From Oscillospiraceae bacterium (GTDB taxonomy: Bacteria > Bacillota > Clostridia > Oscillospirales > Ruminococcaceae): a stretch of DNA of 64,000 nucleotides. Within the stretch, counting starts at the first letter, position 1. Each line of letters starts with the position of its first letter. The position numbers and the translations under genes were made by a program. The stretch is from contig SVMX01000002.1 of the NCBI GenBank assembly GCA_015067175.1, positions 62,001-126,000 of the forward strand, given 5' to 3'. Under the pieces are notes generated by a model. That model did not search any database. It had not been told where the DNA came from and saw only the letters and a list, made by a program, of their open reading frames with translations. Positions 1 through 64,000 of the stretch are shown here, piece after piece.

Positions 1-625
<625 letters not shown>

Positions 626-760
626 GTTTTTTTTAGCGATTTTTCATAAAATTTCCGCATTTTGTTGAGTGTGCACATTTTAATTCAACCACAAGCCAAC
701 ATTTTGCTGCACTTTATATATTTTTATGAAACAGAGCGCAGTCCGCACTTTCATTTTCAT

Positions 761-795
761 ATAAAAATCCCGCTCTGTCGCAAAGACAAAGCGGG
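761..795 (-). terminator. Terminator after the amidohydrolase gene
   Basis: Minus-strand hairpin with an 11-bp stem (769-779 with 785-795, one G-T pair) and a 5-nt loop, followed by ATTTTTAT. It lies 15 bp past the stop codon of the amidohydrolase gene. Confidence 0.85.
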
Positions 796-809
796 AATTA
801 CTGCAAGCA

Positions 810-1598
810 TTAAATTTCACCTAGCAGTGTTAATGCATTTTTGTAAAGGATAAGCTCGCGCTCCTCGTCAGTAAGCGGTATTGCCGCAAAACGCTGAAGT
901 TCTTCCTCTGCCGTCCACATGGGATAATCCGTGCCGAACATGACCTTGTCCGCGCCGAAGCAGTGTATAAGCTCCGCCGCCCTCTCGGGCGTCATATCGT
1001 ACAGCGAGCTTGACAGATCGACATATATCCTGCCGTCGTTGAAAAGCTCCTGTGCCTCGTCCCACTGCGACCAGCCTGCAAAATGCGCACCGATCACTTT
1101 CATTTTCGGGAACATATCCACAGCGCGGCGAAGTCTTTTGGGACCCGAAAAATCATATCGGTAATCACCGACATGGAAAAGTATCGGCAGTCCATGCTTC
1201 TCAGCCTGTTCATAGATAGGAAAGACCTTTTCATCATCAATCTGAAACTGCTGAAAATCGGGGTGCAGCTTTATTCCCTTTAATCCAAGCGAAACGATAC
1301 GCTCGGTCTCGCCCGCAATATCCTCATAATCGGGGTGGAGCGCCCCAAAGCCGATAAGCCTGTCGGGATATAGCTTAACACACTCCGCAATAAAGTTGTT
1401 TATGCTCTCTACCTGATGCGGAACAGTTGCCACTGACTGAACTATACAGCGGTCAACACCCGCCTCATCACTTAGTCGTAACAGCGTGGATAGTGTTCCA
1501 TCGTTCTCCATGGTGAGGTTGTAAAACTCACCGATACCAATTGCCGCTTTTTCAGCGATCTTTTCAGGGAAAATATGTGCGTGTGCGTCGATTATCAT
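810..1598 (-). CDS. Amidohydrolase-2 family metal-dependent hydrolase
   Basis: A 262-residue TIM-barrel hydrolase of the amidohydrolase-2 family (Pfam PF04909 type), which includes decarboxylases and lactonases acting on small carboxylates. Metal-site signatures are visible: HAH at 6-8, LHP at 111-113, FHVG (H142), GAHFAGW (H172) and GTDYP (D224). The ribosome site AAGGAG lies just upstream of the ATG. Single-gene unit closed by a terminator. The substrate cannot be told from sequence; neighbours give no clear hint. Confidence 0.85.
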   Translation of the reverse strand: MIIDAHAHIFPEKIAEKAAIGIGEFYNLTMENDGTLSTLLRLSDEAGVDRCIVQSVATVPHQVESINNFIAECVKLYPDRLIGFGALHPDYEDIAGETERIVSLGLKGIKLHPDFQQFQIDDEKVFPIYEQAEKHGLPILFHVGDYRYDFSGPKRLRRAVDMFPKMKVIGAHFAGWSQWDEAQELFNDGRIYVDLSSSLYDMTPERAAELIHCFGADKVMFGTDYPMWTAEEELQRFAAIPLTDEERELILYKNALTLLGEI

Positions 1599-1826
1599 AA
1601 TTTGGCGCTCCTTTCTTAATTTATTACAAGATGCTTTTCAGCATCTCAATAACCCAAAATATAAGTGTGGCTAGTGCTATCACTCTCTTAACCAGCAATT
1701 GAATATATGCCATCGACTTGTATTTGCCGAGTAATGACCGATATTCATAAGCCCGCTTTGCTTTGCGTAATGAAAAGCACGATATTGATGATATTAGCTT
1801 GTAACTTCCGCTTTGTTATTTATAAT
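1599..1826. other. Intergenic stretch with a possible decayed gene remnant
   Basis: No confident gene. On the minus strand a frame stays open for over 55 codons and ends with a 29-codon ATG-initiated hydrophobic stretch (1624-1713), but it has no ribosome site and no upstream start. A short hairpin (AGATGC/GCATCT) sits near 1630-1647. I cannot name a promoter for the downstream amidohydrolase with confidence. Confidence 0.3.
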
Positions 1827-1859
1827 ACAAAAACGCGCCAAGCCGTAGCTCAGCGCGTT
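1827..1859 (-). terminator. Terminator of the vor operon
   Basis: Inverted repeat AACGCGC (1832-1838) / GCGCGTT (1853-1859) with a 14-nt loop, followed on the minus strand by TTTTTGTATT. It lies about 50 bp past the vorC stop. Confidence 0.75.
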
Positions 1860-1907
1860 GCATTTTTGTAGCACGCAGGGTTGCGGTTTAAATGGCAAAA
1901 AGCTTTA

Positions 1908-2438
1908 TCAAGCGTTCTTGCCAAGCTCGATAGCCTTGATGTTTTTCTCAACAAGGTGAGCCTTTGCGGGAGGAATGATCTTCTCCAGTGCTTTCTTGAT
2001 TACCTCATCGGAAGCAAGACCTGTTTCCTTGATAAGCTTGCCGATAAGGATAATGTTAGCCATGCCCTTGAGTCCCTGCTCCTCAGCCATCTGTGTAGAA
2101 GGAACATAGAAGCACTTAATATCGGTACGCTCGCACTTCTGTGCAATAAGAGTGCTGTCAATGATAGCGATACCGCCAGGCTTAACATCGTTGATAAACT
2201 TGTCATAGCTGGGGCCGTTCATTACGATAAGTACATCAGGCTCTGTTACGAGAGGAGAGCCTACAGCGTCATCGCTGATGCAAACGGAGCAGTTAGCTGT
2301 ACCGCCGCGCATCTCGGGGCCGTAGGAAGGGAGCCAAGATACTTCCTTGTTGTCCATAAGGCCAAAGTAAGCAAGCATCTTGCCTGCAAACAGGATACCC
2401 TGTCCGCCGAAGCCTGCGAGGATAGTTTCTGTCATCAT
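1908..2438 (-). CDS. vorC: 2-oxoacid:ferredoxin oxidoreductase, gamma subunit
   Basis: Gamma-type subunit of an oxygen-sensitive 2-oxoacid:ferredoxin oxidoreductase, which oxidatively decarboxylates a 2-oxoacid to acyl-CoA while reducing ferredoxin. The hallmark GFGGQG lies near residues 9-14. An upstream in-frame start at 2501 exists, but the ATG at 2438 is better: it overlaps the vorA stop (ATGA) and has GGAGGG about 10 nt upstream. Last gene of vorDBAC. Whether the real substrate is 2-oxoisovalerate, 2-oxoglutarate or another acid is not decidable here. Confidence 0.88.
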   Translation of the reverse strand: MMTETILAGFGGQGILFAGKMLAYFGLMDNKEVSWLPSYGPEMRGGTANCSVCISDDAVGSPLVTEPDVLIVMNGPSYDKFINDVKPGGIAIIDSTLIAQKCERTDIKCFYVPSTQMAEEQGLKGMANIILIGKLIKETGLASDEVIKKALEKIIPPAKAHLVEKNIKAIELGKNA

Positions 2439-3175
2439 CTTATTGCGCCCTCCTTGTAAACTCCGAGAGGATAGTAGGGGATCATGTTGTCCTTCAGCCA
2501 CTGGATAGCCTCAACAGGCGACTTGCCCCAGTTTGTGGGACAGGTGGACAGAACCTCGATAATAGAGAAGCCCTGCTTGTTCTTCTGGAACTCAAAGCCC
2601 TTTCTGATAGCAGCCTTAGCCTTGCGGATATTTGCGGGATCTGCAACAGTTACACGCTCAGCAAGCGCAACACCGCTGAGTGTGGACAGCATCTCGCATA
2701 CTCTTATGGGGAAGCCCTCTGTATCGGTGCTTCTGCCGTAAGGAGTTGTCTGTGTCACCTGACCGGGCAGTGTTGTGGGAGCCATCTGACCGCCTGTCAT
2801 GCCGTAGGTGGTGTTGTTTACGAAGATAACTGTGATGTTCTCGCCTCTTGTAGCGGCGTGAACTATCTCAGCGGTACCGATAGCGGCGAGGTCGCCGTCA
2901 CCCTGATATGTGAACACAAAAGTGTCGGGATTTGCTCTCTTAACGCCTGTAGCAACAGCGGGAGCACGTCCGTGAGCAGCCTCGATCATGTCGCAGGCAA
3001 AGTAATCATAAGCCATTACAGAGCAGCCAACGGGAGCAACACCAACGGTCTGTCCCTCGATGCCCATTTCGTCTATGACCTCGGCAACAAGACGGTGGAT
3101 GATACCGTGTGTACAGCCGGGGCAGTAATGAAGAGGTGCGTCTGTAAGCGCATGAGGTTTCTTGAATTCAGGCAT
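2435..3175 (-). CDS. vorA: 2-oxoacid:ferredoxin oxidoreductase, thiamine pyrophosphate-binding beta subunit
   Basis: This 246-residue subunit carries thiamine pyrophosphate and the proximal redox chemistry. Seen: an N-terminal CPGC motif (residues 18-21) and the TPP/Mg2+ signature beginning GDGDLAAIG (from about residue 91) and ending in the NNTTYG block about 30 residues on. Its stop overlaps the start of vorC, and its start lies directly at the end of vorB, so the subunits are translationally coupled. The family is sure; the 2-oxoacid specificity is inferred only from similarity to proteins usually labelled VorA/KorB. Confidence 0.9.
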   Translation of the reverse strand: MPEFKKPHALTDAPLHYCPGCTHGIIHRLVAEVIDEMGIEGQTVGVAPVGCSVMAYDYFACDMIEAAHGRAPAVATGVKRANPDTFVFTYQGDGDLAAIGTAEIVHAATRGENITVIFVNNTTYGMTGGQMAPTTLPGQVTQTTPYGRSTDTEGFPIRVCEMLSTLSGVALAERVTVADPANIRKAKAAIRKGFEFQKNKQGFSIIEVLSTCPTNWGKSPVEAIQWLKDNMIPYYPLGVYKEGAIR

Positions 3176-4246
3176 TTACTTAGCTCCTTTCTGTGTCATT
3201 TCAACTATCTTAGCAAGTATCTCGGCAGGCTTCGGAATAATACCGCCTGTTCTGCCGAAGAACTCAACATTCTTCTTGCATTCGAGCGCAAGCTTAACGT
3301 CCTCGATCATCTGACCCATGGACATCTCTACGCACAGTACGTTGTCTGCGTTTGCGCAAGCAGCCTTAAGCTCCTTCTCGGGGAAAGGCCACAGAGTGAT
3401 GGGACGGAAAAGACCGACCTTTATGCCCTGCTTTCTTGCAGCGTCAACAGCAGCCTTTGCAATTCTTGCAACAGAGCCGTAAGCTGTGATAACGAGCTCT
3501 GCGTCGTCTGTCAGATAGCACTCTGCCTCGGTGTGCTTAGCCTTGATCTCATCATATCTCTGATAGCGCTCTACGATGCGCGCCTCAAGCTCATCGGGCT
3601 TGAGATAAAGAGAGTTGGAAATATTATGTACTCTCTTGCCGCCGTGACCACAGGCTGCCCACTCCTTATCGGAAGCGTCAGCAAACTTGATCTCAGCGTC
3701 ATCGAAAGCAACAGGCTCCATCATCTGACCGAGCAGACCGTCCGCAAGGATAAGCGCTGGCATTCTGTACTGATCGGCAAGGTCGAATGCCTTCTGCACT
3801 GTATCAGCCATCTCCTGAACAGAAGAGGGAGCGAATACAAGAAGCTGGAAGTCGCCGTGACCGAGAGCCTTTGTAGCCTGCCAATAGTCAGCCTGAGAGG
3901 GCTGGATACCGCCAAGACCGGGGCCGCCTCTCATAACGTTGATGATAACGCAGGGGAGATCCGCACCTGCTATGTAGGAAACGCCCTCGCTCTTGAGGGA
4001 GATTCCGGGAGAGGAAGAGGAGGTCATGCAACGGATACCCGAGCTTGCACAGCCGTATACCATGTTGATAGCGGAAACCTCGGACTCAGCCTGCAGGAAC
4101 ACGCCCCCGATCTTCGGCATACGCTTGGACATATAAGCGGATATCTCTGTCTGAGGGGTTATAGGATATCCGAAAAAGCACTTACAGCCTGCTCTGATTG
4201 CAGCCTCTGCGAGAGCCTCGTTACCCTTCATAAGCTTTCTTTCCAT
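3176..4246 (-). CDS. vorB: 2-oxoacid:ferredoxin oxidoreductase, alpha subunit (VorB-type)
   Basis: A 356-residue subunit with the pyrimidine-binding and core domains. The N-terminus (MKGNEALAEAAIRAGC, then FGYPITPQTE) is typical of proteins annotated as 3-methyl-2-oxobutanoate dehydrogenase subunit VorB or 2-oxoglutarate KorA. The in-frame GTG at 4249 is less likely than the ATG at 4246, which overlaps the vorD stop (TGATG) and sits behind GGAGGTG. Works with the adjacent ferredoxin-like, TPP and gamma subunits. Confidence 0.9.
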   Translation of the reverse strand: MERKLMKGNEALAEAAIRAGCKCFFGYPITPQTEISAYMSKRMPKIGGVFLQAESEVSAINMVYGCASSGIRCMTSSSSPGISLKSEGVSYIAGADLPCVIINVMRGGPGLGGIQPSQADYWQATKALGHGDFQLLVFAPSSVQEMADTVQKAFDLADQYRMPALILADGLLGQMMEPVAFDDAEIKFADASDKEWAACGHGGKRVHNISNSLYLKPDELEARIVERYQRYDEIKAKHTEAECYLTDDAELVITAYGSVARIAKAAVDAARKQGIKVGLFRPITLWPFPEKELKAACANADNVLCVEMSMGQMIEDVKLALECKKNVEFFGRTGGIIPKPAEILAKIVEMTQKGAK

Positions 4247-4461
4247 CACTTGTCACCTCCGCTGATCGTTATTGCGCAGTCAGGGCACATCATAGCGCAC
4301 AGCGCACAGCCGACGCAAGCGTCGTCATTCACGCAGACAGCGGTATTATAGCCCTTTTTGTTAAGCTTTTCATGCTGTATCTCGACGATCTTCTTAGGAC
4401 AGGCTGTTACACACAGACCGCAGCCCTTGCAAACGTCGAATTCAACCTTCATCTTTGCCAT
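4246..4461 (-). CDS. vorD: 2-oxoacid:ferredoxin oxidoreductase, 4Fe-4S delta subunit
   Basis: A 71-residue two-cluster ferredoxin. Two CxxCxxCxxxCP motifs are visible, at C11-C14-C17-C21 and C49-C52-C55-C59. It carries electrons from the TPP site to soluble ferredoxin. First gene of vorDBAC, with AAGGAG upstream of the ATG, and overlapping vorB by one base. The 52-bp gap to the upstream ATPase gene holds no terminator, so co-transcription with it is likely. Confidence 0.92.
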   Translation of the reverse strand: MAKMKVEFDVCKGCGLCVTACPKKIVEIQHEKLNKKGYNTAVCVNDDACVGCALCAMMCPDCAITISGGDK

Positions 4462-4513
4462 TGTTCTGCTCCTTCTTTTATTAATTAGGAATTGTCACAT
4501 TCCTCATTTTACA

Positions 4514-5161
4514 TTAGTCTTCAAGCCAATATGGACGCACATACATATCCACAGGCTTAGTATCGGGAACCTGAAGCTCCCTCTTTGCCGCAGTAAACAC
4601 AACGGGAAGCCCCGCGGCAGCCGAGCATCTGTATGCGTATTCAGCCGAGCCTTTAACATCATCGGCAGTGGTTTCCGCACCAAGATTTGAATTGTTTATT
4701 ATGCCCGTCGCTTTCAGCGAGGACACATATTCTATATCCCTCAGAAGCTCAATAGTTTCCTCGGGAGTTGAAGTCAGATAACGGAAGCTGTTCACCACAT
4801 AAAGCATCTCGTACCCGAAATTCTTTAATATCTGCGAATACTGACCCAGTGCAATAGCGCCCGCGTCATCACCGCCGACGTCCACCACAACTCTGTCATA
4901 GCCGCGCAGCAGCGCCGCCATATCAAAGCCAAGTGACGGGATATCAAGATTGGTATTTGCATACTGCGGAGCAACAAGCTCCACCCCGTTTTCTTCAAAA
5001 ACACTGTCAAAATCAGCGGTACGGAAATAAGGATTTACGATATCAAGGTCGATAACGCACACTCTTTCACCGTTTTTCGCAAGCTCCAGCGCGAGATTTA
5101 CCGCTATATTCGTCTTACCCGAGCCGTAATGACCCGTTATAATAATCGCTTTGCTCTGCAT
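4514..5161 (-). CDS. ParA/MinD-like P-loop ATPase
   Basis: A 215-residue cytoplasmic nucleotide-binding protein of the CobQ/MinD/ParA superfamily. Walker A is GHYGSGKTN (from residue 10), and DLDIVNPYF (from about residue 39) corresponds to the switch/Walker A-prime region. There is no DNA-binding or partner domain, so chromosome partitioning is unlikely. It lies immediately upstream of vorDBAC on the same strand, which suggests a role in assembling or regulating that iron-sulfur/TPP enzyme; this is inference from position only. Ribosome site GGAG upstream of ATG. Confidence 0.8.
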   Translation of the reverse strand: MQSKAIIITGHYGSGKTNIAVNLALELAKNGERVCVIDLDIVNPYFRTADFDSVFEENGVELVAPQYANTNLDIPSLGFDMAALLRGYDRVVVDVGGDDAGAIALGQYSQILKNFGYEMLYVVNSFRYLTSTPEETIELLRDIEYVSSLKATGIINNSNLGAETTADDVKGSAEYAYRCSAAAGLPVVFTAAKRELQVPDTKPVDMYVRPYWLED

Positions 5162-5181
5162 AGTTTCTCCAAAAAATGACC

Positions 5182-5727
5182 TTACAGCTCCAAAATACTA
5201 CAAAAAACACCAAGCCCTATAATCACCGCAAAGTATATCACAGGCGTCAGTATAAGCATTGCACGGGCGAAAGAGCGCCTCGGCTCCTTGGTGCCATTTC
5301 CGAAGCCCCACACCACCAGCAATATAATGCTGATAAAACCAAGACACATGGAAAGCAGCAGTGTTCCTACCCATTGTGCAGTAGTGAGCTTTTCGGTGCT
5401 GCTTGTATTCTGCGCCAAATAAGAAAAAACGTTTGGCTGCGGATTTTGCTGAACATAACCTCCGTTTTGCTGAACGGGCGGCTGTTTTTTTGCCTGTACG
5501 GCAGTAGCCGCGGTGCTTACTTTGGGAGTATCCGTTACGCTCGGCGTATCGGAGTCATTCGCAGGCTGCGGAACACTGTTATCAAGCTCGTCCCAAAAAG
5601 AATTGTCATTGTCAATATCAAGAGTGCTTGAAACGCTAAGCTCAAAGTCCATCTTGCCGCCGCAAAGCGGACAAAACTTCACATTTCCGCTGACAAGTGA
5701 GCCGCATTTATCGCAAAAACGTTCCAT
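5182..5727 (-). CDS. Zinc-ribbon membrane protein
   Basis: A protein of about 181 residues with an N-terminal zinc ribbon (CDKCG and CPLCGG, within the first 22 residues), a Ser/Thr/Pro/Gln-rich linker, and two C-terminal membrane segments. The ATG at 5727 is chosen because GAGGTG precedes it and the ribbon starts at once; an upstream start would add 13 residues that are not ribbon-like. It belongs to the broad class of zinc_ribbon_2 membrane proteins of Clostridia, function unknown. It is first in the stretch leading to the ATPase and vor genes. Confidence 0.75.
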   Translation of the reverse strand: MERFCDKCGSLVSGNVKFCPLCGGKMDFELSVSSTLDIDNDNSFWDELDNSVPQPANDSDTPSVTDTPKVSTAATAVQAKKQPPVQQNGGYVQQNPQPNVFSYLAQNTSSTEKLTTAQWVGTLLLSMCLGFISIILLVVWGFGNGTKEPRRSFARAMLILTPVIYFAVIIGLGVFCSILEL

Positions 5728-5777
5728 AAAACACCTCATTCCGACACAAGACCGCAAAACGCGCAAAATACATTAAT

Positions 5778-5806
5778 ATAATATCACACCAAAGCGGATT
5801 TGTCAA
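5778..5806 (-). promoter_or_regulatory. Sigma-A promoter of the zinc-ribbon/ATPase/vor stretch
   Basis: Minus strand: perfect -35 TTGACA (5801-5806), 17-bp spacer, -10 TATTAT (5778-5783). No terminator is visible between here and the vor genes, so this may drive all six genes. Confidence 0.75.
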
Positions 5807-5848
5807 TAATTTTATAGTCAAACCCGCTCCGTTCAGCGATCGTGTTTC

Positions 5849-6271
5849 TTATTTTTCCAGCCATTGGCTCATTCCTGCGCCAAGAAGCTCATTAGGACGG
5901 TCACGGAAGCCAAACTGCCTGTAAAAAGGCTCTCTGCCTGTCGCAGACATAAGATACAGCGCTATCTTCTCGCCCTCCTGAAGCGTAGAATGCATATACT
6001 CCATAGTGCGGCGCATGAGCTGAGTACCGATGCCCTTGTGCTGATATTCGGGAATCACTATAACATCGGTTATAAAATTCGCATATCCGCCGTCGGAAAG
6101 CACTCTTATCATTCCCACGCAGCGTCCGTTATCTCTCACACAAGTGATGTGATAGGCATTGTTAAGCACGTTTGAAGCTATCCTGTCGGAAAGCACCATG
6201 AAATTCACCAAACGGCGCATTTCCTTGTATTCCTCAAGGGTAGGGGCCTCGTCAATAAACTCTAACGTCAA
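5849..6271 (-). CDS. GNAT-family N-acetyltransferase
   Basis: A 140-residue acetyl-CoA-dependent acetyltransferase. Motif A is clear (VIVIPEYQHKGIGTQLM, the acetyl-CoA pyrophosphate loop) and is followed by the typical YRQFGF segment near the C-terminus. The start is a TTG at 6271: GGAGG stands 9 nt upstream and no ATG fits better. Substrate unknown. It stands alone between the ftsH terminator and the zinc-ribbon gene promoter. Confidence 0.85.
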   Translation of the reverse strand: MTLEFIDEAPTLEEYKEMRRLVNFMVLSDRIASNVLNNAYHITCVRDNGRCVGMIRVLSDGGYANFITDVIVIPEYQHKGIGTQLMRRTMEYMHSTLQEGEKIALYLMSATGREPFYRQFGFRDRPNELLGAGMSQWLEK

Positions 6272-6320
6272 TATTATTTACCTCCAAACCATGTTTTACA
6301 CGGTATTTTGTATTTTCCGC

Positions 6321-6348
6321 AAAAAATCCGCCACGCCATGTGACGGAT
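6321..6348 (-). terminator. Terminator of the hpt-ftsH operon
   Basis: Minus-strand hairpin with a 9-bp stem (6326-6334 with 6340-6348, one G-T pair) and a 5-nt loop, followed by TTTTTT. It lies 12 bp past the ftsH stop and upstream of the GNAT gene. Confidence 0.85.
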
Positions 6349-6359
6349 CTTTATTGCAT

Positions 6360-8363
6360 TTATTCTTCGCTGCTGCCGTCAGCCTCGTCCTCATTTGCTT
6401 CGGGAACGATGTTTTCCTCAGTAGCATTCACTTCCTCGGAAGCTTCAACAGCCTCATCGGGAGCAGCATTGCCTACAGGATTGCCGTCGATGTCTATCTC
6501 GCCGTCCATAAGCTTGTAGAAATCGGGACCGTCTATCTTTTCGTGACGGATAAGATACTGTGCGCAGCGCTCAAGCTTATCGCGATGTTCTGTAAGGATA
6601 GCCTCACAGCGCTCGAAGCCCTCATCAATAAGCGCGCGTATCTCGCTGTCGATAACCGACGCGATATTCTCAGAATAATCCCTGTTGCCCTGCGAGTAAT
6701 CTCTGCCAAGGAACACCTGCTGATCCTCGTGGCCGTACAGAACAGTGCCAAGCTTATCGGAGAAGCCGTAACGTGTAACCATATTTCTTGCAACAGAAGT
6801 CGCACGCTCGATATCGTTTGACGCACCCGTGCAGATATCGTCAAGAACGATCTTCTCTGCCACGCGTCCGCCGAGAAGCACAACGATGTTCTCCTTCATG
6901 CGGGTCTTTGTAACATGCTTGTGATCGTTTTCGGGAAGATGCATCGTAAAGCCTGCCGCCATGCCTCTAGGAATGATGGAAACATGGTGCACCTTATCCT
7001 GTGTGGGGCAGAACAGTGTTGCCACTGCGTGACCTGCCTCATGATAAGCCGTGATGCGCTTATCCTCATCGTCAATTATTCTGGACTTCTTTTCGGGGCC
7101 TGCGACTACCTTGATAGTAGCCTCCTCGATATCTTTCTTTGTGATAGCCTTGCGGTTTTCGCGAGCTGCAAGCAGAGCCGCCTCGTTCACAAGATTTTCA
7201 AGGTCTGCACCGGTAAAGCCCGCTGTTGTAGCCGCAATAGTCTTAAGCTCAACATCGGGGCCGATGTTCTTGTTTCTGGTGTGTACCTTGAGTATCTCCT
7301 CTCTGCCCTTGATGTCGGGGTAGTTTACAACGATGTGTCTGTCGAAACGACCGGGACGAAGCAGAGCGGGGTCAAGGATATCACGGCGGTTTGTTGCCGC
7401 CATAACGATGATATTTTCATTTTCAGTAAAGCCGTCCATCTCAACGAGAAGCTGGTTCAAAGTCTGCTCACGCTCGTCGTGACCGCCGCCGAGGCCTGCG
7501 CCTCTCTGACGTCCAACAGCGTCAATCTCGTCAATGAATATGATGGAGGGAGTGTGCTTTTTAGCCTGATCGAACAGGTCGCGCACTCTGGAAGCGCCGA
7601 CGCCGACGAACATCTCAACGAAATCGGAACCCGAGATAGAGAAGAACGGAGCGCCCGCCTCGCCTGCAACAGCCTTTGCAAGCAGCGTCTTACCTGTACC
7701 GGGAGGACCCTCAAGCAGCACGCCCTTAGGAACTCTCGCGCCGATGTCGCGGTATTTTCCGGGATTTTTGAGGAAGTCAACGATCTCAACAAGCTCCTGC
7801 TTTTCCTCGTCTGCGCCCGCAACATCGTTGAATGTTACCTTTTTGCCGGCGTGCTGACGAATGTTCGCCTTGGAGAAAGTGGACATCTTTCCGCCGCCGC
7901 CCGCGGAACGCATAATGACAACGGTGAAGATTATCATTATTCCGACAAGCAGCAGATAAGGAAGAATGCTTGTGAGGAACGTATTGTCGGCAATGGGGAT
8001 ATAATTCTCCAGCAGCGGCGCAGAGGAATTAGCCTCGTTATAGCGCACGCGGTAGGTCACCATCTTGCCTGCGTCATTATAGCCCGAGTTGATATCGCTT
8101 ATAAATATGCTTACATTAGGTACTGTATATGAGTAATATTCCGCGCCTGTTTTGAGCTTATAGATAAGCTCTCCGCTGCCGAGATCAAGCGAGAATTCCG
8201 ACACATTCAGCTCGTCAAACTCCGAAATAACATCGGAATAAGCAACACTTGCTCCTCCGCCCGAGCCTGACATATTCAGCAGTGACACCAGACCGAATAT
8301 CAGCAGAACGATTATCAGAAAATAGATTAATACGCCCTTAAACTTGTTATTATTAGACTGCAT
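6360..8363 (-). CDS. ftsH: ATP-dependent zinc metalloprotease FtsH
   Basis: A 667-residue membrane-anchored AAA+ protease that degrades misfolded membrane and regulatory proteins. Seen in order: membrane segment at about 10-30, an extracytoplasmic domain, a second membrane segment at about 130-151, Walker A GPPGTGKT (219-226), Walker B IFIDEID (275-281), the second region of homology around 325-341, and the zinc site HEAGH (441-445). The C-terminal 40 residues are Glu/Asp-rich. It follows hpt by 59 bp on the same strand, the common Firmicutes order hpt-ftsH. Confidence 0.98.
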
Positions 8364-8422
8364 TTAAACCGCCTTTCCGAAACAGGAAAATATCCTTTAT
8401 ATTTTACCGTGTTTTTCTGAAA

Positions 8423-8968
8423 TTATGTATATACCTCAGGCTTCAGTATTCCGACATAGGGAAGATTTCTGAAGCGCTCGTTGTAATCTAGTCCGTAGCC
8501 GACAACAAAATGATCCTCGATAGCAAAGCCTGTATAATCTGCAGAAAATCCCTTTACAACACGTCTTGACGGCTTGTCAAGCAATGTCACGATCTTCAGC
8601 GAGGCAGGCTCGCTTCTGAGCATTTCGTTTTTAACAGTGTAGAGAGTACGCGCAGTGTCAAGGATATCCTCCACAACAACGACATCTCTGCCCTCAATAT
8701 GCACATGGCCGCCGACTGTGAAATTCACCTTTCCGCCGCTGACCGTGCCGCTTCCGTAGCTTGAAGCGCGGATAAAGTCAATCTCAAGCGGACATTCCAC
8801 AGCACGGATAAGGTCCGAGAAAAATGTAACCGAACCTTTCAGTACGCAGAGAAACAGCGGATTTTTGTCCTTGTATTCCTCTGTGAGAACGCGGCCCATC
8901 TCCTTAACCTTTTCCCTTATCTCCTCCTCCGAAACAAGTATGCTCTCTATTTCATTGGGACGATACAT
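8423..8968 (-). CDS. hpt: Hypoxanthine phosphoribosyltransferase
   Basis: Purine salvage: converts hypoxanthine or guanine plus PRPP to IMP or GMP. A 181-residue protein, normal length. The PRPP-binding loop VVVVEDILDTART is at 96-108, and the flexible-loop region around FIRASSYGSGT at 65-75. The start ATG at 8968 has AAGGAG upstream. First gene of the hpt-ftsH operon, driven by a strong promoter about 70 bp upstream. Confidence 0.97.
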   Translation of the reverse strand: MYRPNEIESILVSEEEIREKVKEMGRVLTEEYKDKNPLFLCVLKGSVTFFSDLIRAVECPLEIDFIRASSYGSGTVSGGKVNFTVGGHVHIEGRDVVVVEDILDTARTLYTVKNEMLRSEPASLKIVTLLDKPSRRVVKGFSADYTGFAIEDHFVVGYGLDYNERFRNLPYVGILKPEVYT

Positions 8969-9034
8969 GATCTTATGCTCCTTTGTCTATGATAGTATTG
9001 AACAATTCCACATCATAATAACAATACAAAAGTA

Positions 9035-9063
9035 ATTATAACACACTTTAGCCTAAAATGCAA
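9035..9063 (-). promoter_or_regulatory. Sigma-A promoter of hpt-ftsH
   Basis: Minus strand: -35 TTGCAT (9058-9063), 17-bp spacer, -10 TATAAT (9035-9040). Confidence 0.85.
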
Positions 9064-9132
9064 ATACTTTAGGTGAATATTTACTGAAAATTTTCCGCCT
9101 TTTGGTGAATAATGGTTATGCAATTGTGACAT

Positions 9133-9170
9133 AAAAAAGCCGCGCACTTGCTGAAAAGCAAATACGCGGC
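9133..9170 (-). terminator. Terminator after the leucine-rich-repeat lipoprotein gene
   Basis: Minus-strand stem GCCGCG (9165-9170) / CGCGGC (9139-9144), extended inward past one mismatch to about 14 bp with a TTTC loop, then TTTTTT. Confidence 0.9.
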
Positions 9171-9183
9171 ACGAAGATCGATC

Positions 9184-10689
9184 TCATTCTAAGACGTTGG
9201 GGTCTATAGCTCTGAGCAAATCATAATAAAAATCAAAGGTGTATACTTCGCCTTTATATATATACTCAACATCATATGTAAACGACTCCGAATCACATCT
9301 AAATACACCAATTCCCGAAAACGAATTCTCAGTGATTGTTGTAACACTGTCAGGAATCTCCAGCCTTTTGCACGTACAACCTGAAAAAGCATATTCACCG
9401 ATAGTAGTTACTGTATTCGGAATAATTATATCAGTCAGTTTAGGGCAATGTTCAAACGCCCGCATTTCAATCACCGTAACCCCCTCAAAAAGCTTTACAC
9501 TTTGAAGAGAATCGCACCATGAAAACGCATCTTCACTGATAACCGATACACTGCCTGGAATAGTTATATCTCTAAGCTTTTTACATAAAGAAAAAGCGCT
9601 TTTTTTGATTGATGATACATTTTCAGGAATAATTATATCAACAAGATTCTCGCAGCCTACAAAAGCCGCTTCGCCTATCGTTTTCAGGCACTTCGGCAGT
9701 TCCACTTTTTTCAGCTTCAAACAGCCATAAAAAGCCTGGTCAGGAATAACTGTCACGCCCTCGCCCACCTTTACATCGTTAAGCCCCTCGCAGCATCTGA
9801 ACGAGCCGAATCCAAGCGAAGTGACAGAATCGGGGATATCAACACTTTTAAGCGCATCACAACAATAAAAAGCATCTTTTTCAATATTAACTAAACCCTC
9901 TGAAAAATTCACCTCAGCAAGACCTTCACATGAGATAAAAGCCATTTCTCCTATAGTCTTGACAGTACTGGGAATATCAATGCTTTTAAGACTTACACAA
10001 TACTCAAACATTCGTGATCCAATCGTTGTCCAGCCCTTGCCAATATGCACCCGTTCAAGCTTTTTTGAATACGCAAATGCATAATCTCCCACATACTCGA
10101 CAGAATCGGGAATATCAATACTCTCAAGCTTATCGCAAAAACCAAACGCGCCTTTTCCAATAGTGGTTACGCTATTAGGTATCTTTACAGTAACGATATC
10201 GGGACAGCCATTGAATGCGTTATCTCCAATTGCCTCTATACCATCAGGAATTATTATATCACCGTATGCCTCTTTTGCGCAGCTGATAACCACTCCGTCT
10301 TCTATCACGAGCCAATTGTTCTCCTTAGGCTCATCAGGCTCTTTTGGTGCTTCAACGGAAGTTGTAGTCGCTGCCGTCTTGGTAGTCGCCATAGTCGTTT
10401 TCTCAGCCATGCTTGAAGCCGCTGTACTCTTCTCAGTGGTTGCCGCGCTTGATGATGCAGTACTTACTGATGTTGTGCTTGCTGATGTCGCAGTTGTTGA
10501 TGAAGTGCTAGCCGTTGTACTCGATGCTATTGCAGTCGTTGATGTTGTGGTCACCGATGTTGTATACGCGGTAGTTTCCGCACTGCTTGATATGCCGCTG
10601 CCGGCTACAGACTCGTCTTTTTCACCACAACCAGAAAACAGTCCCATCACCAAAACAGCAATCATCGCTAACGTGATTCTTCTCTTCAT
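9184..10689 (-). CDS. BspA-like leucine-rich-repeat surface lipoprotein
   Basis: About 501 residues. An N-terminal signal peptide ends in the lipobox LFSGC (Cys21), so the protein is probably anchored outside the membrane. Residues about 25-115 are almost only Ser, Thr and Ala: a flexible, mucin-like stalk. From about 123 on there are roughly a dozen LRR_5 (BspA/Treponema type) repeats built on IPDSVTTIGxxAFxxCxxL. Such proteins mediate surface adhesion in several gut and oral bacteria; the partner here is unknown. The ATG at 10689 is chosen because it gives the signal peptide and has GAGAGG upstream; the frame is open 26 codons further up. Confidence 0.9.
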   Translation of the reverse strand: MKRRITLAMIAVLVMGLFSGCGEKDESVAGSGISSSAETTAYTTSVTTTSTTAIASSTTASTSSTTATSASTTSVSTASSSAATTEKSTAASSMAEKTTMATTKTAATTTSVEAPKEPDEPKENNWLVIEDGVVISCAKEAYGDIIIPDGIEAIGDNAFNGCPDIVTVKIPNSVTTIGKGAFGFCDKLESIDIPDSVEYVGDYAFAYSKKLERVHIGKGWTTIGSRMFEYCVSLKSIDIPSTVKTIGEMAFISCEGLAEVNFSEGLVNIEKDAFYCCDALKSVDIPDSVTSLGFGSFRCCEGLNDVKVGEGVTVIPDQAFYGCLKLKKVELPKCLKTIGEAAFVGCENLVDIIIPENVSSIKKSAFSLCKKLRDITIPGSVSVISEDAFSWCDSLQSVKLFEGVTVIEMRAFEHCPKLTDIIIPNTVTTIGEYAFSGCTCKRLEIPDSVTTITENSFSGIGVFRCDSESFTYDVEYIYKGEVYTFDFYYDLLRAIDPNVLE

Positions 10690-10737
10690 ATTATTACCTC
10701 TCTTAATTAATGGTATTGAGCAAACACTTACCATGTA

Positions 10738-10767
10738 ATTGTACCACGCAATCAATACGCAAGTCAA
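10738..10767 (-). promoter_or_regulatory. Sigma-A promoter of the leucine-rich-repeat lipoprotein gene
   Basis: Minus strand: -35 TTGACT (10762-10767), 18-bp spacer, -10 TACAAT (10738-10743). Confidence 0.65.
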
Positions 10768-10865
10768 TATCTAATATCGCTAAAAAAGGGATATTATTCA
10801 CCGCCAAAATGCTAAATATAACAATAATTATTAAAAAATATCAGATACAATAATCAATAGCGTCA

Positions 10866-10904
10866 CAAAACAACAGAGCCACCTGCACAACGCAGATAGC
10901 TCTG
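10866..10904 (-). terminator. Terminator after the aquaporin gene
   Basis: Minus-strand stem CAGAGC (10899-10904) / GCTCTG (10874-10879) with an inner TCTGC/GCAGG stem, then TTGTTTTG. Confidence 0.75.
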
Positions 10905-10920
10905 TATCAATATCGGCATA

Positions 10921-11615
10921 TTACTCCTTACCCTTTTCAAGGAACTTGTAAACAACAGCCGCAAGAGCCGCTCCAACAAGCGGACCAACGATAAACACCC
11001 ATACCTCAACTATGGGAGCTATGTTGCCGTTGAATGCCGCAACGATAGCAAGACCTATAGAACGCGCTGGGTTTACGGAAGTGCCTGTCAGACCAATGCC
11101 GAAGATATGAACAAGAGTCAGCGTCAGACAGATGATAAGACCGCCGAAGCTGCCGTGTCCTGCTTTCTTGGAAGTAACGCCGAGGATAGTCATAACGAAA
11201 ATGAATGTCAGCACTACCTCAACGATAAGACCTGCAACAGCGCTGTCGCCTACACCTCCGAGACCGTTAGAGCCGAAGCCGCCTGTCATATCTGTAACAT
11301 AACCAAGACCAAATATAGCAGCAAGCACACCTGCACCCGCAAACACACCAAAGCACTGCGATACTATGTAGCCAACGAAATCCTTAACAGTCATGCCGCC
11401 TGTCATAAGCACACCGAGCGATACCGAGGATTGATGTGGCAGCCCGAAATATTGCCGACGCAGTAAGCCATGCCTACAATAACAAGACCGAAAGCAAGCG
11501 CGGTGAGGATATAGCCGCCGCCCATCGCAGAGCTGCAGCCTAACAGCATAGCAGTACCACAACCGAGGATAACGAGCACGGCTGTTCCGATAAATTCAGC
11601 AATATACTTTTTCAT
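10921..11615 (-). pseudogene. Aquaporin (AqpZ-like) gene with a one-base frameshift at the first NPA motif
   Basis: Water-channel family (MIP). The 5' part reads MKKYIAEFIGTAVLV to GNISGCHINP (63 codons from 11615). The frame is then lost and the remaining three quarters continue in another frame (VSLGVLMTGG onward, second motif SVNPARS). Adding one base between 11426 and 11427 restores NPAVSLG and gives a normal protein of about 231 residues. The SVNPARS context resembles water-selective channels more than GlpF. There is no obvious ribosome site, and a TATAAT lies 9 bp before the ATG. The rest of the gene has no further damage, so this is either a very recent mutation or a sequencing error. 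Confidence 0.85.
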
Positions 11616-11636
11616 AAAAGCATAATTATAGTGTCA

Positions 11637-11649
11637 GGGAATTTTTCCC
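11637..11649. promoter_or_regulatory. Palindrome upstream of the aquaporin start
   Basis: GGGAATTTTTCCC is a perfect 5-bp inverted repeat with a 3-nt centre, directly upstream of a TATAAT (minus strand, about 11625-11630). It could be an operator; nothing in the window identifies the protein that would bind it. Confidence 0.35.
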
Positions 11650-11703
11650 TTGAAATAAGTATATATCATTACACAACACTTGTCAATTAACATTTTACAC
11701 AGA

Positions 11704-11736
11704 AAAACCGACGTACTTTTGTAGCACGTCGGTTTT
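11704..11736 (-). terminator. Terminator of the citrate synthase/membrane protein operon
   Basis: Perfect 11-bp inverted repeat AAAACCGACGT (11704-11714) / ACGTCGGTTTT (11726-11736), loop 11 nt, ending in TTTTT on the minus strand, right after the membrane protein stop. Confidence 0.9.
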
Positions 11737-11738
11737 GG

Positions 11739-12683
11739 TTATTCTTTTTCAGGTTCTTCGGAAAGCTCATCAGCTTCAGGCTCCTGCTCTTTGACTGCTT
11801 CTGCCTTTTTAGCGGTATACAGCGCCACGAGAGTGAGGATAATTCCCACAGCCATCAGCACATCTGTCCACGGGGTGTAAGACATATGATATCCGAGCTT
11901 GCCTTGTGAAAGAAATGCCTGTCTTGCATTCTCAGCGTCTACAACATTTGAAACAATGCGCTCCGAAACCCCATAAGGATCGAATATATCAGCCGCGATA
12001 GTTGCAAATGCAGAGGAAAGCGTCATCACCGCAGTTGTAATTCCCACTGCGCTCAACGCTGTTCTTGTACGCTTGCCCTCGTTGCCCGAAAGCAGCTTTG
12101 CAAGTAGCATGAAATACACGCCAAATCCGATGATAGAAAGGCAGTCGATAAGATATTCGGGAACTGTAACTACCGCCATGCGCTCTATAAACACGCAAAT
12201 TCCGCGTGCTGTGTAATATATCGCAGGCAGCACCATGCAGAAGCCAAGCCCCGCGCCTATCTCCTTTTTATAGAGGATAACAAACGCCAATATCACCATA
12301 AGCGCGCCAAAGATAAATCCAACAAACATAAGCACAGCCGAGGGCGTATGAGCGCTGAGCTGGAGATATCCGTCATAGATCGCAAGCGCACCCGCAACGA
12401 GAAGCGGAAAACCGAGCATCACTGCGCCAGTATCCACTATCGGAGTGTGGTTTTTGAAAAAGTATGCGCCGCCGCGCTTTTTGTCAAGAACACAAAGCAG
12501 TATTATGGCAATTAAGCATATCACGATCAGACCATAGAACGCGAAATTTATAAAAATTCCGTTATCGTTGTTGAGAAAGCCTGTACGCATATCTGTGCCG
12601 CCCGCGAGCTGCAAAAACCTTGCGATGAAGCACAGAACAAACGCGGGAATTGCTGCAAAAAGTGAAAGCTTGCTGTTTTTCAT
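11739..12683 (-). CDS. Multi-pass membrane protein of unknown function
   Basis: A 314-residue protein with about seven or eight hydrophobic segments, a loop of about 60 residues before the last one, and a short acidic Glu-rich cytoplasmic tail. I recognise no family. The gene begins 30 bp after the citrate synthase stop with no terminator between, so the two are probably co-transcribed. The ribosome site (AAGAGATG) is weak, fitting expression by read-through. A transport or stress role is possible but unsupported. Confidence 0.7.
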   Translation of the reverse strand: MKNSKLSLFAAIPAFVLCFIARFLQLAGGTDMRTGFLNNDNGIFINFAFYGLIVICLIAIILLCVLDKKRGGAYFFKNHTPIVDTGAVMLGFPLLVAGALAIYDGYLQLSAHTPSAVLMFVGFIFGALMVILAFVILYKKEIGAGLGFCMVLPAIYYTARGICVFIERMAVVTVPEYLIDCLSIIGFGVYFMLLAKLLSGNEGKRTRTALSAVGITTAVMTLSSAFATIAADIFDPYGVSERIVSNVVDAENARQAFLSQGKLGYHMSYTPWTDVLMAVGIILTLVALYTAKKAEAVKEQEPEADELSEEPEKE

Positions 12684-12713
12684 GAATACATCTCTTTTCT
12701 TAATGGCGGAAGC

Positions 12714-14081
12714 TTAACCGCGCTTGTCAAGGGGAACATAATTTTTGCTTGCGCTGATAGCCTTATACGCAGGACGAATGATACGCTTGCCGTTTGCCAT
12801 CTCCTCCATACGATGAGCGCACCAGCCTGCCATTCTTGCGCAGGCAAACAGTGCCGTGTACATCTCGGTAGGTATCTTCAGAAGCTTGTACACAAGTCCG
12901 GAATACATATCAACATTTGCACATATATCTTTAATATCACCGCGTTCCTCAGCAAATACCGAGGGAGTAAGGCGCTCGATGGTATCAAGCAGTCTGAACT
13001 CAGCCTCAAGCTCTGAGCCTTTGGCGAGCTTCATTGCATTTTCTTTCAGAATAACGGCTCTGGGGTCGGAAAGTGTGTATACGGCATGACCCATACCGTA
13101 GATAAGACCGCTGCGGTCGCCCTCCTGCTTGCGCAGAAGCTTACGCAGGAACTCCTTGACCTCGTGCTCGTTGTCCCAGTCCTTAACACCTGTTTTGATA
13201 TAGTCAAGCATCTCCATGACCTTGATGTTAGCACCGCCGTGACGCGGACCTTTGAGCGAGCCGATAGCCGCAGCATACGCGGAATACGCATCAGTTCCCG
13301 AAGAAGAAACGGTGCGGCAGGTGAATGTGGAGTTGTTACCGCCGCCATGCTCTGCATGAAGCATAAGGCACAGGTCGAGAAGCTTTGCCTCCTCCGCGGT
13401 GTAGGAGCGGTCGTCACGCAGTGTTGACAAAATACTCTCCGCAAGGCTCTCGTCCTTGTTTATCTGATGCATAACCATTGAATCGTTGTGATAAAAACGG
13501 CGCATCGTCTGATACGATGTAACCATTATCGCAGGAAGTCTTGAAATAACGGATATCGCTTTCAGCATCTCGCTTTCAACCGACTTGTCCTCGGGAGAGG
13601 AATCGTAGCTGTACAGTGCAAGCACAGCCTGCGACATTTTGTTCATGATATTGGGCGATGGGTTACGCATGATAACATCCTCGCTGAAATACATCGGAAG
13701 CTCGCGGTATTCGGCTAACATACGAGAGAATGCGGTAAGCTCCTCCTCGTTCGGAAGCACGCCGAAAAGCAGCAGATACGCGACCTCCTCATAGCCGTAA
13801 CGCTTATCGTTAAGCACGCCGCTTACGAGATCCTTAATGCTGTAGCCGCGGTAGATAAGCTCGCCCTCGATAGGCTGCTTGTCGCCCTCGCTCATGACAT
13901 AACCGTGTACGCAGCACACATTGGTAATGCCCGCAACGACGCCCGAGCCGTCGGAATTTCTCAGACCGCGCTTAACGCCGAATTTCGCGTAAAGGCTGTT
14001 ATCTATAGCACTGTTTGAAACGAAATCCTCACACATATGCTTTAATGCGGAGGAAGACTTCAGTTCTTCCATCTTCTGCAT
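12714..14081 (-). CDS. gltA: Citrate synthase
   Basis: Condenses oxaloacetate and acetyl-CoA to citrate; in an anaerobe it usually feeds 2-oxoglutarate and glutamate synthesis. 455 residues from the ATG at 14081, which has AGGAGG upstream; the open frame extends 34 codons further without a ribosome site. Family signatures are LHAEHGGGNNSTF and LKGPRHGGAN (His of the active site) and GMGHAVYTLSDPRA. At about 455 residues it is of the longer type found in many Clostridia. Own promoter; followed by an unknown membrane protein. Confidence 0.95.
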   Translation of the reverse strand: MQKMEELKSSSALKHMCEDFVSNSAIDNSLYAKFGVKRGLRNSDGSGVVAGITNVCCVHGYVMSEGDKQPIEGELIYRGYSIKDLVSGVLNDKRYGYEEVAYLLLFGVLPNEEELTAFSRMLAEYRELPMYFSEDVIMRNPSPNIMNKMSQAVLALYSYDSSPEDKSVESEMLKAISVISRLPAIMVTSYQTMRRFYHNDSMVMHQINKDESLAESILSTLRDDRSYTAEEAKLLDLCLMLHAEHGGGNNSTFTCRTVSSSGTDAYSAYAAAIGSLKGPRHGGANIKVMEMLDYIKTGVKDWDNEHEVKEFLRKLLRKQEGDRSGLIYGMGHAVYTLSDPRAVILKENAMKLAKGSELEAEFRLLDTIERLTPSVFAEERGDIKDICANVDMYSGLVYKLLKIPTEMYTALFACARMAGWCAHRMEEMANGKRIIRPAYKAISASKNYVPLDKRG

Positions 14082-14139
14082 ATTAAAATGCCTCCTGTAT
14101 CCTTTATTCTTTCTGTTTTTTATACATAAATACAGTTTA

Positions 14140-14168
14140 ATTATACTATATATTAAAAGTAAAGTCAA
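14140..14168 (-). promoter_or_regulatory. Sigma-A promoter of citrate synthase
   Basis: Minus strand: -35 TTGACT (14163-14168), 17-bp spacer, -10 TATAAT (14140-14145). Confidence 0.85.
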
Positions 14169-14213
14169 GCGGATTTTTACCAAAAGTATCGCCGCAGAAA
14201 GGACAAGCCTGAC

Positions 14214-15143
14214 ATGAAAAAGCTTATTACCGTCGTATTACTCGCCGTCTGCGCGATTTTTGCATCTGTTTTGCTCATGTTGCCAAATAACGAATACATA
14301 ACTGTTCCCGACAAGGTCACTGTTTTTTTGTCGGACGAGCATAAGATCGTCACGATGGATTACCGCGACTATATTACAGGCTGCCTTTTCGAAGCTGTGC
14401 CGCCGACCTGCGGCGAAGAGGGACTTAAAGCCGTCGCCTGCGCCTTAAACACAAACGCGCTGCTTTATCTTTCCGCACCCGACCGAGGTCTTTTCTGCGG
14501 CGCTCTGCTTTGCGATAACAACGAACTTTGTCCGAGATACATGACTGATACAAAAGCTGCCGAACGCTTCGGAGAGAACTACCTGCAGTACCGCGAAAAG
14601 CTGGAGGCAGCGGCAGATTGGGGTATCGCTCATGCACTCACCTATGAAGAAAAACTTATACACGCCGAAATATGCAGGTATTCCACAGGCCGCACAGACA
14701 GCGGCGGAAAAGCTATGCCATACCTACGCGCACTGACGATACCGTATGATGATTCCATTGAAGACGGCATATCGACCAAAAACGTTGACCCCGACACGGT
14801 TAGCAGCACGCTTTATAAAACATTAGGCGTAAAAGCGCACAGTCACCGTGAGGAATGGTTCACCGACGCTGTTTATGAGCCTAGCGGAACTCTGCGCGAG
14901 ATATATTTCTGCGGAGTTAAGCTGACAGGCGAGCAGCTCCGCAATGCTTTCGGGCTGCGCAGTGAAGCAATCACTGTTAGCTACATAGAGCAGCGATTTG
15001 TGTTTACCGTTAAGGGATGGGGCAACAACCTCGGAATGAGCATAAACGCCGCGTCCGTAATGGCACGACAAGGTTACACAGCCGAGGATATCTTGTCGTT
15101 TTTCTACAGCAAAACTACACTCCGAAAAACAGCATCACAGTAA
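14214..15143 (+). CDS. spoIID: Stage II sporulation protein D (SpoIID/LytB-type)
   Basis: Lytic transglycosylase-type enzyme that remodels peptidoglycan during engulfment of the forespore. A 309-residue protein with an N-terminal membrane anchor (about 4-25), the SpoIID block YITGCLFEAVPPTC and the C-terminal WGNNLGMSINAASVMA motif followed by GYTAEDILSFFY, all characteristic of the family. The last 29 bp overlap the end of spmB on the other strand. I see no sigma-A promoter upstream, as expected for a mother-cell sporulation gene. Confidence 0.9.
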   Translation: MKKLITVVLLAVCAIFASVLLMLPNNEYITVPDKVTVFLSDEHKIVTMDYRDYITGCLFEAVPPTCGEEGLKAVACALNTNALLYLSAPDRGLFCGALLCDNNELCPRYMTDTKAAERFGENYLQYREKLEAAADWGIAHALTYEEKLIHAEICRYSTGRTDSGGKAMPYLRALTIPYDDSIEDGISTKNVDPDTVSSTLYKTLGVKAHSHREEWFTDAVYEPSGTLREIYFCGVKLTGEQLRNAFGLRSEAITVSYIEQRFVFTVKGWGNNLGMSINAASVMARQGYTAEDILSFFYSKTTLRKTASQ

Positions 15144-15636
15144 TTCCGCAGACGAGCCACGCCGTAAAGTCGGCACAAAGCGCAGCAGGAACAGCATGGC
15201 GAGTGTTCTTCACTTTAACCGCCGAAAAATACACCGCAACCGTATAAAACGTGGTTTCTGAAGCCCCGAGCAGCACAGAAGCCACTCTGCCCGCAAAGCT
15301 GTCCACGCCCTCAGCGGAAGCAATTCCATCATATACCGCGATAGCTCCGCTTCCCGAAAAGGGTCGCAGCAGCACCATCGGAACGCATTGCTCGGGGAAG
15401 CCCACAGCACTGCAAAGCGGCTGAAGCAAAGAAGTAAGAGCTTCTACAATGCCGCTCGCTTGTAACATTCCGATAAACATTATAAGAAGCACCAGCGCAG
15501 GCAAAATGTCAGCGCAGGTCTTTAGTCCATCAGCAGCGCCCTCGCAGAAAACGGAAAACACATCGACATTTCTGATAAGTCCTATCAGCAATATTCCCGC
15601 AACCAAGCACGGCACAACGATATCAGTAAAGTTCAT
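15115..15636 (-). CDS. spmB: Spore maturation protein B
   Basis: Membrane protein of the SpmA/SpmB pair needed for dehydration of the spore core. About 173 residues with several hydrophobic segments and the family's gating-domain block RPFSGSGAIAVYDG and LLGASETTFYT. The ATG at 15636 overlaps the spmA stop (ATGA) and has AGGAGG upstream, so the longer frame from 15726 is not used. The gene ends inside the end of spoIID (convergent overlap). Confidence 0.92.
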   Translation of the reverse strand: MNFTDIVVPCLVAGILLIGLIRNVDVFSVFCEGAADGLKTCADILPALVLLIMFIGMLQASGIVEALTSLLQPLCSAVGFPEQCVPMVLLRPFSGSGAIAVYDGIASAEGVDSFAGRVASVLLGASETTFYTVAVYFSAVKVKNTRHAVPAALCADFTAWLVCGITVMLFFGV

Positions 15637-16223
15637 TCCTTTTTCCTCCTGCGAAAACGCCGCGCCAAAAGCTTCGCCGCCGCTACTGTTATGACCACAG
15701 AATACGCTGACACTATCCACACACAAGGAAGTATCTCCATGGGGCGCGTAGCGCCGTGCGCCGCTCTTAGCGCCGCCGCCGTTGTAGGAATTATCTGCAA
15801 ACTCGCAGTGTTCAGCACCGTAAGCATTACCATGTTGTCAGTGGCTGTGTCGGCGGCATTTTCTTCCTCTGCTATCGCCTGCATCGCGGATATACCAAGC
15901 GGCGTGCTAGCGTTACCAAGTCCGAGAATGTTTGCCGTGATATTCATTGAGATGAGCTGCATTGCGCGTCCGCCTTTTTTAAGCCCCTTGAACAGAAACG
16001 AAAGCAACGGTGACATAAGTTTAGCAACCAGCTTCACCACACCCGCGCCCTCAGCGACACGCATAAGCCCGCACCACAGGCACATAATTCCGCAAAGCGA
16101 CAAGGCGAGCGTGACCGCCTCCCCTGCTTTATCAAGTATCGCAGATGACATATCAGCAGCCTTGCCGTTCAGCAGACCGAATACCAATGCCACAAACGGC
16201 ACTGCTCCTAATAAATACTTCAT
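15633..16223 (-). CDS. spmA: Spore maturation protein A
   Basis: A 196-residue integral membrane protein, partner of SpmB. Typical segments are NITANILGLGNASTPLG and MVMLTVLNTASLQIIPTT. The start at 16223 has GGGAG upstream. No sigma-A promoter is evident; mother-cell (sigma-E) control is known in Bacillus and would be expected here. Confidence 0.92.
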   Translation of the reverse strand: MKYLLGAVPFVALVFGLLNGKAADMSSAILDKAGEAVTLALSLCGIMCLWCGLMRVAEGAGVVKLVAKLMSPLLSFLFKGLKKGGRAMQLISMNITANILGLGNASTPLGISAMQAIAEEENAADTATDNMVMLTVLNTASLQIIPTTAAALRAAHGATRPMEILPCVWIVSAYSVVITVAAAKLLARRFRRRKKE

Positions 16224-16440
16224 ATGTTATATTCTCCCAAAAAAATCAACAAAAAGCGACCTACGCATTTGACATTTCATCAAAATGCGTTACTTTTTTC
16301 AGAATAAAATTCCAACGCAAAAGTCGATTAAGCCTTGATATTAAACAACATACCAAATAATTCCGTATTTAACGACACTTTTATTTATTTTCCATCGACA
16401 TAATATTGGTTTTTTCTTACATTTTTCCCTGCAAAGCAAA
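16224..16440. other. Intergenic region between spmA and the AbrB-like gene
   Basis: AT-rich, no gene. A hairpin ACGCATTT (16263-16270) / AAATGCGT (16283-16290) is followed by TACTTTTTT on the plus strand and would lie in the spmA leader on the minus strand. There is no plus-strand gene upstream for it to terminate. Confidence 0.4.
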
Positions 16441-16469
16441 TTGACAAATTTTTTCATATATGCTATAAT
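16441..16469 (+). promoter_or_regulatory. Fully consensus sigma-A promoter of the AbrB-like gene
   Basis: TTGACA (16441-16446), 17-bp spacer, TATAAT (16464-16469). Expression should be strong unless repressed. Confidence 0.9.
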
Positions 16470-16532
16470 CGGGACATAAACAAAGAAAACGCCTTAATTC
16501 AAGGTTTAACGACAGCTTAGGAGGAAAATAAA

Positions 16533-16781
16533 ATGGTTAAATCTACTGGTATTGTAAGAAAAGTTGACGAGCTGGGAAGAATCGTTATCCCGATAGAGCT
16601 CAGAAGAACACTGGATATCGGCATCAAGGATAGCCTTGAAATCTATGTAGAGGACGACCAGATCATTCTGAAGAAATATACACCTGCCTGCGCATTCTGC
16701 GCCAACGCAAGCGGCATTACCGTGTTCAAGGGCAAGAACGTTTGCGCTGACTGTCTTAAAGACCTGCAGAAGCTTAACTAA
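16533..16781 (+). CDS. AbrB/SpoVT-family transition-state regulator with a four-cysteine tail
   Basis: An 82-residue DNA-binding protein. Residues 1-48 are a swapped-hairpin AbrB domain (STGIVRKVDELGRIVIPIEL). Residues 53-74 hold CxxC (C53/C56) and a second CxxC (C71/C74), which look like a small zinc ribbon. In Bacilli AbrB represses stationary-phase and sporulation genes; the location between sporulation genes fits such a role, but targets are not known. AGGAGG precedes the ATG. Monocistronic with its own promoter and terminator. Confidence 0.9.
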   Translation: MVKSTGIVRKVDELGRIVIPIELRRTLDIGIKDSLEIYVEDDQIILKKYTPACAFCANASGITVFKGKNVCADCLKDLQKLN

Positions 16782-16800
16782 TCGCTTAGGCTTTATATAC

Positions 16801-16826
16801 AAAAGTGCTGCATTTGCGGCACTTTT
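16801..16826 (+). terminator. Terminator after the AbrB-like gene
   Basis: Stem AAAAGTGC (16801-16808) / GCACTTTT (16819-16826) followed by TATTATTTTATT. Confidence 0.8.
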
Positions 16827-16876
16827 TATTATTTTATTAGTGTCACAGCGCTTTTATTACCACATTTATTCAAAAC

Positions 16877-16907
16877 ATAAAAATGCCCCTCCGAAAATCG
16901 GAGGGGC
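16877..16907 (-). terminator. Terminator of rpsB-tsf
   Basis: Minus-strand perfect stem GCCCCTCCGA (16898-16907) / TCGGAGGGGC (16885-16894) with a 3-nt loop, followed by ATTTTTATG. Confidence 0.95.
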
Positions 16908-16931
16908 AACTTGTTGTTATATAGCTGTTTA

Positions 16932-17858
16932 TTAGCCCTTAGCCATAGCCTCAACTTCAGCTGCGAAGTCGTCAGCCTTCTTCTCGATACCCTCGCCGCG
17001 CTCGTAACGAACGAAGCTGTCGATAGCGATGGAAGCGCCTGTTGCCTTAGCAACGGACTCAACATACTGAGCGATGCTCATGGAATCGTCCTTGAAGTAC
17101 TTCTGATCGAGGAGGCAAACTTCCTCAAAGTACTTTCTCATACGACCCTCAACGATCTTGTCCAGAACGTTCTCGGGCTTGGGCTTCTTGGACTCCTCAT
17201 TCTCCTTCTTTACGAGGCTTGTCTGAACTTCCTTCTCCTCAGCAAGCTTCTCAGCGGGAATGCACTTCTGGCAAACGAACTGAGCGTTAAGAGCAGTGAT
17301 CTGCAGAGCAACGTTCTTGCCGCAAGCGAGAACCTCAGCGTCATCAGCCTTATCGGTAGCAAGCTTAACCATTGTACCGATTCTGCCGCCATCGTGCATA
17401 TAAGGAACGAGAACGCCGTCCATCTTTGTGAAACGACGGATATTCATGTTCTCGCCGATAGTAGCGATCTTGTCTGTCATATAGTCAGCAACTGTCTGTG
17501 TGCCGCCTGCTACTGTGCAAGCCTTGAGAGCCTCAACATCAGCAACATCGTTTGCGAGGATCGTGTCAGCGATGGTCTCAACGAGGTCAAGGAACTTCTC
17601 GCTCTTAGCACAGAAGTCGGTCTCGCAGTTGATCTCAACGATAACGCCGTTTGTACCGTTTACCTTAGCCTTAACGATACCCTCAGCAGCGATTCTGCCT
17701 GCCTTCTTTGCAGCCTTAGCAAGGCCCTTCTCACGGAGGATCTTAACAGCCTCATCTCTGTTGCCGTCAGCCTCAACGAGTGCTCTCTTGCAGTCCATCA
17801 TGCCGCAGCCTGTCATTTCGCGCAGCTCTGCAACGTCCTTTGCTGTAATATTAGCCAT
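16932..17858 (-). CDS. tsf: Elongation factor Ts
   Basis: Nucleotide exchange factor that regenerates EF-Tu-GTP. A 308-residue protein: N-terminal UBA-like domain with LREMTGCGMMDCKRAL (about 12-27), then the core with VIVEINCETDF. The ATG at 17858 has a GGAG-type site. It follows rpsB by 50 bp in the universal rpsB-tsf order and shares its promoter and terminator. Confidence 0.98.
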   Translation of the reverse strand: MANITAKDVAELREMTGCGMMDCKRALVEADGNRDEAVKILREKGLAKAAKKAGRIAAEGIVKAKVNGTNGVIVEINCETDFCAKSEKFLDLVETIADTILANDVADVEALKACTVAGGTQTVADYMTDKIATIGENMNIRRFTKMDGVLVPYMHDGGRIGTMVKLATDKADDAEVLACGKNVALQITALNAQFVCQKCIPAEKLAEEKEVQTSLVKKENEESKKPKPENVLDKIVEGRMRKYFEEVCLLDQKYFKDDSMSIAQYVESVAKATGASIAIDSFVRYERGEGIEKKADDFAAEVEAMAKG

Positions 17859-17908
17859 TTTTAAAATCTCCTTTACAACGAAATGTATGTTAGGTCAATT
17901 TATACGAA

Positions 17909-18634
17909 TTACTCAGCAGCTTCCTCTGCCTCAGCTGCAACAGCCTCTGCTGTGCCCTGATTAGCGGAGATGATAGCGTCAGCCATAGCACCTGCGATGA
18001 GCTTAACTGCTCTGATAGCATCGTCGTTACCGGGGATAACGTAGTCGATCTCATCGGGATCGCAGTTTGTGTCAACGATTGCAACAACAGGGATACCGAG
18101 CTTCTTAGCCTCTGCAACAGCGATCTTCTCCTTGCGGGGGTCAACGATAAAGAGAGCGCCGGGGAGCTTCTTCATGTTCTTGATACCGCCGAGGAACTTC
18201 TCAAGCTTCTCGATCTCGAGGTTGAGCTTGATAACTTCCTTCTTGGGAAGCAGATCGAATGTGCCGTCTGTCTCCATTGTGTGGAGCTGCTCAAGTCTTG
18301 CGATTCTTCTCTGGATTGTCTTATAGTTTGTCATCATACCGCCGAGCCATCTAGCGTTTACGAAGTGAGCGCCAGCGCGGAGAGCCTCTTCCTTGATGGA
18401 ATCAGCAGCCTGCTTCTTTGTACCAACGAAAAGAACCTCGCCGCCGTTAGCTGCAACCTCGTGAATGAAGTTGTAAGCCTCGTCAAGCTTCTTTACTGTC
18501 TTCTGCAGGTCGATGATGTAGATGCCGTTTCTCTCTGTGAAAATGTAGGGAGCCATTTTGGGGTTCCATCTTCTGGTCTGGTGACCGAAGTGAACGCCGG
18601 CTTCGAGAAGCTGCTTCATAGATACTACTGCCAT
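17909..18634 (-). CDS. rpsB: 30S ribosomal protein S2
   Basis: A 241-residue small-subunit protein. Signatures are the N-terminal [32 protein letters not shown], and [19 protein letters not shown]. The C-terminus is Ala/Glu-rich. AGGAGG stands upstream of the ATG at 18634. It is preceded by a structured leader of roughly 140 nt that may carry feedback regulation. Confidence 0.98.
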
Positions 18635-18775
18635 TTGTGTTTTCCTCCTGAATTTGGTTTAATAAATTTTTTTCCTCCACGGAAAAACACCGTACCTGAC
18701 GCCGTGAGAGCGCACCAAAGGCGGTTATTTCCATGTGTGTATTTGTGCGGGACGCAAGCCCACGGCACATTTACT
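18635..18775 (-). promoter_or_regulatory. Structured 5' leader of rpsB-tsf
   Basis: From the predicted transcript start (about 18775) to the rpsB ATG there are about 140 nt, with GC-rich inverted repeats: one pairing GTGC..GGG with CCC..GCAC (about 18747-18770), then ACGG/CCGT (about 18680-18695). Long structured leaders before ribosomal protein genes often bind the encoded protein; S2 binding here is inference. Confidence 0.45.
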
Positions 18776-18780
18776 GAAAT

Positions 18781-18809
18781 ATTATACCACAAATCGATTT
18801 AGATTTCAA
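18781..18809 (-). promoter_or_regulatory. Sigma-A promoter of rpsB-tsf
   Basis: Minus strand: -35 TTGAAA (18804-18809), 17-bp spacer, -10 TATAAT (18781-18786). Confidence 0.85.
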
Positions 18810-18823
18810 GTACAAATTTCCTG

Positions 18824-19114
18824 TCATTTAAACAATTTTCCAAAACCGCCGCGCTTTCCTTTTGGTGAATTTGACGGACAATCGCAAGAAACGAGTATCG
18901 TATCCTCGCCTATTACCTCAATATCGCACCATTTTACGCAGATATCCTCTTCCCTGCCGAACAGCCCGAAAAACTTCGCCCTGCCGAATATCACAAGCCT
19001 GCATATCTTTGAGGTGCAGCTGTCGAACTCGATATCGTCGGGATATCCAAGACGGCAGCCGTTTTTGACGTTGATTATCTCCTTGCATCTTATATCATTG
19101 AAGCTGTATACCAT
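18824..19114 (-). CDS. YlmC/YmxH-family sporulation protein
   Basis: A 96-residue PRC-barrel-like protein. The N-terminus SFNDIRCKEIINVKNGCRLG followed by DDIEFD is typical of the YlmC/YmxH family, which is found in spore formers and has no settled biochemical function. The ATG at 19114 is preferred (weak AAGGCGGTG upstream), giving the normal family length; the frame is open 26 codons further up. A sigma-E-like promoter may lie just upstream. Confidence 0.85.
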   Translation of the reverse strand: MVYSFNDIRCKEIINVKNGCRLGYPDDIEFDSCTSKICRLVIFGRAKFFGLFGREEDICVKWCDIEVIGEDTILVSCDCPSNSPKGKRGGFGKLFK

Positions 19115-19133
19115 ATTATCACCGCCTTGGGAC

Positions 19134-19162
19134 AATATATGCGGGATTTTTGGCGAAAATAC
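19134..19162 (-). promoter_or_regulatory. Possible sigma-E-type promoter of ylmC
   Basis: Minus strand: GTATTTT (19156-19162), 14-nt spacer, CATATATT (19134-19141). The -10 agrees with the sigma-E consensus CATACAnT at most positions; the -35 is weaker. It overlaps the region just past the SLOG gene start of its 3' end. Confidence 0.3.
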
Positions 19163-19178
19163 GGGACAAGACGCCGCC

Positions 19179-19628
19179 CTACTTTTCCGCAAGATTAATG
19201 ATTATTTTCCCTTTGCTCTTTGCGTATTGATATGTTTTGAACGCACCTCCCCAATCGTGAGCAATATAAGCAATCACAATATCAGCACGATCAATCATAT
19301 ATCTGTTGCGATAAGTAATCGCAAACCTTTTGGGTCTATCTTCAATATCAGGATAGATTATATAGTCATATTGATCTTTCAGAGCACTTAAGTACTTTTT
19401 TTGATACTCGATAGTAAAGTAAGGTGTAACAAATACCAGCGAAACATTGGAATGCTTTTCCTTGTACTTCTTACAGCAGCTATAAGCAAAGTTGTCAAAT
19501 CCGCCATAACCGCCCAAATATAACTCTGCATATTCATATCCTATTTGCTTTTCCAATAGGTCAAGTATTTCGATTTCATCTTCCTCTTTTTTGCTGTAAC
19601 CTGAATGACCGCAAAAGGTGATTATCAT
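19179..19628 (-). CDS. SLOG-fold (YpsA/DUF1273-like) nucleotide-binding protein
   Basis: A 149-residue Rossmann-like protein. Seen: N-terminal MIITFCGH, a GGYGGFDNFA motif (about 39-48) matching the phosphate-binding GGxxGxD of SLOG proteins, and a C-terminal block RNRYMIDRADIVIAYI with GGAFKTYQYAKSKG that matches the RNxxMVDRSDxLIAVYDG...GGTxxTxxYA pattern of DUF1273. SLOG proteins bind nucleotides or nucleotide-derived ligands; several function as sensors or effectors in stress and conflict systems. AGGAGG precedes the ATG. It is divergent from an XRE regulator with shared operators. Confidence 0.75.
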   Translation of the reverse strand: MIITFCGHSGYSKKEEDEIEILDLLEKQIGYEYAELYLGGYGGFDNFAYSCCKKYKEKHSNVSLVFVTPYFTIEYQKKYLSALKDQYDYIIYPDIEDRPKRFAITYRNRYMIDRADIVIAYIAHDWGGAFKTYQYAKSKGKIIINLAEK

Positions 19629-19646
19629 AATACAGCCTCCTCTTTT

Positions 19647-19664
19647 ATGTAGGTGTGCCTACAT
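19647..19664. promoter_or_regulatory. Operator 1 of the SLOG/XRE module
   Basis: ATGTAGG-TGTG-CCTACAT, a perfect 7-bp inverted repeat. It begins directly after the -10 of the SLOG promoter, over the expected transcript start, a typical repressor position. Confidence 0.75.
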
Positions 19665-19693
19665 ATTATAACACATCATAAAACAAAAATCAA
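19665..19693 (-). promoter_or_regulatory. Sigma-A promoter of the SLOG gene
   Basis: Minus strand: -35 TTGATT (19688-19693), 17-bp spacer, -10 TATAAT (19665-19670). Confidence 0.8.
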
Positions 19694-19699
19694 TCAGAT

Positions 19700-19713
19700 A
19701 TGTAGGTGTACAT
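19700..19713. promoter_or_regulatory. Operator 2 of the SLOG/XRE module
   Basis: ATGTA-GGTG-TACAT, a 5-bp inverted repeat sharing TGTAGGTG with operator 1. It lies between the two divergent promoters. Confidence 0.6.
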
Positions 19714-19742
19714 TCTTATAATTTTCTGAAATATCAGTAAAA

Positions 19743-19767
19743 TATAATTATGTAGGCAAAACTACAG
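19743..19767 (+). promoter_or_regulatory. -10 element of the XRE gene and operator 3
   Basis: TATAAT at 19743-19748 is followed at once by TGTAG-GCAAAA-CTACA (19751-19766). No good -35 is visible 17 bp upstream. The operator occupies the same place relative to this -10 as operator 1 does for the SLOG gene, which predicts autorepression. Confidence 0.65.
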
Positions 19768-19785
19768 AGCATAGGAGGTGTTGTC

Positions 19786-20031
19786 TTGACTGTCAATAAT
19801 GCCGTGGCACAGCGCATATCAAAGCTGCTGAAAGAAAAGAATATGACGCAATATCGTCTTGAGCAGAGGTCAGGGATACAGCACGGAAGTATGCAATGCA
19901 TAATGAACGGTCGCAACAAGGCCGTAACGCTAAGCACTGTAATAATGCTTGCAAAAGGCTTTGATATCACCCTAACTGAATTTCTTGATGATGACATCTT
20001 CAACTCCGAGGAATTGGAAATAGAACAGTAA
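19786..20031 (+). CDS. XRE-family HTH transcriptional regulator
   Basis: An 81-residue Cro/CI-type DNA-binding protein, little more than the helix-turn-helix (about residues 8-65: ISKLLKEKNMTQYRLEQRSG, then the recognition helix around HGSMQCIMNGRNKAVTL). The acidic tail may aid dimerisation. The start at 19786 is a TTG preceded by AGGAGGTG; no ATG is better placed. Three TGTAG palindromes in the shared intergenic region are the obvious candidate targets, so it likely represses both itself and the SLOG gene. Confidence 0.85.
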   Translation: MTVNNAVAQRISKLLKEKNMTQYRLEQRSGIQHGSMQCIMNGRNKAVTLSTVIMLAKGFDITLTEFLDDDIFNSEELEIEQ

Positions 20032-20060
20032 AAGCTCCGATAAACACGTATCGGAGCTTT
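20031..20060. terminator. Bidirectional terminator after the XRE gene
   Basis: Perfect AAAGCTCCGAT (20031-20041) / ATCGGAGCTTT (20050-20060), followed by A/T-rich sequence on both sides. It can serve the XRE gene and, on the other strand, the zinc operon. Confidence 0.85.
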
Positions 20061-20070
20061 ATTATTTACT

Positions 20071-20523
20071 TCATTTTTTCGCCTGCGACCTACGTATCGC
20101 AGCGCTTATCGCAAGATACAGCGCGAGATACACCGCAAACACAATAAAAAACAAACCAAAAACGCTTCGCTCAAAGATGCTTTTTTCCCATGCCTCAAAG
20201 CCGTAATATGTATCACCAACATAGTTGAAAAGAGACCAGTAAGTATAACCGTTATTAAAAATATCAATATAATACCACGCAAACCACACATTCGGCATAG
20301 CAAGCAGATACAGGAAAAACCGCGCTATACTTCTGCCAAGACTTACGTTTTCCCTTCGGCGCAGCCATATTATGTAAGCAAGCTGAAACAGGAATATCAG
20401 CAACGCTACTGCCACCGCACCATAGTCCCCCAAAGGATAAATCAGCGCAGGTGTAAAAGCATACAGAAAAAACGAAACAAAATAGATAATACTGAATTTG
20501 TGCGTTTTTATCCAGTTAAGCAT
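20071..20523 (-). CDS. Four-pass membrane protein of unknown function, zinc operon
   Basis: A 150-residue protein with four hydrophobic segments and an aromatic-rich loop (IDIFNNGYTYWSLFNYVGDT region). No His or Cys metal motif is visible and I do not recognise the family. It starts 4 bp after the znuB stop with AAGGAT as ribosome site, so it should be co-transcribed with zur-znuACB and ends at the shared terminator. A role in zinc uptake or homeostasis is inferred only from operon membership. Confidence 0.75.
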   Translation of the reverse strand: MLNWIKTHKFSIIYFVSFFLYAFTPALIYPLGDYGAVAVALLIFLFQLAYIIWLRRRENVSLGRSIARFFLYLLAMPNVWFAWYYIDIFNNGYTYWSLFNYVGDTYYGFEAWEKSIFERSVFGLFFIVFAVYLALYLAISAAIRRSQAKK

Positions 20524-20527
20524 ACTT

Positions 20528-21355
20528 TTATCCTTTCTTATTTCTCTGCCGTATCTTACCTGCCACGAAAAACAGCGCGAAGATAACGAGGTTTACGCAG
20601 ACTATGCTTGCACCGCATGGCGCTTCAAACGAGAACGAAATACTCATGCCCGCGACAACGCTGACGACCGAGATCACAGCTGAGCATATCGTCACCGAGC
20701 GGAAGCTCTTGAATACCCTCATCGCGCACAGCGACGGGAAGATTATAAGACTTGATATCAGCATACTGCCGAGCAACTTCATGCCGACTACGATAGTCAC
20801 CGCGGTAAGCAGCGCTATCAATAGATTATACGCCCCCGCATTCGTACCCGTAGCCCTTGCAAAGCTCTCATCAAACGTCACCGCGAAAATTCGCGTATAG
20901 AACAGCACGAATACTGTCAGCACCACCGCCGCAAGGATAATGCTTATCAGCGCGTCGTCCGCGTTTACCGAAACTATCGTGCCGAAAAGGTAGCTTTCAA
21001 GGTCGATATTCGCGCCCGAAAGCGAGTTCGCCATAACGCCTATCGCAAGCGCGCCCGTGGAGAGCATTGCTATCGCCGCGTCACCCTTTATCTTGCCGTT
21101 ATCCGAAAGACGCAGCAAAATGAACGCCGCAGCAACCACCACGGGAATCGCAACCGCCATCGGCGCGATGTTCATGACAGAAGCTATCGCAAGCGCACCA
21201 AAGCCAACGTGTGACAGTCCGTCGCCTATCATGGAGTAGCGCTTAAGCACCAGTGAAACGCCGAGCAGCGCAGCGCAGAGGCTCACCAGAACACCGACTA
21301 TAAGCATATAGGTTATCGCAGGGAATCTCGCCATCGCGGAAAACATCTCTATCAT
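20528..21355 (-). CDS. znuB: Zinc ABC transporter, permease
   Basis: A 275-residue integral membrane permease of the ABC-3 family (ZnuB/MntB type), about eight membrane segments. The N-terminal region with RYSMIGDGLSHVGFGALA is the family signature contacting the ATPase. Its ATG overlaps the znuC stop (ATGA). With ZnuA and ZnuC it forms the high-affinity zinc importer; the adjacent Fur-family gene supports zinc rather than manganese. Confidence 0.93.
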   Translation of the reverse strand: MIEMFSAMARFPAITYMLIVGVLVSLCAALLGVSLVLKRYSMIGDGLSHVGFGALAIASVMNIAPMAVAIPVVVAAAFILLRLSDNGKIKGDAAIAMLSTGALAIGVMANSLSGANIDLESYLFGTIVSVNADDALISIILAAVVLTVFVLFYTRIFAVTFDESFARATGTNAGAYNLLIALLTAVTIVVGMKLLGSMLISSLIIFPSLCAMRVFKSFRSVTICSAVISVVSVVAGMSISFSFEAPCGASIVCVNLVIFALFFVAGKIRQRNKKG

Positions 21356-22056
21356 TTCTGCTCACCGCCTCTCATGAAAGCAGAGGCTTCGCTCTCGGCA
21401 AACTCCTGCTTTGTGCCGAAAAACCAGCTCCCCGAGCGCAGGCAGAGGATATGGCTTGCATAACGCATAGCCGCCGCAATATCGTGAGTTACCATTATAA
21501 CAGTAACGCCGCTTTTGTTGATTCCCGAAATCATGCCGTAAAGCTCCGCTGTTACCATCGGGTCAAGTCCCGAAACAGGCTCATCTAAAAGCAGCAGCTT
21601 CTTGGTAGCACAAAGCGCTCTCGCAAGCAGAACACGTTGCTGCTGACCGCCCGAAAGCTCACGGTAGGAGCGCTTTTTAAGCTTCCATATTCCAAGCTTC
21701 ATCATATTTTCCATCGCAAGTGCTTTGTCCTTTGCGGAATAAAACGGGCGCAGACCCTTGCGGTTAAGGCAGCCCGAAATAACGACCTCACCGACATTAG
21801 CGGGGAAATCCTTTTGCGCTCCCGTCTGCTGCGGAAGATAGCCTATCTCGTTTCGGCGCAGACCATCGCCGAAATCAATGCTGCCGCCCGAGGGCTTTTT
21901 CAGTGATAAAAGCGCTTTTATAAGCGTGCTTTTGCCGCTGCCGTTCTCACCCACTATGCAGAGATAATCGCCTGCGTTTACTTCAAAGCTCATTTTGTCT
22001 ATCACTGTCATGTTTTCGTAAGACAGTGTTAATTCATTCGTCTTTATCAGTGCCAT
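21352..22056 (-). CDS. znuC: Zinc ABC transporter, ATPase
   Basis: A 234-residue ABC ATPase. Walker A GENGSGKST (about 37-45), signature LSGGQQQR, Walker B LLLLDEP, and the switch His in VTHD. GAGGAAC precedes the ATG. It lies between znuA and znuB and overlaps the latter. Confidence 0.94.
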   Translation of the reverse strand: MALIKTNELTLSYENMTVIDKMSFEVNAGDYLCIVGENGSGKSTLIKALLSLKKPSGGSIDFGDGLRRNEIGYLPQQTGAQKDFPANVGEVVISGCLNRKGLRPFYSAKDKALAMENMMKLGIWKLKKRSYRELSGGQQQRVLLARALCATKKLLLLDEPVSGLDPMVTAELYGMISGINKSGVTVIMVTHDIAAAMRYASHILCLRSGSWFFGTKQEFAESEASAFMRGGEQK

Positions 22057-22063
22057 AAGTTCC

Positions 22064-23056
22064 TCATGAAAGTATATTTTTTAATGTATCGTAATTCCTC
22101 TGCATAAGCGAAACATAAGTTTCTCCCGCGTTGAAATCATCTGCGGTTATGTTGTGGCAGGCGTGGAACTCCAAAACAGGAAGCTCTGCCTCGCCTGCAA
22201 GCGTTTGTGCGATATCGCGGTTTGAAAGCTCAATGCAGAACACCGCAGGAATGACATCATTTCCCGAAAGCTTTTCGCTGAGAAAGGTTATCGTCTTAAT
22301 GGACGGCTCGGTGTTGCTGCCGCAGCCCGGGAACGCCGCGTAGTAATCAAGGTCGTATTCCTCAAAGAAATACAGCAGCGGAAAACGGTCGCCGAACACG
22401 AAATATCGCTGCTCGTTTTCAAAAAGCTCGGTAAAGCTATGGTCAAGCTCTGCGATATCGGATATATATTCTGTAGCAGAAAGCTCATACTGCGCTGCAT
22501 TTTCTGGAGATATCGCACAAGCCTCGTCTGCTATCGCCTCTACTATCTTTCTTGCATTTTCAGGTGAAGTCCAGATGTGCTCGTCGTACTCCGTTTCCTC
22601 GTGCTCGTGGTCGAAGCTTTCGTCGTGCTCGTGGTCGAAGCTTTCGTCGTGCTCGTGGTCGCAGCTTTCGTCATGCTCGTGCTGCATTCCCTCAACAAGC
22701 TCCTCCTCGTGAAGCTCTACGACGTCCATCATGCGCAGGGTTTTCACATCGGGCGCACCCTCAAGGATATTAACCACCCACTGGTCGCTCTCGCCGCCAT
22801 TGTAGATAAACAGGTCGCATTCCGCAATCGTCAGCGCGTCCTTTGCGGACGGGTCGTAGGAATGGCTCTCCATGCCCGGTTTAAGCAGCAGAGTTACTTC
22901 AGCCGTATCTCCGAATACCTGTCGCGCAAAATCGTATGCAGGGTATATCGTTGTAACTATGCTGAGCTTATCGCTGCCGCTGTCGCTTACACCCGAGCAG
23001 CCGACAAAGCCGCACATAACTGCCGCAGCAGTAAAAATCGCAATTATCTTTTTCAT
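22064..23056 (-). CDS. znuA: Zinc-binding lipoprotein of the ABC transporter
   Basis: A 330-residue cluster A-I solute-binding protein with a lipobox GFVGC (Cys20). It has a long His/Asp/Glu-rich loop (about residues 120-158) containing HEHDESFD repeats, the classic mark of zinc-specific ZnuA proteins, believed to bind or buffer metal. Conserved metal-site surroundings include GMESHSYDPSAKD and the final ETYVSLMQRNYDTL. The ATG overlaps the zur stop (ATGA). Confidence 0.94.
   Translation of the reverse strand: MKKIIAIFTAAAVMCGFVGCSGVSDSGSDKLSIVTTIYPAYDFARQVFGDTAEVTLLLKPGMESHSYDPSAKDALTIAECDLFIYNGGESDQWVVNILEGAPDVKTLRMMDVVELHEEELVEGMQHEHDESCDHEHDESFDHEHDESFDHEHEETEYDEHIWTSPENARKIVEAIADEACAISPENAAQYELSATEYISDIAELDHSFTELFENEQRYFVFGDRFPLLYFFEEYDLDYYAAFPGCGSNTEPSIKTITFLSEKLSGNDVIPAVFCIELSNRDIAQTLAGEAELPVLEFHACHNITADDFNAGETYVSLMQRNYDTLKNILS
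22600..22685. repeat. 24-bp tandem repeat inside znuA
   Basis: Three full copies of a 24-bp unit (22600-22623, 22624-22647, 22648-22671), nearly identical, plus a diverged partial fourth. Each encodes eight residues of HEHDESFD type. The near identity at DNA level suggests recent expansion by slippage. Confidence 0.9.
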
Positions 23057-23466
23057 TTCTTTTCCACTTCTCCTTTACTTCCGCAATCTCCGCAAAGCCC
23101 GTATATCACCGTTTTTCCTATATTAACAGTGAAATCATGGCTGCTCTCTATATGCTTTTTCATGTCTGCCATAAATCCGCAGTCCATGTGGATAAGCCTG
23201 CCGCAGCTTTCGCATTTCAGATGGAAATGGCTGTTGCAGCTCTCGCCCTCGTTAAGCTGATATGACGCGCCCGCACCGTCACCCGTGTAGCGCTTCAAAA
23301 CGCCTTGATTTGCAAGCTTTGACAGCGTGCGGTATACAGTAGCCTCGCCGACCGATATCTCGCCGCTTTTTATGATGTCCTTTGCAGTAAAGCAACCGCC
23401 GCGATGTCTGCCGAAAAACTCAACTATCTCGTCGCGCTGCTTTGTGTTGTAGCTCATTTTGTCCAT
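23053..23466 (-). CDS. zur: Fur-family regulator, probably zinc-responsive Zur
   Basis: A 137-residue Fur-family repressor. N-terminal winged helix with EATVYRTLSKLANQGVL; the His-rich SHFHLKCESCGRLIHMDC region and two CxxC pairs (CESC and CGDC) form structural and sensory metal sites. Because it heads znuACB, Zur is the best subtype call over PerR or Fur. A dyad between its promoter and start is a likely autoregulatory site. AAGGA precedes the ATG. Confidence 0.88.
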   Translation of the reverse strand: MDKMSYNTKQRDEIVEFFGRHRGGCFTAKDIIKSGEISVGEATVYRTLSKLANQGVLKRYTGDGAGASYQLNEGESCNSHFHLKCESCGRLIHMDCGFMADMKKHIESSHDFTVNIGKTVIYGLCGDCGSKGEVEKK

Positions 23467-23482
23467 AGCTGTTCCTTATTCC

Positions 23483-23533
23483 CTCTGCTGTCAAAAAAGC
23501 TGTACCGCAGACGGCGGTTTAATTGCAGCAGAG
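23483..23533 (-). promoter_or_regulatory. Structured leader of the zur-znu operon
   Basis: Outer stem CTCTGCTG/CAGCAGAG (23526-23533 with 23483-23490) encloses ACCGC/GCGGT (23504-23508 with 23514-23518), followed within the loop by GCTTTTTT. The inner hairpin plus T-run resembles a small terminator and the outer stem could compete with it. Function unproven. Confidence 0.4.
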
Positions 23534-23535
23534 AA

Positions 23536-23558
23536 TTGATTTTGATTTTCACTATCAA
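23536..23558. promoter_or_regulatory. Candidate Zur operator
   Basis: TTGAT-TTTCACT-ATCAA (23542-23558), with an additional TTGAT directly adjacent at 23536. It lies over the expected transcript start of the operon, just downstream of the -10. Confidence 0.5.
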
Positions 23559-23564
23559 TTTGGT

Positions 23565-23593
23565 ATTATAGCATACTCTTTCCAAAAAAGCAA
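23565..23593 (-). promoter_or_regulatory. Sigma-A promoter of zur-znuACB
   Basis: Minus strand: -35 TTGCTT (23588-23593), 17-bp spacer, -10 TATAAT (23565-23570). Confidence 0.75.
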
Positions 23594-23633
23594 TAGAATA
23601 TCGTCAAAAAACGAAAAAATTCACGCCTACCCC

Positions 23634-23662
23634 TTGAAATTTGCAAGCGCTTGTGATATACT
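23634..23662 (+). promoter_or_regulatory. Sigma-A promoter of the phosphohexomutase gene
   Basis: TTGAAA (23634-23639), 17-bp spacer, TATACT (23657-23662). Confidence 0.7.
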
Positions 23663-23722
23663 AAAATAGTATTGTTATGTGCAGAATTTACACAGATAAT
23701 AATTTGACAGGAGGACAATCCC

Positions 23723-25438
23723 ATGGCAGATATACAGAAAATGTACGAACTGTGGCTTGAAAAGGCAGTTGCAGACCCCGACCTTATCGCAGAGCTTACA
23801 AGCGTTGCAAACGATGAAGAGGGCAAAAACGACCGCTTCTACCGCGACCTTGAGTTCGGCACAGGCGGACTTCGCGGCGTTATCGGCGCAGGCACAAACA
23901 GAATGAACATCTACACCGTAAACAAGGCAACACAGGGTCTTGCGGAGTACATACTTGAAAACGGCGTTACAAAGCGTGTTGCGCTTTCCTACGACAGCCG
24001 TATTAAGTCTGATTACTTTGCAAAGAGCACCGCTGCTGTTCTTGCAGCAAACGGCATCGAAGTCTACATTTATACAGAGCTTATGCCCACGCCCATGCTT
24101 TCTTGGGCAGTTAGAGCGCTCGGCTGCGGCGCAGGCGTAATGGTTACAGCTTCCCACAATCCCGCAAAATACAATGGCTACAAGGTTTACGGCTCCGATG
24201 GCTGTCAGGTAACTCTTGAAGCCGCTGAGATAATCCTCGGCAAGATAAACAACATTGACATTTTCGACGGCGTTAAGACCATGGACTTCGACAAGGCTGT
24301 TGCAGACGGCATGGTAAAGTACATTGAGGACAGCGTTATCGACGAATACATTGCAAAGGTAAAAGAGCAGGGACTTCACACAGACCTCGTTGCAGACAGC
24401 GGTCTGAAAGTGGTTTATACTCCCCTCAACGGCACAGGCAACAAGCCCGTTCGCCGCGTACTTAAAGAGATCGGCATAAAGGACGTTGTGGTTGTTCCCG
24501 AGCAGGAGATGCCCGACGGAAACTTCCCCACCTGCCCGTTCCCGAACCCCGAGATTCAGGAAGCTCTGCAGTACGGTCTTAACCTCTGTGAAAAGGAAAA
24601 GCCCGACCTGCTGCTCGCTACAGACCCCGACTGCGACCGCGTAGGTATTGCAGTTCCCGACGGCAACCACTATGAGCTGTTCACAGGAAACGAAGTAGGC
24701 GCACTGCTTCTCGAATACATCTGCAAGGAGCGCATCGCGCTCGGCACAATGCCCAAAGACCCCATTGCAGTAAAGACGATAGTTACAACAGACATCACCA
24801 AGGCTATCTGCGCTAAGTACGGCGTAGAGCTTCGCGAGGTGCTGACAGGCTTCAAGTTCATCGGCGAGCAGATCGGCTGGCTTGAAGAAAAGGGCGAGGA
24901 AAACCGCTACATCTTCGGCTTCGAGGAGAGCTACGGCTACCTTGCAGGCGGCTATGTACGCGATAAGGACGCTGTTGTAGCTTCCATGCTTATCTGCGAG
25001 ATGGCTGCTTTCTACCGCACAAAGGGAATTTCCCTTATCGAGGCGCGTAAGAGAATGTACGACGAGTACGGCGTATACTTCAACAAGCTTGAAAACTTCA
25101 CCTGCGAGGGCGCAAGCGGTATGCAGCGCATGAAAGAGATAATGGCAGGTCTGCGTGCAAACGCACCCAAGACCATTGGCGGCGTTAACGTTATCGCTGT
25201 TGCGGACTACGCCGCTTCCGAGAAGAAGAACGCAGACGGCGGCGTTGAGAAGCTCACTCTTCCCAAGTCCGACGTTATCACATTCTACCTGACCGACGAC
25301 GCAAGCGTTATCATCAGACCCTCCGGTACAGAGCCTAAGATCAAGGTTTATTACACCACAAAGGGCGCTGACAAGGCTGCTGCAACCGAGCTTCAGGCTA
25401 AGCTTTCCGCTGATTTCACAAAAATCCTCGGATTTTAA
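23723..25438 (+). CDS. pgcA: Phosphoglucomutase/phosphomannomutase (alpha-D-phosphohexomutase family)
   Basis: Interconverts hexose 1- and 6-phosphates, supplying glucose 1-phosphate for glycogen and cell-wall sugars. 571 residues, normal for the PgcA type. Domain marks in order: FGTGGLRG (about 46-53), phosphoserine loop TASHNP (about 145-150), metal loop DPDCDR (about 301-306), sugar-binding GFEESYGY, and phosphate-binding [10 protein letters not shown] near the C-terminus. AGGAGG precedes the ATG. Single gene with its own promoter; no clear terminator before rpmE. Confidence 0.94.
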
Positions 25439-25458
25439 GAAAAAATTTTAAAAACCTA

Positions 25459-25487
25459 TTGCTTTTTTATAAAAAGTGTGGTATAAT
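25459..25487 (+). promoter_or_regulatory. Sigma-A promoter of rpmE
   Basis: TTGCTT (25459-25464), 17-bp spacer, TATAAT (25482-25487). Confidence 0.85.
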
Positions 25488-25533
25488 CTTAACTTGTAAT
25501 GATAATTTTAAATTATGGATTGAGGTGACATAC

Positions 25534-25737
25534 ATGAAGGAAGGTATCCATCCCGCATACGAAGCTGCTACAATCAGATGTGCTTGCGGTAACGAGATCG
25601 AGACACGCTCCACCAAGGGTGATATCAGAGTAGAGATCTGCTCCAAGTGCCACCCCTTCTTCACTGGTAAGCAGAAGCTGGTTGACACAGGCGGACGCGT
25701 TGACAGATTCAAGAAGCGTTACAACATGGGCAAGTAA
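25534..25737 (+). CDS. rpmE: 50S ribosomal protein L31, zinc-binding type
   Basis: A 67-residue large-subunit protein, full length from the ATG at 25534 (GAGGTGA upstream). The zinc ligands are kept (C16, C18, C36, C39), so this is the C+ form rather than the zinc-free RpmE2 form that replaces it under zinc starvation. Conserved end [11 protein letters not shown]. Own promoter and terminator. Confidence 0.97.
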
Positions 25738-25758
25738 TTTATTTATTGCAGTATAACC

Positions 25759-25794
25759 AAAACTCACGCAGATAGATATTTTGCGTGAGTTTTT
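25759..25794 (+). terminator. Terminator after rpmE
   Basis: Perfect 11-bp stem AAACTCACGCA (25760-25770) / TGCGTGAGTTT (25782-25792) followed by TTTG. Confidence 0.9.
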
Positions 25795-25812
25795 GTTTCT
25801 ATGAGGTGTAAT

Positions 25813-26136
25813 ATGATAGGCGACATCGTCACCGTAACAGTAGACCGCCCTCTCGGCAGCTATCACCCCGAGCATCCCGATATATACTATCCCGTAAATT
25901 ATGGCTATATTGAGGGTGTGATCGCACCCGACGGCGAGGAGCAGGACGCGTATATCCTCGGAGTTGATGTGCCCGTAGAGAACTTCACAGGGCGCGTTAT
26001 CGCGGTGATACACCGCTTTGACGATGTTGAGGAAAAGTGGGTAGTTGCGCCTGAAGGGGCTTCTTTCACGAAAGAGGAGATAGCCGAACAGGTGCGCTTT
26101 CAGGAGCAGTATTTCAACTCTGAAATCAGAATGTAA
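25813..26136 (+). CDS. Short inorganic pyrophosphatase-like protein
   Basis: A 107-residue protein that reads as the core of a family I inorganic pyrophosphatase: VDRPLGSYHPEHPDIYYPVNYGYIEG region, then DGEEQDAYILGVD with the acidic metal-binding residues. It is shorter than classic PpaA (about 170). Such short forms are common in Clostridia and are labelled inorganic pyrophosphatase; activity is not certain. The ATG at 25813 is chosen because GAGGTG (25803-25808) stands just before it. Confidence 0.75.
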   Translation: MIGDIVTVTVDRPLGSYHPEHPDIYYPVNYGYIEGVIAPDGEEQDAYILGVDVPVENFTGRVIAVIHRFDDVEEKWVVAPEGASFTKEEIAEQVRFQEQYFNSEIRM

Positions 26137-26149
26137 AAAGGAGGTTCCT

Positions 26150-26776
26150 ATGGAATACAAAACCATCGCCGCGCCCTGTGAGGCGAAATTTATCGAAAAA
26201 AAGAGCGAGTTCATAGGCTACCTCTGTCCTGTGCAGACAGAAGAACAGGCAATAGCGTTCATTGAGCAGATACGCGCCATGCACCGCAAAGCTACACACA
26301 ACTGCTATGCGTACATTCTGCGAGAAAACAACGCGGCGCGGCACTCCGACGACGGCGAGCCGGGCGGCACTGCGGGAGTTCCGATATACGAGGTGCTGCG
26401 AAAAGAGGGATTGACCGATATTTGCTGTGTTGTAACGCGCTATTTCGGCGGCATAATGCTCGGTGCAGGAGGACTTGTAAGGGCCTACACTAAAGGCGCA
26501 AAGGACGCCGTTGACGCGGCGCAGATAAAATGCATGGCGGCGGCTGAGCAGCTTGTTGTAACGGTCGATTACGGGCTTTACGGCAGACTTGCACAGGTGT
26601 TTCTTGACTTTGACGCGCGCGTAGAAAACGAGGAGTTCGCCGACAACGTGAAAATTACGCTGTATGTTCGTGAGGAAAGCGCGGAAAAACTGCGCGAAAA
26701 GCTTATTGACACCTGCAACGGCAGCATTTCTGTAGAAACTGCACAAAAGATAAGTTATGATTTTGCGCAAAAGTAA
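26150..26776 (+). CDS. YigZ/IMPACT-family protein
   Basis: A 208-residue protein of the UPF0029 family. N-terminal catalytic-like domain with KKSEFIGYL, HNCYAYIL, DDGEPGGTAG and RYFGGIMLGAGGLVRAYT; the C-terminal domain is the small DUF1949 ferredoxin-like fold. IMPACT/YigZ proteins are tied to translation control in eukaryotes, but the bacterial role is unsettled. AGGAGG precedes the ATG; 13 bp after the pyrophosphatase-like gene. Confidence 0.9.
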   Translation: MEYKTIAAPCEAKFIEKKSEFIGYLCPVQTEEQAIAFIEQIRAMHRKATHNCYAYILRENNAARHSDDGEPGGTAGVPIYEVLRKEGLTDICCVVTRYFGGIMLGAGGLVRAYTKGAKDAVDAAQIKCMAAAEQLVVTVDYGLYGRLAQVFLDFDARVENEEFADNVKITLYVREESAEKLREKLIDTCNGSISVETAQKISYDFAQK

Positions 26777-26860
26777 CGAAATAAAATCGCAAAAAAAGGT
26801 ATAAGCGGGTCGAAATCTGTATATAATATTAGGTGAATGTTTGTTTTTAAGGAGGACTGT

Positions 26861-27268
26861 ATGGACATCTGGGAAAAGCTCTACAACGACGCTATCCGCG
26901 TGCAGAATAGCAGACAGATATCTCCTTTTATTGATGCAGGCGGCGTTGCCGCCGCAATTCTTTCCAAAAGCGGTAATATTTATGTCGGAGTTTGCATTGA
27001 CACCTGCTCCACTTTGGGAGTTTGCGCAGAACGAAATGCAATAATGAACATGATAACAAACGGTGAACACCGTATTGATAAAGTTGTCGCAGTGATGCCC
27101 GACGGGCGCGTAGGCTCTCCTTGCGGAGCGTGCAGAGAGCTTATGATGCAGCTTGACAAAAATAGTGGTGACATAGAGATACTTGTGGACTATAACAGCC
27201 GCAAGACTGTAACATTATCAGAGCTTATGCCCGATTGGTGGGGCAAGGAGCGCTTTGAAAATAACTAA
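26861..27268 (+). CDS. Cytidine deaminase-like zinc hydrolase
   Basis: A 135-residue member of the cytidine/deoxycytidylate/blasticidin deaminase superfamily. The zinc site is complete: CAERNA (Cys-Ala-Glu, catalytic Glu) and PCGACRE. The N-terminal part, with few cytidine-contact residues I recognise, leaves blasticidin-deaminase-like substrates possible. The ATG at 26861 has AAGGAGG upstream. Located before dgt, which fits nucleotide salvage or pool control. Confidence 0.85.
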   Translation: MDIWEKLYNDAIRVQNSRQISPFIDAGGVAAAILSKSGNIYVGVCIDTCSTLGVCAERNAIMNMITNGEHRIDKVVAVMPDGRVGSPCGACRELMMQLDKNSGDIEILVDYNSRKTVTLSELMPDWWGKERFENN

Positions 27269-27284
27269 AAAGGAGTGAACGGCA

Positions 27285-28295
27285 ATGCTTCCGCGTGAGC
27301 GCATAATGGAAAACGAAAAGCTTACTCTGAGCGAGTATGCGTGCAAGTCCGCGGACAGCCGCGGCAGAGCTGTTTTTGAAACACCCTGCGACTTTCGCAC
27401 AGATTTTCAGCGCGACCGTGACAGGATAATCCACTGCAATGCATTCCGCCGTCTGAAGCACAAGACGCAGGTTTTTCTGATACCTCACTCCGACCACTAC
27501 AGAACACGCCTCACGCACACGCTTGAGGTTAATCAGATATCCCGCACAGTTGCGTGCGCGTTGGGACTTAACGAGGACCTCACAGAAGCTATCGCGCTTG
27601 GTCACGACCTCGGTCACACTCCATTTGGACATGACGGCGAAAGAGCGCTCGCAGCGCTGCTGCCAAACGGTTTTTCCCACAATATCCAAGGAAAGCGCGT
27701 TGTGGAGCTTATCGAAAAGGACGGCAGAGGGCTTAACCTCACCGCCGAGGTAATAGATGGTATCGTCGGTCACACCACATCCGGAAACGCACCCGAGCCT
27801 TACACGCGCGAGGGCATGGTGGTGCGCTACTGCGACAAGATTGCCTACATAAACCATGATATAGAGGACGCTATACGCGGCGGCGTTATCAAAGACAGCG
27901 ACCTGCCCGCACTTCCTGTAAAGGTGCTTGGCGCAACAAAGACCGAGCGCATATCATCGCTTGTTCGGGCGCTTGTTGAGCACGGCGCAGAAAATATCGG
28001 CATGGACGCTGAAGTTAAAAAGGCCCATGACGAGCTGCGACAGTTCATGTTTGAAAAGGTCTACAGAGCCGAGCCGACCATTGCCGAGATGGGCAAGGCA
28101 CACTACATAGTTGAATTTCTGTTCAACTATTTTAAAAGCAACAGCCAAAAAATGCCCTCTCTTTATCTCCGACTCGCGGAGGAATACGGTCTTGAAACCG
28201 CTGTCGGCGACTTTATCAGCGGCATGACCGATGATTACGCAGTAAGCCTTTTCAAGGAGATATGTATCCCTAAGGGCTGGCTGGGACTCAGATAA
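27285..28295 (+). CDS. dgt: Deoxyguanosinetriphosphate triphosphohydrolase-like protein
   Basis: A 336-residue HD-domain dNTPase that splits dNTPs to deoxynucleoside and triphosphate. Metal residues are visible in FRRLKHKTQVF, RLTHTLEV (His) and ALGHDLGHTPFGHDGE (His-Asp). AAGGAG stands 11 nt before the ATG. It directly precedes dnaG and rpoD, the usual Clostridia order dgt-dnaG-rpoD, linking dNTP control with priming. Confidence 0.93.
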   Translation: MLPRERIMENEKLTLSEYACKSADSRGRAVFETPCDFRTDFQRDRDRIIHCNAFRRLKHKTQVFLIPHSDHYRTRLTHTLEVNQISRTVACALGLNEDLTEAIALGHDLGHTPFGHDGERALAALLPNGFSHNIQGKRVVELIEKDGRGLNLTAEVIDGIVGHTTSGNAPEPYTREGMVVRYCDKIAYINHDIEDAIRGGVIKDSDLPALPVKVLGATKTERISSLVRALVEHGAENIGMDAEVKKAHDELRQFMFEKVYRAEPTIAEMGKAHYIVEFLFNYFKSNSQKMPSLYLRLAEEYGLETAVGDFISGMTDDYAVSLFKEICIPKGWLGLR

Positions 28296-28312
28296 GAGAA
28301 AGGAGCGTTCCT

Positions 28313-30067
28313 ATGGCTTTGCCCGACGGATTTTTGCGCGATCTGCGCGATAACAATGACATAGTGTCGGTAATGCAGAGCTATGTGGAGCTTAAACGTG
28401 CAGGAAGCACCTATTCCTGCCGCTGTCCGTTCCATTCGGAGAGAACTCCGTCCTTTCATGTTTACCCCGACACACAAAGCTACTATTGCTTCGGCTGCGG
28501 TGCAGGCGGCGATGTAGTTACCTTTATAAAAAGCATTGAAAACCTTGATTATATGGAGGCTGTGCGCTTTCTCGCCCAAAGAGCGGGAATGGCTATGCCC
28601 GAGGACAAGGACGACGGCAGCACAAGGCTTCGTCAGCGGCTTTATGAAATGAACCGCACAGCGGGAAAATTCTTTCATCAGCAGCTATTCTCCCCCGAGG
28701 GCAAGGTAGGTCTTGACTATCTTACACACCGCGGACTTACACAGCACACGATAAAGCATTTCGGACTGGGCTATGCCGCAGACGACTATCACAAGCTGCA
28801 CTACTACATGAAAAGTCAGGGATTTTCCGAGGACGAGCTTGAACGCGGCGCGCTGCTTGCCCGAAACAACAACCGCGTTTACGACAAATTTCGTCACCGC
28901 GTTATGTTCCCTATCTTCGATACACGCGGAAATATAATCGCGTTTGGTGGGCGTGCGCTGTCGGCTGACGCTCCCGCAAAATACCTTAACAGTGACGAAA
29001 CGTTCGTTTTTCAGAAAAGAGAAACGCTGTTCGCGCTGAATTATGCGAAAAATTCCAAGGCGGATTACTTTATACTCTGCGAGGGCTACATGGACGTTAT
29101 AGCCATGCATCAAGCGGGCTTTACAAGTGCCGTTGCTACACTCGGAACTGCGATAACGCCAAGTCAGGCGCGGCTTATAGGACGTATGGGAAAATCCGAA
29201 GTGATACTCTCCTACGACTCCGACGGACCAGGTCAGAAAGCCGCCTCACGCGGAATAAATCTGCTCACCGAAGCAGGCGTAAAAGCGCGCGTTCTGAAAA
29301 TGCAGGGCGCAAAGGACCCCGACGAATTTATTCAAAAATTCGGAGCGGAGGCATTCGCCCACCTGATAGAAAACTCAGGCGGCGCTATCGACTACGAGCT
29401 TTCAAAGCTCAGCAATGGGCTTGACCTTGTAAATAAAGACGAGGATCGCTCCTCTTATCTGAAAAGAGCAGTAGGCTTCCTTGCGCAAATAAGCAATCCG
29501 CTTGACCGCGACGTGTATATTTCGCGCACTGCACAGACAGCGGGAGTTCCCACAGAAACAGTGCGTTTTGCCGTAAACAGCGAAATAAACCGTCAAAAAA
29601 AGCGCAGTCAGCGTGACGAGATACGAAATCTTGTTTCACCGCGCAATACCGATAAGATAAACCCGCAGTCTGCGAAGCTTCCCCGCGAAGAAAAAGCGGA
29701 GCGCGGTATAATCTGTTTTCTTTACCATAATCCTGACAAGCTTCCTCATATCGAAAAAAAGCTTTCGGGCGGGTTTGTGACAGATTTTAACCGCCGCGTG
29801 TTTGATTTTATCAAAGACAGGATATCCCTGAACGCCGACCTTGAAATGACAGCGTTCAACGAAGTATTCAATAGTGCGGAGATGGGCAGAATAACAGGTA
29901 TACTGAATGATTTTGCCGCATTCAAGCACGATATGCAGGCTCTCGATGATTATATAAAAATACTCAACGAGTACAGCGAGAGCAATGCAAACACCACCGC
30001 AGGCAGTATGTCAGCAGACGAACTGCTTGCATTCGCACAAAAGCAAAAGGAGAAAAAAAGCAAATGA
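28313..30067 (+). CDS. dnaG: DNA primase
   Basis: Synthesises RNA primers at the replication fork. 584 residues, normal length. The CHC2 zinc finger uses C38, H41, C59 and C62; the toprim domain has CEGYMDV and DSDGPGQKA; the C-terminal part is the DnaB-binding domain. AGGAG precedes the ATG. The stop overlaps the start of rpoD (ATGA), so translation is coupled in a shortened macromolecular synthesis operon. Confidence 0.98.
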
Positions 30068-31155
30068 CCGAGAACACCACAAATTCATCCGCGCTGCGCG
30101 AGCTGTTTAACCACGGCAAGCAAAAAGGCAGCCTCACCACAAAGGAGATAACCGATGTGCTTGAAGAGCTGAATTTCGATGCCGACCAGATAAACAGTCT
30201 TTACGAGGAGCTTGACAGCCTCAGTATAAAGATAGTCGATGACTACACTGCTGACCTCGATATCGACAACATTCTGGAGCTTGCCGAAAGCGAGGACTAC
30301 GACGAAAGCTACGACACTGACGGAATGCTCGCCGATGACTCCGTTAAGCTTTACCTCAAGGAGATAGGCCGTATACCCCTGCTTACCGCCGAGGAGGAGA
30401 TAAAGCTTGCCGAGCGCATGGCAATAGGCGACCCCGCCGCTAAAAAGCGTCTTAGTGAGGCTAACCTCCGATTGGTCGTAAGTATCGCGAAAAAATATGT
30501 CAGACGCGGAATGCAGTTCCTTGACCTTATCCAAGAGGGAAACCTCGGACTTATCAAAGCGGTGGACAAGTTCGACTACACCAAAGGCTTTAAGTTCTCC
30601 ACCTATGCGACATGGTGGATAAGACAGTCCATCACTCGTGCGATAGCCGATCAGGCAAGAACTATCCGTATCCCTGTACACATGGTAGAGACCATCACAA
30701 AGGTAAAGAAGATGCAAAGCCAGCTTCTTCACGAAAACGGCTGTGAGCCGAGTGAGGACGAGATCGCAGAACAGCTTGGAATGACCACCGACAAAGTGCG
30801 CGAGATAATCCGTATCGCTCAAGACCCTGTTTCTCTCGAAACGCCTATCGGCGAGGAGGAGGACAGCCACCTCGGAGACTTTATCCCCGATGAAGACGCT
30901 CCCGCTCCCGCAGACGAAGCCTGCAACAGCGTTCTGCGCCAGATGCTCGGCGAGGTGCTTGATACGCTTACCGAACGCGAAAAGCGCGTAATAATACTTC
31001 GCTTTGGTCTGATAGACGGCAGACAGCGTACACTTGAAGAAGTCGGACAGGAGTTCGATGTTACAAGAGAGCGTATACGTCAGATAGAAACCAAGGCTCT
31101 GAGAAAGCTCAGACACCCCACCAGAAGCAGAAAGCTCAAGGACTTCCTGGAATAA
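30064..31155 (+). CDS. rpoD: RNA polymerase sigma factor RpoD (SigA), copy 1
   Basis: Primary sigma factor, 363 residues. Region 1.1-like N-terminus ([16 protein letters not shown]), acidic stretch, region 1.2/2 ([32 protein letters not shown]), region 3 and region 4 ([20 protein letters not shown], ending [12 protein letters not shown]). It is translationally coupled to dnaG and retains all conserved residues, so it is probably the housekeeping sigma. A close paralogue follows 36 bp downstream. Confidence 0.97.
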
Positions 31156-31191
31156 AGACGGCTACATAACGTTCATGGAAAGGATAAAAAT

Positions 31192-32265
31192 ATGGCAAAT
31201 AACGCAAAATCAGTGCTTGCCGAGCTTCTTGAACACGGAAAACGCGCAGGCAAGCTGACCACCAAGGAGATAACCGACGCGCTTGAAGAGCTTGATTTCG
31301 ATGTTGAACAGATAAACAAGCTGTATGATGATTTCGAAAGCAATAATATCGAGATCGTCGATGACTACAACATCGACGCTGACCTTAACGGAGCGCTGGA
31401 CTTCACCGAAGAGGATGAATATTCCTCCGATGGCGTTTCCGTAGACGATCCTGTTAAAATTCACCTCAAAGAGATTGGCCGAATTCCCCTGCTCTCCACA
31501 GAGGAGGAGATACAGCTTGCCGAAAAAATATCCAGCGGCGACGAAAACGCAAGGGACAGACTTATCGAAGCCAATCTGCGCCTTGTGGTGAGTATTGCAA
31601 AGCACTATGTAGGCAGAGGTATGCCGTTCCTTGATCTCATTCAGGAGGGCTATATCGGTCTTATCAAGGCGGTAGAGAAGTTCGACCACACCAAGGGCTA
31701 TAAATTCTCCACCTACGCGACTTGGTGGATAAGACAGTCTATCACCCGTGCCATCGCTGACCAGGCAAGAACTATCCGTATTCCTGTGCATATGGTTGAA
31801 ACCATCACAAAGGTAAAGAAAGCCCAAAACCTGCTTCTTCACAAAAACGGTCACGAGCCTACTATCGAAGAGGTTGCAAAGGAGCTTAATATGCAGCCCG
31901 AGCGTGTTCGCGAGATAGTGCGCATTGCACAAGACCCCGTTTCTCTTGAGGCTCCCGTGGGCGAGGAGGAGGACAGCTACCTCGGCGACTTTATCCCCGA
32001 TGAGGACGCTCCCGCTCCCATCGACAGCGCAATGCAGGCAGTTTTCAAGGACGAGCTGAACAAGGCGCTCGATACACTCCCCGAAAGAGAGCGCGATGTT
32101 CTGAAATTCCGCTATGGCATTGGCAGCGACCGCTCTCATACTCTTGAAGAGGTTGGCAGAGAGTTTAAGGTAACACGAGAACGTATCAGACAGATAGAGG
32201 CAAAGGCTTTGAGAAAGCTTCGTCAGGCTTCCAGAAGCAAAAATCTGCGCGTTTTCCTCGACTAA
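31192..32265 (+). CDS. RNA polymerase sigma factor, RpoD-like, tandem copy 2
   Basis: A 357-residue sigma-70 factor, clearly a duplicate of the preceding gene with all regions 1.1 to 4.2. The -10-reading helix ([19 protein letters not shown]) and the -35-reading helix ([18 protein letters not shown]) are unchanged, so both should read similar promoters. Differences concentrate in region 1.1, the start of region 4 ([20 protein letters not shown]) and the last residues ([13 protein letters not shown]). It has no promoter of its own that I can see and may be co-transcribed. Could be a group 2 (non-essential) sigma. Confidence 0.93.
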
Positions 32266-32355
32266 CAAAAGTAAAAAGGCGAATTTTCGCCTTGGCGAAA
32301 TCTCTAAAGCGTCCGCAAACGATTTGTTGATTTTAACGAATTTGACAAAAGTATG

Positions 32356-32384
32356 TTGACTGATATTGTATTGTGATGTATAAT
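32356..32384 (+). promoter_or_regulatory. Sigma-A promoter of the 32.5-kb membrane protein gene
   Basis: TTGACT (32356-32361), 17-bp spacer, TATAAT (32379-32384). A second TTGACA lies just upstream at 32342. Confidence 0.8.
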
Positions 32385-32457
32385 AATATAAGGAAATTTA
32401 TTAATTCAGCCATGCGCTAAAACGTTTACATGGCAGAGTCGGAAAGGGTTTTTCATT

Positions 32458-32886
32458 ATGGCAGATTCAAAATTAATCAACGAGCACAGAGCGTGGCTCA
32501 AAGACGCAGAAAAGGGCAAGACCCGTGCGTGCATAGTTGCCATCGCATTGTTTGTTTATAATACCGTTATCTCCTTTGTAAACAGCGATATTACAGGCTT
32601 CCTGATCTTCGTTATCCTTTTGTTTACTCTTATCGCAAGCCTTTGCATTTTCTTCGGAAAGGGCGCAGGCAGAATATGGCTTATAGTTACCGAGATCCTC
32701 AAGATATTCTCTGTAGCTTCTCCTTTCCTCGCTGAAGAAGAGATCGACTTCGTAAAGATGCTCACATCGGTTGCAGTTGTTATTTGTGTTCCGCTTGCGT
32801 GCTTCATCTTCACCTACATAAACTTCTACATTCGCCGCTACTTCACTTTCATGGTAGCCTACAAGGCAAAGAAGATCTATCTGTAA
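32458..32886 (+). CDS. Small multi-pass membrane protein of unknown function
   Basis: A 142-residue protein. After a charged N-terminus (LINEHRAWLKDAEKGKTRA) come about four hydrophobic segments; the C-terminus is basic. I do not recognise a family. It has a strong promoter and its own terminator, so it is an independent unit. The ribosome site (GAAAGGG) is a little far from the ATG. Confidence 0.7.
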   Translation: MADSKLINEHRAWLKDAEKGKTRACIVAIALFVYNTVISFVNSDITGFLIFVILLFTLIASLCIFFGKGAGRIWLIVTEILKIFSVASPFLAEEEIDFVKMLTSVAVVICVPLACFIFTYINFYIRRYFTFMVAYKAKKIYL

Positions 32887-32896
32887 TTTAAAAATC

Positions 32897-32925
32897 AACG
32901 GCAGGAGTTTTTCCTGCCGTTTTTG
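32897..32925 (+). terminator. Terminator after the 32.5-kb membrane protein gene
   Basis: Stem ACGGCAGGA (32898-32906) / TCCTGCCGT (32912-32920) followed by TTTTTG. Confidence 0.9.
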
Positions 32926-32948
32926 TATTTTATAACCTGACCAAATAT

Positions 32949-32984
32949 AAAAGCCACGTTTGTTCTGTGTCAAACGTGGCTTTT
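32949..32984 (-). terminator. Terminator after galM
   Basis: Perfect 14-bp stem AAAAGCCACGTTTG (32949-32962) / CAAACGTGGCTTTT (32971-32984), loop 8 nt; on the minus strand it ends in TTTTATA. Confidence 0.88.
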
Positions 32985-32996
32985 GTTTATGCCGAT

Positions 32997-34037
32997 TTAT
33001 CTCACCGAGAACTCATAAGTTGTTGTGAAATGATAGGTGTCCCCTGCTTTCAGAACACAGCTCGGGAACTGCGGCTGGTTGGGAGAATCGGGTGAATACT
33101 GGCTTTCAAGGCACAGACCTGCATACTTGTTGTAGCTTGCGCCGTTCTTTCCGGCTTCGCCGTCAAGACCTATTCCGATATAGAACTGGATAGCAGGCTT
33201 ATCGGTCTTTACTGTCATAACTCTGCCTGTTGTCGGCTCGTATACCTCTGCGGCGGTGCGCATAACACCTGGCTCGCCGAGAACGAAATTATGGTCATAC
33301 CCGTTGGGAAGTCTGCCGTTGTCCATATCCTCACCTACGCGCTTTGCGGCAGTGAAATCAAACGCTGTTCCTGTAACATAAGCAAGCTTGCCTGTGGGAA
33401 TAAGCAGCTCGTCCACAGGTGTGTACTTATCGGAATTGATCTGCACGATATGATCCTTGATATCGCCGTTTCCTGCACCCTTGAGGTTAAAATAGGAGTG
33501 ATTTGTAAGATTGATTACAGTATCCTTGTCGGATTTCGCAATGTACTCTATCTCAAGTCCGTTGTTTTCAGTAACGGTGTACTTTACCGCTATCTTTACA
33601 GTACCGGGGTAATTCTCCTCGCCATCGGGGCTTACATAGCCAAGTACAACGCAAGGCTCAGCGCCGTCAAGCATACTTTCCACAGTCCACACGCGCTTAT
33701 TGTAGCCAAAAGCGCCGCCGTGCAGATGATTTACCTTATTGTCATTAGGTGTGAGCTTATATTCAACGCCGTCAACGGTAAACTTAGCGCCGCCGATACG
33801 GTTTGCATAACGTCCTACAAGCGCTCCGTGCGAGCTGTTTCCGTCAATGTAGCCCTGAAGCGTGTCGTAGCCTAAAACCACATCTGCCATATTGCCGTCC
33901 TTGTCGGGAACGTCAAGACCGACTACCGCGCCGCCGAAATTAGTGATACGCGCAGTCATACCGTTTTTGTTGGTCAGCGTGATCAGATGGCACTTATAGC
34001 CGCGGAAATATCCAAATTCTGTTGTTGTGATGCTCAT
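32997..34037 (-). CDS. galM: Aldose 1-epimerase (galactose mutarotase)
   Basis: Interconverts the alpha and beta anomers of hexoses. 346 residues, normal length. Family marks are GRYANRIGGAKF (about 75-86), NHLHGGAFGYNKRVW (catalytic His), NHSYFNL, and YDHNFVL. AGGAGG-type site (CGGAGGAA) upstream of the ATG. It follows rnfB by 49 bp on the same strand without a convincing terminator, so partial read-through from the rnf operon is possible, although there is no functional link. Confidence 0.94.
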   Translation of the reverse strand: MSITTTEFGYFRGYKCHLITLTNKNGMTARITNFGGAVVGLDVPDKDGNMADVVLGYDTLQGYIDGNSSHGALVGRYANRIGGAKFTVDGVEYKLTPNDNKVNHLHGGAFGYNKRVWTVESMLDGAEPCVVLGYVSPDGEENYPGTVKIAVKYTVTENNGLEIEYIAKSDKDTVINLTNHSYFNLKGAGNGDIKDHIVQINSDKYTPVDELLIPTGKLAYVTGTAFDFTAAKRVGEDMDNGRLPNGYDHNFVLGEPGVMRTAAEVYEPTTGRVMTVKTDKPAIQFYIGIGLDGEAGKNGASYNKYAGLCLESQYSPDSPNQPQFPSCVLKAGDTYHFTTTYEFSVR

Positions 34038-34086
34038 AAAATTCCTCCGAAATCTTTATTTTCTGCGAGCTTAACGCCCGCGATTT

Positions 34087-34893
34087 TTATTTTCCAATCA
34101 GTGCAATGCACTTCTGCGGACAGGCATTTGCACAGTCGCCGCAGCCGTTGCACTTTGCGCCGTCGATAGCCGCATGGTTGTTCTCTACCTTTATCGCGCC
34201 GATAGAGCACTTTTTCTCGCATATTTTACAGCCGATACAACCGTTTTTGCACACAGCCTTTGTAACCTTAGCGCTGTCGATATTGGAGCACTGCACCGCA
34301 TATTTCTGATCTGCGGGAATTATCACGATAAGCTTGTTCGGGCACGCCTTAACACACTTGCCGCAGCCCATGCACTTTGCAGGATCTACAACCGCAACGC
34401 CGTTTATCAGCGAAACCGCGCCAAAATCGCACGCCGCTACGCAATCGCCAAGTCCGTCACAGGCGCTTCGGCAGGTGCCCTTGCCGTTGTAAAAACGTTC
34501 GGAAGCAACGCAGGTCTGCGTTCCTGTGAAGATATATCTATCCTCAGTAGCACCGCTGCAGCCGTTGCAGCGAATGAATGCAACCTCGCGTACCATGTCA
34601 GCCGCCTCTGTGCCCATTATCGCTGCCATCTTCTTTGCCGCTTCAGAGCCGCCCGGTTTGCAGAGGTTTGCCTCAGCTTCGCCGCTTGCTACTGCAGCTG
34701 CATAGCCCTCACAGCCCGAATATCCGCATGCGCCGCAGTTTGCTCCCGGAAGAGCCTCGGTAAGCTTTGACACCGTTTCGTCGCTCTCGACGTGGAACAC
34801 CTTGGAGCATACCACGAGTATTCCTCCCGCAACAGCACCGATTACCGCAAAAATAAGTATCGGCAGAATGTAGGTCATAACAAATTCCATCAT
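34087..34893 (-). CDS. rnfB: Rnf complex iron-sulfur subunit RnfB
   Basis: Electron-input subunit of the Rnf ferredoxin:NAD+ oxidoreductase. 268 residues: N-terminal membrane anchor, a GANCGACGYSGC cluster motif, and several ferredoxin motifs (CMGCGKCVKACP, CIGCKICEKKC, CNGCGDCANACP), the multi-cluster form seen in Clostridia. The ATG at 34893 overlaps the rnfA stop (ATGA). Last gene of rnfCDGEAB. Confidence 0.96.
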   Translation of the reverse strand: MMEFVMTYILPILIFAVIGAVAGGILVVCSKVFHVESDETVSKLTEALPGANCGACGYSGCEGYAAAVASGEAEANLCKPGGSEAAKKMAAIMGTEAADMVREVAFIRCNGCSGATEDRYIFTGTQTCVASERFYNGKGTCRSACDGLGDCVAACDFGAVSLINGVAVVDPAKCMGCGKCVKACPNKLIVIIPADQKYAVQCSNIDSAKVTKAVCKNGCIGCKICEKKCSIGAIKVENNHAAIDGAKCNGCGDCANACPQKCIALIGK

Positions 34894-35495
34894 GCACCTC
34901 CCAACATTCCGTCAACGATACCGCCAAAGCCAAGGAAGCTTAGCGAAACTATCGCCGCCGCAACGAGCGTTATCGGCATACCCTGAAACGATTTCGGGAT
35001 ATCGCAGCGCTCCAGTCTGCCGCGAACTCCCGAGAATATCAGCATAGCCATCATAAAGCCGATACCGCCGCCTGCGGCATTGACCAAAGCCTCTAAGAAG
35101 CTGTAGTCGCTTTCGATATTAAGGAGAGTTACGCCAAGCACGGCACAGTTTGTCGTAATAAGTGGCAAATAAACGCCAAGCGTTTTATACAGCGCAGGAA
35201 TATACTTTTTCAGCACCATCTCCACGACTTGTACAAACAGCGCGATTATCAGAATGAAAAGTATGGTGTTCATGTATTCAAGTCCCATCGGGACGAGGAA
35301 CGCATGATACAGCGGATATGTAACAGCAGTAGCGCCTATCATTACCGCGATAACGGCACAGCCCATTCCAAGCGAGGAGGAAGCCTTTTTGGACACTCCC
35401 AGGAACGGACAGATACCCATAAATTTTGACAAAACGAAGTTATCCGTAAGTATACCTGTAAGCAGGATTATCATCATGCTTCTTGCGAGATCCAT
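34890..35495 (-). CDS. rnfA: Rnf complex membrane subunit RnfA
   Basis: A 201-residue membrane protein with six segments. The NFVLSKFMGICPFLGVS block (about 19-35) is the family signature with the Cys that takes part in the intramembrane iron-sulfur site shared with RnfE. The start touches the rnfE stop. Confidence 0.96.
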   Translation of the reverse strand: MDLARSMMIILLTGILTDNFVLSKFMGICPFLGVSKKASSSLGMGCAVIAVMIGATAVTYPLYHAFLVPMGLEYMNTILFILIIALFVQVVEMVLKKYIPALYKTLGVYLPLITTNCAVLGVTLLNIESDYSFLEALVNAAGGGIGFMMAMLIFSGVRGRLERCDIPKSFQGMPITLVAAAIVSLSFLGFGGIVDGMLGGA

Positions 35496-36175
35496 TACTT
35501 ACTCTCCTCCTTTCCGTCATTGGAGGAGCAGCCGCCTGCGCAGCCCTCTTTATTGGGACAAGCCGCACAGCCTGCCGCAGCCGGAGCAGTGCGCTTCGAT
35601 ATCTTGTTCACCAGTGCGATAACACAGCCTAACACAAAGAAGCCGCCCGCGGGATAAATGAAGATAGCCATAGGCTCCATAAACTCAGGACGAAGCTGAA
35701 GTCCGAACCATGTGCCGTTACCGAATATCTCTCTTACAGAGCTTACCGCAAGCATTGCAAGCGTGAAGCCTACGCCCATTCCAAGACCGTCAAGGACGGA
35801 GGCTGCAGCGTTGTTCTTGCTCGCAAACATCTCTGCACGTCCGAGAATGATACAGTTTACAGTGATAAGCGGCAGGAAAATACCCAGTGCGTCATATATA
35901 TCGGGCAGCGCTGCTTTTAAGATAAAGCCTGCGACGGTAACAAATCCCGCGATAATAACTATGTATGCAGGAAGTCTTACCTGCGACGGTATCACCTTTT
36001 TCAGCAGCGAAATAACAAGGTTTGAGCAGATCAGAACAAATGTCGCGGCAGCGCCCATTCCGATAGCATTTGAAGCCGATACTGTTATCGCAAGCGTCGG
36101 ACACATTCCAAGCAGCGATACGAGGGTAGGGTTTTCCTTGATAAGACCTTTTGTAAACTCGCTCATGTAGCTCAT
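35495..36175 (-). CDS. rnfE: Rnf complex membrane subunit RnfE
   Basis: A 226-residue paralogue of RnfA. N-terminal KENPTLVSLLGMCPTLAI (about 13-30) carries the conserved Cys. The C-terminus is extended by a Cys-rich tail (GCAACPNKEGCAGGC), which is seen in some Clostridia and may bind metal or a cluster. GGAGGTG is well spaced before the ATG at 36175, which overlaps the end of rnfG. Confidence 0.95.
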   Translation of the reverse strand: MSYMSEFTKGLIKENPTLVSLLGMCPTLAITVSASNAIGMGAAATFVLICSNLVISLLKKVIPSQVRLPAYIVIIAGFVTVAGFILKAALPDIYDALGIFLPLITVNCIILGRAEMFASKNNAAASVLDGLGMGVGFTLAMLAVSSVREIFGNGTWFGLQLRPEFMEPMAIFIYPAGGFFVLGCVIALVNKISKRTAPAAAGCAACPNKEGCAGGCSSNDGKEESK

Positions 36176-36783
36176 TCGGCTTCACCTCCCCCGTCAGTAT
36201 TAAAATTCACCTGCTGTACACAGAGATGATAAGCCTCCAGTGCGATATTCACAGCCTTTGCAACACCCTTTGAGGAATATGTCGCGCCTGTCACAGCCTG
36301 AATCTCGCCGTCATTCTTAGGCTCAGCGGTAACGATCGTAACTGGCTTATCATAACCCTTGAATTGCTCAAGGTAATCGGGAGCAGCGGTCTTAGTACCG
36401 AGATTTGGCGTTTCCTCACCTGTGGATACAACAGCCACGCCTGCAACAGCACCCTTATCTACGCCGACAAGCAGAGTATAGCCCTCCTTGTAGCCCTTGA
36501 CGGTGACCTCGAATGCAAGCACTCCGTCATTCTTTTTTATCACCTTTGTGACACGCGAAAGGTCTTCATAGTCAGAAGCCTCAAACGCAGGCTGCCACAC
36601 TTCGGCAGAAACTACGGAATAGTCCTCCTCGGTGCCGCCGTAAACAGATATCACCGCAGCCGCCTGTTTTTTAGTAAGTACGTTTGACGTATCAACATAA
36701 GTGATATTGTAAGTTATAATGACCAGTGCCGAAACTATCGCTGCGATAGCCGCAAGCACCAGTGCGGGTTTAAATCTGCTCAC
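36172..36783 (-). CDS. rnfG: Rnf complex FMN-binding subunit RnfG
   Basis: A 203-residue protein with an N-terminal membrane segment and an FMN-binding domain. The covalent flavinylation site VTGATYSSKG (Thr of the [S/T]GA[T] motif) is present near residues 164-173. It passes electrons between RnfD and the rest of the complex on the outer face. A flavin transferase (ApbE) would be needed and is not in the window. Confidence 0.94.
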   Translation of the reverse strand: MSRFKPALVLAAIAAIVSALVIITYNITYVDTSNVLTKKQAAAVISVYGGTEEDYSVVSAEVWQPAFEASDYEDLSRVTKVIKKNDGVLAFEVTVKGYKEGYTLLVGVDKGAVAGVAVVSTGEETPNLGTKTAAPDYLEQFKGYDKPVTIVTAEPKNDGEIQAVTGATYSSKGVAKAVNIALEAYHLCVQQVNFNTDGGGEAE

Positions 36784-37730
36784 TTCTTTGCCTCCCTCTT
36801 TGCCCCGAATGCTCTCGGAACAGTAATTTTATCTATGTAGGGAGTAAGAATATTCATCAGAAGTATCGCATACGACACACCCTCGGGCAGTGACGCAAAC
36901 TCTCTTATTGCGAATGTAAGCACTCCGCAGCCAATGCCGAAAACAAGCTTTCCCATGCTCGTCAGCGGAGTTGTGGAATAATCCGTTGCCATGAAGATAG
37001 CGCCAAGCATAAGACCGCCAGACATTACACTGTACAGCATAGCGGTAGGATCGCCGCCGTTTGCTACAAGCGACAGCACCGCAACCGTACCAATAAATGC
37101 ACATGGAGTTACAGGAGAAATTATCTTTCTCACAACAAGATATACACCGCCGATAAGAAGCGCAATCACACAGGTCTCACCCGTACAGCCAAGTCTTACG
37201 CCGAAAAGCATATCAACAAGCTGTGGCATCTGCTCAGGCGGCGCTGTGAGCGGCGTTGCCGATGTAACAGCGTCAGCGGCCGCGCCCTGATAAGCAAACG
37301 GCGCAGTCCATGTCGTCATCGCTGAGGAAAACGACAGCATAAGCACTATTCTAGCCGTAACAGCGGGATTTGCAAAGTTCTGTCCTATGCCGCCGAACAG
37401 CATTTTAACTATCACGATGGCAACAAAACAGCCGATAACAGCCATATATATCGGGATATCAACAGGAAGATTGAACGCAAGCAGCATTCCTGTTACGATA
37501 GCCGAACGATCTGAGGTTGTGCGGCTTTTTTTAGTTATGATACAAAACAGCCACTCAAACAGCACACAGCACGCACAGCATATCAAAGTAAGCAGAAGCG
37601 CGCGAACGCCGAACAGCACTACCGCCGCGATAAGCGCAGGACACAGCGCGATTATAACATCAAGCATAATGCTGCGTGTGGTAACGCTGCTTCGGATATG
37701 AGGTGACGGCTCAACGATCATTTTTTGCAT
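36780..37730 (-). CDS. rnfD: Rnf complex membrane subunit RnfD
   Basis: A 316-residue protein with about eight to ten membrane segments and the covalent FMN region FMATDYSTTPLTS. The correct start is the ATG at 37730 (GAGAGGTGG upstream, N-terminus PSPHIRSS typical of RnfD); the longer open frame from 37967 is antisense-free run-up inside rnfC. The start lies 20 bp inside the end of rnfC. Confidence 0.93.
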   Translation of the reverse strand: MQKMIVEPSPHIRSSVTTRSIMLDVIIALCPALIAAVVLFGVRALLLTLICCACCVLFEWLFCIITKKSRTTSDRSAIVTGMLLAFNLPVDIPIYMAVIGCFVAIVIVKMLFGGIGQNFANPAVTARIVLMLSFSSAMTTWTAPFAYQGAAADAVTSATPLTAPPEQMPQLVDMLFGVRLGCTGETCVIALLIGGVYLVVRKIISPVTPCAFIGTVAVLSLVANGGDPTAMLYSVMSGGLMLGAIFMATDYSTTPLTSMGKLVFGIGCGVLTFAIREFASLPEGVSYAILLMNILTPYIDKITVPRAFGAKREAKK

Positions 37731-39183
37731 TGGTGCCACCTCTCTTTCCCTTTTTTGCCGATTTCTTTGCTGCGGGCTTTGCGCCGGCCTTATCAGCCTT
37801 TGCCGTAGGCTTTGTGTCAGCTTTTTCAGACTTATCGTCAGTCTTTTCAGACTTTGCCGCAGGCTTAGCTGCCGCCTTTGCCTCCTCGTTGCGCAGAAAA
37901 TCCTTAGCAAGCTGATTTTTCTCGGCAAGCGAGCGCTTCGCAGGGCATACATAGCTGCAAGAACCACAATTCATGCACAAACCAATCTTGTATTTTTTCA
38001 GCGCAGCAGCATCTCTGGCGTCATAAGCGTGCTCAAGCTCTGTCGGCATAAGATTCATCGGACACGCGCGCACGCATCTTCCGCAGCGTATACACGGCGA
38101 CTCCTTATATATCGGCGTATCGCTGAAAAGCAGCACCGCATTGTTTGTCTTTGACAGCGGAGTATCGGGGTCGAACGCGCACGCACCCATCATAGGTCCG
38201 CCCAGTATTATCTTATCGGGGTCTTTATAAAGGCTCGCACCCGCAACAACGTCATGCAGCAGCGTTCCGACAGATACCATGAAATTAGTAGGAGCGTTGA
38301 CAATGTTTCCATCAACGGTTATCCTGCGCTTTATCAGCGGCATTCCCGTTCTGATATAGCTGTGGATAAAGCCCGCTGTGGACACGTTTATCACAACACA
38401 GCCAACGTCGGACGGCAGACCACCCTCTTTTACAGTTCTGCCTGTGAGAGTATGCACCAGCACCTTTTCAGCGCCCTGAGGATACGCCATTGGAAGCTTT
38501 ACTACTTTTATCGCGGGAATTGGCGCAGTAAGCTTTTGAAGCTTTTCAATAGCCTCAGGCTTATCCTCCTCAATACCGATAATTGCACGCGGTATCTCAA
38601 GATTTTTCATGATAAGCTTTATTCCGCGCAGTACAGCGTCGGCATTTTCGATAAGCTCACGAAAATCCGAGGTTATGTACGGCTCGCACTCAGCGCCGTT
38701 TACGATAAGCGTGTCTATATTCACTTTCTGCGGGTCATAAGCGAGCTTCACATGAGTAGGGAAGCCTGCGCCGCCAAGCCCTACAGCGCCGCTTTCGCGC
38801 ACCGCTTTGATAAAGTCCTCGCGCGAATTTACCACAGGAGGCTTTATCTCAGACGAAAGCTGCATACGGTTGTCGCTTTCTATCACAACGGTCTTGCACA
38901 TTCTGCCGTTGAGCGCAACGACTTCCTTTATCTCTTTAACAAATCCGCTGATACTTGAATGAACAGGCGCAGACATAAACGCCTCGCTGTCACCTATCTT
39001 CTCACCGACCTTGACATAATCCCCCGCTTGCACCAAAGGCTCGCACGGCGCGCCGATATGCTGCGACATACTTATCACAGCAACAGACGGCGGCTTCAGC
39101 TTGCGCGTGCCCTGCTCCGCGGAAGCATCATAATGCGGCAGCCGTATGGAATGAAGCCCAAACAATTTAAACAATCTATTCAC
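37711..39183 (-). CDS. rnfC: Rnf complex NADH-binding subunit RnfC
   Basis: A 490-residue peripheral subunit that carries the NADH and FMN sites and two 4Fe-4S clusters (CIRCGRCVRACP and CMNCGSCSYVCP). The glycine-rich GAVGLGGAGFPTHVK block is the flavin/NADH site. The last 60 residues form an unusual Lys/Ala-rich, low-complexity tail. First gene of rnfCDGEAB; AGGTG precedes the ATG. Confidence 0.95.
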   Translation of the reverse strand: MNRLFKLFGLHSIRLPHYDASAEQGTRKLKPPSVAVISMSQHIGAPCEPLVQAGDYVKVGEKIGDSEAFMSAPVHSSISGFVKEIKEVVALNGRMCKTVVIESDNRMQLSSEIKPPVVNSREDFIKAVRESGAVGLGGAGFPTHVKLAYDPQKVNIDTLIVNGAECEPYITSDFRELIENADAVLRGIKLIMKNLEIPRAIIGIEEDKPEAIEKLQKLTAPIPAIKVVKLPMAYPQGAEKVLVHTLTGRTVKEGGLPSDVGCVVINVSTAGFIHSYIRTGMPLIKRRITVDGNIVNAPTNFMVSVGTLLHDVVAGASLYKDPDKIILGGPMMGACAFDPDTPLSKTNNAVLLFSDTPIYKESPCIRCGRCVRACPMNLMPTELEHAYDARDAAALKKYKIGLCMNCGSCSYVCPAKRSLAEKNQLAKDFLRNEEAKAAAKPAAKSEKTDDKSEKADTKPTAKADKAGAKPAAKKSAKKGKRGGTNAKNDR

Positions 39184-39280
39184 CTACCGTTAAGTTAAAG
39201 CGAAGCAGACCCACCTGCTTGCTAATTATTTATCGAAATTCACAAAACACACCAAAACCAAAAGGCATGAATATATATAA

Positions 39281-39309
39281 ATTATACAACAAATCAAAGA
39301 AAAATGCAA
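39281..39309 (-). promoter_or_regulatory. Sigma-A promoter of rnfCDGEAB
   Basis: Minus strand: -35 TTGCAT (39304-39309), 17-bp spacer, -10 TATAAT (39281-39286). The leader of about 90 nt contains a small hairpin (AAGCAG/CTGCTT near 39200-39220). Confidence 0.8.
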
Positions 39310-39395
39310 TAGAATTTTGCAATTGTTGAAAAACTAACAAAGAATATTTTCAAAATCACCCGTATATAAATAAATACAAGCTTCGGGAGGTAATT

Positions 39396-40223
39396 ATGAA
39401 TAACCTAAAAACAATCCTGCAAGGTTTTATTGTCGGCTCAACTATGAGCATACCCGGAATAAGCGGCGGAACGGTCGCTATAATACTCGGAATATACAAC
39501 AAACTGCTAGACAGCGCAGGCAATATATTCAAAGACTTTAAAAAATCGGCTGTATTTCTGCTTTGCTTTGCCCTTGGCGGCGGAATAGGTATACTTACAG
39601 CCGCCCGTGTTCTTACTTTTCTGTTCACAACGCCCGCCGAGCTGCCGCTGAAATTCGCTTTTCTCGGAGCCGCAGCAGGCTGTATTCCACCAATAATGAA
39701 ACGCTCGCAAATGCTTCCGCTGACGCCGAAAAAGCTTCTCCTGCTGACAATGGGACTTGCAGTCGCCGCGCTGTTTGCAAGGATACCGCAAGGTGCTTTT
39801 TCCGAGCAAGGCGGTTTTGTATCTGAAATAATCGCAGGGATTATCCTTTCGGTCGCACTGGTGCTTCCGGGAATCTCAGCGTCACAAATGCTGCTTATGC
39901 TTGGAATGTACGACAGGGCTATGCTCAGCATAGCAAACGGAGATTTTATTTCGCTTGTTCCGCTGTGCATAGGACTTGCCGTGGGAATATTCCTCACCGC
40001 AAAGGCGTTGAGTGCACTGCTCAAGCGCTTCGACGGAATTTATATAATTATACTTGGTTTTGTGCTTTTTTCGCTCACGGAGCTTGTTCCGCAATGGAAC
40101 AACATAGGAGAGCTTGCAATAGGCGCTGTATGCTTTTGCGCAGGTTTTATAGCCGCGACCTTGCTCAATAAAAAGGAAAATGCACAAACCAAACCTCATG
40201 ATATTGTGCATAATATCAATTGA
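39396..40223 (+). CDS. popT: DUF368 membrane protein, probable undecaprenyl-phosphate translocase
   Basis: A 275-residue integral membrane protein with two related halves. Signatures are GSTMSIPGISGGTVAIILG near the N-terminus and its counterpart LVLPGISASQMLLMLGMYD in the second half. DUF368 proteins (PopT) have been reported to return undecaprenyl phosphate across the membrane for reuse in cell-wall synthesis; the assignment here is by family only. GGGAGG stands before the ATG. The 3' end overlaps the promoter region of the next gene. Confidence 0.85.
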   Translation: MNNLKTILQGFIVGSTMSIPGISGGTVAIILGIYNKLLDSAGNIFKDFKKSAVFLLCFALGGGIGILTAARVLTFLFTTPAELPLKFAFLGAAAGCIPPIMKRSQMLPLTPKKLLLLTMGLAVAALFARIPQGAFSEQGGFVSEIIAGIILSVALVLPGISASQMLLMLGMYDRAMLSIANGDFISLVPLCIGLAVGIFLTAKALSALLKRFDGIYIIILGFVLFSLTELVPQWNNIGELAIGAVCFCAGFIAATLLNKKENAQTKPHDIVHNIN

Positions 40224-40248
40224 CATATACAATATATTGATGTATAAT
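40220..40248 (+). promoter_or_regulatory. Consensus promoter with an NrdR-like box in its spacer
   Basis: TTGACA (40220-40225), 17-bp spacer, TATAAT (40243-40248). The spacer contains CAATATATTG (40230-40239), a perfect palindrome that fits the core CWATATATWG of the NrdR box. A degenerate second copy, CATGATATTG, lies at 40197-40206. Confidence 0.7.
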
Positions 40249-40287
40249 TGAATTATCCACAACAGCTATGCATGAGGTAAAAAAACT

Positions 40288-40557
40288 ATGATAGAGATAA
40301 ACGTAACAAACGGAACACTGCCGCAGCGCGAGATAGACGCCTATGTTGAGGCTGCGCTGAAAAAATTCCCGAACAAGACTATAACCGCAATAGATTTTGA
40401 AGTTGACGGCGAATATGTCAACTGCGCATATCACTTTGCGACCGAGCCATTCCAGCGTATCCGCAGAATAACAGGCTACCTTGTGGGTACTCTCGACCGT
40501 TTCAATAACGCCAAGCGCTTTGAAGAGGCTGACCGCGTAAAGCATACAGCCAACTAA
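40288..40557 (+). CDS. Stand-alone protein resembling the glycyl-radical C-terminus of anaerobic ribonucleotide reductase
   Basis: An 89-residue protein. Residues 59-86 (RRITGYLVGT...RFNNAKRFEE..DRVKH) follow the spacing of the C-terminal radical loop of class III ribonucleotide reductase NrdD, as I remember it from E. coli (RRVCGYLG, then FNAGK.EE...RVKH); Gly63 would be the radical position. The NrdD catalytic barrel and the zinc Cys pairs are absent, and residues 1-55 match nothing I recognise. It could be a radical spare part, as GrcA is for pyruvate formate-lyase, or a domain reused for another purpose. A consensus promoter with an NrdR-like box controls it. The ribosome site is weak (GAGGT, 40273-40277). 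Confidence 0.7.
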   Translation: MIEINVTNGTLPQREIDAYVEAALKKFPNKTITAIDFEVDGEYVNCAYHFATEPFQRIRRITGYLVGTLDRFNNAKRFEEADRVKHTAN

Positions 40558-40574
40558 AACGAGTTTAAACATAA

Positions 40575-40602
40575 AAAAGCGAGGACACATATCCTCGCTT
40601 TT
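40575..40602. terminator. Bidirectional terminator between the radical-loop protein gene and the ABC transporter
   Basis: Perfect stem AAAAGCGAGGA (40575-40585) / TCCTCGCTTTT (40592-40602) with a 6-nt loop, T-rich on both strands. Confidence 0.9.
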
Positions 40603-40606
40603 ATTT

Positions 40607-41332
40607 TTACAGCACTTTTGAAAGAAACTCTTTCAAACGCGGGTTTTTGGGATTTGAGAAAAACTCCTCAGGCGGTGCGGATTCAACGATACCGCCGCCG
40701 TCCATAAACAGAACTCGCGAAGCCACTTCACGGGCAAAGCCCATCTCATGAGTAACGACCACCATCGTCATGCCGTCCTCGGCAAGCTGCTTCATAAGCT
40801 CAAGCACCTCGCCTACCATTTCGGGGTCAAGCGCGGATGTAGGCTCGTCAAACAGCATTACATCGGGCTTCATAGCAAGCGAGCGCGCTATCGCGATACG
40901 CTGCTTCTGGCCGCCCGAAAGCTGGTTCGGATACGCTTCAGCCTTTTCAAACAGTCCTACCTTTTTCAGCAGCTCGTCGGCAAGCTCGTCAGCCTCCTGC
41001 TGCGTCATCAGCTTCAGCTTTACAGGCGCAAGCGTGATGTTCTTTCTGATGGAAAGATGGGGGAACAGATGGAAATGCTGAAAAACCATACCCATCTTCT
41101 GTCTGAGCTTGTTCACTTCCTTGACGGAAGCCTTGGTTATATCCACATCTTCGAAGAATATCTCACCCGAGGTCGGCTTTTCAAGCAGGTTAAGACAGCG
41201 CAAAAACGTGCTCTTTCCCGAGCCTGACGGGCCGATGATAACTACCTTTTCGCCTTTTTCGATGGTTTCGCTTACGTTTCTGAGAACAGCAAGCTCACCA
41301 AAGGATTTATTAAGCCCCTTAACGCTTATCAT
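40607..41332 (-). CDS. glnQ: Polar amino acid ABC transporter, ATPase
   Basis: A 241-residue ATPase. Walker [12 protein letters not shown]-loop, signature [16 protein letters not shown], Walker [13 protein letters not shown], and VTHEMGFA are all of the GlnQ/HisP type. The ATG at 41332 lies 14 bp inside the permease gene end, with AGGAGG a little upstream; the longer frame from 41392 is not needed. Substrate is probably glutamine, glutamate, Arg or Cys; not determinable. Confidence 0.94.
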
Positions 41333-42080
41333 TCTTAGCAAGCCTCCTCTCAAGTCTGCTGACAAGATGCGACAGCAGCATAACGATTGCAAGGTATATC
41401 AGTGCCACAGCGATAAGCGGCAGGAACGCATCGTATGTCTGGCTTCTTATGATATCGCCGCCCTTTGTCAGATCCTCAATTGCTATGTAGCCCGAAACGG
41501 ACGTTTCTTTCAGCAAAACTATAAACTCGTTTGCGAGCGCGGGAAGCACGTTCTTAAACGCCTGCGGCAAAATAATGCTTACCATGGTCTGAGTATAGCT
41601 GAATCCAAGACTGGAGCCTGCCTCAAACTGACCGTTATCAATGGACATGATACCCGAACGAACTATCTCCGCAACATACGCGCCCGAGTTAAGTCCGAAA
41701 GCAAGCACAGCAACAAATATCTTGTCGATATTTACCGAGCCGAAAATAACGAAGTAGATTATAAGAAGCTGAACGACAACAGGCGTTCCTCTGATAACAG
41801 TAAGATACACCTTGCAAATTCCGTTCAAGATCTTAAATCTGCCTGTTTTATCGTGAGTAGCGCGAATAATTGCCACCACAAAGCCCAACAGCAAGCCGAT
41901 AAGTAACGCAAACAGTGTAATCAGCAGCGTGCTGCCAAGACCTTTTACAAGATACAGCCAACGGTCGTCCACAACAAAGTTTTCGTAAAGAGAATCACCG
42001 ATGCCTGCGAAAAATTCCCCCACTGCGTCCAAAAATCCGCCATGTGCCTCAGCGGTCTCCGCAATTGCAGAAGCGTCCAA
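41319..42080 (-). CDS. glnP: Polar amino acid ABC transporter, permease
   Basis: About 253 residues of the HisM/GlnP family with a periplasm-facing amphipathic N-terminus, then membrane segments and the EAA-type loop [21 protein letters not shown]. No ATG is available; I choose the TTG at 42080 because AAAGGA stands 9 nt before it, whereas the first TTG (42098) has no ribosome site. Downstream of glnH beyond a leaky terminator. Confidence 0.85.
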
Positions 42081-42099
42081 AAAAACACATCCTTTCAAG

Positions 42100-42132
42100 C
42101 AAAACCGCCGTAGGTCAAACCACTGCGGCGGT
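42100..42132 (-). terminator. Hairpin between the binding-protein and permease genes
   Basis: ACCGCCG / CGGCGGT stem (42126-42132 with 42104-42110), extended with CC/GG pairs, followed by only TTTTG. A weak terminator here would lower permease and ATPase expression relative to the binding protein. Confidence 0.6.
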
Positions 42133-42140
42133 CATATTTA

Positions 42141-42926
42141 TTACTTTGCTCTTACGATTATTACCTGTGTAGCGGTAGTGTAGGAGTCGGAGAAGTCAAT
42201 GTTCTTCAGACGATCCTCAGTAACCGTCATACCGGCAGCGCCTACATGAGCCTTGCCCGAAGATACGGCAGTGATGATGGAATCGAAATCCATATTCTCG
42301 ATTTCAAGCTGATAGCCAAGCTTATCGCATACAGCGCGCATCATATCAACGTCAAAACCTACTACCTCGCCGTTCTCAACCAGCTCATAGGGAGGGAACT
42401 GCGCGTTTGTTGCCATAATAAGAGTGCCGTTGGGATACTCGATACCCTCGGGAGAAACGTAAGGGTGGCTGCCCTTTTCATCGCCTATCCAGTTTGCGGC
42501 GATGGTATCCATAGTGCCGTCAGCCTTAAGCTCAGCAAGTGCTGTGTTGATAGCGTCTGTCAGCTCTGTGTTGCCCTTTTTGATAGCAATAGCGTATTCC
42601 TCAGTGATAAACTCCTCGTCGAGGATCTTCAGATCGCTGTTCTTGGAAACGAACACCTTTGCAGGCTCGTTATCGATAATAACAGCGTCTACCTTGCCCT
42701 GCTTCAGAGCCTGAACAGCATCAGCACCGCTCTTATAGCGCTCTATCTTAGCGTCCTCTACCTCGTCCTCAGCATAGATATCGCCTGTTGTGCCAAGCTG
42801 AACTCCTATGGTCTTACCTGTAAGATCGGCAACAGAGAACACTTCGTTGGGCTTTACGCTGCTGCAGCCTGCGCATACAGCAGCTGCCATGATAACTGCT
42901 GCAAATGCAGATAATACTTTTTTCAT
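42141..42926 (-). CDS. glnH: Polar amino acid ABC transporter, substrate-binding lipoprotein
   Basis: A 261-residue family 3 solute-binding protein with a lipobox VCAGC (Cys21). Typical blocks are GKTIGVQLGTTGDIYAED and GFDVDMMRAVCDKLGY. It binds the amino acid outside the membrane and delivers it to the permease. AAAGGTG precedes the ATG. First gene of the transporter operon. Confidence 0.92.
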   Translation of the reverse strand: MKKVLSAFAAVIMAAAVCAGCSSVKPNEVFSVADLTGKTIGVQLGTTGDIYAEDEVEDAKIERYKSGADAVQALKQGKVDAVIIDNEPAKVFVSKNSDLKILDEEFITEEYAIAIKKGNTELTDAINTALAELKADGTMDTIAANWIGDEKGSHPYVSPEGIEYPNGTLIMATNAQFPPYELVENGEVVGFDVDMMRAVCDKLGYQLEIENMDFDSIITAVSSGKAHVGAAGMTVTEDRLKNIDFSDSYTTATQVIIVRAK

Positions 42927-42975
42927 TATGTTTCACCTTTCCTTTGTATTGTTACTTATTATCAAAGCTTTTTCT

Positions 42976-43005
42976 ATTATATCATATATCGGCATATTAA
43001 GTCAA
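42976..43005 (-). promoter_or_regulatory. Sigma-A promoter of glnH-glnP-glnQ
   Basis: Minus strand: -35 TTGACT (43000-43005), 18-bp spacer, -10 TATAAT (42976-42981). Confidence 0.8.
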
Positions 43006-43017
43006 CACCTAAATCGA

Positions 43018-43049
43018 CAAAAAACAGCGGAGCATTCGGCTCCGCTGTT
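43018..43049 (-). terminator. Terminator after the chemotaxis receptor gene
   Basis: Perfect 11-bp stem AACAGCGGAGC / GCTCCGCTGTT (43023-43033 with 43039-43049), loop 5 nt, followed by TTTTTT on the minus strand. Confidence 0.92.
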
Positions 43050-43065
43050 GTGTTTTTGACGTTTC

Positions 43066-45042
43066 TTATCCCTCGGTCTTAAAGTGGGATACTGTATCGC
43101 TGAGAGAAACGGCAAGAGCGGAAAGTTCCTCGCTTGCGGCTGCGCTCTCCTCTGCTGTAGCAGTAGTGTTATGGATAGCCATATTAACGTTATCCATACC
43201 TGTAGAGATCTGCTCGATCGCAGCAGTCTGCTCTGCATTTGCCTGAGCGATACCCTCCATAACATCGGATATCTCTGCAACGCCGTTTACAATGCTGTCA
43301 AGCGCAGTAGAGGTTGTGCCCGCAAGATCTGCACCGCGGTTTACAGCCTCGATAGAACGGCTGATAAGCTCGCCTGTCTGCTTTGCTGCGTCAGCGGACT
43401 TACCTGCAAGGTTTCTTACCTCGTCAGCTACAACCGCGAAGCCCTTACCTGCTTCGCCTGCTCTTGCTGCCTCGATAGCGGCATTGAGCGCAAGAATATT
43501 TGTCTGGAATGCGATATCGTCGATGACCTTCATGATCTGCTCGATCTCCTTGGAGGAGGTCTCGATCTCACCGATAGCCTCAAGCATATCGCTCATGCTG
43601 CGAGAGCCTTCGGTAGCCTGATCATTGGTGTTGCGTACAGTTGCAAGAGCGCGAGTAACGTTCTCGTTGTTCTCCTCGGTCTTCTTTGCGATATCCATTA
43701 CCGTAGAAGTGATCTCCTCAACCGCAGCGGCCTGTGTAACAGCATTCTGAGAAAGCTGTGTAGAGCCTTCAGCAAGTTGGCTGGAGCCTTCCTTGACCTC
43801 ATAAGCGGAGCGCGATACTTCGCTCATGGTGTGGTTCATCTCAGTGCGGATAACATCAATAGATGTCTTGATCTCATTAAGCTCGCCTCTGTAGTCGACC
43901 TGTGTATCAACAGTGAAATCGCCGCCCGCCATCGCTGTGAGCACATTGCGAATATCACCGATACAGCCTGTCAGCGTAGATACCATCGAAGACATAGCTT
44001 CTGTCATATCCTGGATCTCACCGCCAATATTGGTAGAGGGCGCAGGGCTGGACAGATCGCCGTCAGCAAATGCGGAAAGTCTTTTTGCGGTCTGTGCAAT
44101 AGGATCGCAAATTCTTGTAACAAATCTTCTGATAATGATAAGTACTAAAATGGCAACCAAAACAGCAGCGCCGATGATGATTCCTGCAATAACATTAATA
44201 GTAGATGTAACGGGTGACCAAAGAGTAGCTACCGCAATGGACCAGCCCTCAGCACTATGGATAGGTGCATATCCTACAAAGTACTGCTGACCGTTTATCA
44301 CTACATGATCAGTAGCCTCATTATATGTAAGCATCTTCTCAGATAGCTTAGCAAGATCATTGTATTTAGGATCGAGATTTTCCTTATCCTTTAAATTGAT
44401 GAGAAGCGGAATAGTCTGCTCGTTGCTGGAAGCAATAGTCTGACCGTCCTTGTCGATAATGAACGCGATACCGCCCTCGCCGAAGCTTACATCGGCAAGC
44501 ACCTCGTTTATGATTTCAGTGGAAAGACCGCCGTATGCAAGATAGTCCTTGCCGCCTGCGCTGAAATACTTACCCATCATGATAGTGAGGGAGTTGTCAG
44601 TCATACGAAGCACAGGGCTTGAAATGTATGCATCCTTGTTCGCCATAGCGCTCTTAAAATAATCGCGCTGGGAAATATCTGTATCGTTCAAAGTCTTACC
44701 GTCTGCATAAGCAAGCGAAAAATCCTTGAATGTAGACAGCTCAGCGTACTTGTTGAGTATCGCCTTCTTATCGTCTACAGACACAGACTCGTCAGCGATA
44801 TCCTCGTTATGAGTCACAACATTGAACTGCTGCGAAAGATTGTCAATGAGGTTCTCGGTGTTTCTAGCATACGAATGAGCAAGAGATATTGCCTCATCGG
44901 TATAGTTGTTGTTATATGTCATGGTAAGCACTACAATAGCAATGACTGCCATTATAACAGCAACGATAACAATCGGGATAAGGGTAAGCCGTGTAAGTTT
45001 TCCCTTTAATCCGCCCTTGGTTTGTGATTTGAAAAAAGCCAT
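43066..45042 (-). CDS. Methyl-accepting chemotaxis protein
   Basis: A 658-residue receptor. In order: N-terminal membrane segment (about 15-37), an extracellular double-Cache-type sensor (to about 275), second membrane segment (about 283-310), HAMP, and the cytoplasmic signalling rod with the tip [19 protein letters not shown] and [13 protein letters not shown]. It would relay ligand binding to CheA/CheW. No flagellar or che gene lies in the window. AGGAGG precedes the ATG. Confidence 0.95.
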
Positions 45043-45061
45043 TTTAGACGCCTCCTAAATT

Positions 45062-45076
45062 ACGACAAACTGTCGT
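45062..45076. promoter_or_regulatory. Small dyad in the chemotaxis receptor leader
   Basis: ACGACA-AAC-TGTCGT is a perfect 6-bp dyad at about +8 of the transcript, between promoter and ribosome site. It could be an operator or an RNA hairpin. Confidence 0.4.
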
Positions 45077-45083
45077 TTTTCTA

Positions 45084-45112
45084 ATTATATCATATACAAA
45101 ACAGTTAGTCAA
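45084..45112 (-). promoter_or_regulatory. Sigma-A promoter of the chemotaxis receptor gene
   Basis: Minus strand: -35 TTGACT (45107-45112), 17-bp spacer, -10 TATAAT (45084-45089). Confidence 0.85.
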
Positions 45113-45174
45113 TTTAATCACACATGCTTGTTTGACAAAAATAAGTCAAATATTTTGTTGATTGTTGCCAACTC

Positions 45175-45720
45175 TCAATAATCACTATTACTCTTTTTAT
45201 ACATTTTGATATAATCAAAGGTGTCTTTTTCGCCTTTTTCCGCCAACATAACAAGCAGGCTCTCCAAAAAATCGGAGGTTTCGTGGTGGATCGCTCTGCG
45301 GCCCTTTGCGCGAAGAAAATACTCCAGTGGCTGCTCATCAGTGTAGTTTTTGCCTTGATAGATCTTGCTTGCCGCTACACGGTCGCAAAACATCTCTATC
45401 ACATATTTCAGCGGCATCTTGACAGGCGAATTCATCTTAGTTTTCGGGTCATAGTCGAACCAATATTCAAAATGGTGGCGATTTCTGCCTTTATGGTGCA
45501 ACCACGCTTTTGAATACCCAAAAAGCTCGCGCTCTGCCTCATTTGGAGAGCGCGTGCCTTGATAATACTTCGCGCCTGCCAAAAACTCCGTGGGCGAGTA
45601 TTTCGACAAGTCATGCCTAAGTCCCTGCCAAAGTATTCCCGCCCGCGCACAGTGAGCTATCACCTTGTGACGGTGCTTTGTTATAGTTTTAAAATGCCCG
45701 AAAGCACCTTTAAGTGACAT
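45175..45720 (-). CDS. DUF5662-type protein in the flavin operon
   Basis: A 181-residue cytoplasmic protein rich in His/Asp pairs that look like a metal site: H16/H18, RHDLSKYSPTEF (H36-D37), WLHHKGRNRHH (H75/H76, H82/H83) and D113. I place it in the DUF5662 family from memory; its activity is unknown. The helical His-Asp layout recalls HD-domain phosphohydrolases. It starts 26 bp after the ribU stop with GGAGGT before the ATG and no terminator between, so it should be expressed under the FMN riboswitch. Confidence 0.65.
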   Translation of the reverse strand: MSLKGAFGHFKTITKHRHKVIAHCARAGILWQGLRHDLSKYSPTEFLAGAKYYQGTRSPNEAERELFGYSKAWLHHKGRNRHHFEYWFDYDPKTKMNSPVKMPLKYVIEMFCDRVAASKIYQGKNYTDEQPLEYFLRAKGRRAIHHETSDFLESLLVMLAEKGEKDTFDYIKMYKKSNSDY

Positions 45721-45746
45721 TATTTTACCTCCGAGATCCGCACCTC

Positions 45747-46400
45747 TCAGCCCTTATCAGTACGGTAGTAGCTGTTGAATATCGGGCGCAGCCTTTTGTA
45801 CAGCGGCACAGAAATGATCGCCGCAGTAAGTCCCTTTAACATTGTAAACGGCATATTGAACATAACGAGAACATCAATAAGTCCGTTGATATTGCCGTCA
45901 AGCGCGGGAATAAGTCCCTTGTACATCATCACAAGCGTGTCGATATCGGTCTTGAATGCCGCAGCATACACGGGATACACGATAAAGTAGTTGGACGCAA
46001 TGCTTACAAGTCCCATAAGTACAGCGCCGCCTACACAGCCTACGATTATCTTCCAAAGCTTGTGGGTTTTAAGTCCCACGATACCCGCGGGAAGCACAAG
46101 ACACGCGCTGAGAATAAAGTTAGAAAGCTCTCCAACGCCGCCTGTTGCGGTTGACATAAGTCCCTGAAGATTTTTCAGCAGGCACACCAGCACGCCCGAT
46201 ATCGGACCCATAGTAAGCGATGCAAGCATCGCGGGCATATCCGAAAAATCAAAGCTGATAAATCCCGGCATAAACGGCACTTTAAAGCTTGTAAGCTCTG
46301 ACAGCACTATCGAAAGTGCCGCCATAAGCGCGGTGAATACAAGCTTGCGCACGTCTACGCGCTTTGTTTTACTTGTGGTTGCAGTTGTTGTGTTGCTCAT
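45747..46400 (-). CDS. ribU: Riboflavin ECF transporter substrate-binding (S) component RibU
   Basis: A 217-residue membrane protein with about six segments. The block PGFISFDFSDMPAMLASLTMG resembles RibU proteins, and the upstream FMN riboswitch makes riboflavin the near-certain substrate. It needs the shared ECF module (EcfA, EcfA', EcfT), which is not in this window. The ATG at 46400 has GGAGGAAA before it; the longer open frame runs into the riboswitch expression platform and is not used. Confidence 0.9.
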   Translation of the reverse strand: MSNTTTATTSKTKRVDVRKLVFTALMAALSIVLSELTSFKVPFMPGFISFDFSDMPAMLASLTMGPISGVLVCLLKNLQGLMSTATGGVGELSNFILSACLVLPAGIVGLKTHKLWKIIVGCVGGAVLMGLVSIASNYFIVYPVYAAAFKTDIDTLVMMYKGLIPALDGNINGLIDVLVMFNMPFTMLKGLTAAIISVPLYKRLRPIFNSYYRTDKG

Positions 46401-46420
46401 CGTTTCCTCCAATTCCTCGG

Positions 46421-46459
46421 GAAAACAGAACGCCCGACACAGGTAAAGCCTATGTCGGG
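46421..46459 (-). terminator. Expression platform (terminator) of the FMN riboswitch
   Basis: Stem CCCGACATAGG / CCTGTGTCGGG (46449-46459 with 46433-46443, one G-T pair), loop CTTTA, followed by CGTTCTGTTTTC. It stands between the aptamer and the ribU ribosome site. Confidence 0.75.
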
Positions 46460-46500
46460 GCACAAATATGTTCTTACAAAGATACACACTTGTTCTGATT

Positions 46501-46673
46501 CTTTCATCCGGACTATAACCGTCGGTATGGGAATCTCACCCATTCAACCCAGGTCAACACCTCACAAAGAACGCCTTACGGCTTTATACGTGTCTTACGT
46601 GTATCTTTGTTCGGTCTTTCCCATTTGGCTCGCAGACTATACTGCCGGTGGGGAATCTCACCCCGCCCCGAAA
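46501..46673 (-). ncRNA. FMN riboswitch (RFN element) upstream of ribU
   Basis: Minus-strand RNA carries the conserved RFN segments in order: TTCGGGGCGGGGTG, GATTCCCCACCGGC, AGTCTGCGAGC, a long variable arm, GGTGAGATTCCCATACCGAC and AGTCCGGATGAAAGAA. It senses FMN and stops ribU expression when flavin is plentiful. The variable arm (about 46560-46615) is long and contains ACAAAGATACAC, which is complementary to sequence just past the aptamer. Confidence 0.95.
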
Positions 46674-46714
46674 CAGATAAAATGTTATTTTCGCAGCCTT
46701 TTGGCTACTGCTAC

Positions 46715-46743
46715 ATTATATACCCATACAGCGATTTTGTCAA
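46715..46743 (-). promoter_or_regulatory. Fully consensus promoter of the FMN riboswitch transcript
   Basis: Minus strand: TTGACA (46738-46743), 17-bp spacer, TATAAT (46715-46720). It lies directly after the yicC stop. A short GCAG-AGCC/GGCTGC hairpin (about 46692-46712) opens the transcript. Confidence 0.85.
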
Positions 46744-46747
46744 TACC

Positions 46748-47626
46748 TTATTCGATATTCTGAATCTGCTCGCGGATCTTTTCAATTTCACTCTTCTGGT
46801 CAACGACTATCTTAGTTACTTCGATATCCTGTACCTTGGAGCCGATGGTATTGGTTTCCCTGTTCATTTCCTGCACAAGGAAATCCAGCTTTCTGCCTAT
46901 TGCCTCATCGCCGTCAAGCATCGTGCGGAACTGCGCGATATGGCTGCGAAGTCTTACCGTTTCCTCGTCCACTGCGGTCTTTTCGGAGAATATTCCCGCT
47001 TCAAGCAGGATACGGCTCTCGTCGATGTTGGTGTTGTTCAGCACCTCTGCCATCTTGTCGAAAAGACGCTTGCGGTATTCCTCAACAATGGCAGGAGAAC
47101 GCTGCTCGACTATGCCGACCCAACCCTCTATAGTGTCAAGGCGCGAAAGGATATCCGCTTTCATGCGCTCGCCCTCTGCTTCACGCATAGCAACGAACTT
47201 AGAGAGCGCCTGCTCTGCAACAAACTTTACATCTTCCCATATACGCTCCTCGTCGGCTTCTTCCTTTACAACAGTAAACGCGTCGGGAATACGCATTATA
47301 TGCGACAGCGAAAGGTCGTCAGTAAGCGAAAACTCGTCCTTTACGCTGCGCAGAGCCTCAATGTAGTCCTTTACGACCTCTTTGTTGATGGATATCTTCT
47401 CGTCGGGTGCATCAACATTGTAAACAAGGACGGAGACCTCCACCTTGCCGCGGCTTATCTTGCCGTTAAGCAGGGTCTTGAGCTTTTCCTCAAGAAAGCC
47501 CAGACTGCGCGGAATGCGGCAGCCAAACTCATAATATCTGTGGTTTACCGCGCGTATTTCAACTGTGATATCGCGTCCGTTAAGTATCTCATGGCCTCTG
47601 CCGAAGCCTGTCATGCTCTTTATCAT
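46748..47626 (-). CDS. yicC: YicC/YloC-family endoribonuclease
   Basis: A 292-residue protein. N-terminus IKSMTGFGRG and EIRAVNHRYYEFGCRIPR are the family signature; the C-terminal half (DUF1732) ends with EMNRETNTIGSKVQD. YicC proteins are ribonucleases reported to act on small RNAs; the cellular role in Clostridia is not settled. The ATG overlaps the stop of the upstream PLP enzyme gene (ATGA). Confidence 0.93.
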   Translation of the reverse strand: MIKSMTGFGRGHEILNGRDITVEIRAVNHRYYEFGCRIPRSLGFLEEKLKTLLNGKISRGKVEVSVLVYNVDAPDEKISINKEVVKDYIEALRSVKDEFSLTDDLSLSHIMRIPDAFTVVKEEADEERIWEDVKFVAEQALSKFVAMREAEGERMKADILSRLDTIEGWVGIVEQRSPAIVEEYRKRLFDKMAEVLNNTNIDESRILLEAGIFSEKTAVDEETVRLRSHIAQFRTMLDGDEAIGRKLDFLVQEMNRETNTIGSKVQDIEVTKIVVDQKSEIEKIREQIQNIE

Positions 47627-48888
47627 AATCCTGTCCTTTCGATAAGTCCCTTATCCATCATTGCCTGCGCTGCGGTCATTACGCCGATCTTACCCGTGGG
47701 GAATGTAAGTCCGCCCTGAAGCCATACCGCATACGGCTCTCTGAGCGGTGCGTCAGCGGAAAGCTCCACCGAAGCGCCCATCGTAAATGCGCCCGCCGCC
47801 ATAATTACCTTGCTGTCGTAGCCGGGCATATCCCAAGGCTCGGGAGCTGCAAAGCTGTCAACGGGAGAGCCGCTTTGAATACCCTGACAGAATGCAATAA
47901 GCTGCTGCTCGCCGCCAAGCTTCAGCGCAGCGATTATATCAGTACGCTTCTCGTTATACTTCGGGAAGCACTCATAGCCAAGTATCTCAAACAGCGCGGT
48001 CGCAAACACTGATGTTTTAAGCGCCGCACATACAGCCTCGGGAGCATGGAAGATGCCGAGGTACATTCCGCGAAGCTGGTCAAGGCTTGCACCTACCTCC
48101 TTACCTGTACCCGGAGTAGTGAGCCTGTAAGCACAAAGCTCCACTGCCTTTGCGTTACCAGCGATATAGCCGCCTGTTTCTGCGATACCGCCGCCAAGAT
48201 TTTTGATAAGGCTGCCGATGATAAGGTCAGCACCAACAGCAAGCGGCTCGCGCTCCTCAACAAGCTCACCGTAGCAGTTATCGACCATGATAATGCACTC
48301 GCTGTTCACCTTGCGCACAGCTTTTATCATCTCACCGATAATGTCAATCGTGAACGACGGGCGCAGCGAATATCCTCTTGAACGCTGGATATATGCGACC
48401 TTGCAGCCCTTTGCCTTTGCTGTTATTCCATCGAAATCGGGAGTTCCGTCAGAAAGCAGTTCCACCTGCTCATACTTTACGCCGAAATCCTTAAGCGAGC
48501 CTATACCCTCGCCCTTTATCACGCCCTGAATGGTATCGTAAGGCTCTCCTGTAAGCGACAGCATGGTATCTCCTGTGCGGAGTATTCCAAAAAGCGCCGT
48601 AGTGATAGCATGAGTACCGTTCACAAAATTGTGGCGCACCAGCGCGTCCTCTGCACCGAGTATCTGCGCAAACACCGCGTCAAGCTTGTCCCTGCCGTCG
48701 TCGCCGTAGCCGTAGCCGTTAGTACCTTTCATGTGGATATCGCTTATGCGATTATCAATAAATGCTTTAAGCACTTTTTGTCCGTTAAGCTCGGCAAGTC
48801 TGTCAAGCTCGGCAAAAGGCTCTCTGCAAAGCTCCATAGCCTTATCAGCCGCCTTCATAATCTCGGGCGAAAAATCAAAAACCGTCAT
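47623..48888 (-). CDS. Methionine gamma-lyase-family PLP enzyme (YnbB/aluminium-resistance type)
   Basis: A 421-residue fold-type I PLP enzyme. Recognised by RHNFVNGTHAITTALFGIL, the Asp of VDNCYGEL (PLP pyridine contact) and the PLP lysine in IGSLIKNLGGGIAETGGYIAG. Proteins of this family were once named aluminium resistance protein; the physiological substrate is unknown, likely a sulfur or gamma-substituted amino acid. It heads a two-gene unit with yicC. GAGAGG precedes the ATG. Confidence 0.9.
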   Translation of the reverse strand: MTVFDFSPEIMKAADKAMELCREPFAELDRLAELNGQKVLKAFIDNRISDIHMKGTNGYGYGDDGRDKLDAVFAQILGAEDALVRHNFVNGTHAITTALFGILRTGDTMLSLTGEPYDTIQGVIKGEGIGSLKDFGVKYEQVELLSDGTPDFDGITAKAKGCKVAYIQRSRGYSLRPSFTIDIIGEMIKAVRKVNSECIIMVDNCYGELVEEREPLAVGADLIIGSLIKNLGGGIAETGGYIAGNAKAVELCAYRLTTPGTGKEVGASLDQLRGMYLGIFHAPEAVCAALKTSVFATALFEILGYECFPKYNEKRTDIIAALKLGGEQQLIAFCQGIQSGSPVDSFAAPEPWDMPGYDSKVIMAAGAFTMGASVELSADAPLREPYAVWLQGGLTFPTGKIGVMTAAQAMMDKGLIERTGL

Positions 48889-48949
48889 ATTAAAACCTCT
48901 CTATAAAACGGACGATATCCGTATGTTATTTCATTAAATACTATATTAT

Positions 48950-48978
48950 ATAATACACATTTTTTGAGCTAATGTCAA
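48950..48978 (-). promoter_or_regulatory. Sigma-A promoter of the PLP enzyme/yicC operon
   Basis: Minus strand: TTGACA (48973-48978), 17-bp spacer, TATTAT (48950-48955). Confidence 0.8.
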
Positions 48979-49123
48979 CCATTTTGACAAAAACCGTACA
49001 ATTTCTCGGCGTCTTACAGCAAAAACCGTAACCAAATAACACCTGTCGCATAATATGTACTATGAAACGGAAGCCTCAAAGGGAGGCGGAGGTTTCACAA
49101 TAATATTCAAGGAGGACATTATT

Positions 49124-49255
49124 ATGTCATGCTTCAACTTTGGTGGTAACTCTTGCTGCTGGATCATCATCCTCATTCTCCTGTTCTGCGTATGCGGTAA
49201 CGGCAACAACGGCTGTGATAACGGCTGCGGCAACAACTGCAACACCTGCTGCTGA
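49124..49255 (+). CDS. Cys-rich single-pass micropeptide
   Basis: A 43-residue peptide: a short Cys-containing head, one hydrophobic segment (about 13-21) and a Gly/Asn/Cys-rich tail. It has 10 cysteines (3, 11, 12, 22, 24, 31, 35, 39, 42, 43). The AAGGAGG site 8 nt before the ATG is excellent, which makes it a real gene. The shape recalls small YjcZ-type sporulation peptides, but the many cysteines are unusual. No sigma-A promoter is visible, which would fit a sporulation sigma factor. Confidence 0.75.
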   Translation: MSCFNFGGNSCCWIIILILLFCVCGNGNNGCDNGCGNNCNTCC

Positions 49256-49280
49256 TAATCGTTCATAGCCAAACGGCACT

Positions 49281-49302
49281 GCCCTCCCCAAACGGGGAGG
49301 GC
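49281..49302. terminator. GC-rich hairpin after the micropeptide gene
   Basis: GCCCTCCCC (49281-49289) / GGGGAGGGC (49294-49302), 4-nt loop. The following AAACTCTTTATAT is a poor T-tract, so termination may be incomplete. Confidence 0.6.
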
Positions 49303-49325
49303 AAACTCTTTATATAATTAAGTTA

Positions 49326-49904
49326 TCAGCCGCCGAAGAACATACCCTCGACAAACATCTTGATTCCAAGACAGACAAGCACCGCGCCTCCGATGAGGGA
49401 CGCCTTTGCACCGAGAAGCTGTCCGAATTTAACGCCGCCGAAAACTCCCACAAGGCTTATGATAAATGTAACAACACCTATAAACAGCACCGCAGGAACG
49501 ATACTTACTGTCATAGCGGCAAAGCTGACGCCGACCATGAGAGCGTCTATACTGGTAGCGACAGCCTGTATCATGATAGCGGCAATGCTCGGTTCCTTAA
49601 GCTTTTCGCTCTCCTCGCCTTTTTTTGCGGCACGAAGCTCGCCTATGCTTTCCACTATCATCTTACCGCCGATTATTCCCAGCACCGCAAGCGCTATTAT
49701 CGGAGCATAGCCTGTGATAAACTCCGCAAATGCCGAGCCGAGGAAGTACCCGATAAGCGGCATTCCCGCCTGAAAAACGCCAAACATAAGCGCTGCAAAC
49801 GCAGCCTTTTTCTTATTCTTGATAACTGTGCCGTTACCGATAGACACTGCGAATGCGTCCATTGAAAGACCGACAGCGACCAAAAAAAGCTCTGCTAAAC
49901 CCAT
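49326..49904 (-). CDS. mntP: Manganese efflux pump MntP
   Basis: A 192-residue membrane protein with six segments. Conserved acidic residues in the membrane (GLSMDAFAVSIGNG near the N-terminus and ATSIDALMVGVSF in the second half) mark MntP. It exports excess Mn2+. GGAGGAAA precedes the ATG. The manganese riboswitch upstream confirms the function. Confidence 0.95.
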   Translation of the reverse strand: MGLAELFLVAVGLSMDAFAVSIGNGTVIKNKKKAAFAALMFGVFQAGMPLIGYFLGSAFAEFITGYAPIIALAVLGIIGGKMIVESIGELRAAKKGEESEKLKEPSIAAIMIQAVATSIDALMVGVSFAAMTVSIVPAVLFIGVVTFIISLVGVFGGVKFGQLLGAKASLIGGAVLVCLGIKMFVEGMFFGG

Positions 49905-49961
49905 TTATTTTCCTCCGTTTTCCTCAGCAATACCTTATGATATTGGTATGCCTGTCCTCAA

Positions 49962-50130
49962 CAAAAAAGACCCAAGCAACGGTATAACCATACTTGAGTC
50001 TGTTATTTTTAACATCGTCATGTATAGCTATACCATAAGCTACACATGAGTCTTGCTGATTAAGGCAAGCCAGACCTTTCGGTCAGTATGTTGACTTGCC
50101 GCGCAAAGCGCCGCTACTCCCCCACGGGTA
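49962..50130 (-). ncRNA. yybP-ykoY manganese riboswitch of mntP
   Basis: Minus-strand leader begins with the conserved GTGGGGGAGTAGC, includes a GACC-GAAA-GGTC hairpin and an 11-bp CATGT-GTAGCT arm (about 50013-50050), and ends in a terminator: AGACTCAAG / CTTGGGTCT (49993-50001 with 49968-49976) plus TTTTTT. Mn2+ binding switches such leaders on, allowing MntP synthesis. The gap from 49905 to 49961 carries an ATACC/GGTAT hairpin before the ribosome site. Confidence 0.85.
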
Positions 50131-50146
50131 TTTTTATTGTTATCCT

Positions 50147-50175
50147 ATTCTAACATACTTTATAGGATTTGTCAA
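50147..50175 (-). promoter_or_regulatory. Sigma-A promoter of the manganese riboswitch
   Basis: Minus strand: TTGACA (50170-50175), 17-bp spacer, TAGAAT (50147-50152). Confidence 0.75.
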
Positions 50176-50190
50176 CCCCGAAAAGCACAA

Positions 50191-50219
50191 TTGATTTTAT
50201 CGGGCAAATTTGCTATAAT
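50191..50219 (+). promoter_or_regulatory. Sigma-A promoter of recQ
   Basis: TTGATT (50191-50196), 17-bp spacer, TATAAT (50214-50219). Confidence 0.8.
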
Positions 50220-50249
50220 TATACTATATTTAAAATTCGGGGTGAGCAG

Positions 50250-52067
50250 ATGAACAAAAACGAGGTGCTGAAAAAATATTTCGGGCACAGCTCCTTTCGC
50301 TTTGGTCAAGGCGAGGTGATAGACCATATCACAAGCGGCGAGGACTGCCTTTCCGTTATGCCTACGGGCGCAGGAAAATCCATGTGTTATCAGATACCTG
50401 CGCTCATACTTGAGGGCGTTACCGTTGTCATATCTCCGCTCATCTCGCTTATGAAAGACCAAGTTGAGGCGTTAGTACAGTCGGGTGTTCCTGCCGCATA
50501 TATAAACAGCTCGCTTCAAGTGCACGAATATTATTCCGTGCTGAAAAACCTCTCTTTGGGTGCATATAAGCTCATTTATGTTGCACCCGAGCGGCTTCTC
50601 GTTGAGGATTTTCTTGCGCTTTGCAAGCAGCTCACTATACCGCTTGTCGCGGTAGATGAGGCCCACTGTGTATCTCACTGGGGACAGGATTTCCGCCCAA
50701 GCTACCTCAAAATAACGGAGTTTGTGGCAAGTCTGCCAAAGCGGCCTGTGCTTGCAGCGTTCACCGCGACCGCTACAGAAGCTGTTAAGCGCGATATCGT
50801 AGATATTCTCGGGCTTAATAAGCCTTTCAAGATAACAACGGGATTTGACCGTGAAAACCTGTATTTCGAGGTGCGCTCCTGTACCTCCTCGGAAAAAGAC
50901 GCGCTTTTGCTGAATATACTGCGCAGTGCCGAGGGAAGAAGTGCTATAGTCTATTGCTCCACGCGAAAAAACGTTGAGCTGGTCTGCTCTCTGCTGCAGA
51001 TGAATGGCATAAACGCGGCGCGTTACCATGCAGGTCTGCCCGATGAGGAGCGAAAAAAGGCACAGGAGGACTTCATATACGACCGTGTGAGCGTTATTGC
51101 CGCGACCAATGCATTCGGCATGGGTATTGATAAATCAGATGTTTCCCTAGTGGTACACTATAATATGCCCAAGGACATCGAAAGCTACTATCAGGAGGCA
51201 GGACGCGCGGGGCGCGACGGCTCGCCTGCGCGGTGCATACTTCTTTACAGCAAGTCGGACGTGCGCATAAACAACTACATCATAGACCACAGCCACGAGG
51301 AGAGCGAGTTATCCGAAAAGGAAGCCGAGGAGATGCGCGAGCGCGACCGCGAGCGTCTGAAGCAGATGACTTTCTACAGCACTACAAAACGCTGCCTTAG
51401 GGAGTTTATTCTGCGCTATTTCGGCGAAAAAACAGGCAGCTTCTGCGGAAATTGCAGCAACTGCAACGCAAGCTTTGACACTGTGGATATAACTATCTCA
51501 GCGCAAAAAATAATCTCCTGCATCTACAGAATGAAGCAGCGCGGAATGGTTGCCACAAGAGAGCTTATCGCAGATATCCTTACAGGGCGCTCATCGGACA
51601 GCGCCGCAAAAGCTCTGTCAACCTACGGAATAATGTCAAACGAACAGCCTTCGCGCGTGCTTGGGCTTTCGGAATATCTGATATCCGAGGGCTACATGAT
51701 ACAAAACGAAAACGGCTGCGACATCACACCGCTTGCAGACGAATTTATCCGCGCAAGGCGCACGCTGCTCATGAAGCAGCCGAAATCGAACGTCGTTCCG
51801 TCTGCTCCTGCTAAGACTGCTGAAAGCGATATTGATGCGGAGCTTTATGATCGTCTGAAAACGCTTCGTAAAAAGATCGCGGCAACGCTTGGCGTTCCTG
51901 CTTATGTGGTGTTCACAGATGCGTCACTGCGGGAGATATGCCAAAAGCAGCCGCTCACAACACAGGAGTTTATGAACATTTCGGGCGTCGGCAGCATAAA
52001 AGCAGAGCGCTACAGCAAAAAGTTCGCCGAGGTCATACTTGGATATCGCAAAGAAAAAGGTATATAA
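50250..52067 (+). CDS. recQ: ATP-dependent DNA helicase RecQ
   Basis: A 605-residue 3'-5' helicase for recombination and fork repair. Walker A MPTGAGKS (37-44), DEAH box VDEAHCVSHWGQDFRPSY (from about 138), helicase C-terminal domain, zinc-binding Cys group ending FCGNCSNC, winged helix, and a C-terminal HRDC domain (about 525-600), so the full-length RecQ architecture. The ATG at 50250 is chosen by the N-terminus typical of the family and the GGGGTGA site; the upstream frame would start before the promoter. Confidence 0.96.
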   Translation: MNKNEVLKKYFGHSSFRFGQGEVIDHITSGEDCLSVMPTGAGKSMCYQIPALILEGVTVVISPLISLMKDQVEALVQSGVPAAYINSSLQVHEYYSVLKNLSLGAYKLIYVAPERLLVEDFLALCKQLTIPLVAVDEAHCVSHWGQDFRPSYLKITEFVASLPKRPVLAAFTATATEAVKRDIVDILGLNKPFKITTGFDRENLYFEVRSCTSSEKDALLLNILRSAEGRSAIVYCSTRKNVELVCSLLQMNGINAARYHAGLPDEERKKAQEDFIYDRVSVIAATNAFGMGIDKSDVSLVVHYNMPKDIESYYQEAGRAGRDGSPARCILLYSKSDVRINNYIIDHSHEESELSEKEAEEMRERDRERLKQMTFYSTTKRCLREFILRYFGEKTGSFCGNCSNCNASFDTVDITISAQKIISCIYRMKQRGMVATRELIADILTGRSSDSAAKALSTYGIMSNEQPSRVLGLSEYLISEGYMIQNENGCDITPLADEFIRARRTLLMKQPKSNVVPSAPAKTAESDIDAELYDRLKTLRKKIAATLGVPAYVVFTDASLREICQKQPLTTQEFMNISGVGSIKAERYSKKFAEVILGYRKEKGI

Positions 52068-52076
52068 CTGAATAGC

Positions 52077-52110
52077 AAAAGCCGCTTTTAGCAATGAAAA
52101 GCGGCTTTAT
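52077..52110. terminator. Bidirectional terminator between recQ and the EAL protein gene
   Basis: Stem AAAGCCGCTTTT (52078-52089) / AAAAGCGGCTTT (52097-52108), loop about 7 nt. Confidence 0.9.
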
Positions 52111-52121
52111 TGTTATTCAGT

Positions 52122-53531
52122 TTACTTTGATATCTGTTTCTTCAGCTCATAATGAGGCATCATAAGCAATGTGCGTATCTGAGAAGCGGGACACGGCTTG
52201 CTGAAATAGAAGCCCTGCGCAAGGTCACAGCCTATCTCAGTGAGGAACAGGCTCTGCTCTATCGTTTCCACGCCCTCCGCGAGTATGATAAGCTTCATTG
52301 CCTTTCCAAGGTCAACGATAGCGCCTGTTATCTGCTTAGAAACATTGTTCTCGTCAAGGTCGCAGACAAGGCTGCGGTCTATCTTCAGCGTATCAAGCGG
52401 AAGAGTTTTCAGCGAGCTGAGCGAGGAATAGCCGCTGCCGAAATCGTCCATCGAAATGCTGACACCCATGCTGCGGATATAGCCAAGCACGTTTATCGTG
52501 CGCTCGATATCCTGCATCGCCATGGTTTCGGTTACTTCTATCTCAAGCTGCTTCGGGTCAAGCCCCGTTTCTGCAAGCACATCGGTAACTGTTCCGATAA
52601 CATCAGTGCAGTAAAACTGCGCCTGTGACATATTTACAGATATCTTCACAGGCGGAAGTCCCTCGTCAAGCCACTGCTTGCACTGCTTGCAGGCGGTGCG
52701 AAGACCCCACTCGTCGATCTTTGTGATTATACCCGTCTGCTCGGCAAGTGGGATAAAATCGCTCGGCGGTATAAAACCCTTAGTCGGGTGATGCCAACGG
52801 ATAAGCGACTCAACACCGATTATCTCGCCTGTTTTGAAGCTTATCTTAGGCTGATAGTAAAGCTCAAACTCACCGTTGTCAAGTGCTGACAGCATTTCCG
52901 CACGCAGCAGCTCTGTTTCGAGAATGCGCTCCTCCATCTCACGGACAAAATAAGTAATTCTGCCGCCGTCCTTTGTCATAAGGCAAAGATTAGCCTTGCT
53001 GAACATTGTATAAATATCATCACAGCCGTCATAAACAACAACGCCTGCATAGAAATCAGCGCGCTTTAACAGCGTTGCATCGGAATAAGTCTTGTCAAGC
53101 TCCTCACGGAAGCGTTGAATAAACATATCGGGAGCATTCTCTTCGGTGTATGTCATAAGCACCGCGAAATCATCGGTGTCTACCCTGCCGCACGGAAAAC
53201 TTCCCGCACCTGCTGCGATAACGCTTTTTGCAAAGCAGGATACAACGCCGTCGCCAACGGCATTTCCGAAAAGTGTATTGATCTTGCCAAGACCGTCAAC
53301 GTCAAAAATGATGAGCGCCGCACTTTTTCCCGAAGCGGCAGCAGCATTTAATTCACGCTGCGCCTCAGTCAGAAATCTGTCACGCAGATACAGTCCTGTA
53401 GAGCTATCCTTGCCATCGCTTTCATTAAGTTTGGAAGCACTGCTTACACGGCGCAGCTTTATCATCGTCACAGCAAACGCCGCAGCGAACAAAACCGCAA
53501 CAATACACGCCGCAATTACAAAACCCTGCAT
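52122..53531 (-). CDS. EAL-domain cyclic-di-GMP phosphodiesterase with degenerate GGDEF domain
   Basis: A 469-residue membrane-anchored protein. One N-terminal membrane segment (about 4-24), a GGDEF-like domain whose active motif reads DTDDF (118-122) and is therefore probably not a cyclase, and an EAL domain that keeps the catalytic set: E241 (in ESL instead of EAL), N300, E332, D362-D363, K383, E419 and Q439. Expected to cleave c-di-GMP; the GGDEF remnant may bind GTP and regulate. The ATG at 53531 has GGGAGGTG upstream. Confidence 0.9.
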   Translation of the reverse strand: MQGFVIAACIVAVLFAAAFAVTMIKLRRVSSASKLNESDGKDSSTGLYLRDRFLTEAQRELNAAAASGKSAALIIFDVDGLGKINTLFGNAVGDGVVSCFAKSVIAAGAGSFPCGRVDTDDFAVLMTYTEENAPDMFIQRFREELDKTYSDATLLKRADFYAGVVVYDGCDDIYTMFSKANLCLMTKDGGRITYFVREMEERILETELLRAEMLSALDNGEFELYYQPKISFKTGEIIGVESLIRWHHPTKGFIPPSDFIPLAEQTGIITKIDEWGLRTACKQCKQWLDEGLPPVKISVNMSQAQFYCTDVIGTVTDVLAETGLDPKQLEIEVTETMAMQDIERTINVLGYIRSMGVSISMDDFGSGYSSLSSLKTLPLDTLKIDRSLVCDLDENNVSKQITGAIVDLGKAMKLIILAEGVETIEQSLFLTEIGCDLAQGFYFSKPCPASQIRTLLMMPHYELKKQISK

Positions 53532-53742
53532 CGGTAACACCTCCCGAGATTTTACCAAGCTTAACTTTTAATTACTAATATTTTAACATATTTTATTATA
53601 AAACACAAGTAAATAAATTAACAATCTCACAAATTTGTGCAATTCAACGGCGGCTTTGGCACTTTTTATGACATTTCGCACAAATTGACCGTACAACGCG
53701 TCATTTTTTAGTCAATCTAACAAAACTATTGTTTTTTTACAC

Positions 53743-53769
53743 AAAAAAACAACTCCCGACAAGCGGGAG
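53743..53769 (-). terminator. Terminator after acpP
   Basis: Minus-strand stem CTCCCG / CGGGAG (53764-53769 with 53753-53758), loop CTTGT, followed by TTGTTTTTTTG. Confidence 0.85.
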
Positions 53770-53778
53770 CGATTTTTA

Positions 53779-54006
53779 TTACTGATTGTCCTCGATATAC
53801 TTAACGATATCACCAACAGTCTTGATATTCTCAACCTGATCCTCGGGAATTTCAACATCGAACTCATCTTCAATGCTCATAACGAGGTCAACAACGTCGA
53901 GAGAATCAGCGCCGAGATCGTCTGTGATAGAGGAAGTTTCCTTAATAACATCTTCCTCAACATCGAGCTGCTCGGAAATAAGCTTCTTTACTTTTTCAAA
54001 AATCAT
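53779..54006 (-). CDS. acpP: Acyl carrier protein
   Basis: A 75-residue acidic carrier. The phosphopantetheine attachment site is Ser35 in [20 protein letters not shown] precedes the ATG. It has its own promoter at the end of the acc genes, allowing expression above the biosynthetic enzymes. Its place after accA rather than among the fab genes is unusual. Confidence 0.97.
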
Positions 54007-54059
54007 GGTTTAAACCCTCCATATTATTTGCCGCAATATCGTTGCAGCGTTCATGTAAT

Positions 54060-54088
54060 ATTATAAAACATTAATCAGAAATAATCAA
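54060..54088 (-). promoter_or_regulatory. Sigma-A promoter of acpP
   Basis: Minus strand: -35 TTGATT (54083-54088), 17-bp spacer, -10 TATAAT (54060-54065). Confidence 0.8.
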
Positions 54089-54127
54089 TATCAAAAAGCC
54101 AAAATTTGAACGTTATTTTACACAAAC

Positions 54128-54931
54128 TTATTCGGCAAACATACCAATTTTTCTAAATTTGTGATAACGCTGCTCCAAAAGGCTGTCAATATCTGTATTT
54201 TTGAGACGATATACAGCATCTACCAAATACTCGTAGATATTATCGGCAGTCATTTCCTTGTTGGTGTGAGCGCCGCCGTCAGGCTCAGGGATTATCTTAT
54301 CGCACACGCCGAAATCAGTGAGATTTTCCGCTGTTATCTTCAGAACCTCGCAAGCTTCCTTTTCCTTTGTGCCGTCTTTCCAGAGTATAGAAGCAGCACC
54401 TCTCGGGGAAATAACGGAATACAGCGCGTTTTCAAGCATCGCAAGCTCGTCGCATACTGCAAGAGCAAGCGCGCCGCCACTGCCGCCCTCACCGAGAACA
54501 ACAGAGATAACGGGTGTCTTGAGGGTCATGAACTCTGCAAGGTTTTTCGCGATAGCTTCACCCTGACCTCGCTTTTCAGCCTCAATACCGCAGAATGCAC
54601 CGGGAGTATCAACAAGACAGATAACAGGTCTGTGGAACTTCTCTGCCTGCTTTGCAAGACGGAGAGCCTTTCTGTAGCCCTCGGGATGAGGCATGGAGAA
54701 ATTCGACTTCTTGTTCTCGTCAAGATTTCTGCCCTTTACCTGAGCGATAACTGTAACGGGAGTATCACTGAGATAGCCGATACCGCCGATTATCGCAGCG
54801 TCATCGCCGTAAAGACGGTCGCCGTGGAACTCCATAAATCGGGTGAACATGGCTGGGATATAGTCGTTTACCGTAGGACGGTCCTTATGGCGGATTATTT
54901 CAAGCCTTTCACAGGCTGTAAGCTTACTCAT
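54128..54931 (-). CDS. accA: Acetyl-CoA carboxylase carboxyltransferase, alpha subunit
   Basis: A 267-residue subunit that, with AccD, moves CO2 from biotin to acetyl-CoA. Signatures are GDRLYGDDAAIIGGIG, VDTPGAFCGIEAEKRGQ and GEGGSGGALAL. It lacks the longer N-terminus of enterobacterial AccA, as is common in Clostridia. The ATG overlaps the accD stop, with AAGGAGG upstream. Confidence 0.96.
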   Translation of the reverse strand: MSKLTACERLEIIRHKDRPTVNDYIPAMFTRFMEFHGDRLYGDDAAIIGGIGYLSDTPVTVIAQVKGRNLDENKKSNFSMPHPEGYRKALRLAKQAEKFHRPVICLVDTPGAFCGIEAEKRGQGEAIAKNLAEFMTLKTPVISVVLGEGGSGGALALAVCDELAMLENALYSVISPRGAASILWKDGTKEKEACEVLKITAENLTDFGVCDKIIPEPDGGAHTNKEMTADNIYEYLVDAVYRLKNTDIDSLLEQRYHKFRKIGMFAE

Positions 54932-55812
54932 CTGCCTGTACCCTCCTTCGGAAAACCATGTAATTTAAGGATATTGGATACCCTTTTACGCATCATGCCG
55001 CGCTCTACTATCATGTCAACAAAGCCACATTCCTGCAAAAACTCTGCCGACTGGAAATCATCGGGGAGCCTTTGACGGATAGTGTCCTGTATAACTCGTC
55101 TGCCTGCAAAACCGATAAGAACCTTAGGCTCTGCAAGGATAACGTCGCCAAGACTTGCAAAGGAAGCTGTAACGCCGCCTGTCGTGGGGTCAGTCATAAC
55201 GGTTATATACAAGCCGCCTGCATCGCTGTGACGCTTCACCGCACCGCTGGTCTTTGCCATCTGCATGAGGGAGATGATACCCTCCTGCATTCTCGCACCG
55301 CCCGATGCTGTAAACATCACCACGGGAAGCCCTTTTTCTGTTGCATATTCAAATGCGCGCGCTATCTTTTCGCCGACAACGCTGCCCATGCTAGCCATCA
55401 TAAAATGGCTGTCCATGATGCCTATAACACAGCGATAGCCGCGGATAGTGCACTCGCCTGTCTTTATAGCGTCGTTCATTCCCACCTGCTGTGAAAGCTT
55501 CTCGACCTTTTCCTCATACTTCGGGAAGCCGATAGGGTTAAGGGAATGTAAGCTCTCGTCAAGCGGCTTGAAGCTGCCCTTATCCACTGTGAGGTCAAGG
55601 CGCTCTTTCCATGTAAGGCGCGAATGATAACCGCACTTGGGGCACACCTTCATCGCACGCAGAAATTCCTCATTATAAATGACATTTCCGCAGCGGGGGC
55701 ATTTAAAAAGCAGATCCTCGGGAATCTCAACGTTTTTTTCCTGCTGAGCAGGCTGGGGCTGCTCATCGCCGAAGCGCGCTTTTACTACTTTAAATAAATC
55801 TTCAAGTGCCAT
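54928..55812 (-). CDS. accD: Acetyl-CoA carboxylase carboxyltransferase, beta subunit
   Basis: A 294-residue subunit. N-terminal zinc ribbon CPRCG and CPKCGY (about 38-61), then the crotonase-like fold with GECTIRGYRCVIGIMDSHF, MGSVVGEKIARAFEYA and SGGARMQEG. Follows accC by 5 bp and overlaps accA. Confidence 0.96.
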   Translation of the reverse strand: MALEDLFKVVKARFGDEQPQPAQQEKNVEIPEDLLFKCPRCGNVIYNEEFLRAMKVCPKCGYHSRLTWKERLDLTVDKGSFKPLDESLHSLNPIGFPKYEEKVEKLSQQVGMNDAIKTGECTIRGYRCVIGIMDSHFMMASMGSVVGEKIARAFEYATEKGLPVVMFTASGGARMQEGIISLMQMAKTSGAVKRHSDAGGLYITVMTDPTTGGVTASFASLGDVILAEPKVLIGFAGRRVIQDTIRQRLPDDFQSAEFLQECGFVDMIVERGMMRKRVSNILKLHGFPKEGTGR

Positions 55813-55817
55813 TCAGC

Positions 55818-57167
55818 TTAATCCCCCATTACATTCTTTCTGTTAAGGAAACCGATGTCGAAATTGCCGTTCTCGAAATCCTCGTCCTTTAATAAGCAAA
55901 GCTGGAAATCAATGTTCGTGTCAACGCCCTCGATGATAAACTCGGAAAGCGCAACGCGCATCTTCATTATTGCTTCCTCTCTCGTGGGAGCAGTAACCAG
56001 CATCTTGCCTATCATACTGTCGTAGAACGGAGTTATCTCGTATCCTGCGTAGACCGCGCTGTCGATACGAACGCCGAAGCCGCCGGGAACGTGCAGTGAC
56101 TTTATCTTGCCGGGACAAGGACGGAAATTATGGCGCGGATCCTCCGCATTGATGCGGCACTCGATAGCGTGACCTTTAAGCTGCACATCGTCCTGAGTGA
56201 ACCACAGCTTTTCGCCTGCAGCTATCCTGATCTGCGCTTTTACAAGGTCGATACCTGTCACAAGCTCTGTTACGGGGTGCTCTACCTGTATTCTGGTATT
56301 CATTTCCATGAAATAGAAGTTGCGGTCCTTGTCCACAAGGAACTCGATAGTGCCCGCATTCTGATAACCGCTGACCTTTGCCGCAGCAACAGCCGCACTT
56401 CCCATGCGCTCTCTGAGCTCGGGGGTCATGATGGGGCTGGGGCTTTCCTCCAGCACCTTCTGGTTCTTTCTCTGGAGAGAGCACTCACGCTCACCGAGGT
56501 GAACAACATTTCCGTGCTCATCTGCAAGAAGCTGTATCTCTACATGACGGGGATTAATTATAAATTTCTCAATATACACTTCATCGTTGCCGAAGAACTG
56601 GAGCGCCTCCTGCTGAGCCGCAGTGTACTGAGATTCGAGATCCTCCTCGCGCTCAACAAGACGTATACCGCGTCCGCCGCCGCCTGCCGAAGCCTTTACC
56701 ATAACAGGATAGCCTATCTCGGCGCAAATGCTCTTAGCCTCTTCAATTGTTGCAACAACGCCGTCAGAGCCGGGCACTACGGGAACTCCCGCAGAAACCA
56801 TGGTCTTTTTCGCGTTTGCCTTGTCGCCCATTGCGTCCATAACTTCGGGCGCAGGGCCAATGAACTTAATTCCGCATTTTTCGCAAAGTCTAGCGAAATC
56901 AGCATTCTCGGAAAGGAAGCCGAAGCCTGGGTGGATAGCCTCTGCATGGGTTATCTCACACGCCGCAAGCAGCGCCTTTGTGTTGAGGTAGCTGTCCTTT
57001 GTTGCGGCAGGTCCGATGCATACTGCCTCGTCAGCTATCTGCGCATGAAGTGCAGACCTGTCTGCAGTGGAATACACCGCTACGGTCTTTATTCCAAGCT
57101 CGCGGCACGCACGCATTATTCTGATGGCGATCTCGCCGCGGTTGGCTATAAGTATTTTGTTAAACAT
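55818..57167 (-). CDS. accC: Biotin carboxylase
   Basis: A 449-residue ATP-grasp enzyme that carboxylates biotin on AccB. N-terminus [23 protein letters not shown] loop [12 protein letters not shown], and [14 protein letters not shown] with catalytic residues. The ATG at 57167 is preferred; a TTG six codons upstream (57185) is possible and would put GGAG in the coding sequence. Confidence 0.96.
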
Positions 57168-57202
57168 TCGTTCTGTCAACTCCAATTAGAATGACCCTGG
57201 CA

Positions 57203-57646
57203 TTACGCCTCGGGTGCGGGGTCGGCAACCGCAAAGGAAATCTCAGCGGTAACTACCTTTTTGCCGTTTACTGTCGCAACAGCTTTGCCGAAGCCGATAG
57301 GGCCTTTTTTGCCTATCATATCGACATGAAGCTCAAGTGTGTCGCCGGGCTTTACAGTGCCGCGGAAACGAGCCTTGTCTATACCTGCAAAAAATGCGAT
57401 CTTTCCCTTGTTTTCAGGGAGAACAAGAGCGCATACAGCGCCTGCCTGCGCCAGCATTTCTATCATAAGAACGCCGGGTTGTACGGGCTGACCGGGGAAA
57501 TGACCTCTGAACCAGTCCTCGTCAGGCTTGAGGTATTTCTTTGCGGTAACGCTTACACCGGGCTCAAGCTCTGTTACCTCATCGATAAGCAGGAACGGGT
57601 CGCGGTGAGGGATAACTTCTTTGATCTGTTCAAGATTAAGTGTCAT
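57203..57646 (-). CDS. fabZ: 3-hydroxyacyl-ACP dehydratase
   Basis: A 147-residue hot-dog-fold dehydratase. HRDPFLLIDEV (14-24) and the active site RGHFPGQPVQPGVLMIEMLAQ region with H49 and E63. AAGGAGA precedes the ATG at 57646. Lies between accB and accC. Confidence 0.96.
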   Translation of the reverse strand: MTLNLEQIKEVIPHRDPFLLIDEVTELEPGVSVTAKKYLKPDEDWFRGHFPGQPVQPGVLMIEMLAQAGAVCALVLPENKGKIAFFAGIDKARFRGTVKPGDTLELHVDMIGKKGPIGFGKAVATVNGKKVVTAEISFAVADPAPEA

Positions 57647-57757
57647 GATGTCTCCTTTATCAATTATCGGTTGCAACGACCGAAGTTGTAATGCGCCATA
57701 GGTCGCAATAAACCGCGGCCAAGAAAAACGGGGAGAAGTGCGCGCTTATTGCCGTTT

Positions 57758-58243
57758 TTATTCTATACGCATAAGCTTCTGACCGTATTCCACAGCCTCG
57801 CCGTTGTTTACGTAAATCTCAGCAACCTTGCCGCTGAACTCACAGTTTATCTCGTTCATGAGCTTCATGCTCTCGATGATGCACACAACGTCGCCTGCAT
57901 TCACTGTATCGCCTACCTTAACAAAGGGAGGCTTGTCGGGAGAGGGAGCGGCATAGAATGTGCCGATGATGGGCGATGTAACGATATTTCCGCTTACAGC
58001 CTCAGAAGCTGCCTCAGCAGCGGGCGCGGGAGCAGCCTGTGCAGCTGCGGGAGCCGCAACGGGTGCCATTGCAGGCATTGCCACTGCGGTCATGGGCGCA
58101 CACTTTTTACCCTCGATAACGATGTCGATATCCTCGGTGCTGATCTTGATCTTTGCAAGGTCGTTGTCTTTTACGATCTTAGCAAGCGCCTCAACGCACT
58201 CAATGGTGTTTTCGATAACTGTTTCCTTTTCTTTAACGCTCAT
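57758..58243 (-). CDS. accB: Biotin carboxyl carrier protein of acetyl-CoA carboxylase
   Basis: A 161-residue carrier: N-terminal domain, an Ala/Pro-rich flexible linker (about 55-85) and a C-terminal biotinyl domain with the biotin lysine K127 in [16 protein letters not shown] precedes the ATG. 17 bp after fabF. Confidence 0.96.
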
Positions 58244-58260
58244 AATGTCTGTATCCTTTC

Positions 58261-59502
58261 TCAGTCGTTTACAGGCTTCATGCAGATGCAGCCGTTATGA
58301 CCGCCGAAGCCGAGGGAGTTGCTCAGCGCGCCTGTTATCTTCATATCGCGCGCGCCCTCTGTAACATAATCAAGGTCGCACTCGGGATCAGGAGTTTTAT
58401 AACCCTTGGTCATGTGTACCTTATTATTCTTTATGGAAAGTGCTGTAACTACAGCCTCAACACCGCCCGCAGCACCAAGCAGATGGCCTGTCATGGACTT
58501 TGTGGAGTTTACTGCGATGTTCTTTGCGTGGTCGCCGAAAGCAAGCTTAATTGCCTTGGTTTCGGTCTTGTCGTTCATATTGGTGGAAGTACCGTGCGCG
58601 TTGATGTAGTTTATCTCCTCGGGCTTCATGCCTGCTTCTTCATAAGCAAACTGCATAGCCTTTGCGCCGCCGATTCCGTCGGGGTCGGGGCTTGTCTCGT
58701 GGTGCGCGTCACAGGTAGAGCCGTAGCCGCATATCTCAGCGTAGATCTTAGCGCCGCGAGCCTTTGCGTGCTCATACTCCTCAAGAACGAGGATACCGCA
58801 GCCATCGCCGAGAACAAAGCCGCTTCTTTCCGCGTCAAACGGTGTGGAAGCTCTGTCTATATCCTGCGAACGTGTGATAGCATGCATATTGTTGAATGCG
58901 GCATAGCAGAAGCCGATATCGCTGTGCTCTGTACCGCCAGCAACAGCAGCGTCAAGATAACCGTGCTTTATAGAACGGAACGCCTCGCCTATTGCCTGAG
59001 TTCCGCTTGCGCAGGCTGTAGTAACACAGAAATTGCTGCCCTTGAAGCCTGTGCGAATAGCAACGATACCCGAAGCCATATTGCCTATCATCTTTGTGAT
59101 AGTAAATACGGATACTTTCTTGTTGCCCTTGTTGTGATAGGTAAGTATCTCGTCCTGAGTGGTCTCGATTCCGCCGATACCGCTGCCTATGATAGTACCA
59201 ACGCGGAACGGATCGATATCCTTGAAATCGGTTCCTGCGTCTTTCAGAGCGTTCATAGCCGCATAAACTGCGTACTGCACGATAACATCGTTTCTGCGAA
59301 GCTCCTTCTTGTCAAAATACTCGGACGCGTCAAAATCCTTTACTCTTGCAACAACGCCGAGAGTTTCGGGATCCTGCTCACCAAACCAGGGAGCAAGCTC
59401 AAAGCCGTGCTTTCCTGCGATAAGGTTGCTCCATAGCTCCTCAACGGTATTTCCGCAGGGAGTTACCGCGCCAAGTCCTGTTATTACAACTCGTCTTTCC
59501 AT
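58261..59502 (-). CDS. fabF: Beta-ketoacyl-ACP synthase II
   Basis: A 413-residue condensing enzyme for chain elongation. Catalytic triad: Cys164 in TTACASGTQ, His in [11 protein letters not shown] and His in [20 protein letters not shown] precedes the ATG. Third gene of the fab operon. Confidence 0.97.
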
Positions 59503-59593
59503 TAAACGAAAATCCTCCGATATATAGAATAAAAAATATTTGATGAAATTGCTTACATTCAGGCACTACGAAACCGCGTGCTTATCGTCACTC

Positions 59594-60337
59594 TTACATA
59601 CTGAGTCCGCCGCTTATCTCAACCACCTGACCTGTTACATAGGACGCATCGTCGCTGCACAGGAACGATACCACGGAAGCAACCTCCTCGGGCTGACCGT
59701 AGCGCTTCATTGCGATCATCTGCAGCATTGCATTCTTCTGCTCCTCTGTCAGCTTGTCCGTCATGGGTGTCTGGATAAAGCCGGGTGCTACAGCATTACA
59801 GGTGATTCCGCGGCTGCCGAATTCCTTGGCGGTGGTCTTGGTCATCGCGATAACAGCACCCTTAGACGCAGAATAGTTCATCTGACCGGGGTTGCCGTAA
59901 AGACCTGCAACAGAGGCAAGATTTACTATTCTGCCGCTCTTCTGACGCATCATTATCGCTGCGCAAAGCTTTGTCATATTGAACACGGATTTCTGATTTA
60001 TTCTGATAACAGTGTCATAAACGTCCTCGTCCATGCGCACCATCAGACCGTCGCGGGTGATACCTGCGTTGTTTACAAGTACATCAACAGTGCCAAACTG
60101 CTCCTTGACCCACTTTACCATTGCCTCGCACTGAGCGTAATCAGACACGTCTGCGGCATAGCACTCCGCTCTGACGCCGTATTCGCGGCAAGCAGCAGCA
60201 ACCTCTGCGCCTGCTGTATCGAGGACTTCCTGTGAAACGTCGTTTATTACGATATTACAGCCGTCCTTTGCAAGACGCTTTGCTATCGCTGCGCCGATTC
60301 CTCGGCTGGAGCCTGTGATGATCGCTGTTTTAGCCAT
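59594..60337 (-). CDS. fabG: 3-oxoacyl-ACP reductase
   Basis: A 247-residue short-chain dehydrogenase. Cofactor loop TGSSRGIG (8-15), catalytic Ser and YSASK pair, C-terminal SYVTGQVVEISGGLSM typical of FabG. AAAGGAGA precedes the ATG. Confidence 0.97.
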   Translation of the reverse strand: MAKTAIITGSSRGIGAAIAKRLAKDGCNIVINDVSQEVLDTAGAEVAAACREYGVRAECYAADVSDYAQCEAMVKWVKEQFGTVDVLVNNAGITRDGLMVRMDEDVYDTVIRINQKSVFNMTKLCAAIMMRQKSGRIVNLASVAGLYGNPGQMNYSASKGAVIAMTKTTAKEFGSRGITCNAVAPGFIQTPMTDKLTEEQKNAMLQMIAMKRYGQPEEVASVVSFLCSDDASYVTGQVVEISGGLSM

Positions 60338-60361
60338 TTTTACTTCTCCTTTAAAATAATG

Positions 60362-61360
60362 TCAAATATCCATGATGATAGCGCCATAGGTAAGACCGGC
60401 ACCAAAGCCGACAAAGCAAACTTTCATGCCGCTCTTCAGCTTGCCTTCTTTTTTGAGCTCGTCAAGTGCAACAGGAATGCAAGCACTTGAAACGTTGCCA
60501 AATCTCTCAATGTTGGTGTATACCTTAGCAGGGTCAACGCCAAGCATTTCGGTAGCCTTTTTGATTATTCTAAGATTTGCCTGATGGGGAACCACAAGGT
60601 CGATATCCTCAATGCTGTAGCCCACATCGCCAACGACCTTTCTCACCGCGTTGTTCATAGCGTTCACCGCGAACTTATACACCGCATGACCGTCGGACTG
60701 GAGAAAATTCTGTTTGCCGAAGGTATCGAAGCGGTTGCCGTAAAACTCGTCAAGGCTCTCATGCCACGGGCAGTTCGACTGGTAGTTAGCCTTGCAGTAC
60801 AGCGCCTTGAAATCATCGCCCGCAGCACCGAGCATGGACTTATACAGCTTGTCAGATCTGCGCATTACCGCAGCGCCCGCCGCGTCACCGAAAAGGATAC
60901 ACATAGAACGATCGGTGTAGTCAAGCTGTGCGGAAAGCTTTTCTGTTGCAACAACAAGAACGTTTTTGTATTCACCCGACGCAAGATACTTCTGTGCGAC
61001 ATCAGTCGCAGTGATAAATCCTGTGCAAGCACTGTTCACATCAATGCACGCCGCGTTGTCCGCGCCGATCTCACGCTGAACGAGGCAGGACATAGAGGGA
61101 TAGAAAAAATCGGGTGAACAGGTTGAAACTATAATAAGATCAATATCACAAGCCTGAACATTAGCGTCTTCGAGCGCCTTTTTTGCCGCCTCAATGCCCA
61201 TGTAATAGTTGGGCTTGTCGGTCATTATGCGACGCTCCTTTATGCCTGTACGGGGGAATATCCACTCGTCGGAGGTTTCAAGAAACTCCGAAAACTTATC
61301 ATTATCAGCCACAAATTCGGGGACATAACTGCCTGTTCCGATGATCTCAATTCCGTTCAT
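60362..61360 (-). CDS. fabH: Beta-ketoacyl-ACP synthase III
   Basis: A 332-residue initiating condensing enzyme. Cys112 in NSACTGFITA, His in VPHQANLRI and Asn in NIERFGNVSSA form the active site. The ATG at 61360 is used (AAGGAG upstream across a T-run); the TTG just before it would add one residue. First gene of fabH-G-F-accB-fabZ-accC-D-A. Confidence 0.96.
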   Translation of the reverse strand: MNGIEIIGTGSYVPEFVADNDKFSEFLETSDEWIFPRTGIKERRIMTDKPNYYMGIEAAKKALEDANVQACDIDLIIVSTCSPDFFYPSMSCLVQREIGADNAACIDVNSACTGFITATDVAQKYLASGEYKNVLVVATEKLSAQLDYTDRSMCILFGDAAGAAVMRRSDKLYKSMLGAAGDDFKALYCKANYQSNCPWHESLDEFYGNRFDTFGKQNFLQSDGHAVYKFAVNAMNNAVRKVVGDVGYSIEDIDLVVPHQANLRIIKKATEMLGVDPAKVYTNIERFGNVSSACIPVALDELKKEGKLKSGMKVCFVGFGAGLTYGAIIMDI

Positions 61361-61409
61361 CAAAAAAAACTCCTTGATTTTATTTACATAATAATGTATA
61401 ATATAACAG

Positions 61410-61444
61410 TGAGCGCGCTTTAAATACCATCAAGCGTCCGCTCA
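61410..61444 (-). promoter_or_regulatory. Hairpin in the fabH leader
   Basis: TGAGCG / CGCTCA (61439-61444 with 61410-61415) encloses an inner GCTT/AAGC stem, in the leader of about 130 nt between promoter and fabH. Purpose unknown. Confidence 0.4.
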
Positions 61445-61501
61445 ATGTTCAGAATGGTGTGACGGGGCACAACTCGCCCTTATACAAACATACCATTTTA
61501 T

Positions 61502-61530
61502 ATTTTACCTTATTATTGGCTTTTTGTCAA
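61502..61530 (-). promoter_or_regulatory. Sigma-A promoter of the fab/acc operon
   Basis: Minus strand: TTGACA (61525-61530), 17-bp spacer, TAAAAT (61502-61507). Confidence 0.75.
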
Positions 61531-61545
61531 CCGCTTTATTATGTT

Positions 61546-61558
61546 TTTAGATACTAAA
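61546..61558. promoter_or_regulatory. Candidate operator between fabH and fabD
   Basis: TTTAG-ATA-CTAAA, a perfect 5-bp inverted repeat, 16 bp upstream of the fabH -35 and close to the expected fabD promoter. It could be bound by a lipid-responsive regulator of the FapR or FabT kind, neither of which lies in the window. Confidence 0.4.
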
Positions 61559-61626
61559 CGATGCAAAAAGTCGATTTTTAAAGCAAAATACGTAATTTTT
61601 GTCAAACATTTTTGGAGGTACATTTT

Positions 61627-62550
61627 ATGAAAACAGTATTTTTATTTTCAGGTCAGGGCAGCCAGTATCCCGGCATGGGTGCAGAGCTTGCGGAAAAGTA
61701 TTCCGCAGCAAAGCAGATACTTGAATGCGGCTCGGATATCATGGGCTTCGACCTTATGAAGAAGATAAACGAGGCAACTCCCGAGGAGCTTAGTCAAACA
61801 AGACTCTCCCAGCCTGCCATCTTTACCGCTTCGCTCATTGCGCTTACAGCAGCAAGAGAAAACGGTATCGAAAACTGCGCTGTTGCAGGTCACTCCCTCG
61901 GCGAATATGCCGCAATGTATGCAAGCGGAATGCTCTCCCTTGAGGACAGCTACAAGGCGATAAAGCTCAGAAGCGAGGCTATGGCTAAGGCTGCCGAAGC
62001 TACAGGCGGCGCAATGGCTGCGATACTTCGTTCCGATAACGAGACTATCGAAAAGGTGCTGTCCGAGGTGAACGGCTTTGCCGCTCCCGCAAACTACAAC
62101 AGCCCCGAACAGACCGTTATCGCAGGTGAAGCTGCAGCAATAGACGAGGCTATCGAAAAGCTTTCCGCGCTTAAAGCACGCTGCGTGAAGCTTGCAGTTT
62201 CCGCGGCTTTCCATACAAAGCTTATGGCAGGTGCGGCAGAAGAATTCAAGGCTGCTGTTGCAGGCTTTGATTTCAAGGTGCCGAAATGCGATTTCTATGC
62301 AAACCTTTACGGAAAGAAGCTCACCGACTTCTCGGATATGCCCTCCTACCTCGCAGCTCACATCTGCTCCCCCGTTAAGTTCGTAGACGAAATGAACGCA
62401 ATGAACGACGCAGGCATTGAAGCTTATCTGGAGCTTGGCCCCAACAAGGTGCTGACAGGACTTGTTAAAAAGACCTTCAAGGGCGCTAATGCAGTAAATA
62501 TCGAAAACAACGAAACTCTTGACAAAGCGCTTGAAGCTTTAAAGGGCTGA
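61627..62550 (+). CDS. fabD: Malonyl-CoA:ACP transacylase
   Basis: A 307-residue enzyme that loads malonyl groups onto ACP. SGQGSQYPGMG (8-18), nucleophile Ser90 in GHSLGEYAA, and FHTKLM with the catalytic His. The ATG at 61627 has TTGGAGG upstream. It is divergent from the other fab genes. A GC-rich hairpin without T-run (62560-62579) follows. Confidence 0.96.
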   Translation: MKTVFLFSGQGSQYPGMGAELAEKYSAAKQILECGSDIMGFDLMKKINEATPEELSQTRLSQPAIFTASLIALTAARENGIENCAVAGHSLGEYAAMYASGMLSLEDSYKAIKLRSEAMAKAAEATGGAMAAILRSDNETIEKVLSEVNGFAAPANYNSPEQTVIAGEAAAIDEAIEKLSALKARCVKLAVSAAFHTKLMAGAAEEFKAAVAGFDFKVPKCDFYANLYGKKLTDFSDMPSYLAAHICSPVKFVDEMNAMNDAGIEAYLELGPNKVLTGLVKKTFKGANAVNIENNETLDKALEALKG

Positions 62551-62608
62551 CAAACTTACGGGCACGGCTTGCCGTGCCCCTATAAATGCTAAAACCAAGG
62601 AGAACACA

Positions 62609-63457
62609 ATGCGTAAATTCGGATTAATAGGTCACCCTCTGGGACACTCTTTGTCGCCTCAGATACACACACGTCTGTTCGAGCTTTCGGGCGAAGCAGT
62701 GGATTATCAGCTTTATGACATCGCTCCCGAAGAATTGCCGCAAAAGTCTGATTTCCTCAAATCGCTTGACGGATATAATATCACCATTCCGCATAAGGTT
62801 GCAATAATCGAGCAGTGCGATGAGCTTTCCGAGGGTGCACAGCGCTACCGTTCGGTAAACTGCATCGCAAACGGCGAAAAGATAATCGGCTACAACACCG
62901 ATGTTATGGGCTTCACAAAGTCCATTGAAATGCTTGGCGCAAGCCTTAGCTCCACAGTGCTGTTGATAGGATGCGGCGGCGTTGGCAGAATGATGGCGAT
63001 AGAAACTGCGCTCAGCGGCGGAAAACTCATAATCGCGGCGCTGAAGAGCGACGCGGCGCTTGCCGAGCAGGCTGTATCGGAAATAAAAGCGAAAAAGCCC
63101 GACGCTGATGTGAGGATAGTATTCAGCAACGGTGCGCTTAGTCCCGAGGATTTCGGCGAGGATATGCCCGAAATCGATCTTCTGGTAAACGCTTCCCCGA
63201 TAGGAATGCACCCCAAGACCGACAGAATGCCCTGCGCTCCCGAGCTTCTGGAGCATGTCAAGTTCGTTTTTGACGCAGTATACAATCCCAAGGAGACCCT
63301 GCTTGCAAAGACTGCCCGCGAAAAGGGCGCAAAGGCTATGACAGGAATGGCTATGCTGGTGCTGCAGGCAGTAGCCGCGCATGAGATTTGGGATAACGCG
63401 TCCTACAAAAAAGAGGACATAGACAAGCTTATCGCCGATATGGAGGCACTTGTATGA
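62609..63457 (+). CDS. aroE: Shikimate dehydrogenase
   Basis: A 282-residue NADPH enzyme of the chorismate pathway. N-terminal HPLGHSLSPQIH (substrate), K63 in NITIPHK, NTDVMGF, and the Rossmann loop GCGGVGRM. AAGGAGA precedes the ATG. Its stop overlaps aroK (ATGA). Confidence 0.95.
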   Translation: MRKFGLIGHPLGHSLSPQIHTRLFELSGEAVDYQLYDIAPEELPQKSDFLKSLDGYNITIPHKVAIIEQCDELSEGAQRYRSVNCIANGEKIIGYNTDVMGFTKSIEMLGASLSSTVLLIGCGGVGRMMAIETALSGGKLIIAALKSDAALAEQAVSEIKAKKPDADVRIVFSNGALSPEDFGEDMPEIDLLVNASPIGMHPKTDRMPCAPELLEHVKFVFDAVYNPKETLLAKTAREKGAKAMTGMAMLVLQAVAAHEIWDNASYKKEDIDKLIADMEALV

Positions 63458-63969
63458 GCAGCGTGTACCTCTGCGGCTTCATGGGCTGCGGCAAGAGCCA
63501 TATCGGCAGAATGACGGCGCGGGCTTCGGGCAGGACTTTCGTTGACCTTGACCGCGTTATAGTAGAGCGCGAGGGAATGAGTATTCCCGAAATATTCGAG
63601 CGCTTCGGTGAGCCGCATTTCCGCGAGCTTGAAGCGAAGTATATCCGTGAGCTTTCCGATGGATACATCGTTGCAACAGGCGGCGGCGCGCTGATAAACG
63701 ACAATACCGCGGAATTTGCACGTCAGAGCGGACTTACGGTCTACATCAACACGTCGTTTGAAAACTGCTATGAGCGCATTAAAAACGATGCAAATCGTCC
63801 GCTGGTTGTAAAAAACACCAAGGAGCAGCTCCGTGAGCTTTACGACACGCGCGACGCAATCTACCGCCGCAACAGTATGTGCATGGTGAACGGCAATACA
63901 AAGGATTTTATAATCCGCAACGAGATATTAAAGCTAATGGATTATTTTGAGAATAACGGTAAGATATAA
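63454..63969 (+). CDS. aroK: Shikimate kinase
   Basis: A 171-residue kinase. Walker A GFMGCGKS (8-15), shikimate-binding DLDRVIVE and FRELE, and TGGGALI. It acts directly after AroE in aromatic amino acid synthesis. Translationally coupled to aroE; its stop overlaps the next start (TAATG). Confidence 0.96.
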   Translation: MSSVYLCGFMGCGKSHIGRMTARASGRTFVDLDRVIVEREGMSIPEIFERFGEPHFRELEAKYIRELSDGYIVATGGGALINDNTAEFARQSGLTVYINTSFENCYERIKNDANRPLVVKNTKEQLRELYDTRDAIYRRNSMCMVNGNTKDFIIRNEILKLMDYFENNGKI

Positions 63970-64000
63970 TGGTAATCACAAACGTAAAAATTATTACTAT
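63969..64000 (+). CDS. Start of a further gene, cut by the right edge
   Basis: ATG at 63969 overlaps the aroK stop, and ten codons (MVITNVKIIT) follow. The coupling suggests a real gene. The N-terminus resembles metal-dependent amidohydrolases or dihydroorotase, but ten residues are too few to name it. Confidence 0.4.
   Translation, partial: MVITNVKIIT

Follow-up and report, generated by a model that had tools for sequence, protein, structure and literature searches.

This locus raises the question of what use a cell can make of an 89-residue protein that ends in the glycyl-radical loop of the class III ribonucleotide reductase NrdD. The gene, with an ATG start, lies on the plus strand at 40288..40557 (stop codon included) of the window, by which we mean the whole 64 kb stretch of DNA analysed, and is supported by its reading frame, a Pfam match and homologues in the genus. 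Its product comprises an N-terminal β-α-β-β domain (residues 1-52; 40288..40443, plus strand), delineated with an AlphaFold2 model and a profile comparison with NrdD tails, and a copy of the radical loop of the NrdD C-terminus (residues 54-86; 40447..40545, plus strand), recognized by Pfam, alignment and profile comparison. A Pfam search, which the sequence-only reading of this DNA had proposed as a check, returned PF13597 (NRDD) with an E-value of 3e-7, above the curated cut-off; the match covers profile positions 518-562 of 562, i.e. the loop only, and no other family, the PFL-type Gly_radical domain PF01228 included, was returned at E <= 10. NCBIfam NrdD models likewise match residues 54-86. 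In profile searches the NrdD of P. copri (8p23) matches the stand-alone loop with an E-value of 4.7e-13, that of T4 (1h78) being a weak match by sequence (E 0.1), and hhalign relates the stand-alone family to NrdD tails at 99.9%, over the loop. The stretch RIRRITGYLVGTLDRFNNAKR of the protein recurs identically in the tail of a full-length NrdD encoded by the same genome. Gly63 (codon 40474..40476, plus strand) aligns with the glycine of RITGYL in chain 8p23 and is, on this alignment and its conservation, the predicted radical glycine; the radical residue of the P. copri enzyme is given as Gly711 in the accessible text of PMC11226230. With only 89 residues and a profile match restricted to positions 518-562, the protein has no catalytic barrel, and its single cysteine leaves it without the zinc-binding cysteines before the loop (CxxC occurs in 7 of the 115 rows of the family alignment). 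By these comparisons its C-terminus is a near-perfect copy of the class III NrdD glycyl-radical loop, much as the sequence-only reading had described it, down to the radical position of Gly63 and the missing barrel and zinc cysteines.

Near-full-length homologues are present in 35 of 37 genomes of the same genus, including that from which the window comes (hereafter the source genome), and others were recovered from contigs named Ruminococcus, Oscillospiraceae, Erysipelotrichaceae, other Clostridia, Enterorhabdus and Raoultibacter, as well as from viral contigs. We used the best 80 of 571 confirmed stretches from a scan of genome contigs and the best 80 of 265 from a scan of viral contigs, and the family alignment holds 115 representatives of less than 80% identity. 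The radical glycine is present in all 115 rows and RITGYLVGT, K76, E79, R83 and H86 are invariant, an invariance partly favoured by the use of ITGYLVGT as one of the scan patterns with which the loci were found. For 30 sequences of the genus, whose synonymous sites are close to saturated, we obtained a pN/pS of about 0.12 for the loop and 0.28 for the N-terminal domain. A search of plasmids gave 18 records, mostly annotated NrdDs, none of which covers 80% of the query, and a search of phage records gave seven, two of them covering at least 80%. On four viral-labelled contigs (L172, L173, L180, L181) the loop ends frames of 144-163 aa that have no β-α-β-β domain.

Clustering of the neighbours at 79 contig loci revealed no gene adjoining most copies; minus-strand reading frames make up the two largest clusters, of 22 and 12 loci, and in that of 22 loci the frame lies across the stand-alone gene itself. 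At a distance of 29-86 bp, the stand-alone gene is succeeded by a rubrerythrin gene in the same orientation at 9 of the 79 contig loci (L055, L057, L066, L069, L079, L081, L085, L087, L093) and 66-185 bp behind it at 3 of 30 genus loci (L021, L029, L032), its identity having been established by Pfam in two examples; no rubrerythrin gene stands behind the stand-alone gene in the window itself. This adjacency suggests joint expression with oxygen or peroxide defence. In the window the gene immediately upstream (39396-40223) encodes a PF04018 undecaprenyl-phosphate-translocase-like protein, and before it, on the minus strand at 34087-39183, is a run of genes resembling an Rnf electron-transport operon, with an RnfC-like ORF at 37711-39183.

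The upstream region also points to ribonucleotide reduction. A consensus sigma-70 promoter, a perfect TTGACA-17-TATAAT (40220..40248, plus strand), carries in its spacer the proximal NrdR-type box CAATATATTG (40230..40239, no strand assigned), an exact CWATATATWG, and 33 bp upstream a distal box, CATGATATTG, with two mismatches (40197..40206, no strand assigned) overlaps the last codons of the upstream gene; a terminator-like hairpin follows the stand-alone gene (40575..40602, plus strand). The promoter, its box and the degenerate copy had all been noticed in the sequence-only reading, which took loop and box as two signals for ribonucleotide reduction. CAATATATTG is the sole exact CWATATATWG in the window, and one such box per 64 kb is within chance (shuffle mean 0.24; 21 of 100 shuffles had one). 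It is by its conservation among genus orthologues that the box pair rises beyond chance: shuffling leads one to expect 0.10 pairs with at most three mismatches in all and a spacing of 31-33 bp, whereas such pairs precede 23 of 30 genus orthologues, the remaining seven having pairs with 4-5 mismatches, and a box with at most one mismatch is found at all 30 orthologues examined. Pairs of the same definition precede 20 of 75 other copies (again 0.10 expected from shuffles) and none of 63 viral copies; control regions upstream of other genes have a pair in 0 of 44 cases (genus loci) and 2 of 412. The genus and contig counts overlap slightly, some loci being the same records (e.g. L038 and L016). 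In promoters of the NrdR regulon a pair of NrdR boxes is spaced by some three helical turns. The main nrdD of the genus has two boxes of at most two mismatches each, 31-32 bp apart, at all 16 genes examined (a count without shuffle control), so that the box expected by the sequence-only reading at other nrd genes does occur there, and the source genome encodes nrdR (G000:C13:104739-105173, E 4.4e-53). The conserved double box, its counterpart at nrdD and the presence of nrdR make it very likely that the stand-alone gene belongs to the NrdR regulon, and NrdR probably controls its transcription jointly with that of nrdD. Profile match, conserved loop, shared double box and nrdR thus all bear out the link to ribonucleotide reduction.

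What the protein does for the reductase depends on the state of NrdD. The assembly of the source genome (2.14 Mb in 14 contigs, 84% complete) encodes two full-length NrdDs besides the stand-alone protein. The main one is intact, is directly followed by an NrdG-like gene and ends in CPCCHRREDEVSFERIRRITGYLVGTLDRFNNAKRAEESQRVKH, so that its own loop is almost identical to the stand-alone loop. The other (L002; G000:C1:151246-153021) is of a second, shorter NrdD type with the tail GYLSYSRVKG, found also in many members of the genus; its approximate start is closely preceded by an exact CWATATATWG. As the main NrdD is intact in this genome, it does not need the stand-alone protein for its completion, and the latter probably serves as a spare or represents an evolutionary intermediate.

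The relatives present a different picture. Profile coordinates were compared over 61 of them, and among the 37 genus genomes the main NrdD is loop-less in 24, intact at its C-terminus in 8 (one being cut at the start) and not found in 5; G017 and G032, where it was not found, are 92 and 99% complete. The loop-less chains of the genus end at profile positions 532-538 of 562. Nine of these tails were inspected and have a clean stop behind the presumed zinc ribbon, e.g. CPKCHRREGEVMVERIERPKRF, the other 15 being called from profile coordinates. The GCRT motif and the three conserved cysteines of the presumed ribbon are retained in 40 of 40 loop-less and 25 of 25 intact NrdDs of the tree set described below; we take the GCRT cysteine to be the radical active-site cysteine. 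With no loop on the main NrdD of these 24 genomes, the stand-alone protein looks there like the subunit of a split enzyme rather than a spare, and NrdD probably depends on it. Seven genus genomes besides the source genome combine an intact NrdD with the stand-alone protein, and part of the genus has the second NrdD type, with an intact C-terminus, alongside the loop-less NrdD.

Most telling are eight genus genomes, 77-99% complete (G002, G006, G007, G010, G013, G023, G031, G034), with exactly two NRDD matches at E <= 0.001, namely a loop-less NrdD and the stand-alone protein. In the 37 genus genomes we found no class I/II large subunit (PF02867, E <= 1e-5; control matches in 11 of 14 well-known genomes) and no RTPR (TIGR02505, E <= 0.001; control matches in 8 of 14, over the cut-off in one). 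Unless the assemblies miss something, the stand-alone protein would be the sole reductase radical site of these eight genomes; the assemblies are incomplete, and three of the eight (G006, G023, G031) yielded no nrdR, so gaps in these decisive genomes are real. No stand-alone gene was detected in G005 and G011, two of the 24 genomes with a loop-less NrdD. G005 also lacks 1.7 kb of flanking sequence that its relative G007 has, so that an assembly gap is likely there, and the assemblies are for the most part fragmented. A dispersed, partly self-complementary repeat of about 110 bp occurs near the stand-alone locus and in many other places in G005, G007 and G010 (L246-L253).

The association holds beyond the genus. 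A sample of 107 genomes of the order was searched with the family alignment and PF13597, leaving out contig-edge NrdD pieces, among them a 95-aa piece in G414 excluded from the stand-alone count, and a further two NrdD-like genes whose match stops at profile position 502. An NrdD ending at positions 530-539 is found in 23 of these genomes, and a separate loop ORF accompanies it in all 23, as against 9 of the 84 others. One of the 23 (G411) has an intact NrdD in addition to the loop-less one, and three (G048, G356, G389) have the second NrdD type; nine genomes of the sample, the source genome included, have a stand-alone loop gene together with an intact NrdD. In several families the loop ORF is very short, mostly 44-78 aa, has no N-terminal domain and lies directly behind nrdD. 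Four genomes have two or three separate loop ORFs each (L236 in G393, L230 in G351, L231 in G363, and G298), and the two of G393, of 44 and 48 aa behind a loop-less nrdD, are the smallest radical-loop ORFs seen. A class-level sample, kept out of the counts, includes G271, whose NrdD is loop-less; among the matches listed no loop gene lies close to it, and the genome has a second NRDD match. Outside the order, the gene type of the window was detected at E <= 1e-24 in 12 genomes, 11 of which have a loop-less NrdD (tails inspected in nine; G600 and G623 assigned from profile coordinates); G553 has in addition an intact NrdD of another type, and G800 has an intact NrdD only. In G644, G577, G704 and G739 the stand-alone gene is directly downstream of nrdD. 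Among 175 family loci, ten have an NrdD within the fetched flank, and all ten NrdDs are loop-less; these loci come from one bacterial and nine viral contigs, the latter including two near-duplicate pairs. The two genes overlap or are 5 bp apart in six of the ten and 225-1335 bp apart in the others, an NrdG-like gene is found in seven, and the gene order loop-less nrdD, stand-alone gene, nrdG occurs on one bacterial and several viral contigs.

A tree of NrdD cores indicates how this distribution may have arisen. It contains 65 of 74 loci (40 loop-less, 25 intact), nine having given no NrdD frame by motif search, and implies at least six changes of tail state on well-supported branches, or eight by parsimony. 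Among its 16 genus rows, nine loop-less NrdDs form a nested clade (100/96), and the deeper branches are seven intact NrdDs (G000, G027, G012, G022, G015, G004, G036), all from genomes that carry the stand-alone gene. The simplest order of events is therefore that the stand-alone gene came first and the NrdD loop was lost later, which would make the source genome a representative of the redundant stage before loop loss. What looks like a recent loss is seen in G485 (L265), where nrdD ends with FERIHRITE at the position of the radical glycine and the stand-alone gene is elsewhere in the genome; in its relative G800 NrdD is intact. This tail resembles a product of oxygen cleavage fixed in the genome.

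In the N-terminal part of the protein no NrdD homology is detected (residues 1-52), and the alignment with NrdD tails starts at residue 53. The idea that this domain derives from the part of NrdD that precedes the zinc ribbon was considered and dropped because the profile comparison aligned the loop only. The AlphaFold2 model, built from the 115-row alignment (mean pLDDT 78, pTM 0.48), predicts a β-α-β-β unit for the first 52 residues, with block pLDDT of 85-90 up to residue 50; the loop is modelled with low confidence (64-72) and hence not resolved. Foldseek comparison of the model with the PDB gave no match at E <= 0.001, the best (0.073) being ribosome-hibernation-factor-like, and comparison with viral models gave none at the same threshold. 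The sequence-only reading had proposed structure prediction as a check on its NrdD assignment and would have taken an unrelated fold as a refutation. Neither in fold nor in sequence does the N-terminal domain resemble NrdD, but the radical part lies outside it, and the fold comparison speaks neither for nor against the link. The BFVD entry A0A8S5V4E4 (Siphoviridae sp. ct87j35), which matches weakly in fold with an E-value of 0.67 and 57% identity across 35 columns, is a viral protein of 47 aa that bears the name anaerobic ribonucleoside triphosphate reductase and is probably another minimal stand-alone loop.

Taken together, these observations lead us to regard the 89-residue protein, with considerable confidence, as a free-standing glycyl-radical subunit for the class III reductase NrdD. 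Its basis is the identity of the loop, its conservation, the loop-less NrdDs, the co-occurrence of the two genes, their linkage with nrdD and nrdG in some genomes and the shared box; radical formation, docking, catalysis and repair are what we infer from it. The NrdG activase would install the radical on Gly63 of the free small protein, whose C-terminal loop would then dock into the NrdD barrel in the place of NrdD's own loop. From there the radical would pass to the active-site cysteine of the GCRT finger loop and the ribonucleotide be reduced, with the β-α-β-β domain holding or steering the loop in lieu of the covalent link. The accessible passages of two studies describe the glycyl radical domain as flipping out of the NrdD core for NrdG (PMC12662201), and as mobile, with the radical glycine docking beside the active-site cysteine (PMC11226230); detachment would come naturally to a domain that has to move out of the barrel and back in. 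In the source genome the second, exchangeable copy of the loop could replace an NrdD tail cleaved by oxygen. Cleavage of the class III backbone by O2 is described in the consulted part of PMC2795772, and a separate, cheap radical piece would therefore also permit repair in the manner of YfiD. It appears likely, if a little less so than the assignment of the protein itself, that a two-subunit class III reductase, made of a loop-less NrdD and an exchangeable glycyl-radical subunit, operates in many gut Clostridia and their phages, and that the genus records a spare domain becoming obligatory once the NrdD loop was lost, a loss that recurred across lineages.

The alternative closest to this is that of a pure spare part, which would only replace the cleaved tail of an oxygen-damaged NrdD and be dispensable without oxygen. 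It is compatible with our preferred explanation in the source genome, and the sequence-only reading had leaned this way in likening the protein to GrcA (YfiD) as a replaceable domain. That comparison fares well where NrdD is intact, as it is in the source genome, in the seven other genus genomes and in the nine genomes of the order sample (the source genome among them); the rubrerythrin neighbour, present at 12 of 109 loci (9 of 79 among the contigs, 3 of 30 in the genus), hints at a role in defence against oxygen or peroxide, and the accessible text of PMC8683613, which provides the YfiD precedent, deems spares for other glycyl radical enzymes possible. It seems not to extend to the 24 of 37 genus genomes in which the protein looks like a subunit: the main NrdD of these, and an NrdD in 23 of the 107 genomes of the order, has no loop to damage, and on one bacterial and several viral contigs the gene sits between a loop-less nrdD and nrdG. 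As a full account of the family we consider the pure spare part possible yet rather doubtful.

That the protein is instead a decoy or regulator, a loop mimic which binds NrdG or the NrdD cleft and inhibits ribonucleotide reduction, strikes us as quite improbable. A free loop could indeed compete with the loop of an intact NrdD, NrdR-type control would suit any function touching the dNTP pool, and the gene is also found on viral contigs; such a role, however, explains neither the co-occurrence in 23 of 23 genomes nor why loop-less NrdDs have retained their catalytic residues in genomes for which the searches turned up no other reductase. Less probable still is an artefact of gene splitting, in which a loop-less nrdD and a loop ORF are joined by an intron, an intein or a frameshift. 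Phage nrdD genes are often interrupted by introns or inteins according to the accessible parts of PMC3653736 and PMC12363816, but in six of the ten linked loci an intron would not fit between the gene ends, which overlap or are separated by 5 bp, the listed genus genomes have the two genes far apart or on different contigs (in G010 an NrdG-like gene, CPHNCEGCQNP, follows nrdD and the stand-alone gene is on another contig), and the small gene comes with a start, an N-terminal domain and a box pair of its own. A decaying, functionless paralogue of the NrdD tail, for which the intact NrdD of the source genome might speak, is contradicted by the loop's conservation in 115 of 115 rows, its pN/pS of 0.12 and the conserved double box, and has a negligible chance of being correct.

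If the interpretation as a free-standing radical subunit is right, the family provides a second type of transferable glycyl radical, this time serving the synthesis of DNA precursors, and its class III reductase would be the first split one found in cells, as far as the accessible portions of the open-access literature extend. In that literature and a few subscription journals, within the portions accessible, we found no description of a stand-alone NrdD radical protein or of a split class III reductase in a bacterium. The consulted passages describe the class III reductase as a catalytic chain bearing its own glycine radical (PMC4390871), name YfiD and Y06I, both for pyruvate formate-lyase, as the only validated spare parts (PMC8683613), call the split class II NrdJ the sole split reductase in a non-viral organism (PMC4520616) and put split phage nrdD genes down to introns, inteins or unexplained breaks (PMC3653736). 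In Jug phages nrdD is reported in four fragments, with no evidence of splicing between pieces of 230 and 91 aa (accessible part of PMC12363816); the 91-aa piece, which we know by this description, might be the same kind of protein. A loop-less NrdD with its small partner would be natural material for testing the delivery of a glycyl radical in trans, and for asking how NrdG recognizes its target and whether anaerobes meet oxygen by swapping the radical part alone. For annotation, small proteins matching NRDD need not be fragments, nor loop-less NrdDs pseudogenes.

Among known systems, the C-terminal domain of NrdD itself (PF13597; 8p23, 1h78) shares the loop, RITGYLVGT...DRFN.AKRAE..DRVKH, with glycine in the radical position; unlike NrdD, the stand-alone protein is a separate chain without barrel, ATP cone or zinc ribbon and has the short β-α-β-β domain. 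Like GrcA/YfiD and T4 Y06I, it is small, forms a chain of its own and repeats the radical domain found at the C-terminus of a glycyl radical enzyme (PMC8683613, accessible part). Unlike GrcA/YfiD, it copies the tail of NrdD and not that of PFL, PF13597 alone having been returned, and its parent enzyme is tail-less in many relatives, as befits a subunit rather than a spare. NrdJa-NrdJb of Pseudomonas aeruginosa is similar in that a one-chain reductase is divided between a large polypeptide with the catalytic part and a small one with the C-terminus, both of which are needed there (PMC4520616, accessible part). It differs in being a class II, adenosylcobalamin-dependent enzyme encoded by one operon, whose small part serves thiol-disulfide exchange and carries no radical; in the present case a catalytic chain without an essential part appears, by sequence, in the relatives, the NrdD of the source genome being intact. 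The class I proteins NrdB/NrdF employ tyrosyl/dimetal chemistry and are not homologous. The likeness to them, a storage radical kept on a separate subunit (PMC4390871, accessible part), is functional only. Set against these systems, the radical chemistry and the spare-part principle are known, and what is new is the division of the enzyme.
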